Origin: a virus
Direction: 5' to 3' (one strand)
IMG/VR virus record: IMGVR_UViG_3300040856_002664
Location: 1-24,410 of that record
Length of the DNA: 24,410 nucleotides
The notes below the pieces were generated by a model. The model was given only the letters and a program-made list of their open reading frames with translations, was not told the origin of the DNA and did no database searches. How positions within the stretch are numbered: position 1 is the stretch's first letter; the number at the start of each line of letters is the position of its first letter. Made by a program: the position numbers and the translations under genes. Shown one piece after another: positions 1 to 24,410 of the stretch.

Positions 1-96
1 ATCATCAGTGTGAGGAGATCACGATGTGTGTTGAAGAATACTAGACGCATGTAGAATCCATCGACAGACTTAGGTAGTAGGTATTTCTACTGACCA

Positions 97-183
97 ATGG
101 ATCTGCCGATGGATCTAAGCACCTGGCTGATGTGCTGCTTTACAGCAGGATGTATCTATGAGTTTGTAGTAAGTGAGTGGTGA
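97..183 (+). CDS. possible 28-aa hydrophobic peptide
   Basis: An ATG opens 28 codons ending in TGA. The peptide begins MDLPMDLSTWLM, followed by a short hydrophobic, Cys-containing stretch and an acidic end, so it could be a small membrane peptide. It runs opposite to the neighbouring minus-strand array and has no clear ribosome-binding site. It may be chance. I see nothing else that is coding in positions 1-205. Confidence 0.2.
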   Translation: MDLPMDLSTWLMCCFTAGCIYEFVVSEW

Positions 184-205
184 TCAGATAACTACATAAA
201 GGCGC

Positions 206-219
206 CCCGCGTTAGCGGG
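206..219 (-). other. CCCGC/GCGGG hairpin, copy a (contains a stop codon)
   Basis: Five-base-pair stem CCCGC/GCGGG with loop GTTA. The same stem recurs at 969-981 and 2010-2023, always in the minus-strand gene array. Here the TAA stop codon of the gene ending at 212 lies in the loop. There is no following T-run on the minus strand, so it is not a classical intrinsic terminator. It could be an mRNA-stabilising or processing hairpin. Confidence 0.6.
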
Positions 220-394
220 ACCGGGACACATTCTCCTCCCATGCTTTACAAGGTTTCTTCGCTATGTAATACCGGGCCGTGGTATCAGCTAGGCCATACT
301 CACGAGCCACACGATAAGCCTCCTTTGATTCTGTGAACTCATCGACTGTTTCGACGGTGTTGCTGTTGTCTCTACGCTGGATGTAATACGGCAT
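212..394 (-). CDS. small hypothetical protein, 'YYI...ETVDEF' family
   Basis: Sixty residues starting MPYYIQRRDN. I chose the internal ATG at 394 because the upstream gene ends at 399 and because the start then matches its paralogue at 2824-2988, which starts MTYYINRQ. Both share YYI, a central ETVDEF, a run of charged residues and a C-terminal aromatic segment (YYIAKKPCKAW here). The size and pattern match a small family I recall from cyanophages, function unknown. It is the last recognisable gene of the minus-strand array, and its stop codon is inside a hairpin loop. No membrane segment or known catalytic motif is visible. Confidence 0.75.
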   Translation of the reverse strand: MPYYIQRRDNSNTVETVDEFTESKEAYRVAREYGLADTTARYYIAKKPCKAWEENVSRSR

Positions 395-398
395 AGGG

Positions 399-743
399 TT
401 ACACTCGGGAGAACACATAGCTGGCATTACCATCTACGGTGAACTCATGCTCTTGATCGTAGCCATACCATTGCTTGTTCTTCTGGTAGATACCAGCGTT
501 GCAGAACTCACGCAGGATTGCGTTTAGTCTGCTCTTTGTAGTTGTAGTCTTCCAGCCGCACGCATTAACTGCGACGCTGTTCGGTTCGATCTGCGCGATG
601 TGATTCCCGTGTAAGAACACGGAGATACGATCAATCAAGCGAGCACCGTGGGCGAAGTAAGTGACTTGTACTTGTGTGTTGTCGCACTTCCAATCTTTAC
701 GATTGTGGATTGCGGCGAGCATCTGGCGTTCGATTTGGCGCAT
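399..743 (-). CDS. small hypothetical protein (114 aa), cyanophage-type
   Basis: Begins MRQIERQMLAAI at an ATG and has a basic, aromatic middle. The central segment VSVFLHGNHIAQI-like (read as SVFLHGNHIAQIE) followed by CGWKTTTTKSRLNAILREF resembles small cyanophage proteins that I remember with a 'HGN.IA.I...GW.T.TTKSRLNA' signature. Function is unknown. It lies 5 nt upstream of the next gene and 12 nt downstream of the preceding one, consistent with one minus-strand transcript. Sure that it is coding, unsure of its role. Confidence 0.8.
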   Translation of the reverse strand: MRQIERQMLAAIHNRKDWKCDNTQVQVTYFAHGARLIDRISVFLHGNHIAQIEPNSVAVNACGWKTTTTKSRLNAILREFCNAGIYQKNKQWYGYDQEHEFTVDGNASYVFSRV

Positions 744-755
744 GGTTCTAGAAAA

Positions 756-938
756 TTAGTCGAGGGTTTCGTAGAAGGTGATGATGGCTTCAAGTGCGGG
801 GAGGATCTCATCCTCTATACGATGTAGAACATCTGTAGGCATGTTCTCATCACGCACGAGTTGTTTGTACCGTGCAAGTGCATGGTACGTTATGGAGTAG
901 CTATCCAATTTATAGAGATCGTAGGGAAAGTTGTTCAT
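756..938 (-). CDS. small hypothetical protein (60 aa)
   Basis: Starts MNNFPYDLYKLDSY at the ATG at 938. An upstream in-frame start would read back through the hairpin at 969-981 and into the previous gene, so the internal ATG is preferred. The product is acidic and helical (DVLHRIEDEILPALEAII), with no recognised domain. Its leader, between the hairpin and the ATG, resembles the leader of the gene at 1698-1979 (shared CATGATG, GTGT and ATT blocks on the plus strand). Probably an early small accessory protein. Confidence 0.7.
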   Translation of the reverse strand: MNNFPYDLYKLDSYSITYHALARYKQLVRDENMPTDVLHRIEDEILPALEAIITFYETLD

Positions 939-968
939 GATGCTGTTGGTGTGATTATGTACGGGCGC

Positions 969-981
969 CCCGCGAAGCGGG
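969..981 (-). other. CCCGC/GCGGG hairpin, copy b
   Basis: CCCGC-GAA-GCGGG in the spacer between the stop at 988 and the start at 938. The stem matches copies a and c, while the loop differs (GAA instead of GTTA). A conserved stem with a changed loop suggests selection on the structure. Confidence 0.6.
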
Positions 982-987
982 ACAGGT

Positions 988-1263
988 TCAATCCTCAGGC
1001 CATTCGTATCCGTCGGGTACTTCCCACAGATCGCCATCCTGATGCAGTCGCCAGGTTACACCATCACTGACTATGTGCGCATTGTTTAGGATGCTTTGCC
1101 ATGATTCCCAATACCATTCGTGATCTGGGCCAGCTTGGCAGATCTGTACATCTTTAAAGTCAACACCTACACAGTTGGCCCAGTGTTCGTCAGCATCGCT
1201 GCAATACATCTGCGGGATGTAAACGCCGTGGGAATCGAGAAGAACTAGGTTAGGTTCGTACAT
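988..1263 (-). CDS. small hypothetical protein (91 aa), WY-rich, cyanophage-type
   Basis: ATG start at 1263, only 2 nt after the preceding stop. It begins MYEPNLVLLDSHGVYIPQMY and contains EWYWESW and a C-terminal GVTWRLHQDGDLWEVPDGY segment. This aromatic, acidic pattern is one I recall from small proteins in many cyanophages, with no assigned role. No membrane segment is seen. The compact spacing argues for translational coupling in the array. Confidence 0.8.
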   Translation of the reverse strand: MYEPNLVLLDSHGVYIPQMYCSDADEHWANCVGVDFKDVQICQAGPDHEWYWESWQSILNNAHIVSDGVTWRLHQDGDLWEVPDGYEWPED

Positions 1264-1265
1264 GA

Positions 1266-1460
1266 TCAGAATGTGATGGATTGTTTGAGAGGGGAGAATG
1301 TTTGTTGTCGCAGTAGTTCGAGCATCTGCAGATGTTCTTGCGCCCAGTCACCACCAGGATGATCAGGAGTTTCGTTAACTAGCTGCAATAGATCTTGTTC
1401 GTATGCGCAAATCATACGACGCATGAAGTCACGATCTAACAAAGTTTCAGTGTCGTACAT
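1266..1460 (-). CDS. small hypothetical protein (64 aa)
   Basis: I chose the ATG at 1460 (MYDTETLLDRDFMRRM) because it lies 7 nt after the stop of the upstream gene. The longer in-frame reading would overlap that gene by over 100 nt. The product is acidic with a helical, Leu- and Gln-rich C-terminal half (EHLQMLELLRQQTF). Not recognised. Confidence 0.7.
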   Translation of the reverse strand: MYDTETLLDRDFMRRMICAYEQDLLQLVNETPDHPGGDWAQEHLQMLELLRQQTFSPLKQSITF

Positions 1461-1467
1461 GATGTAA

Positions 1468-1683
1468 CTAGGTGAAGTCGGCAGGGATTGAGCGTACAAC
1501 TGTTGACCAGAAGCTGACACGTTCACGCTTCCACAACTCAAACGCATCCTCACGAGAATGGTGTGCGTTGTACATCCTTTGGCGTGCACAGTGAGCGATG
1601 TTGTACCTGCGAAGGTTACACAAGTTTGCAGCAGGTTCGTACTCGTACGTGCAACCGTCAGTGTCGGTGTAAAGAGTAGGCAT
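1468..1683 (-). CDS. small hypothetical protein (71 aa)
   Basis: Starts MPTLYTDTDGCTYEYEPAAN at an ATG. It has an acidic aromatic N-terminus, then a basic segment rich in His, Arg and Cys (YNIAHCARQRMYNAHHSR). The two cysteines and several histidines could bind metal, but no canonical spacing is present. It sits tightly between neighbours (14 nt upstream, 7 nt downstream). Function unknown. Confidence 0.65.
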   Translation of the reverse strand: MPTLYTDTDGCTYEYEPAANLCNLRRYNIAHCARQRMYNAHHSREDAFELWKRERVSFWSTVVRSIPADFT

Positions 1684-1697
1684 GGCGTTAGTTTGTG

Positions 1698-1979
1698 TCA
1701 GCTACAGAGTGAACGGAGATGTGAGTAACCTGGCACATCGTGTGCGTAGTCAGGTGAAGGAAGTGTGCGCAAGAGTTCCTTATACTTTGCTACGGAGCAG
1801 TCGATTCGCTCAGCGTGGTAGGCATCAGTACGCCACACACCGGGGACAGCATGATGCCCATAGTATCCTTCATCCCACGCAGCGATAGGATTGTTATCGT
1901 CGGGATCAAGTAATACATAGCAACGCTGAGGGTTGCCGTTAACGTCATTGTTTGCGCAGTAGTGAATGAATTGTGCCAT
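1698..1979 (-). CDS. small hypothetical protein (93 aa), 'HHAVPG' cyanophage family
   Basis: ATG at 1979. It begins MAQFIHYCANNDVNGNPQR and contains AAWDEGYYGHHAVPGVWR in the middle and LLRTLPSPDYAHDVPGYSHL at the end. I recall this pattern as a widespread small protein of cyanophages, function unknown. Its leader carries hairpin copy c 31 nt upstream and resembles the leader of the gene starting at 938. Confident that it is coding because of the long conserved-looking blocks. Confidence 0.8.
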   Translation of the reverse strand: MAQFIHYCANNDVNGNPQRCYVLLDPDDNNPIAAWDEGYYGHHAVPGVWRTDAYHAERIDCSVAKYKELLRTLPSPDYAHDVPGYSHLRSLCS

Positions 1980-2009
1980 GATGATGTCAGTGTAATTGTG
2001 TGAGTTGGC

Positions 2010-2023
2010 CCCGCGTTAGCGGG
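2010..2023 (-). other. CCCGC/GCGGG hairpin, copy c
   Basis: CCCGC-GTTA-GCGGG between the stop at 2032 and the start at 1979, identical in stem and loop to copy a. On the minus strand it lies 31 nt before the start codon, the same arrangement as copy b (31 nt before 938). It may act as an mRNA 5'-end or processing element. Confidence 0.6.
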
Positions 2024-2031
2024 ATGGGTGT

Positions 2032-2364
2032 TTACTTAATGCCGGTGATCTCTTTAGCTAGTGCATCGACAAAGGTCCACACCATGTGGTTGATCATTCC
2101 GCGCACACTTGTGCCATTCTTTGCGAATCTAGCTAGCCAAGCGTCGCCGTACTTGTCGTAGAAGTAATCTTCAATCTCATCCTCAAACTGTAGGAAGAAC
2201 TCCCACGTGTCATGGTAGTAGGCAAGCTTATCTGGAGCCATTCGCATACAACCACGCAACGCAATGTCTTGCAGTTGCTCACATGTATACATGCCAGTTT
2301 GCTCATTCGCCATCCATTCGATTGCGCGTGGCGTGATGAGTTCAGTGCTGCGAGTCAAAGTCAT
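2032..2364 (-). CDS. small hypothetical protein (110 aa)
   Basis: The ATG at 2364 (MTLTRSTELITPRAIEWM) is chosen because a GAGG ribosome-binding site lies 6 nt upstream, inside the 3' arm of a leader hairpin. The product is acidic and helical, with a distinctive FFLQFEDEIEDYFYDKYGD stretch. Not recognised. It is one of two genes preceded by the long structured leader (2365-2467 here), so it may be individually controlled at translation. Confidence 0.75.
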   Translation of the reverse strand: MTLTRSTELITPRAIEWMANEQTGMYTCEQLQDIALRGCMRMAPDKLAYYHDTWEFFLQFEDEIEDYFYDKYGDAWLARFAKNGTSVRGMINHMVWTFVDALAKEITGIK

Positions 2365-2467
2365 AACAATCCTCACGATAGAGTGAGTGCTAACACAATG
2401 AGGGTAAGTCCCTCATGTAACTAACCCGAACTGATGTACAGTCCGGGGATAGCTACAGGAGAGAATC
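2365..2467 (-). promoter_or_regulatory. structured 5' leader, copy 1 (candidate cis-regulatory RNA)
   Basis: Lies directly upstream of the start at 2364. In plus coordinates it has three stems: 2372-2376/2383-2387 (CTCAC/GTGAG, 6-nt loop), 2398-2404/2410-2416 (ATGAGGG/CCCTCAT), and 2425-2433/2439-2447 (nine pairs, with one A/C position that becomes G-U on the minus strand). GCTAACACA joins the first two, and GGAGAGAATC marks the far end. The first stem covers the GAGG ribosome-binding site. Copy 2 (3331-3413) keeps the plan, with a different first stem. Confidence 0.55.
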
Positions 2468-2795
2468 AACGCATCAAATAAAGATGCGCGTTTGCATCTA
2501 CATCGGCCTGCGTTAGTTCGAGTCTGTCTGCATCACAACTCTCGTTAATGTCGTGACACCAGAGCCAGAACAAACGCTGTACATTCTCTGTATGATTGCA
2601 CAAGTCACAAGGTTCCCATGCACCATAACCTTGCAAGTGCTCGCGGATTAACCATGCTGGGCCATCGAAGTTAAGCCGATCGACCCAGTAAACTACAGCC
2701 TCATCGTTAGAACCTTGTGCGCTACAATCAATAACAGCTTCTACAGGCGGCGTGGCGATTGCACTGCGATCGTTAAACCATTCGTTCTTGAACAT
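2466..2795 (-). CDS. small hypothetical protein (109 aa)
   Basis: ATG at 2795 (MFKNEWFNDRSAIATPPVEA). The central part holds a Cys/His cluster, EPCDLCNHTENVQRLFWLWC, which could coordinate zinc but lacks a complete textbook motif. The C-terminus reads LTQADVDANAHLYLMR. It is preceded by the 19-nt leader repeat also found before the gene at 2824-2988. Its 3' end abuts the conserved GGAGAGAATC of the following leader. Function unknown. Confidence 0.75.
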   Translation of the reverse strand: MFKNEWFNDRSAIATPPVEAVIDCSAQGSNDEAVVYWVDRLNFDGPAWLIREHLQGYGAWEPCDLCNHTENVQRLFWLWCHDINESCDADRLELTQADVDANAHLYLMR

Positions 2796-2801
2796 GATGT
2801 T

Positions 2802-2820
2802 GATTGCGATGGGTTAGTTA
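2802..2820 (-). repeat. 19-nt leader repeat, copy 1
   Basis: GATTGCGATGGGTTAGTTA (plus strand) lies just upstream of the minus-strand start at 2795. It matches 2994-3012 in 18 of 19 positions and occupies the same place relative to a start codon. Confidence 0.7.
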
Positions 2821-2823
2821 GTT

Positions 2824-2988
2824 TCAAACAGTCCAGTTAGGACGTGCTACACGAGAGACGTAGAAGTAGGCTCTACCGTGCTCGCCGAACTGATACTCTT
2901 TGCACATACGATCAGCTTCAGAACGTGAGTCAAACTCATCGACTGTTTCGTGATAACGGCCAGCTTGGCGGTTGATGTAGTAAGTCAT
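2824..2988 (-). CDS. small hypothetical protein (54 aa), 'YYI...ETVDEF' family
   Basis: ATG at 2988. The protein starts MTYYINRQAGRYHETVDEF and ends YFYVSRVARPNWTV. It is a paralogue of the gene at 212-394: shared YYI, the identical ETVDEF with two residues between Y/T and the motif, a charged middle (EADRMCKEY against EAYRVAREY) and an aromatic 'Y.S/A' end. The family is known to me only as small cyanophage proteins of unknown role. Flanking 19-nt repeats sit before this gene and before the next. Confidence 0.8.
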   Translation of the reverse strand: MTYYINRQAGRYHETVDEFDSRSEADRMCKEYQFGEHGRAYFYVSRVARPNWTV

Positions 2989-2993
2989 GGCAG

Positions 2994-3012
2994 GATTGTG
3001 ATGGGTTAGTTA
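2994..3012 (-). repeat. 19-nt leader repeat, copy 2
   Basis: GATTGTGATGGGTTAGTTA (plus strand), one mismatch from copy 1 at 2802-2820. It lies in the leader of the gene starting at 2988. Confidence 0.7.
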
Positions 3013-3018
3013 AAGAAC

Positions 3019-3330
3019 TCAGGAGCAATAACGGCCGAGGATAACGTCGCCGTCGTCGCACAACTTGATAAGAACTCCGCTGAAGTAGGAGTCAGCAGCT
3101 ACACCGTGCCAGTCATACATTGGGCTGTCAGGTGAAGCGTTGACTCGCATGAAGTCGGACAAAGCGTAAGTGAAACCTTTGTAAGTTACAAAGGATTCAT
3201 CCTCAAACTCAGTGTCAGTTAAATAGTCAAACTGCTTGCGAATCTTTGCAGCTTGCTTGTCACCGACAAAGAGTTCTAGTGTCAGCCCTGACATAGGCTG
3301 ACGGCGTTGATTGTTGGTCTTGATGTTCAT
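3019..3330 (-). CDS. small hypothetical protein (103 aa), first gene of the array
   Basis: The ATG at 3330 (MNIKTNNQRRQPMSG) is preferred to the in-frame GTG at 3339, which lies within the leader hairpin. It contains FDYLTDTEFEDESFVTYKG, then FTYALSDFMRV, and ends SGVLIKLCDDGDVILGRY. I recall this 'EF..SSF.TYKG.TY.L.DFMR' layout from small cyanophage proteins, role unknown. It is the promoter-proximal gene of the array and carries copy 2 of the structured leader. Confidence 0.8.
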   Translation of the reverse strand: MNIKTNNQRRQPMSGLTLELFVGDKQAAKIRKQFDYLTDTEFEDESFVTYKGFTYALSDFMRVNASPDSPMYDWHGVAADSYFSGVLIKLCDDGDVILGRYCS

Positions 3331-3413
3331 AACATTCACCAGCTACATGGCTGGCAGCTAACAACAAAGAGGGAAGAATCCCTCACCTAACCGCGTGGCT
3401 GGGGGAGAGAATC
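3331..3413 (-). promoter_or_regulatory. structured 5' leader, copy 2 (candidate cis-regulatory RNA)
   Basis: Same architecture as 2365-2467. The first stem is 3339-3343/3350-3354 (CCAGC/GCTGG, again a 6-nt loop) next to the start codon, then GCTAACAAC, then 3369-3373/3380-3384 (GAGGG/CCCTC), and finally GGGAGAGAATC at 3403-3413. Compared with copy 1, three of five pairs of the first stem differ and all remain paired. A GGTGA ribosome-binding site begins in the stem's minus-strand 3' arm. Confidence 0.55.
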
Positions 3414-3437
3414 TAGTCTGTGATCAAGAATGATCAA
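3410..3437 (-). promoter_or_regulatory. candidate sigma70-type promoter for the minus-strand array
   Basis: On the minus strand TTGATC (plus 3432-3437) and TAGATT (plus 3410-3415) are separated by 16 nt, each matching four of six consensus bases. Transcription would start near 3403 and produce leader copy 2. The TGATCA boxes overlap the -35 element and the spacer, as expected for an operator. This is inference from sequence resemblance only. Confidence 0.35.
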
Positions 3438-3450
3438 ACGTGATCAAACT
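3421..3450. repeat. three TGATCA boxes at exact 10-bp spacing
   Basis: The palindrome TGATCA occurs at 3421, 3431 and 3441, each followed by AA. Ten base pairs is about one helical turn, so all three boxes face the same side of DNA. This suits a cooperative operator or protein-binding array over the candidate promoter. Confidence 0.6.
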
Positions 3451-3473
3451 TAGTCACCATCCTGACAAGGCTA

Positions 3474-3520
3474 GAGCCTAACTGGCTCCGCCCCAATACA
3501 GTTCAGGCTTGGCACCTGAA
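3474..3520. other. two short hairpins in noncoding DNA
   Basis: GAGCC/GGCTC at 3474-3478/3484-3488 and TTCAGG/CCTGAA at 3502-3507/3515-3520. Neither is followed by a T-run on either strand. They sit between the TGATCA array and the large structured region and could belong to its end. Confidence 0.45.
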
Positions 3521-3599
3521 ACTAAATTGAACGCATTGTGTTAGTTACAGAGCACAATTTGCCCACAATTTGCAGAGTTTGCATCGCCATCGCCGGATA

Positions 3600-4371
3600 A
3601 CGACCGGGTGAGATGCTCGCTCAGCTATGTCCAGCGTACCTGCACTAAGGACAGATACTCTGGACAAGCCTGCACGCGGACAAGTTGCGACTCTGTAACT
3701 AACGCAAGCCACGGTGACGACTACCGTTGCGTCGCTAAATGTAGAGAACGACTCTACTGACCAGTTCTAGTTACAAACTGCTCACCTAGTTAAAGGTGGC
3801 AGCTGACAAGACAGCCGACATACAAACAGTGCAGAGTGTCTATCCTGCCCGCTGACATACGGGTGGCCTACTCAGTTCGGCTACATGGTCCGCACTGTTT
3901 GTCTGAATTATGAAAGAATAGGCGCGGCAGGTTTCGTACTACCCTCACAGGGTTCCTACTACGCGCACACCTATTCTGTTTTCAAGGTTCTCTCACCTAG
4001 TTACCTACTACAACTCCCGCCGCTCTCGTTCCGGCACACCATGCCTGCCCTTGCCTACACTTCGGGGAAGTACTCCCTACCATCAGCGGCAGACGCGCGG
4101 GGCCAGTTCGGCCGTCGCGGGAATCGGTTCGGTTGTCTAGGTGCCCTGGCGGCGTGGCTTGCGCCCCGTCTCTCCAGTGACCCCAATATGGGGCCAGGGG
4201 CACCACTAGGTCAACCCCTCCCAGCCGGTTGTCACATTGGCACACAAAGCAAGGTCTGCTCTGTAGCTAATGGAAAGCGCGCAGGCGCACGCGCTAGCAC
4301 CACGCAGCGCCTTTCGTCAAGCGGCTTCACAGACTGAATTCTGTTTAGTTAAAGGGCACACCCTGCCCCCA
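3600..4371 (-). ncRNA. candidate large structured noncoding RNA (GOLLD/ROOL-like size)
   Basis: About 770 nt with no convincing gene. The one long plus-strand reading frame (3885-4337) is Pro/Ser/Leu/Arg-rich and domainless. The stretch is dense with nested helices: 3628-3634/3660-3666 (7 bp), 3702-3707+3712-3715/3723-3732 (10 bp, one bulge), 3741-3746/3752-3757 (6 bp), 3783-3787/3794-3798, 3822-3832/3892-3902 (11 perfect pairs), 3915-3922/3970-3977 (8 bp, enclosing 3941-3945/3949-3953), 4019-4024/4085-4090, 4131-4135/4212-4216 continuing into 4140-4149/4194-4204 with an inner 4181-4184/4190-4193, 4273-4280/4307-4315 and 4354-4358/4364-4368. Several helix-end A/C positions become G-U on the minus strand, which mildly favours that strand. 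GOLLD and ROOL are phage-linked RNAs of 600-900 nt, so a relative or a new class is possible. Family identity is not shown. Confidence 0.55.
3768..3804 (+). repeat. TAGTTACAAACT-hairpin-GCAGCT element, copy 1
   Basis: TAGTTACAAACT (3768-3779), then the hairpin CACCT/AGGTG (3783-3787/3794-3798), then GCAGCT (3799-3804). The same order of parts occurs at 8561-8593 with a different hairpin sequence. Its role is unknown. It lies inside the structured region here. Confidence 0.5.
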
Positions 4372-4402
4372 GAGTACAAAGAATAAAACAGTGGAGCAGT
4401 TT

Positions 4403-4432
4403 GTAATAGATAAGGATCGCTATGTAATTCAA
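4403..4432 (-). promoter_or_regulatory. weak candidate minus-strand promoter
   Basis: On the minus strand TTGAAT (plus 4427-4432) and TATTAC (plus 4403-4408) are separated by 18 nt, four of six consensus matches each. It points into the structured region and would place a start near 4395. Chance matches of this quality are common. Confidence 0.22.
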
Positions 4433-4453
4433 ATAGCTAACTACACGCGCACG

Positions 4454-4477
4454 CCTGCCCGCAATCCTGCCCGCAAT
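4454..4477. repeat. tandem 12-nt repeat CCTGCCCGCAAT x2
   Basis: Two perfect adjacent copies (4454-4465, 4466-4477), followed on the plus strand by a run of eight or more T at about 4482. CCTGCCCGC also appears once at 3844-3852. From here to 4590 I see no gene. A short palindromic hairpin TCGCC/GGCGA lies at about 4508-4520. Confidence 0.6.
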
Positions 4478-4593
4478 GTCCCTTTTTTTTAAATGTACGC
4501 GCTTGACGTCGCCGCCGGCGAGATGCTTTTGTGAATCTTGCTGGAAAATTGGGGGTAAAACTTTTGGTATCAGTATTTTGGCAGTAGTCGGAC

Positions 4594-4618
4594 AAAAAAA
4601 ATCGCCCGCGTGGGGCGA
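4594..4618 (-). terminator. intrinsic terminator of the 5204-4623 transcript
   Basis: On the minus strand the stem TCGCCC/GGGCGA (plus 4602-4607/4613-4618, 5-nt loop) is followed directly by eight T (plus 4594-4601). It begins 5 nt past the stop codon at 4623, so it ends that two-gene unit and separates it from the structured region. Confidence 0.85.
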
Positions 4619-4622
4619 GAGG

Positions 4623-4814
4623 TCAAACTTTTTCGGCTTCTGTCAGAAAATCTTTTAGGAATCTGACGTAACTTCGTAATAAATCGGCTGCTATAAGGTG
4701 TTTTGTGTCGTTTGAGCTAAAATAAAATGCGTTGTGCTGGTCAACGGCGTCTAGTGCCGTCTTGATGACCCCGGTCCAAGGTTCTCGGATGGGGTTGTTC
4801 CACTCCCGTGCCAC
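4623..4814 (-). CDS. small hypothetical protein (63 aa), cyanophage-type
   Basis: GTG start at 4814 (MAREWNNPIREPWTGVIKTA). Helical and amphipathic, with the pattern 'WTGVIKTALDAVDQHNAFYF' then 'ADLLRSYVRFLKDFL', which I recall from small cyanophage proteins of unknown role. It is followed immediately by a strong intrinsic terminator. There are 45 nt between it and the upstream gene, so they are probably co-transcribed. Confidence 0.75.
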   Translation of the reverse strand: MAREWNNPIREPWTGVIKTALDAVDQHNAFYFSSNDTKHLIAADLLRSYVRFLKDFLTEAEKV

Positions 4815-4859
4815 GGAAGCGCTGCGTAGTACATATAAATGCTAAGACGGATAGGTTAA

Positions 4860-5204
4860 CTACAGTTTTTCGAGTCGAAAGTGGATTTCGTCGGGGAATT
4901 CCGGGAAGAACGCCAGCGTTGCGGGACACAACCAACCCTCTAGTTTGTTCCATGTGTACCAAGAACCTCCAAACGCATCTTGAACTTGCTTTAAGACGCC
5001 GTGGGTCAATGGAAACTCTTGTTCTGCGAACAGAATGCGGTAGTTTTTTCCCTCTTCGTACAGGTTTTGTTCTTTTAAAGCTGTGTTGATGATTTCAGGT
5101 ACTCCCAAAACGAAGGGTTCATGTAGCAATTCGCGTTCTTTGTCGGTAAAACACCACGTTCCGTTGAATTTATAGATTTCGATGCTCAGCATTGCGTTTG
5201 CCAT
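4860..5204 (-). CDS. DUF6717-like protein (114 aa)
   Basis: ATG at 5204. The sequence MLSIEIYKFNGTWCFTDKER, then EPFVLGVPEIINTAL, then FGGSWYTW and EGWLCPATLAFFPEFP follows the layout I recall for DUF6717: YK.NGTWVF, EPFV.G...I, FGG.WY and GWLCPAL..YFP. That family occurs in phages and bacteria and has no assigned reaction. The family match is from memory of the pattern, not from a search. It is the first gene of a two-gene minus-strand unit divergent from the large virion-protein gene. Confidence 0.75.
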   Translation of the reverse strand: MANAMLSIEIYKFNGTWCFTDKERELLHEPFVLGVPEIINTALKEQNLYEEGKNYRILFAEQEFPLTHGVLKQVQDAFGGSWYTWNKLEGWLCPATLAFFPEFPDEIHFRLEKL

Positions 5205-5276
5205 GTGCGTTTGATGTGATGCAGTGCTATGGTAGCACGGGCAACGCGCTGCGGGGGTCGGATATTTATAGAATCT

Positions 5277-5285
5277 TGGTATGAT
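5277..5285 (+). promoter_or_regulatory. candidate extended -10 promoter
   Basis: TGGTATGAT (TGn + TATGAT, five of six) lies 25 nt before the GTG at 5310, in the divergent spacer at the head of the plus-strand gene block. No good -35 is seen 16-18 nt upstream, which extended -10 promoters tolerate. Confidence 0.4.
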
Positions 5286-5309
5286 GGGTAGAGATTAGCG
5301 TTTGGCGTC

Positions 5310-8252
5310 GTGACTTCGTCTGGTGTTGGGCTTACGAACCCCCGTACACCGATCGAACGACTGCCTGAACTAGCTCGTAAGCTTCAATCGACGTATAACG
5401 TCGATCAAGATACACTGCGCCAATTTTTATTTGAAAGCGCGTTAAGCGAAGGGGAGCTTGAGGACGCTCTTTCTCAGATTTATCCTGACGAAGATCCGGA
5501 TGATGCCGCTCGAATGGCATCTGTCGCTGATTTTCCGGATTACATACCTTTTGAAGGGTTCGATATTGACCCGGACCAAGAGCAGTTAAACGCTTATCGG
5601 CTTGCTGCAGAGAGTCCTAAAGCCAGAGCGTTTGTCGAACAAAACAACGATTTAGGTGATCTGTTGCCTGGCGGCAGCGTGGGAGCTGCTCGTGATGCGT
5701 ATCTGCAAGCAATTAACTCTGGCGCCTTGACGCCGGAGCAACGCGAAACACTGCGGTATGCCGGCGAATCTAGATTTTTATCTGATGCTAATTACAATGC
5801 GGATTCTGGAGAAGCTCTAAATAACTTGTTGCAAGCCTACACAGATAGATTTAATACAGATTACTCCGCTAATTTAGAAAACTTTGCTGATATTTTAGAA
5901 CAGGTAGACGAAGTTATACGTCCTGTCGAGGCGGATTTAGGAGCCAAGAATGTTTCTCTGCAGTACGCCGATAGTGACACTCGTATCCGCGATCCTTTTG
6001 CATCCCGAATTGATCGCGAAACTGTTCAGCCCGGCTTGCCTTTTGGGGGTGGCGCTGAAGATGTTAGGCAGCGTCTTGATGCCATACGAAATACTCAGCC
6101 ACAGACTCTGGCGGAACTGCGGGCTCAAGTTAATGAAATTCGAGGTCTGCGTCAGCGCGTAGCTCAGCAAAGAGCTGTAGAAGGTTTTCCTGTAGAGGGC
6201 TCGGCTGTTCTGCCGCAAGTGCGGGACATGATCGCTTCGAACCCTGATATCAGCCCTTCTCGTATTGGTTACTTATTAAGTGCTGCCGAAACTGCGGCAC
6301 GCAACCCTAATCGTAATTCTCTGTATCAACTCCAGCAGAACTTAAATCAACAATCGCCTGAGGAACTTGATGCGCGAGCAACGCTTCGAACGACGCAGAT
6401 GAGCCCCGTGGAAATGGATCCTCTTATTTCCACAGCGGGCGGTCAGACGAGCATCCCTGGACTTGAATTAGCACTTTCTGAGACCAAGGAGAAAGCTGCT
6501 CAATCTTTGGTTAATGAGCAGGCTAAAGAACTCAATAAGTTTGTCGAAAAGTACCCGGAGATTGGTCCTTATCTGCAGGGAGTTTTGCAGAACCCAACCC
6601 CCAAGATCGAACGTAATCTTGAGAAGCTCGCACCGTATCTTGATCTGGAGCAAGAGATATCGAAACCGGAAGCGCGTCAGAATATTTACAACCGTGCGAT
6701 GAAAGAGCTGGGAGTTCAGCCTTCGTACTTGTCGCAGATTGAGCTGGACTATACCAGCGGTGAGACCAGCAAGCAGAAAAAAGCTATTGATCGTCTGATC
6801 CAAATGGGTTATGGCGACGAACTGCAGGCTGGTTCAGCTTCTGCTGTTTCTCGCCGGATGCCCGTTGTTGGCGGCGGTGGTTACGCTACGGGGCAAGAAC
6901 TTCGAGATGCTTTGTCGACTCTTCGCCAACGTGCTATTGAGTTTGAAAATCTGACGAACACACCGGCTACTGCTTCAGTCCGTCCTAGCTCGGGTCCGCT
7001 GGCTATTCGCAATCCAAATTTAGACAAGATTCCTTCTACGGCTACATTCTCTTACGACCCTGCCACGAACACCGCTCGTCCTGATCCTGCGGGGGAATAC
7101 GGCATTCGCGTCAACACAAATATCGATCCGGTTCGTTTCCGATTAAGCGAAGACTTTGGCGGCCGTTCCGAGATATCGCGAAATGTACTTAAGTTCTTAC
7201 AAGACAATCCTGTAACTCAGAGGTCTAGTGTTTCGTTTGAAACCGCCACTCCTACCTCTGGGTATGACTACAGCGCCAAAGACATCCCGGCGCCTGTGTT
7301 TGAACAGATGAACAAGTTCATTACAGAAAATGTGTTGCGGAATATGCGTCCGGGGATGATTCTGGAGAGCTCTCCCCTGGGTTCAGGTGACCTGGCTCGC
7401 TTGAGGGAGGACCAAGGTAAGTCCCTTAGCGAGAGTTCAATCCTGCGTCGGCAAGAAGAGTTTAAGGGTCAGCTGCCCAACCGCCGTGGCGCAGCGTATC
7501 GGTCTGTCGGATTCGGTCCGCTGACAGCTGAAGGTAACCAAATGCTGTATATGAATAGCGAAGGTAATATCGTTCCTCTTCAAGCCACTCGCCCCGCAGC
7601 TTCGTTAACTGGCGATGTCGCTATTCAAAACAACCCCTTACGTGCGGAAGTCACGCAGTCGCGTGAACCTTTGACCGCTAAGTCGTACTACTCTATGGAT
7701 CCTGTGTCTGCAGCTGCGCAGGGTGCGGGTGAGTACGTTCGGGCTTTGCGCCGTACACCGGCCGCACTTTTACCTGGCGCTGCGGATCTGATTCCTAGTC
7801 CTGAGGCTATTCAGACTGGCTACCGTGAAGGACTCCAGCCAATGGCGGTTCAGATGGGACGCGAGTTTGTTGAAAGTTTGCCGCAGGCGGCTGCATATTC
7901 TGCTGCTTTGGCTGCTGTTCCGGTATTAGCTCCCGGTGTGGGAGCAGGCATGGTCGGTACCGCTGGAGCTCGGGCATTGAACGAAGTAGTGCGTCAGGAA
8001 ACTGGAGAAGGCGTTGTGCCTAAGTTGCGTCAGGCTCTCGGTACTGCGCCTCGAACCGGCGTGGCTAGTCCCGCACGTACAGGTCCGCAGCCGTTAACTG
8101 CGCAGATTCGTCCCCTTACGCAGGCACAACGAACCGAACAGCAACGTCAGCAAAATCGCTCTGAGGCTCAGCGTCGTCTGGATTTAGCTCGGGAGCGGTT
8201 CAACCCACGCCGAGGTGAGTTTGGTTTGTCTGAGCTGTTGTTTGGGCGCTAA
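5310..8252 (+). CDS. putative large virion protein (980 aa)
   Basis: GTG start; the longest gene in the window and the first of the plus-strand block. The N-terminal 80 residues are acidic and helical (FLFESALSEGELEDALSQI, then DEDPDDAARM). The middle is Gln/Asn/Arg-rich and helical (about residues 250-480). The region about 560-760 is Pro/Ser/Thr-rich, more beta-like. A hydrophobic Ala/Gly/Val segment (AAYSAALAAVPVLAPGVGAG, about 859-880) is followed by a Gln/Arg-rich basic tail. No enzyme motif is seen. The size, composition and late hydrophobic stretch fit an internal virion or DNA-ejection protein, but a scaffold-like or tail protein is possible. Confident that it is coding; the role is inference. 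Confidence 0.85.
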   Translation: MTSSGVGLTNPRTPIERLPELARKLQSTYNVDQDTLRQFLFESALSEGELEDALSQIYPDEDPDDAARMASVADFPDYIPFEGFDIDPDQEQLNAYRLAAESPKARAFVEQNNDLGDLLPGGSVGAARDAYLQAINSGALTPEQRETLRYAGESRFLSDANYNADSGEALNNLLQAYTDRFNTDYSANLENFADILEQVDEVIRPVEADLGAKNVSLQYADSDTRIRDPFASRIDRETVQPGLPFGGGAEDVRQRLDAIRNTQPQTLAELRAQVNEIRGLRQRVAQQRAVEGFPVEGSAVLPQVRDMIASNPDISPSRIGYLLSAAETAARNPNRNSLYQLQQNLNQQSPEELDARATLRTTQMSPVEMDPLISTAGGQTSIPGLELALSETKEKAAQSLVNEQAKELNKFVEKYPEIGPYLQGVLQNPTPKIERNLEKLAPYLDLEQEISKPEARQNIYNRAMKELGVQPSYLSQIELDYTSGETSKQKKAIDRLIQMGYGDELQAGSASAVSRRMPVVGGGGYATGQELRDALSTLRQRAIEFENLTNTPATASVRPSSGPLAIRNPNLDKIPSTATFSYDPATNTARPDPAGEYGIRVNTNIDPVRFRLSEDFGGRSEISRNVLKFLQDNPVTQRSSVSFETATPTSGYDYSAKDIPAPVFEQMNKFITENVLRNMRPGMILESSPLGSGDLARLREDQGKSLSESSILRRQEEFKGQLPNRRGAAYRSVGFGPLTAEGNQMLYMNSEGNIVPLQATRPAASLTGDVAIQNNPLRAEVTQSREPLTAKSYYSMDPVSAAAQGAGEYVRALRRTPAALLPGAADLIPSPEAIQTGYREGLQPMAVQMGREFVESLPQAAAYSAALAAVPVLAPGVGAGMVGTAGARALNEVVRQETGEGVVPKLRQALGTAPRTGVASPARTGPQPLTAQIRPLTQAQRTEQQRQQNRSEAQRRLDLARERFNPRRGEFGLSELLFGR

Positions 8253-8276
8253 ACTGTAAATACTGCAGTAACCGTC

Positions 8277-8507
8277 ATGCAAGACCAGCTCGCCCGCGAT
8301 TTTCTAGAGCAAATGCTTGCGGAGAAAACCTCCGTAGCGGGCGGCTTTCCGATGTCGCAAGAGGAATTTCAGCACGAAGTGACCAAGCGAATGGATCGCG
8401 GTAAAGATATGCAGAAGGTGTTACGCGAGCAGTTCGGCGTTAACAGCATTATTGAAGGAATTCAAAAAGGCATCTTCCCCGCACCCCCGCCGCTGCGTGG
8501 CGTGTAA
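8277..8507 (+). CDS. small hypothetical protein (76 aa)
   Basis: ATG start 24 nt after the 980-aa gene. Acidic to neutral and helical (LARDFLEQMLAEKTS, FQHEVTKRMDRGKDMQKVL), ending in a Pro-rich PAPPPLRGV. Not recognised. Its position right behind a large virion protein suggests a late gene, perhaps a small structural or assembly protein. Confidence 0.75.
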   Translation: MQDQLARDFLEQMLAEKTSVAGGFPMSQEEFQHEVTKRMDRGKDMQKVLREQFGVNSIIEGIQKGIFPAPPPLRGV

Positions 8508-8560
8508 GGCGTTAACTAACAAAAATTTAATACTTAGTGTTTCACAGTAAACCGTAGCAT

Positions 8561-8593
8561 TAGTTACAAACTCCTAGCGTATAGGTAGCAGCT
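8561..8593 (+). repeat. TAGTTACAAACT-hairpin-GCAGCT element, copy 2
   Basis: TAGTTACAAACT (8561-8572), then the hairpin CCTA/TAGG (8573-8576/8582-8585), then GCAGCT (8588-8593), immediately followed by an AAGGG ribosome-binding site for the gene at 8602. It parallels copy 1 at 3768-3804. Confidence 0.5.
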
Positions 8594-8601
8594 AAGGGAT
8601 C

Positions 8602-8766
8602 ATGACGGCTATTACGTATCGCGGTGTTACATATGACCGGGAGGAACATCAAGCCGCGCATTTGGCTTGGTGGGCACTCGTCCATCGGGCCACGCTGTGG
8701 CTGACATACCGAGGCATCAAGTATCGCCCTTGCTTAAATAAGTCAGGACCTTCGGTTTTTTTCTGA
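8602..8766 (+). CDS. DUF4278-like double-repeat protein (54 aa)
   Basis: ATG with AAGGG 5 nt upstream. The protein carries two copies of a 'TYRG..Y' unit: ITYRGVTYDRE near residue 4 and LTYRGIKYRPC near residue 34. This is the hallmark I associate with DUF4278, a short repeat common in cyanobacteria and their phages, function unknown. The middle is His/Trp/Ala-rich. It supports a cyanobacterial host. The last codons overlap a T-run that may be part of a terminator. Confidence 0.8.
   Translation: MTAITYRGVTYDREEHQAAHLAWWALVHRATLWLTYRGIKYRPCLNKSGPSVFF
8745..8762 (+). terminator. weak candidate terminator
   Basis: AGGACC, loop TTC, then GGTTTT (three Watson-Crick pairs plus G-U pairs), running into seven T. 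It overlaps the 3' end of the DUF4278-like gene and precedes the tail-fibre locus. The stem is weak, so read-through is likely. Confidence 0.3.
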
Positions 8767-8810
8767 TTTGTACTTTCGGAATGCTAGACTGGGTTTAAAT
8801 TAGAAGGGCG

Positions 8811-9620
8811 ATGACACGCGATTGGAGTACCGCTAGAGAATTCGGTCGTTTCTTGCAGCGCACTTTACTGCTGCAAGAAGCTACTCCGTCCGATGTTACC
8901 GGTGATGATGTTACGTTTTTACTTAATGTAAATGAGATACAAGCCGATGCTCAGCCTAAGAAAGTAACCATTAGTGGCATAGGCGAAGCTGTTAAACCTT
9001 ATGTTATAAGTGGATCAAATACTGAAATACAGTATAATGCTAATGGTACGTTTGGTGCAAGCTCGGACCTCACCTGGGACGACACCGCTAAAGAGCTTGG
9101 CGTCGGCGGTGACATCAACCTGGACGACGGCGGCACCTATGCCACCACGCTACAACTGATCACGCCCACCGCGAACCGTACGATCAGCTTCCCGGATGCC
9201 ACTGGCACCGTCGGTTTGGTGGGCGGCAGTAGCGGGCAGCTTGTCTATAACAACGCAGGTGCTTATGCCGGCGGTCCTCTTTACGACTCCACTGCTGGCA
9301 CCCTCGGCTACTCCACTGGCGGCACGATCACCCAAGAAACCAGCAAGAGCACTGGCGTCACACTGAATGGTGCCTCGGGAAGAATCACACTTAACGCTGC
9401 AGCACTGAACGCAGATACGACGGTGAGCTTCACGCTGACGAACAGCTCGATCACCGCCAACGATCTTCTCGTGTTGAACCACGTCTCTGGTGGTACAGCC
9501 GGAGCCTATCTACTGAACGCACAAGCTGCTGCAGGTTCATCAAGCATCAACGTCCGCAACATCACTGCGGGATCCCTTAGCGAAGCCATCGTCATTGGTT
9601 TCGCAGTTCTGAAAGCCTAA
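8811..9620 (+). CDS. mosaic tail-fibre protein (269 aa)
   Basis: ATG with an AGAAGGG ribosome-binding site. The N-terminal part (MTRDWSTAREFGRFLQRT to about residue 83) is probably the virion-anchoring domain. After it comes a repetitive beta-rich segment (EIQYNANGTFGASSDLTWDD, then DATGTVGLVGGSSGQLVYN, then TLNGASGRITLNAAAL), typical of phage tail-fibre shafts. It ends with a VIGFAVLKA beta strand. Codon use changes abruptly near 9060: A/T-ending codons before, G/C-ending codons after, with no frame break. That indicates joining of a resident anchor with an acquired shaft. The role is host recognition at the tail, inferred from family resemblance. Confidence 0.8.
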   Translation: MTRDWSTAREFGRFLQRTLLLQEATPSDVTGDDVTFLLNVNEIQADAQPKKVTISGIGEAVKPYVISGSNTEIQYNANGTFGASSDLTWDDTAKELGVGGDINLDDGGTYATTLQLITPTANRTISFPDATGTVGLVGGSSGQLVYNNAGAYAGGPLYDSTAGTLGYSTGGTITQETSKSTGVTLNGASGRITLNAAALNADTTVSFTLTNSSITANDLLVLNHVSGGTAGAYLLNAQAAAGSSSINVRNITAGSLSEAIVIGFAVLKA

Positions 9621-9632
9621 AGGAGCACCATC

Positions 9633-9911
9633 ATGGCCCAATTCACGATTGACATTCCCGACGAACTGCTGCCTGCTCTGGTGGCCGAATTCGCCTTGGT
9701 GCAAGGAAGCACCACTGCCACAACGCCTGAAGAGTATTTCGCTGGCAGCGTGGTTGAGACTGTTCGGCAACGCGCTGAGATCTACAAGGTTGGTCCCTAT
9801 TACGTCGGCCCTGTGGATCCGCAATTCAATGCTGATGGCACTCTGTTTGGTGTGATCGAGCCCGACCCGCTAGACACAGACACTAATGAGCCTGGCGAGG
9901 TGACTGTATGA
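9633..9911 (+). CDS. fibre-locus small protein (92 aa)
   Basis: ATG with AAGGAGC upstream, 12 nt after the fibre gene. Begins MAQFTIDIPDELLPALVAEF and contains EEYFAGSVVETVRQRAEIYK. It ends with an acidic tail DTDTNEPGEVTV. I recall similar proteins next to tail-fibre genes in cyanophages, possibly as fibre chaperones or small fibre subunits, which is unproven. Its last codons (GAG GTG ACT GTA TGA) supply the ribosome-binding site and a 4-nt overlap for the next gene. The tail resembles the two 17-aa linker peptides downstream. Confidence 0.75.
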   Translation: MAQFTIDIPDELLPALVAEFALVQGSTTATTPEEYFAGSVVETVRQRAEIYKVGPYYVGPVDPQFNADGTLFGVIEPDPLDTDTNEPGEVTV

Positions 9912-10675
9912 CGCTGAAGATTGTCAGCAGTTTCAATGGCGTCAGTGATCCTGACGCTGCCGCCTACATCGAGGCCGTAGAAGCTGCCGATGGTGAGCTG
10001 CTGGAGTTTGCTGTCGGCAAGGCAATCAATGATTTCGTGCTTGGTTGTAAGGCGGATGGCATCTGGAACGCGATCAAGGCGAGCTGCATCTTGGCTGGAG
10101 CAAGAACGCTGAGTGGAGCGTTGGTGCCGCTGGCTGGGACTGCACCTACTAATTTCAACTTTGTGGCTGGTGATTACAACCGAAAGACGGGGCTGGTGGG
10201 AGATGGGAGTACAAAATACTTGGGTAGCAGCAGAGCCGAAAATAGCGACCCACTTAATAATTGCCACTTATCAGTATATGCAAGCAAGTTGCACGAAACG
10301 TTTAACGGAGCTGGTTACATCGGTTCAAACACTCATAACCTGACTGGATTTCCTACGCTTTTTCAAACTAGATACGTGTCAAAGAATTCATCCGTCGCCA
10401 GAAATACAGGAGGAATAGTGACGGGCGGCCTTCAGTCTCATTCTAGGGATAATTCACTTAGCTATAAATCTCTTTGTAGTGGAATTCCCAACGGGCTCAG
10501 TGACCCGTCCGTCTCTGAGTCTTCGCAAGAAATTTCTGTGTACAAATTACCTGTTTCGGGACTTTATTCCAACGCCCGCCTCGCCTTCTACAGCATTGGC
10601 GAATCCCTCGACCTCGACCTTCTCGACAACCGCGTCACCACGCTGATCAACGCCTTCGGAGTAGCAATACCATGA
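9908..10675 (+). CDS. lectin-like receptor-binding protein 1 (255 aa)
   Basis: Starts at the ATGA overlap with the previous gene. The N-terminal block (about 15-110) includes DFVLGCKADGIWNAIKASC, GARTLSGALVPLAGTAPTNF and the phrase KTGLVGDGSTKYL. The C-terminal block ends FYSIGESLDLDLLDNRVTTL. Both blocks are nearly identical to those of the next large gene, while the middle (about 112-225) differs. The shape fits a concanavalin A/LamG-like jelly-roll found in phage tail proteins, proposed to bind host glycans. The variable middle is AT-richer than the flanks, which suggests recombination. Confidence 0.75.
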   Translation: MTLKIVSSFNGVSDPDAAAYIEAVEAADGELLEFAVGKAINDFVLGCKADGIWNAIKASCILAGARTLSGALVPLAGTAPTNFNFVAGDYNRKTGLVGDGSTKYLGSSRAENSDPLNNCHLSVYASKLHETFNGAGYIGSNTHNLTGFPTLFQTRYVSKNSSVARNTGGIVTGGLQSHSRDNSLSYKSLCSGIPNGLSDPSVSESSQEISVYKLPVSGLYSNARLAFYSIGESLDLDLLDNRVTTLINAFGVAIP

Positions 10676-10725
10676 CCTACACACAAGACTCCAACACTAA
10701 TCACCCTCGGGAGGTGATGCCATGA
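10672..10725 (+). CDS. 17-aa linker ORF 1 between lectin genes
   Basis: MTYTQDSNTNHPREVMP. It overlaps the upstream stop by ATGA (10672-10675) and the downstream start by ATGA (10722-10725). Its last codons contain GGGAGG, the ribosome-binding site of the next gene. Same length and placement as 11495-11548. 'NTNHPREV' resembles 'DTNEPGEV' at the end of the 92-aa protein, so it may be a shrunken copy of that gene's 3' end, kept for translational coupling. Confidence 0.55.
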   Translation: MTYTQDSNTNHPREVMP

Positions 10726-11498
10726 GCCCGTTGACAGAGCCGACAAGGATTGTTCTCCGCAACGGCTGGCAGCCGATGGATCCTGACGCTGCCGCCTACA
10801 TCACTGCAGTTGAAACCGCAGACGGCCAAGCCCTTGAGGAGAAGGTCAAAATTGCGATTGATAACTTTGTGCTGGGGTGTAAGGCGGATGGCATTTGGGA
10901 TGCGATCAAGGCGAGCTGTATCTTGGCTGGAGCAAGAACGCTGACTGGAGCGTTGGTGCCTCTGGCAGGGGCGGCCCCGACCAATTTTAACTTTGTTGCC
11001 GGTGATTACAACCGGAAGACGGGGTTAGTGGGGGATGGGAGTACGAAGTATCTGAACAGCAATCGCAACAATAACTCTGATCCTCAAGACAGCCAGCATC
11101 TTTCTCTCTATAGCCTAAACAGTCCAGGAAGTGGCATTATGGCATCTGACGACAGCGGTAGCATTGATGGGATGTCTCTCGTAGCTGCCAGCAACTCTAG
11201 AAGCAGGACCAACATAAACACCCTGCATACAGCAACAACTCCATTTAGAGGCGTAAGTCGTTCGTCCAGTAGTTTTTTTAATTACAGAATCAACAATTCC
11301 ACGTCGGCTTCTTCCGTTGCCTCCGCAAGTCCCACCAGCTCACCTATCTTGATACACAGACTCAAGACTATTGATGGGACTCCTGTTTTTTCCGCAGCGA
11401 GAGTATCTTTCTACAGCATCGGCGAAGCCCTAGACCTTGCCCTCCTCGACGCCCGCGTTACCGACCTGATCAACAAATTCGCGGAGGTGATCCCATGA
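10722..11498 (+). CDS. lectin-like receptor-binding protein 2 (258 aa)
   Basis: Tandem paralogue of the 9908-10675 product. The shared block includes NFVLGCKADGIWDAIKASC, ARTLTGALVPLAGAAPTNF and KTGLVGDGSTKYL near the N-terminus, and FYSIGEALDLALLDARVTDL at the C-terminus. The middle (roughly residues 115-225) is Ser/Asn-rich and unrelated by eye (for example SVASASPTSSPILIHRL). Likely a LamG-like tail lectin. It ends GAG GTG ATC CCA TGA, giving the ATGA overlap with linker 2. Paired copies with different centres suggest two receptor specificities. Confidence 0.75.
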   Translation: MSPLTEPTRIVLRNGWQPMDPDAAAYITAVETADGQALEEKVKIAIDNFVLGCKADGIWDAIKASCILAGARTLTGALVPLAGAAPTNFNFVAGDYNRKTGLVGDGSTKYLNSNRNNNSDPQDSQHLSLYSLNSPGSGIMASDDSGSIDGMSLVAASNSRSRTNINTLHTATTPFRGVSRSSSSFFNYRINNSTSASSVASASPTSSPILIHRLKTIDGTPVFSAARVSFYSIGEALDLALLDARVTDLINKFAEVIP

Positions 11499-11548
11499 CC
11501 GACTTCCTAGACGACGCCACTACGGGCCCTGCGGAGGTGTTGCGATGA
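11495..11548 (+). CDS. 17-aa linker ORF 2 between lectin genes
   Basis: MTDFLDDATTGPAEVLR. It overlaps both neighbours by ATGA (11495-11498 and 11545-11548). GCGGAGG in its last codons is the ribosome-binding site for the next gene. Exactly 54 nt, as is linker 1, although the two sequences have diverged. The conserved length and frame suggest function or a common duplicated junction. Confidence 0.55.
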   Translation: MTDFLDDATTGPAEVLR

Positions 11549-12324
11549 GTTGGATTATTACGGGGACGCAAAAGAATAGTTTTTCGCCCCTAGACCTGCC
11601 GCTTGCTTTGTGGCTTGATGCTACGGACGCAAGCACAATCACACTTTCTGGTGGTTCGGTGGTCCAGTGGAACGACAAGAGCGGCAATGGTAGAAACGCG
11701 ATACCCCCTGCTGGGCGGGCGCCTGACTACAACGCAACAGGCTTAAATGGCAAGGGTATTGTCACATTTAACGGAGTTTCGCAGTATCTCAATACGGCAG
11801 ACTTCTATCAGGCAAACTGGTATATCATTGTTGTCGGCCGGACAAACAGTACATCTAATAACCAGGCCATCCTGGGTAAGTTTGACGGCGTTTCCAACAG
11901 GGAGTTGCTGATGCGTTTCAATAATGCCAATCAACTTTTTGGCCTGATTAACCCAATAGGAACGTCCGGCGCTTCTAATACGGTTGTCACCACTGCGGCA
12001 ACTGTAGGTACATCCTTTGGAGTATTTGGCTATTACAAAAACGGCTCAAGCTGTGAGCTAGGCATAAACGGATTGATTGAGACGGGCAATTTCAATACGT
12101 CAACCGTCTATAACGGCGACCGCCCGCTCGGAATCGGCGCTGACGAAGGCTTAACAGGAGGCGCAGCGTTCTTGAGCGGCTCACTGCAGCATATCGTTAT
12201 CACCCAAGGCGCACCATCTTCCGCCGACATGCGGAAGCTTGAAGGATGGGCTGCATGGTCAGCAGGACTGCAATCCCTATTGCCAGCCAACCATCCGTAC
12301 AAAACAGCATTTCCTGTTCCCTAG
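11545..12324 (+). CDS. LamG/concanavalin A-like tail lectin 3 (259 aa)
   Basis: Starts at the ATGA overlap with linker 2 (MSWIITGTQKNSFSPLDLP). The sequence LALWLDATDASTITLSGG, then VVQWNDKSGNGRNAIPPAG, then GIVTFNGVSQYLNT is the usual opening of a LamG-like jelly-roll (WLDA.D..T...G..V..W.DKSGNG). The C-terminal LQHIVITQGAPSSADMRKLE, then GWAAW, is the usual end of such domains. They bind carbohydrate in many phage tail proteins. It differs in sequence from the two preceding lectins, so it is a third module rather than a third copy. Confidence 0.85.
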   Translation: MSWIITGTQKNSFSPLDLPLALWLDATDASTITLSGGSVVQWNDKSGNGRNAIPPAGRAPDYNATGLNGKGIVTFNGVSQYLNTADFYQANWYIIVVGRTNSTSNNQAILGKFDGVSNRELLMRFNNANQLFGLINPIGTSGASNTVVTTAATVGTSFGVFGYYKNGSSCELGINGLIETGNFNTSTVYNGDRPLGIGADEGLTGGAAFLSGSLQHIVITQGAPSSADMRKLEGWAAWSAGLQSLLPANHPYKTAFPVP

Positions 12325-12398
12325 CCAGCCCCACTAGTCGCAATGTCTACTGTATATGAGATCTAACTATTTAGGCGTTTATATGAGTTGGAATGCCG

Positions 12399-12569
12399 AT
12401 GGAGAGCTCGAAATCCACTGAAGTAAACCCGTTTGAGCGTCTTTACACCGCAAAATGGAACGTTCCTAGGGCTGCGAAGGCTTTAGGAATGACAAACGAG
12501 GAATGTAAGGCGCTATTTGCGGAGTTTTGTAGGAAAAAATGGGCCGCTGATGCTGAAAATGCGGACTAG
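12399..12569 (+). CDS. small HTH-like protein (56 aa)
   Basis: ATG at 12399. MESSKSTEVNPFERLYTAKW, then NVPRAAKALGMTNEECKALF, then AEFCRKKW. The 'Y.AKWNVPRAAKALGMT.EE.K.LF.EF' pattern resembles a short helix-turn-helix-like cyanobacterial/cyanophage family I have seen, possibly DNA-binding. The product ends in an acidic AADAENAD. A 12-codon reading frame starting at 12383 lies just upstream and could be a leader peptide or chance. Confidence 0.7.
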   Translation: MESSKSTEVNPFERLYTAKWNVPRAAKALGMTNEECKALFAEFCRKKWAADAENAD

Positions 12570-12744
12570 GGGCGCAAAACGGCCGCGTTGGAAGCGACTT
12601 TGGTTTAAAGCGCTCGGTGAACGCGCGTCTGAGTGTGATCGGGAGTCCGATACTGTCGCATGGATACGTACTGGCATATTTTTAAGCTACTTTCTGACAA
12701 ATTTGTTCATTTGTGCCGGCGTGGCGCAGCACTGGAACAATTAA
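12550..12744 (+). CDS. small single-pass membrane protein (64 aa)
   Basis: The ATG at 12550 overlaps the previous gene by 20 nt. A strongly basic N-terminus (MRTRGAKRPRWKRLWFKALG) precedes one hydrophobic helix (GIFLSYFLTNLFICAGVA) and a short polar end. The charge distribution suggests an N-in orientation. A lysis role (pinholin-like) would fit the form but nothing else supports it. It ends directly against the convergent metalloprotease gene. Confidence 0.55.
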   Translation: MLKMRTRGAKRPRWKRLWFKALGERASECDRESDTVAWIRTGIFLSYFLTNLFICAGVAQHWNN

Positions 12745-13497
12745 TTAGCCCAGAATCCAGTCCAGAAGCAGCTGCCACCAAGGCTTGCTCTCGATCTCTT
12801 CCATTTTTTCTGTTTCGCGCTCGTAGAACACATCGATAAGCTCTACGTCCTTCTGGCGGTCGAATTTAATGCTGCCGAGCTTACGGATGTTTTTGTCGTT
12901 CAGCTTTAGCTTGCCTGGCGGCACAACATCAATCTTGTGCCCCAGCAACTTCATTATGCGTATTGTCACCGGCAGAACGTATGTACCGCTGATTGCTGTG
13001 AAGCCGGTCATCAGCTCCTTGCCGAATTTTTCTTCGTCCCAGTGGGCGTAACGGGTTGCTGGGCCGTACTCCAGCTCAATCTCCATGTCGGCTAGTTCAG
13101 GAACTTCATCAATGTACTTCTGATGAAACCTGCCTGTTTCTTTGTCGTATAGCTCTTCTAGAGTTTCCCAGCCAAAACCAAGCCCGTGGCCGATCTCGTG
13201 GATCATAACGACGGAGATAAATTCGGTGCCCCAGAGCTTTGTCGAGCTGTACTCAATCTTGACGTAACGTGTCCCGTTTTCTTCGAATGGTTTGTAGGTC
13301 CGGGCGATCGTCGTCGTGCCGCTACCGTCGAACACGTCGATTTGCAGTACGACGTTTTGTTTTGGGGTGATATGGCCGTTCCAGAAATTACAGGCTACTT
13401 GAGCTGACTTAACAAGTTTTTTGTAATACAGCTTACTGTTTGCTTTGAGTCGGGCGGCTCCGTTGCCAACGAATGCGTATGTAACTAATTTGGCCAC
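12745..13497 (-). CDS. leishmanolysin-like (M8-type) zinc metalloprotease (250 aa)
   Basis: GTG start at 13497 with an AGGAG ribosome-binding site 8 nt upstream. The zinc site HEIGHGLGF is at residues 100-108 (His100, Glu101, His104). The usual metzincin third ligand six residues on is a Trp here. Instead AHW (His152) followed by FGKELMTGF (Met163, the Met-turn) matches leishmanolysin, whose third His and 'ELM' Met-turn lie further downstream. Known M8 enzymes cleave proteins, often at cell surfaces. The C-terminus (about 180-250) is basic then acidic, ending in a Trp-rich helix. No signal peptide is evident. Last gene of the minus-strand operon, adjacent to the tail lectins. It could act on host or surface proteins or in virion maturation. 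Confidence 0.8.
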   Translation of the reverse strand: MAKLVTYAFVGNGAARLKANSKLYYKKLVKSAQVACNFWNGHITPKQNVVLQIDVFDGSGTTTIARTYKPFEENGTRYVKIEYSSTKLWGTEFISVVMIHEIGHGLGFGWETLEELYDKETGRFHQKYIDEVPELADMEIELEYGPATRYAHWDEEKFGKELMTGFTAISGTYVLPVTIRIMKLLGHKIDVVPPGKLKLNDKNIRKLGSIKFDRQKDVELIDVFYERETEKMEEIESKPWWQLLLDWILG

Positions 13498-13516
13498 GGG
13501 GATCTCCTGTGTATCT

Positions 13517-13654
13517 TTATCTTAGGTCTGGACCGGGGTCCTCTTGGCCTTTTGACACGGCGACCGCACGTTTATAAAAGTGCGAGTCTGTTTTGCCGGC
13601 GGCTTCTAGGGCTGCTTTGACTTTGAGCCAGTTCTGGCGAGTTCGGTCGTCCAT
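13517..13654 (-). CDS. small hypothetical protein (45 aa), cyanophage-type
   Basis: ATG at 13654 with GAGG upstream; 45 residues starting MDDRTRQNWLKVKAALEAAG and ending GQEDPGPDLR. The 'NWL.VKAALEAAGKTDS.FY.RAVA' pattern matches a tiny protein I recall from cyanophages, function unknown. Probably helical. It precedes the metalloprotease by 19 nt in the same operon. Confidence 0.75.
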   Translation of the reverse strand: MDDRTRQNWLKVKAALEAAGKTDSHFYKRAVAVSKGQEDPGPDLR

Positions 13655-13687
13655 GACTGCGCCTCGGGATAACGCTGCGGCATTGCG

Positions 13688-13873
13688 TTAGTCGAGAGAT
13701 GCGGCTTCTTGGCGTAACCAATCTGATGTTTCACCCGGATCTAGGTCTAGGTGTTTAACGCCACGTTCCTCGACTTCGTTGGCAATTAACTCCAAGATAG
13801 TCTTTATTTGGGCATTTGTAAGACATAAAGGATACAGTTCAGGATTATTTTGTAATTTGTGTGTGAGGCTCAT
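13688..13873 (-). CDS. small hypothetical protein (61 aa)
   Basis: The ATG at 13873 is chosen because it forms an ATGA overlap with the upstream stop (13870-13873); an in-frame ATG 12 nt earlier is less likely. MSLTHKLQNNPELYPLCLTN, then an acidic helical part, ending GETSDWLRQEAASLD. The 'LTNAQIKTILELIANEVEER' segment looks like a short helical protein. Not recognised. Confidence 0.75.
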   Translation of the reverse strand: MSLTHKLQNNPELYPLCLTNAQIKTILELIANEVEERGVKHLDLDPGETSDWLRQEAASLD

Positions 13874-14112
13874 TTGTTGCCCCACTTGTTTAGGATTTGT
13901 TCGGCATATATTATGTGCATGTATCGCATTCTATTTGGGTTTAGCCAGACCTTGTCCCATAGGTCGTTAAGTTCATCTTCTGTTGGATGTTGTTCTGGGT
14001 GGTCGTTTAGGTAGTCACGGCACCGGTCGGCCAGACAACCCAGGGACAAAGGAGGGTTTGTCTTGTCGACTTCTTCGATCAGCTCCCAGAGCAGTTGACG
14101 CAGCGTGGTCAT
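13870..14112 (-). CDS. small hypothetical protein (80 aa)
   Basis: ATG at 14112 in an ATGA overlap with the previous gene. MTTLRQLLWELIEEVDKTNP, then CLADRCRDYLNDHPEQHPTE, then YMHIIYAEQILNKWGNK. Acidic and helical. Unknown function, with no paralogue visible in the window. Confidence 0.75.
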   Translation of the reverse strand: MTTLRQLLWELIEEVDKTNPPLSLGCLADRCRDYLNDHPEQHPTEDELNDLWDKVWLNPNRMRYMHIIYAEQILNKWGNK

Positions 14113-14363
14113 TTCTTTAGCCTATCGGCGGCGAGGATCAGTTCGGCAAACGCACGCAGGTTGTTCATCTTTTCCTGGGCGCGTAGTCGTATGTGATTTG
14201 CAACGCGTTGTTTCTCGTCGCGTTTTTCCTCTGTTTCCGAATCGCGAATCCATTTTTCGGTTTCTTCGGCCGCGCCGATGTCGTACAGCTCAGGCAGGTC
14301 CCAACACGAGGCCACGCAGAGACCTGCTTTATTCGCGGCTTCGATCAGTTCAAGGTCGGACAT
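14109..14363 (-). CDS. small hypothetical protein (84 aa)
   Basis: ATG at 14363, 7 nt after the upstream stop. MSDLELIEAANKAGLCVASC, then a long charged helix (EETEKWIRDSETEEKRDEKQ) likely to form a coiled coil, ending LILAADRLKK. Not recognised. Confidence 0.7.
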   Translation of the reverse strand: MSDLELIEAANKAGLCVASCWDLPELYDIGAAEETEKWIRDSETEEKRDEKQRVANHIRLRAQEKMNNLRAFAELILAADRLKK

Positions 14364-14370
14364 AAGCTCC

Positions 14371-14667
14371 TCATTCGTCTGTGAGTGTAGAGGTTTTGTC
14401 GCAAGTTTTAGACCAAACGTCAGGCGGGGTCAGGGATTCCAGTTCATCGGCTATGGCGAGCAGTTTGTGACGGATGCTTTGTTCGTAGTGGTCGCAGCAT
14501 GAATCCAAAATAGGTCGCGCTGGCGCTACTTGGTACGCTGCGGCACGTATAGCGCACGCAATACGATACATGAAATAGGTTGTCGGACGCCCGTAAAGGT
14601 CGTTTGTTGCCGCTTTAAATACTGCCTGCGCGGCAGGGGACAGCTCAGTTTCCAAGTTCCAGTTCAT
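14371..14667 (-). CDS. small 'TELSPAA' family protein, paralogue 2 (98 aa)
   Basis: ATG at 14667, overlapping the upstream gene by 23 nt. After MNWNLE comes TELSPAAQAVFKAATND, then ACAIRAAAYQVAPARPILDS, then LLAIADELESL. These blocks align with TELSPAARSVFESF, AALRAAVNEAAPEKTIED and ILSIANELELG in the next gene upstream, so the two are tandem paralogues. I recall the family as common in cyanophages, role unknown. The C-terminal 20 residues (TPPDVWSKTCDKTSTLTDE) are unique to this copy. Confidence 0.8.
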   Translation of the reverse strand: MNWNLETELSPAAQAVFKAATNDLYGRPTTYFMYRIACAIRAAAYQVAPARPILDSCCDHYEQSIRHKLLAIADELESLTPPDVWSKTCDKTSTLTDE

Positions 14668-14896
14668 TAGCGATACTCAGGATCTCATAGAGAGCGTCTT
14701 TGTACCCCTCAACGTAGTGTTGATGGACGTAGTCGATGTCTTCGATGGTTTTCTCTGGGGCTGCTTCGTTGACAGCAGCACGCAGGGCGGCGACGATGGC
14801 TTTGAACTGAGGACCGGGCACACCGTCTTCAACCCAGTCGAATTTGCTGTTGAAAGATTCGAATACTGACCTGGCAGCGGGTGAAAGTTCAGTCAT
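14645..14896 (-). CDS. small 'TELSPAA' family protein, paralogue 1 (83 aa)
   Basis: ATG at 14896 in an ATGA overlap with the previous stop. MTELSPAARSVFESFNSKFD opens it; IVAALRAAVNEAAPEKTIED and YEILSIANELELGN follow. It is the tandem partner of 14371-14667, sharing the LSPAA opening, the AAxRAA helix and the A-x-ELE end. Helical, no catalytic motif. Confidence 0.8.
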   Translation of the reverse strand: MTELSPAARSVFESFNSKFDWVEDGVPGPQFKAIVAALRAAVNEAAPEKTIEDIDYVHQHYVEGYKDALYEILSIANELELGN

Positions 14897-15090
14897 GGTG
14901 ATAAGTGTGTAGAACTAATTAGATGAGGGCAGTAACTGTCCGAAGTTTTGAGGGTGGCGGCGTTTGACACGTTAAAGTCGCCGCCTTTATCTAACCAGCG
15001 GAGGCACTCGTGTCGTTGTTCGCACGAGCCATCGTGACATCGAGTGTAATCACGAGGCAGCGTGGTTCTAATCTGTCGGAGGCTTTTCAC
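14893..15090 (-). CDS. small Cys-rich hypothetical protein (65 aa)
   Basis: I place the start at the GTG at 15090 (VKSLRQIRTTLPRDYTRCHD), leaving a 23-nt overlap with the upstream gene. An in-frame ATG at 15171 would overlap by over 100 nt. The core RCHDGSCEQRHECLRWLDKG, with Cys later in SDSYCPHLI, gives a Cys-x5-Cys-x5-Cys plus distant Cys pattern that could bind zinc. Similar tiny Cys proteins occur in phages; function unknown. Confidence 0.65.
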   Translation of the reverse strand: MKSLRQIRTTLPRDYTRCHDGSCEQRHECLRWLDKGGDFNVSNAATLKTSDSYCPHLISSTHLSP

Positions 15091-15307
15091 TGAATCCCCA
15101 GAATTGTTCTGCTTTTTTGGCTTCGTACAGAAGCCACTGACGGGCGTCTTCTGCGGTGTTTTCGTAGACACCGTGTTCGTCCTCGCCCGACACTACGATT
15201 TCGCCGGCAATCAGGGCGAGGATTCGACCGATCTTCTGAGGCCAAACAGACCCGTAAAGATCCTCCGAATCCCTGATGAGTTCAAATAGATGTTTCTGTG
15301 TCGTCAT
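15068..15307 (-). CDS. small hypothetical protein (79 aa)
   Basis: ATG at 15307, overlapping the previous gene by 26 nt. MTTQKHLFELIRDSEDLYGS, then IGRILALIAGEIVVSGEDEH, then TAEDARQWLLYEAKKAEQFW. The 'I..ILA.IAGEI......EDARQWLLYEA' pattern resembles the organisation of 13688-13873 (ILELIANEV then SDWLRQEA), so the two may be distant relatives. Unknown function. Confidence 0.7.
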   Translation of the reverse strand: MTTQKHLFELIRDSEDLYGSVWPQKIGRILALIAGEIVVSGEDEHGVYENTAEDARQWLLYEAKKAEQFWGFSEKPPTD

Positions 15308-15599
15308 CGGATTCGGGCAGATCTTCCAGCAGTTTAAGGTCGTACTCTTTGGTTACTTTTCGCATGTCCTCAGTAGAACGTCCTTCCCGAAAGGCCAAGT
15401 TGGTAGCGCCACGCATGATGCTGAGTTCTGAGAACCCCATTGCACCCATGATCTTTTCGAACAGGGCGAACCAGCCGTGGGCAGTCATGTCCGCGAAGTC
15501 AACGCGGAATTCGATGGTGTGTTCAGGCAAGCCGTCGAAGGTTTCGTCGGAGTCAAATTCGAGTTTGATTGTGGCTTCGTGTTTGGGGTGCATGTTCAT
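15282..15599 (-). CDS. small hypothetical protein (105 aa)
   Basis: ATG at 15599 in an ATGA overlap with the upstream stop (15596-15599). MNMHPKHEATIKLEFDSDET is followed by a beta-like part (HTIEFRVDFADMTAHGWFAL) and an acidic C-terminus (LPESDDDTETSI). Not recognised. Confidence 0.7.
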   Translation of the reverse strand: MNMHPKHEATIKLEFDSDETFDGLPEHTIEFRVDFADMTAHGWFALFEKIMGAMGFSELSIMRGATNLAFREGRSTEDMRKVTKEYDLKLLEDLPESDDDTETSI

Positions 15600-15820
15600 T
15601 TATCTTTGGTGTTTTTAAAGTTTTCAACGGCGGCTAAGGCAGATGTGATGAAATTCAGGCGTGGTTCTAGATGCGCTTTTTCCTGATGCAGGAAGGCGGT
15701 CAGATCAAGGACGAGATCTCGGAATCCTTGCTCGTCGTCGAGGTATTCGTAGACGCAGTTTTCAAGGCGCTCAAAGCGGCTTTGTTTGTACTTTGAATCA
15801 AAGTCTGGGTCGATAAACAT
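15596..15820 (-). CDS. small hypothetical protein (74 aa)
   Basis: ATG at 15820, 12 nt after the methyltransferase stop. MFIDPDFDSKYKQSRFERLE, then YEYLDDEQGFRDLVLDLTAF, then ITSALAAVENFKNTKDK. Acidic, helical. It links the methyltransferase to the rest of the operon by close spacing. Confidence 0.7.
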   Translation of the reverse strand: MFIDPDFDSKYKQSRFERLENCVYEYLDDEQGFRDLVLDLTAFLHQEKAHLEPRLNFITSALAAVENFKNTKDK

Positions 15821-15832
15821 GTGCTTTTGGTG

Positions 15833-16489
15833 TTACTGTTTGACAGTCCAGAGCTGCCATCCGCAGTATACGCCTTTTGTCAAGCCACAGGCGTTAACAC
15901 AGGCGTCAACGGCGTTTTTAACGTCGGGGTGTCCGTAGTCGTCGAACAAGACAGCGCCGCCGGATTTGACGTGGGGCACGTACAGCATGATGTCGCGCAT
16001 AACGGAGACTGTGTCGTGTGCACCATCGATGTACAGGATGTCGATGCCGTCTGTGAACTCGGCCTTGAGGTCTGGGTATAGGTCTTGGGAGCAGCCCTTG
16101 TGGATCGAGATCTTGCCGGGCCAGCGGGACTTAGCAGCGTTGGATCGGGCGATGAATTCGATTCGGTCCAGCGTGGGATGCTGCTGGGGGTCGTCCTGTT
16201 GTTCTTTGGAGCCGGTGAACGGGTCGATACTAATCAGGCGGCTGTAGGGGTGCTCTAGCAGGGTGTCGGAGAACCACACTGTCGAGGCGCCCTCATAAAT
16301 GCCAATCTCGACGATAATTCTTTGGTCGAGTGGGTTAAAGTGTAGTTCGGGTACTTCAGACTGAGATTTGACGAGGTCCCACGATTTGATGAGATTTTGA
16401 ACCCAGTCATTGTGAATGTTGTACTTTGGGTCTAGACTGTGCGGCACGGGGGTAGAACTTGGGTAGTAGCAGTATGATAAACGAAACAA
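15833..16489 (-). CDS. class I SAM methyltransferase, Methyltransf_24 type (about 205-218 aa)
   Basis: Start unresolved: TTG at 16489 overlaps a divergent gene, and an in-frame GTG near 16450 (VPHSLDPKYN) is also reasonable. SAM-binding motif I is IVEIGIYEGASTVWFSD (about 58-74). The acidic loop ISIDPFTG follows, and DILYIDGAHDTVSVMRDIM with KSGGAVLFDDYGH forms the second half of the Rossmann sheet. This layout is that of Methyltransf_24/cephalosporin-hydroxylase-like proteins, which in phages and bacteria often sit in glycan or surface-modification loci. Substrate unknown. First gene of the minus-strand operon ending at the metalloprotease. Confidence 0.85.
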   Translation of the reverse strand: MFRLSYCYYPSSTPVPHSLDPKYNIHNDWVQNLIKSWDLVKSQSEVPELHFNPLDQRIIVEIGIYEGASTVWFSDTLLEHPYSRLISIDPFTGSKEQQDDPQQHPTLDRIEFIARSNAAKSRWPGKISIHKGCSQDLYPDLKAEFTDGIDILYIDGAHDTVSVMRDIMLYVPHVKSGGAVLFDDYGHPDVKNAVDACVNACGLTKGVYCGWQLWTVKQ

Positions 16490-16686
16490 ACTCAGGCGGC
16501 AAGGAAGTCAGTCTTTTAGGCGTGGATGTAGACGCGTACACAAATGTCGAAAGTTGTGACGATGATGCGGTTAAAATAACTTCCGTGTGGGGAGATACAT
16601 GCTGGGTATCTTCGTATCATTTAGTGCGCGAGAAACAATTTTATTTTGTTCGGCGAGCTATGCAGAATGGTTTGTTAAAGCTTTAG
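16474..16686 (+). CDS. small hypothetical protein (70 aa)
   Basis: ATG at 16474 (MINETNSGGKEVSLLGVDVD). Contains an acidic run VESCDDDAVKITSVWGDTCW and ends YFVRRAMQNGLLKL. Its 5' end overlaps the divergent methyltransferase by 16 nt if the TTG start of that gene is used. No good ribosome-binding site. It looks coding by composition but is unsupported by any family. Confidence 0.5.
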   Translation: MINETNSGGKEVSLLGVDVDAYTNVESCDDDAVKITSVWGDTCWVSSYHLVREKQFYFVRRAMQNGLLKL

Positions 16687-16708
16687 TCTTTTGTTAAAAT
16701 ATTGAAAC

Positions 16709-16734
16709 CCCGGCGGTGCGCTAACACCCCAGGG
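16709..16734 (+). other. imperfect hairpin before the HNH gene
   Basis: Inner stem GGTG/CACC (16715-16718/16725-16728, loop CGCTAA) and outer stem CCC/GGG (16709-16711/16732-16734), followed by GCATGACCACCTG. From memory, similar hairpin-plus-'GCATGACCAC' blocks precede free-standing HNH genes in other phages; this is unverified. It may mark the boundary of a mobile HNH unit. Confidence 0.45.
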
Positions 16735-16758
16735 CATGACCACCTGCTTTCCCAGGCG

Positions 16759-17391
16759 ATGCCTAAGTATAGACCCATGCCGCCGCTTGAGCGGCTGAAT
16801 GAGCTGTTTGAAGTTGTCGAGATTCCACCGGATAAATACGGGAAGTGGTCGGGGTTGATACGGAAAATCGGTCGCCAAGGAGGAGGTAAAGCCGGCAGCG
16901 TGGCCGGGAGTCTGCACCCTTCTCCGAGCAACCCGGATCGATTCGATTGGACGGTTACGGTTGACGGGGTTTCGTACGTCGCATCACGTGTTGTTTACTA
17001 CATGGTACACGGTATTGACCCTGGGGATGCTCAGGTCGATCATAAGGACCAGAATTGGTTGAACAACAACGTGTGGAACCTAAGACTGGATGTCGACGGC
17101 CGTATTCAAATGGTTAATACCCCGAAACCGCGAGACAATACCAGCGGCGTTGTAGGCGTATCTTGGTGTACGGCAAGGAGGAAATGGCAGACGGCGGTAC
17201 TTATTCGAGGTAAACGTAAACACCTTGGTTACTACATTTGCAAAATCGAAGCCGCCCGCGTGGTTCAGGACAAGTGGATCGAGCTCGGCTGGCATGAACT
17301 AGGCCGCAAGCTACCTGATCTTAATAAAATCGACTGCGAGTGTTTCGCTTGTAGTAGTATGACGATATGCCCGAGTGACCCAGCGGAATGA
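16759..17391 (+). CDS. HNH homing-type endonuclease with AP2-like domain (210 aa)
   Basis: I prefer the ATG at 16759 (MPKYRPMPPLERLNELFEVV) over an upstream TTG at 16702 that would read through the hairpin. The HNH core is SRVVYYMVHGIDPGDAQVDH, then KDQNWLNNNVWNLR: His of VDHKDQ, Asn of LNNNVWNLR. An AP2-like DNA-binding segment follows (TSGVVGVSWCTARRKWQTAV, then GKRKHLGYYICKIEAARVV). Such proteins nick or cut DNA to spread their own gene and are common free-standing genes in phages. The last eight codons lie inside the tRNA gene, so the two overlap by 23 nt. The C-terminal FACSSMTICPSDPAE is thus partly dictated by tRNA sequence. Confidence 0.88.
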   Translation: MPKYRPMPPLERLNELFEVVEIPPDKYGKWSGLIRKIGRQGGGKAGSVAGSLHPSPSNPDRFDWTVTVDGVSYVASRVVYYMVHGIDPGDAQVDHKDQNWLNNNVWNLRLDVDGRIQMVNTPKPRDNTSGVVGVSWCTARRKWQTAVLIRGKRKHLGYYICKIEAARVVQDKWIELGWHELGRKLPDLNKIDCECFACSSMTICPSDPAE

Positions 17392-17442
17392 GGTACTCGA
17401 CTTAAAATCGAGCAGTCGGCGGTTCGAATCCGCCCTCGGGTA
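17369..17442 (+). tRNA. tRNA-Leu (anticodon UAA), short variable loop
   Basis: Complete cloverleaf of 74 nt: acceptor stem GCCCGAG/CTCGGGT (17369-17375/17435-17441, first pair G-U), discriminator A17442, D arm ACCC...AGGT with G18G19, anticodon stem CTCGA/TCGAG around loop CTTAAAA (17401-17407), variable loop CAGTC, T stem GGCGG/CCGCC and loop TTCGAAT. The anticodon UAA (17403-17405) reads leucine codon UUA. CCA is not encoded. Bacterial leucine tRNAs normally have a long variable arm, which is absent here. Confidence 0.93.
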
Positions 17443-17461
17443 TTTATTTACACTAAATTAC

Positions 17462-17695
17462 ATGGAAACGCACCCTCTCCTCAAGTACACGGCTCTTCAG
17501 CTAGCCAAGACTCACGAGTCTGACGACTGGTATTCGTATTTGCCGGAATCCCGCGTGGTTTTGGAAGCCGTAGCTGACTGGGTTGAAGCTTTGTATCGAG
17601 ACGCTCACGCGGACGCACTGAGTGACGATTGTTGGATTACAGTTGCCTTCCTACGCGGCATTTTAGATGGAAGCGATCCAGGAGCAACTGGATAA
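17462..17695 (+). CDS. small hypothetical protein (77 aa)
   Basis: ATG at 17462, 19 nt after the tRNA. The upstream in-frame extension would begin inside the tRNA and is rejected. METHPLLKYTALQLAKTHES, then RVVLEAVADWVEALYRDAHA, then FLRGILDGSDPGATG. Acidic, helical, no known motif. It overlaps the next start by 29 nt, so coupled translation is likely. Confidence 0.7.
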   Translation: METHPLLKYTALQLAKTHESDDWYSYLPESRVVLEAVADWVEALYRDAHADALSDDCWITVAFLRGILDGSDPGATG

Positions 17696-17918
17696 GCTTA
17701 AACGGGCTGAGCACGCTTGTTTAGAGTGCGGCAAGCGGTATGGGGACTATTGGGCTCCCGATCCAGAGTTCTTTAAAGCCGTCTGTCCTATCTGCGAAAA
17801 GTCTGGATTGATTACAGACGCTAAGCACTTCGGGTACTTTTACAGAGGCTTATGTAAACTTCGTGTTCACAAAGCAAGACTAGAACGCAGTGAAAAACAA
17901 CGACGCCAGGCTGCTTGA
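17667..17918 (+). CDS. small zinc-ribbon-like protein (83 aa)
   Basis: ATG at 17667. A four-cysteine motif, CLECGKRYG then CPICEKSG with 20 residues between the CxxC pairs (residues about 18-44), is a typical zinc ribbon. The C-terminus is strongly basic and helical (GLCKLRVHKARLERSEKQRR), suggesting nucleic-acid binding. No family is named. It overlaps both neighbours (29 nt upstream, 29 nt downstream). Confidence 0.75.
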   Translation: MEAIQEQLDKLKRAEHACLECGKRYGDYWAPDPEFFKAVCPICEKSGLITDAKHFGYFYRGLCKLRVHKARLERSEKQRRQAA

Positions 17919-18276
17919 GTTAGGTCTGTACGCTTTCTGGCACGAAGATTTTAAGGACGAGGTCTTGGATTCCCCTGCCAGAATGGCAGCTGCGTTTAAC
18001 ATGCTCAGGGACAATGGAGGTTTCATGACGGCAGTAGAACAACCAAACATGCGGTTCAGTGTGGGCGATAGGATTGCAAAACGCACGTGTTCCGCAGGGA
18101 TGTCTTTGCCTAATAAAAAAGGTGTTGTGACTGGTTTTAAGAAGACGTTAAGGAGGGACGGAAAACCGCAATGGCGGTACATCGTTAAGCTAGATAACGG
18201 TAAAATAGAAGAGTGGGTTCCGGGCGTCGTGTATTCCTGCGAGGACCCCAAAGCAGATCGTGTTGCTTTCACATGA
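17890..18276 (+). CDS. hypothetical protein with SH3/KOW-like C-terminal half (128 aa)
   Basis: GTG start at 17890, overlapping the zinc-ribbon gene by 29 nt. The N-terminal half is helical and acidic (DFKDEVLDSPARMAAAFNML). The C-terminal half is a compact beta segment: FSVGDRIAKRTCSAGMSLPN, then KKGVVTGFKKTLRRDG, then WRYIVKLDNGKIEEWVPG. That 'VGDRI...G.V.......YIVKLDNG' order resembles SH3/KOW-like barrels. It ends in an ATGA overlap with the dCMP deaminase start, so the genes are translationally coupled. Confidence 0.75.
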   Translation: MKNNDARLLELGLYAFWHEDFKDEVLDSPARMAAAFNMLRDNGGFMTAVEQPNMRFSVGDRIAKRTCSAGMSLPNKKGVVTGFKKTLRRDGKPQWRYIVKLDNGKIEEWVPGVVYSCEDPKADRVAFT

Positions 18277-18722
18277 CGGAGAAGTGGGACCGCAGGTTTC
18301 TGGACCTTGCCAAGCACATCAGCGACTGGAGCCTCGATCCCTCCACTAAGGTCGGCGCTGTCGCAGTCAAAGACCGGCGAGTCTTAGCGACCGGATACAA
18401 CGGTCTACCTCGTGGAATCGCCGATCTACCAGGGAGGCTGAACAACCGAGACGAAAAGTACTTGCGCACGGTGCACGCAGAAGCGAACATCGTTGCGCAG
18501 GCTGCCCGGTTTGGTATCGACTTGTTTGGGGCCACAGTTTATGTGTGGCCGTTTCTGCCTTGTTGCAACTGCACCACGCTGATGATTCAGGCTGGTGTTC
18601 GGCGCATCGTTGTGCCCGAGCTGCCTATACCGGACCGCTGGCAATCGAATTTCGATCTGTCTGTTGACATGCTGCGCGAGTCCGGCGTGGAGATTATGCA
18701 GCTTCCTGTCGAACAGCAATAA
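18273..18722 (+). CDS. dCMP deaminase (149 aa)
   Basis: Catalyses dCMP to dUMP, feeding dTTP synthesis during phage DNA replication. The ATG at 18273 in an ATGA overlap is chosen over an earlier in-frame start that would run through the previous gene. Zinc-site residues: His68-Ala-Glu70 (TVHAEANIVAQAARFG) and Cys97/Cys100 in PCCNC. The opening SDWSLDPSTKVGAVAVKDRR and GYNGLPRGIADLPGRL are standard for the family. It is near the usual length for short phage forms. No allosteric dCTP-binding insert is obvious. The 3' end overlaps the convergent FkbM gene by 29 nt. Confidence 0.93.
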   Translation: MTEKWDRRFLDLAKHISDWSLDPSTKVGAVAVKDRRVLATGYNGLPRGIADLPGRLNNRDEKYLRTVHAEANIVAQAARFGIDLFGATVYVWPFLPCCNCTTLMIQAGVRRIVVPELPIPDRWQSNFDLSVDMLRESGVEIMQLPVEQQ

Positions 18723-19410
18723 ACATATTGTCGTAGCCCTTGATGTTGCCGACTTGGTAGGGCAGAGCGTTCATTAGATATTTAAAAAGTTCAAAGCGCT
18801 TTTGGTTGTGGGCGCCTGGTCCGTTGGACTCAAATAAGATTGGCGGGAACTCGCAGCGCTTCAAAGTCTCGCGTGCACCTTGAATTGCTTCGAGTTCGGC
18901 GCCTTCGACGTCTAGTTTGATCAGGCCCACGTCGGACCATTCGAAGTTGTCGATGTGGATGGTTTCGACGGTTTCCTTGGATTTGATCTGGGCTTCGTCT
19001 GGTTTGATGGTCGAGGAGCCGCCGCCGTCGTCGCTAACTACGTATAGCGTTGTGTCGCTGTATGTGAACTCGTGGTTGGTCAAAGCGAAGTTGTGCGGGG
19101 TGATGTTGGTTTTTTCGTTGATGTAGATGTTGCCGCAGAGTTGGAAGTAGGTGCGGCGCTGAGCTTCAAATGAATCGACGTTTTCGAACAGGTCGGACAG
19201 CAGAATACTGTATGCGCCCATGTGCGCTCCGCCGTCGATAAAGCGCTTGGTGGGGCCGGCGAACTGTTTACAGAACTCGATGAGTTCGCGCTCAGGAATG
19301 CCCACGCGGAACATCTGGCATAAACCCGAATCGTCCTCGTTCATGAGGAACGCTGGTTTCGGCGTGGGGATGATGGTTTTGTTCTCGGGACCCCAGATGT
19401 ATTTGGTCAT
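18694..19410 (-). CDS. FkbM-family SAM methyltransferase (238 aa)
   Basis: ATG at 19410. FkbM features: FIDGGAHMGAYSILLS (SAM motif I, about 57-72), VDSFEAQRRTYFQLCGNIYI, then TIHIDNFEWSDVGLIKLDVE and GAELEAIQGARETLK, then PPILFESNGPG. FkbM enzymes O-methylate sugars or other hydroxyls and occur widely in glycan loci and in large cyanophages. It stands alone on the minus strand, convergent with the dCMP deaminase and divergent from the tailspike fragment, next to fibre remnants. That setting suits a recombination-acquired surface-modification gene. Substrate unknown. Confidence 0.92.
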   Translation of the reverse strand: MTKYIWGPENKTIIPTPKPAFLMNEDDSGLCQMFRVGIPERELIEFCKQFAGPTKRFIDGGAHMGAYSILLSDLFENVDSFEAQRRTYFQLCGNIYINEKTNITPHNFALTNHEFTYSDTTLYVVSDDGGGSSTIKPDEAQIKSKETVETIHIDNFEWSDVGLIKLDVEGAELEAIQGARETLKRCEFPPILFESNGPGAHNQKRFELFKYLMNALPYQVGNIKGYDNMFIAVRQEAA

Positions 19411-19487
19411 GAAGTTGTTATTTGTGTTAGTAAGATAGCACAGTTAGTCGTTGTTGGTTTGGTTTATAATTGAGGGAAAAGGTTTAA

Positions 19488-20513
19488 GGCGCAGCCATCA
19501 GGGTTGGAATCGTCAAGCACGTTTACATCTACAATATCCATTTCAACGGATTTTATGATGATGTCGTACTCCAAGGTAGTCAAGAGCCCGTCTGGGTAAG
19601 TAATTGCAACTTCTTCGCCAACAACAACGTTACTACTGCACGAACAGGCAACGCGCATATTAAAGCAGCAGCTCTTGAAGTCAGCGCTGGCTCTGCTAAC
19701 GCCAGCGTTGGACCTGATGCTGGTGGCAAATACTACGCCTACTGCTCAAGCATCATGGTCAGCAACTGTGAAATGCGAACGGCAGCGGGCTTTAAGCAGT
19801 TTGCAGTTGTGGTTGGAGCTTGCGACGGCTTCTACCTGCAGAACTGTCACTTACTCAACCATCAAGAGCAGGTGAGGATTAGTCGGGGTAATAGCCTATG
19901 CCCTTGCTCAAACATCAGAATCCAAGATTGCTTCTTTGACGGTGAATCTCCAAACACACTGAGGAATGTTTACATCGTTAGCAATGAAGCCCAAGTAGGC
20001 GGTTTCTCGGTCTCTGATGTCTACATCAGCAGCTGCAAGTTTAATGGCGTTGGTGATAACGCAGGCGGCGTAGAGGCGTGGGTAATCGCAGAGGATGTTG
20101 CTCTGCGTAATTTGCTTGTTGAAGGCAGTTTCTTTGATAAGGCCAGGAATGAGACCGCAGCTGCTATTGAGCTTAAGAAGGGTGATGCTCTTTGCAATAT
20201 CTCAAATAACGTCTTTCTTTTAGAAGAGCTTCATGTACCTACGGTGCTAATCCGCTCAAATGCGACAAATGTAGCTGCCTCAGACATCTTTGGCCACATC
20301 TGCATTGACTCGAACAAGATTATTTGTAATGGCACGGCTGATCGACCTGACTACAATATACGCTTGGCTAACGCGCAAAACAAGGTCACGATAACTAACA
20401 ACGTCTACTACGCCGACGCCGGGGTAGGCGGAGATGGGTTGGTGTACGACACGAAGACATCGGGAACCAGGTACGGCGACGGTACAACAAATAACAACAT
20501 TGACATCTCGTAG
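19488..20513 (+). pseudogene. 5'-truncated beta-helix tailspike gene
   Basis: Open from a stop at 19485 to TAG at 20511-20513, but codons 19488-19754 contain no ATG, GTG or TTG. The first ATG is at 19755. The pre-ATG codons already encode the same repeating pattern (VYIYNIHFNGFYDD, then VSNCNFFANNNV) as the rest (MVSNCEMRTAAGFKQF, FYLQNCHLLNHQEQV, IRIQDCFFDG, VYISSCKFNG, CNISNNVFLLEE, VTITNNVYYAD). This strand-turn repeat is typical of right-handed parallel beta-helix (pectate-lyase-like) tailspikes. The N-terminus and anchor are missing, so it is a remnant. Internal initiation at 19755 could still give a 252-aa product. Confidence 0.8.
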
Positions 20514-20523
20514 ACGCTTCCGT

Positions 20524-20691
20524 ATGAAACTAGCCGACATCATCAAATACTACAAGGGCCTTCCTCATCAGGATAAGGCCCTAGAAGTAGCCCTTGAGAT
20601 CCCTGGCGACTTAGAGTTTGCAAGGATCTGGAGAGGCGGAGCGCACCATCTAACATTGATACATCGCACTGCCCAGTATGGCCAACATTAA
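20524..20691 (+). CDS. small hypothetical protein (55 aa), tail-locus type
   Basis: ATG at 20524, 10 nt after the tailspike remnant. MKLADIIKYYKGLPHQDKAL opens it; LEFARIWRGGAHHLTLIHRT follows. The 'I.YYKGLPHQ.KAL' start resembles openings I recall in cyanophage tail-associated hydrolase or fibre proteins, so this could be a complete small gene or the start of a truncated one. It overlaps the following fragment by 14 nt. Confidence 0.5.
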   Translation: MKLADIIKYYKGLPHQDKALEVALEIPGDLEFARIWRGGAHHLTLIHRTAQYGQH

Positions 20692-20767
20692 AATCTCCAA
20701 GCTGACTGCTCTCACCCCGCCTGATGCCGCCGACCTCGTGCCGGTGACCTTAATACCTATAAACTGA
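20678..20767 (+). pseudogene. orphan tail-fibre N-terminus (29 aa)
   Basis: MANIKISKLTALTPPDAADL, then VPVTLIPIN, stop. The 'MANIKISxLTAL...DLVPV' start is the familiar opening of many phage tail fibres, but the shaft is missing: after VPVT the frame ends within five codons. The glycosyltransferase begins 21 nt later, so insertion or recombination probably replaced the rest of a fibre gene. Confidence 0.65.
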
Positions 20768-20788
20768 CATTAGCTTTTACGCTTTAAA

Positions 20789-21559
20789 TTGTCTATTCCC
20801 GTCATAAGCGCAGGCGTCGTTAACGCTCCCCATTGGGTCTATCGTCTTTTCTACAGCATAGACTACCCTGTAGACACCTTCGTTGTCTTTAACAACAACG
20901 GACGCGACGAAATCACTGAGGAGCTTGACGCGCTTAAAAAAGTCCCGCACAAATACGTCAAAAACGTCAAGGTCTGCCACCTGCCGGCCAACATCGGCTG
21001 CAGCGGCTACTGGAACCTGACAATTAAGTGCTTTATGAATGCGCCGTACTGGCTCATCGTAAATCATGACGTCATGTTCACTCCAGGCTTTCTCAAAGCA
21101 ATGCACGAGAAAGCCCAAGACCCCGAAGTCGGCGTGGTGCACGGAGACAACGGCGCCTGGGACGTATTCCTGCTAAAAGACTGGGCAGTCCAAAAATACG
21201 GCCTGTTCGACGAGAACCTGTACCCCGCCTATTGCGAGGATCTTGACTGGGGTATGCGGTTCCAACACGATGAAGACTTTAAACGCGTCATGTCAGTCGG
21301 CGTGCCCTATTACCACGGTGAGCTGACTGGCTCCTACGCTGACGGATCCCAAACTTGGCGCTCCGAACCCGAGCTAGCCAACAAGATCCACATGGCGCAC
21401 GAGCTCAACAAAACGTACATGCACGCCAAATGGTCCGAGGCGTGGCAAGGGCACGTTGAAGGTAAACCTTATAAGAACCCGTTTAACAACCCAGCGTTCC
21501 CGCCCTGTCTAACCACGTACAACCTTGAATTCGTGCGAGCTAAAAATTTAGGTTTCTAG
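20789..21559 (+). CDS. GT-A-fold glycosyltransferase (256 aa)
   Basis: TTG start at 20789. The N-terminus reads MSIPVISAGVVNAPHWVYRL, then TFVVFNNNGRD. HLPANIGCSGYWN (about 65-76) and the LIVNHDVMFTPGFL segment (Asp94, a reduced DxD-type site) follow. YPAYCEDLDWGMR (about 145-157) supplies the ED acid/base motif. This order is typical of GT2-like enzymes, which transfer sugars from nucleotide-sugar donors. It could glycosylate virion or host envelope targets. No membrane segment. Sits behind fibre remnants and before the regulator. G/C-ending codons are frequent, as in the acquired fibre parts. Confidence 0.85.
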   Translation: MSIPVISAGVVNAPHWVYRLFYSIDYPVDTFVVFNNNGRDEITEELDALKKVPHKYVKNVKVCHLPANIGCSGYWNLTIKCFMNAPYWLIVNHDVMFTPGFLKAMHEKAQDPEVGVVHGDNGAWDVFLLKDWAVQKYGLFDENLYPAYCEDLDWGMRFQHDEDFKRVMSVGVPYYHGELTGSYADGSQTWRSEPELANKIHMAHELNKTYMHAKWSEAWQGHVEGKPYKNPFNNPAFPPCLTTYNLEFVRAKNLGF

Positions 21560-21570
21560 CTTGATAGGAT

Positions 21571-21596
21571 ACAGCTATTAGTTAAATAACGGCTGT
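21571..21596 (+). promoter_or_regulatory. hairpin over the start codon of the XRE-type gene
   Basis: ACAGC (21571-21575) pairs with GCTGT (21592-21596) and TATT (21576-21579) with AATA (21585-21588), leaving loop AGTTA and a bulge ACG. The first two bases of the GTG start (21595-21597) lie in the stem. No clear ribosome-binding site is present, so the structure could limit translation or be a DNA operator. Confidence 0.45.
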
Positions 21597-21885
21597 GCCC
21601 TTCTACAGTTCTCGTCCGTCAGAGCGGCGCTTAATTAACCGATTAGACGAAATCCTGACCGAGCGTGGCATTTCGTCTTTCCGGCTCAGCAAGTTAGCTG
21701 ACCTATCGCCGACAACGACGCGCAACATCTGTTCGGACGAGTTCTACATTCCGAGTCCAGAAGTGCTGGAGAAAATCTGCATCGTACTGGAGGTGCAACC
21801 CGGCGAAATCTTGAAGCTTCGTAGTAAAATGGAACTAGAAGACGTAGCCGTTAGTTCATGTTCTCTGACTCCGATTACGAATTAG
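21595..21885 (+). CDS. XRE/Cro-type helix-turn-helix regulator (96 aa)
   Basis: GTG start; no ribosome-binding site seen and the start lies in a hairpin. LINRLDEILTERGISSFRLS, then KLADLSPTTTRNICSD, then PSPEVLEKICIVLEVQPGEI spans residues about 13-75 and matches the five-helix XRE fold (helix 2-3 around FRLSKLADLSPTTTRNI). Such proteins bind DNA as dimers; in phages they act as repressors or late-gene regulators. The C-terminal 20 residues have no known function. It overlaps the next structural gene by 28 nt, so it would be co-expressed with it. A regulator ahead of virion genes suggests control of this block or of itself. Confidence 0.85.
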   Translation: MPFYSSRPSERRLINRLDEILTERGISSFRLSKLADLSPTTTRNICSDEFYIPSPEVLEKICIVLEVQPGEILKLRSKMELEDVAVSSCSLTPITN

Positions 21886-22361
21886 CGGCTCGCGTCCTGG
21901 GCTTACCTATTCCCCGGACCCCTGCAGAACGTGCTGCTGCGACTCCTATGGTCGCCACGGTGCTCAAGAACTACTACCGTGCTGCTCCTCCGATGCCCGG
22001 CATGGAAGGCAACGGCATGATGACGCAGCCGACTCGGTCGCTGAATGCGTATCCCGACACGTCTCAGCCTGAGATGAAAGTGCAACTAGAGCGACGTCTC
22101 CAGGCTGGCGTGTCCGACGAAGCTGCTGCCGAAGAAATTGAAGAGCTTGTTTCGGCGATTCTGGAGGACCCGTCGCTTATCGATGTGTTCCTGGCGTATA
22201 TCCAGAACCTGACTCAGCAGGGTGACGAGGGTGCTGAGTACCTGAGCCGCCAACGTCCTGCCGAATTTGATCTGCCTAACTACGGCGGTCAGTACTCGAT
22301 GCTAAACGCCCCCGCTTCGAACAACATTCCGCCCAGCGTGGCATTCCAGAACCTCGGCTGA
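21858..22361 (+). CDS. putative structural protein (167 aa)
   Basis: ATG at 21858, overlapping the regulator. MFSDSDYELAARVLGLPIPR, then GMMTQPTRSLNAYPDTSQPE, then an acidic helical segment EAAAEEIEELVSAILEDPSL, then a Pro/Asn/Ser-rich C-terminus. No enzyme motif. The next gene starts at the TGATG junction (22359-22363). Assigned to virion structure by position and composition only. Confidence 0.7.
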   Translation: MFSDSDYELAARVLGLPIPRTPAERAAATPMVATVLKNYYRAAPPMPGMEGNGMMTQPTRSLNAYPDTSQPEMKVQLERRLQAGVSDEAAAEEIEELVSAILEDPSLIDVFLAYIQNLTQQGDEGAEYLSRQRPAEFDLPNYGGQYSMLNAPASNNIPPSVAFQNLG

Positions 22362-22597
22362 TGAACCTACGCGAACAACAACTCAGGGAACGGGACGTTC
22401 GCCGTGACGCACCGGAGCTGGATCCTGGTGTGTTTTTAAAAATGTATATTGCTTCTACATTCCCTCAGACATCTGCGTTACCTTCGCCGGAGCAACTGCA
22501 GAATATGGTTGGTGCTAATAACCCAGAAGATCAAGTAAAATCAAATAAGAAAATGGCTCTTTCGGGCACTCAATATGACAATCCGGGAGGTCAGTAA
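22361..22597 (+). CDS. small hypothetical protein of structural block (78 aa)
   Basis: Starts in a one-base TGATG overlap with the upstream stop. MNLREQQLRERDVRRDAPEL, then FLKMYIASTFPQTSALPSPE, ending ALSGTQYDNPGGQ. Hydrophilic with a short central hydrophobic piece. Not recognised. Close spacing on both sides (3 nt to the next) supports co-translation. Confidence 0.7.
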   Translation: MNLREQQLRERDVRRDAPELDPGVFLKMYIASTFPQTSALPSPEQLQNMVGANNPEDQVKSNKKMALSGTQYDNPGGQ

Positions 22598-22600
22598 CTA

Positions 22601-23296
22601 ATGACTGTCGCAGCTGCAGCAGCCCCCGCCCTTGCGACTTTAGCTAGTCAGCTTTTAGCTGCTGGTCTGAGTTCTGCTGACGTGGCCACTGTTCTTAAGG
22701 GTCAAGGCGCATCTGCAGCGCCCCCGACTCCTGGAACTCCTCCTGGGTTCAATCGAAACTTAGTAGCCTCGATTCTTGCTGGCGGAGTCAGCGGCGCCTC
22801 GCCGGAAATTCTGGGAGCTTTGCGTGGCAAGCTTCCCGAGACTTCCAGTGCTCCAGGTTCTAAGGCAATTCTTAGCGAGGATCTGATTCCTCGCTTAATT
22901 GAACAAGAACGAGCTCGCCAGTTATTTGGCTGGATCGGTGGCCGAGGTTCTGGTCCTTCTGCTGAGGATGTTTATAAGCAGATTCGCGAAGATCGCCGCT
23001 CTGCACTAGAAGAGCTTGGTGCTCGTGAGCGTGCTCTGAAAGCTCTAGAAGGTCAGATCCAGGCTGCGATCCGGCAGATGGAACTGGGCGCCGGACTTAA
23101 ACAAGCTGAGTTACAAGTTGGCGGCGACATCAAACGTGAAGAGCTGTCGTCCCTTGGCGAAATTCAGCGGCAGCGGGTGCAGTCTGGGTATTCGACGGCT
23201 CAGGGTCTGCTGAATACCGCGATCCAGAACATGACTGCTCCGCAGAATCTCGCTCAGAGTTCTGTTCTGCAGCAACTCGCCACCCAGGTGCCTTGA
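22601..23296 (+). CDS. putative virion protein, Ala-rich N-terminus and coiled coil (231 aa)
   Basis: ATG at 22601. The N-terminus is Ala/Leu-rich and hydrophobic (MTVAAAAAPALATLASQLLA), followed by a Pro linker (APPTPGTPPGF). Residues about 130-200 form a long charged helix (IREDRRSALEELGARERALK, then QAAIRQMELGAGLKQAELQV) likely to be a coiled coil. No enzyme motif. The hydrophobic start plus coiled coil fits a membrane-active or internal virion protein, as in the following genes, but this is inference. Confidence 0.7.
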   Translation: MTVAAAAAPALATLASQLLAAGLSSADVATVLKGQGASAAPPTPGTPPGFNRNLVASILAGGVSGASPEILGALRGKLPETSSAPGSKAILSEDLIPRLIEQERARQLFGWIGGRGSGPSAEDVYKQIREDRRSALEELGARERALKALEGQIQAAIRQMELGAGLKQAELQVGGDIKREELSSLGEIQRQRVQSGYSTAQGLLNTAIQNMTAPQNLAQSSVLQQLATQVP

Positions 23297-23297
23297 T

Positions 23298-24044
23298 ATG
23301 GCTAACACCCTTTTTGATCTCGAAAGCTGGACTAGAGAACCGGGACAGCTGGCCATCCTGGGAGGTAAGCCTGTTCTGTGGGCCGGCCCCGTTTATGGGT
23401 GGCAGAGTCCCGAAACTTATTACTCCACGGTTACTCCTCAGTATTTTGAAGGTAGGACCGGCGCTAAGACCCCGGCCGAGGTCTATGCCAAAGCCTCGTA
23501 CTTAGAAGGCTTCGACCCGGATAAAAAGCGTCCCGCCGCCAAGCCGCCGAAGCAACCTACTGGTGCAGGTGCCGGTCAGACTGGAACTGTAACTCCTGGG
23601 ACTGCGCCTCCGGCACCCGACCTGCCGCCCCCGCCGGCTACTAATCTGCCTGAGACCACGGCGCCTTATTCTGGAACCACGATTCCCCAGCAGCAGGATG
23701 AAACTGTTGCAGGACTTTTTGAGTACCTGAAGGAACTCGGTGATCCTGAGCGTCTCCGTAAGGTGGAGGACATGCGGCTTCAGAATCTTCTGAAGTCTCA
23801 GCTTCTAACTTCCGAGCTGACTCGCCAAGGTGAGCGAGCTCGGTATGCACGCGACATCGAAAAGGCGAACATCGACGCGTGGAAAGAGCGGCAGATTGCT
23901 ATGTACAATGCGAATGCTGCTATGGCTGCTGATCTTGGCGCGGCGACAGTCGCAGCGTTTGCGCCGCCTAATGCTTCTGCATTGAGTTCTACGCTCTCGG
24001 CTGCTATGCAGCCTTTTAGCAACATCAGCTTTAAGCGAGGTTAA
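23298..24044 (+). CDS. putative virion protein (248 aa)
   Basis: ATG one base after the previous stop. An N-terminal folded part (LESWTREPGQLAILGGKPVL, then YFEGRTGAKTPAEVYAKASY) is followed by a Pro/Thr/Gly-rich linker (about 80-125: TVTPGTAPPAPDLPPPPATN). Next comes a charged helical region (YLKELGDPERLRKVEDMRLQ) and an Ala-rich helix (NANAAMAADLGAATVAAFAP) near the C-terminus. No known domain. Its position and composition suggest an internal or tail-associated virion protein. Confidence 0.7.
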   Translation: MANTLFDLESWTREPGQLAILGGKPVLWAGPVYGWQSPETYYSTVTPQYFEGRTGAKTPAEVYAKASYLEGFDPDKKRPAAKPPKQPTGAGAGQTGTVTPGTAPPAPDLPPPPATNLPETTAPYSGTTIPQQQDETVAGLFEYLKELGDPERLRKVEDMRLQNLLKSQLLTSELTRQGERARYARDIEKANIDAWKERQIAMYNANAAMAADLGAATVAAFAPPNASALSSTLSAAMQPFSNISFKRG

Positions 24045-24048
24045 TCCG

Positions 24049-24410
24049 ATGGCAGTTGCACCTTTAGCCTTGGGGGCAATCAACGCAGCCGCCGGCGGAG
24101 GAGCCGCAGCTGGTTTAGGTTCGACTCTCGGCGGCATCGGAATGCTGGCCGGCGGTCTCGGTTCTGCGTTTGGCAGTATTTTCGGAGGAGGCGGGTCTTC
24201 CCAACCCGCTGATTACAGCTCGCTGTACGCTCAGTTGGCTCCGATCAATACTCGTTTGACGTATGCGGGTCAAGAGCTTATGGCTATGCTTGGTAATTAC
24301 GGCGGAACTAAAGCTACACAGACCAACTTAATCGGTCAGTCTGTTTACGATATGTTCACTGGGGCTCGGTCTAAAGAGTCTCAGATGGATGGACTGCAGA
24401 CCGGTATTGC
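24049..24410 (+). CDS. putative virion protein, partial at window end (120+ aa)
   Basis: ATG at 24049, 4 nt after the previous stop; open to the last base of the window. A Gly/Ala-rich hydrophobic N-terminus (MAVAPLALGAINAAAGGGAA, then LGSTLGGIGMLAGGLGSAFG) is followed by polar helical sequence (YSSLYAQLAPINTRLTYAGQ). Gly-zipper-like hydrophobic starts are frequent in phage ejection and membrane-active virion proteins. The 3' end lies beyond the window. Confidence 0.75.
   Translation, partial: MAVAPLALGAINAAAGGGAAAGLGSTLGGIGMLAGGLGSAFGSIFGGGGSSQPADYSSLYAQLAPINTRLTYAGQELMAMLGNYGGTKATQTNLIGQSVYDMFTGARSKESQMDGLQTGI

Follow-up and report, generated by a model that had tools for sequence, protein, structure and literature searches.

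A large structured RNA with an exchangeable domain and boxA-like sequences in uncultured cyanophages related to Synechococcus phage S-EIV1

What a virus genome gains from 1,283 noncoding bases between two small genes is the question raised by a locus in a 24.4-kb IMG/VR virus record, which was analyzed over its full length of 24,410 nucleotides (hereinafter, the window). The gap (3340-4622) is bounded by minus-strand genes 4623-4814 and 3019-3339, in a region of small minus-strand genes without assigned function that extends from 5204 down to ~200; the late genes, including structural ones, are located on the plus strand from 5310 onward. No defence genes were found next to the structured RNA described here. 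An earlier note on this DNA had delineated a structured, noncoding region of ~770 nt (3600-4371); both properties hold but the extent does not, given that the gap spans 3340-4622 and the RNA ~1,070 nt. That the locus encodes a conserved minus-strand RNA is nearly certain, and this large RNA, which matches no known RNA family, is undescribed.

The longest ATG frame in this region of the window (150 aa, plus strand, 3885-4337), for which protein-level conservation had been considered, is absent from the homologous loci, which carry other, mostly far shorter frames on either strand, so that protein coding can be ruled out. The alignment of the homologues is rich in indels that disregard the reading frame.

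Homologous loci were fetched from IMG/VR with the two flanking genes A and B (see the feature list below) as probes. Homologs of the structured RNA are present on 31 contigs besides the window, namely, 21 contigs identified by an exact pattern search for the most conserved core motif and ten more identified by profile and BLAST matches. The same neighbor genes are found in most homologues whose contigs keep the flanks, and in all complete loci gene A is encoded downstream in the same direction. The gap is conserved in blocks at ~67-82% nucleotide identity, and a recognizable core is missing from some distant relatives. Searches of cultured phages, plasmids and GTDB genomes found no copy of the RNA, and a literature search found no paper on such an RNA in cyanophages. 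In the 5' to 3' direction of the minus strand, the features of the locus are:

4860-5204, minus strand: upstream gene B, 114 aa, DUF6717-like, used as a probe
4602-4618, minus strand: intrinsic terminator of the upstream gene 4623-4814, TCGCCCCACGCGGGCGA TTTTTTTT, then T8
4481-4590, minus strand: 5' block of ~108 nt, GCAAGAT...TTCTCGCC-N4-CG.CG...TAAAAAAAAGGG
3414-4483, minus strand: body of the large structured RNA, ~1,070 nt, covarying, with both ends predicted
3994-4143, minus strand: core domain with the motif GCTGATGGTAGGGAGTACTTCCCCGAAGTGTAGGC at 4087-4053 (alignment A3, covariance model R1)
4132-4143, minus strand: first boxA-like sequence, CACCTAGACAAC, whose CACCTAG pairs with 4000-3994
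3979-3990, minus strand: second boxA-like sequence, GAACCTTGAAAA, then CAGAATAG
3805-3978, minus strand: exchangeable domain, in the window version with stems 3977-3915 and 3902-3822
3776-3804, minus strand: conserved hairpin AGCTGCCACCT-TTAACT-AGGTGAGCAGTT
3540-3703, minus strand: 3' domain, with GTTAGTTACAG (from 3703) and CTGTAACTAAC (to 3540) as its closing strands
3458-3524, minus strand: two more hairpins, 3524-3499 and 3498-3458
3421-3450, minus strand: conserved GATCA repeats, TTTGATCACGTTTGATCATTCTTGATCA, a possible operator or 3' border
3340-3413, minus strand: leader of gene A, TCTCTC...GAGGGA...TCCCTC, with alternative hairpins
3019-3339, minus strand: downstream gene A, 106 aa, no assigned function, used as a probe

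The terminator of the upstream gene is retained in most near relatives. The adjacent 5' block, which contains an A8 tract and ends with TAAAAAAAAGGG, is nearly gap-free in all homologues and shows no covariation; because of this fixed spacing and lack of covariation, it looks like a promoter or a protein-binding region, and it probably serves as the promoter or the start of the RNA. A search of the block for a sigma-70 promoter yielded no match. A variable 5' domain separates the 5' block from the core. The stem at 4131-4216 described previously does form when the window is folded alone, but the conserved pairing is a different one: the comparative data show that the core is closed by CACCTAG (4143-4137) pairing with CTAGGTG (4000-3994). 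The 3' domain encloses a hairpin at 3670-3623 and a strongly covarying one at 3622-3575.

Compared with shuffled sequence, the full RNA (4483-3414) folds with a z score of -9.1 on the minus strand and -6.1 on the plus strand (-5.0 and -3.2, respectively, for 3600-4371 alone), and across 16 sequences, including the window, the mean z score is -6.6 for the sense strand and -5.3 for the other strand. RNAalifold structures were derived for the core (A3) and the 3' domain (A4), with 19 sequences in each alignment. Compensatory changes were detected in 16 of the 39 core pairs and in 20 of the 53 pairs of the 3' domain, where one hairpin has changed on both sides in 10 of 13 pairs; these figures are somewhat inflated because the structures come from the same alignments that were tested. 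With one exception, the pair-type count of A4, the values for both alignments exceed those of all 500 column shuffles; a shift of the partners by 1-3 columns reduces pairing from 94-96% to 28-44%. Against a tree-aware null (200 simulated alignments, with substitutions reshuffled along the tree), the compensatory counts lie 11.5 (core) and 8.7 (3' domain) standard deviations above expectation, and none of the 200 simulations reaches the observed value. A covariation search across all column pairs with a tree-aware null yielded no single significant pair, probably because deep clades are scarce and one member, L054, is broken (see below); in contrast, the whole proposed structure is clearly positive against the same kind of null.

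The argument of the earlier note that A/C positions at helix ends become G-U upon minus-strand transcription is borne out on a larger scale. Read as the minus strand, the core alignment contains 88 G-U and 9 A-C cells, and that of the 3' domain 82 and 13, respectively; when the strands are folded separately, the respective G-U:A-C ratios are 90:16 and 116:34 for the minus strand and 47:21 and 75:53 for the plus strand. Because G-U far exceeds A-C, the minus strand is the RNA. The single pair that seemed to favor the plus strand (3700/3734) falls outside the conserved structure, where the partner of 3703-3690 is 3553-3540. Two short motifs recur in the 13 homologues counted, which are not independent of one another: TAACTA, with 52 occurrences versus 2.9 expected (2-5 copies per RNA), and CTTGTC, with 39 versus 3.0. 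Both are possibly recurrent structural or tertiary contact motifs. Palindromic kissing loops were rejected because the palindrome of the AGTACT core loop, present in the window, is not shared by every relative.

The segment between the core and the conserved hairpin is exchanged as a unit. It lies between a GACAA-type anchor and a TTGTC anchor, both of which are kept, and at least four unrelated versions of it are found among the relatives. In relatives that share the window's module, both of the long stems noted previously are upheld by compensatory changes, the one of 11 bp at 3822-3902 as well as the one of 8 bp at 3915-3977 (GAATAGG/CCTATTC to AACTAAG/CTTAGTT, and AACAGTGCGG/CTGCACTGTT to ATAGAGTGTG/CACTCTAT); in other relatives, an unrelated replacement is present. 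The window version additionally contains two paired AGUA/GAA segments reminiscent of loop E motifs. Even RNAs that are otherwise almost identical can differ in the version that they carry (e.g., L050 and L053), which suggests that the domains spread by recombination. In L054 (contig 3300046786_000888), an insert splits the RNA between the core and the 3' domain. Its opposite strand carries a 121-aa HNH endonuclease frame, reminiscent of a homing endonuclease targeting a conserved RNA gene.

The second boxA-like sequence of the window (3990-3979, transcribed minus strand), GAACCTTGAAAA, is an exact 12-mer identical to the boxA of the cyanobacterial 16S-23S rRNA spacer (sequence listed in PMC8461337). 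In an Oscillatoriales genome, which represents the host group, GAACCTTGAAAACTGCATAG is located 466 nt past the 3' end of the 16S gene, just before the apparent start of the 23S gene. Compared with the boxA plus D4 arrangement of the spacer, the 12-mer is the same but is followed by CAGAATAG in the phage and by CTGCATAG in the host group; furthermore, the phage RNA contains no 16S, 23S or tRNA, and its two copies flank a folded core. A 20-base boxA probe alone says little because its matches come from genomes of many phyla, and no rRNA or CRISPR markers were found close to them; the copy in the 16S-23S spacer, in contrast, is an informative match. In nearly all core-bearing members, the core lies between two boxA-like sequences ~155 nt apart, and most of the diverged members carry such sequences as well, with ACCTTGAAAACTGAATAG in L026. 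Most homologues contain GACAA in place of the GAAAA of the exact boxA, a deviation of one base, and the first copy is base-paired in the conserved structure. Because GACAA also pairs with TTGTC, the structural and boxA explanations are mixed, and the resemblance to boxA may be partly structural. Antitermination at the putative boxA site is nevertheless likely; cyanobacteria are not known to possess Rho, which bears on what such a site would do. A Microcoleus MAG (L099) contains GAACCTTGAAAACTGAATA away from rRNA markers and downstream of a promoter-like stretch; this site perhaps marks the leader of a different untranslated RNA encoded by the host group.

The carriers of the RNA are ~30 uncultured cyanophages related to Synechococcus phage S-EIV1 (KJ410740), the nearest and only cultured relative found, and the window virus is of freshwater type. 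An 86-kb relative (G002) encodes a terminase, a portal-like protein, a primase and a DNA polymerase. Among cultured phages, S-EIV1 provides the sole match to the portal-like protein (46% identity over 79%) and also the best match to the primase (28%). A cyanobacterial host is likely because of these protein matches and the boxA sequence. S-EIV1 itself shows a weak match to the 5' block at a similar position (44522-44437, E 0.19), but the core and the 3' domain were not detected in it. At the matching place, there is only a short noncoding gap (44031-44522) with an A-tract element and no detected RNA body, which may hold a reduced or different RNA.

The suggestion that the RNA is a relative of GOLLD or ROOL is not supported by comparison with the covariance models. 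A scan of the region against Rfam 15 to E<=10 yielded nothing beyond two chance-level hits, and in whole-Rfam scans of 13 homologous loci, only tRNAs scored above the gathering score. The GOLLD (RF02032) and ROOL (RF03087) models run on 12 records found nothing above the cut-off; no control genome matched in the ROOL run, and that model was also covered by the whole-Rfam scans. OLE had no match in the whole-Rfam scans of the window and the homologues, and membership in any of the three families is accordingly not supported. The reading that survives from the earlier note is that of an undescribed class, a large ornate RNA encoded on the minus strand of a cyanophage.

GOLLD and ROOL are phage RNAs that are often encoded near tRNA islands and form RNA-only cages (PMC12286853). 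The RNA described here resembles GOLLD in being phage-encoded, as indicated by the IMG/VR virus records and the phage genes of G002, and noncoding, in having an elaborate fold, a size that in GOLLD often exceeds 800 nt and a function that is likewise unknown, and in being partly conserved and partly variable. In GOLLD, the 3' region is conserved and the 5' region less so; the cyanophage RNA has a conserved 3' domain too, but also a conserved core and 5' block, and its variable parts, including the exchanged domain, are internal. The cyanophage RNA also differs from GOLLD in possessing boxA-like sequences and in its location outside a tRNA island: the only tRNA gene of the window (tRNA-Leu, 17369-17442) is ~13 kb away, although tRNAs occur ~4 kb from the RNA in some relatives. 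Like ROOL, it is large and ornate, comes from a phage or prophage and has no assigned function, but it is 1,070 nt long, compared with the 574 positions of the ROOL model, and is not part of a tRNA island. The RNA shares the style and setting of GOLLD and ROOL and, by analogy, may work like them without being homologous. Giant structured phage RNAs are among the least understood natural RNAs, and GOLLD and ROOL proved to form surprising cages; the comparative data for an unrelated further class open another way of finding out what such RNAs do for phages. Swapping of the exchangeable domain and tests of the boxA-like signals offer a direct experimental approach. The intergenic DNA of uncultured cyanophages evidently harbors large RNAs that are missing from Rfam.

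We give an even chance to the explanation that the locus encodes a stand-alone structural scaffold RNA. In these uncultured relatives of S-EIV1, minus-strand transcription would start from the conserved 5' block near 4590-4481, past the terminator of the upstream gene, and stop before the leader of gene A, yielding a trans-acting RNA of ~1.07 kb that folds into a fixed core, a 3' domain and an exchangeable domain. If GOLLD and ROOL are a guide, this RNA would most likely build up in infected cells as a stable RNA particle or scaffold, either on its own or together with proteins; the boxA-like sequences would probably recruit host Nus factors (NusB, S10), as on rRNA operons, such that a long untranslated RNA could be made in full and folded properly. 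This explanation is supported by the covariation, sense-strand folding, G-U excess, lack of a conserved ORF and boxA match, by the succession of a fixed 5' block and a variable body behind a separate upstream terminator, by the exchange of whole domains between retained anchors, which agrees better with a self-contained scaffold than with a simple regulator, and by the GOLLD/ROOL-like size and phage setting (PMC12286853). The absence of a clear 3' terminator (see below), the prevalence of GACAA, the pairing of the first boxA-like sequence and the distant relatives without a recognizable core count against it. A more specific version, which we put forward tentatively as somewhat less probable than not, is an undescribed class of giant ornate phage RNAs that combine a fixed scaffold, exchangeable cassettes and host boxA signals and form a large particle in infected cyanobacteria.

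A different possibility, which appears rather unlikely, is that the entire region acts in cis as a giant leader: it would form the 5' portion of an mRNA that continues into gene A and the minus-strand genes behind it, and would control their expression through attenuation or processing. The invariable position of gene A downstream agrees with this, as does the 3' end of the RNA, where no clear terminator was found and, in several relatives, no T run follows the GAGGGATTC/TCCCTC hairpin; hence, read-through into gene A is possible. Moreover, the last 75 nt contain two mutually exclusive hairpins around the invariant GAGGGATTC, and this leader, which looks like a cis-regulatory or processing element with alternative hairpins, recurs before another small gene (2376-2467, minus strand; GATTCTCTCC - stem - GAGGGACTTACCCTC); copies are also present in L002, L010 and L018. 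The repeated leader, however, shows that ~75 nt are enough for regulation, and a kilobase with exchangeable domains far exceeds the needs of known leaders. It is more doubtful still that the RNA is a decoy or mimic of the host pre-rRNA, in which the boxA-like pair binds NusB, S10 or ribosome-assembly factors and thereby redirects host transcription or ribosome production to the phage. The paired arrangement around the core, the boxA-like sequences in most of the diverged members and the exact boxA of the window are what one would expect of a decoy, but the first copy is base-paired, most copies are one base off, and the bulk of the RNA is left unexplained. Finally, the nearly gap-free 5' block with its A8 tract resembles a DNA-binding region, as might be found in a replication origin or a packaging site whose conservation mimics structure; given that the covarying helices and the excess of G-U over A-C point to RNA, and that in two records the cumulative GC skew does not turn markedly at the locus, such a DNA-level element is highly improbable.

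Two observations concern other parts of the window. Very low folding energy is also found in two mostly coding 200-base stretches, 2401-2600 (minus strand, z -6.5) and 3001-3200 (plus strand, z -4.6). Farther away, the 3' end of an HNH_3 endonuclease gene (16702-17391) overlaps the tRNA-Leu gene (17369-17442).
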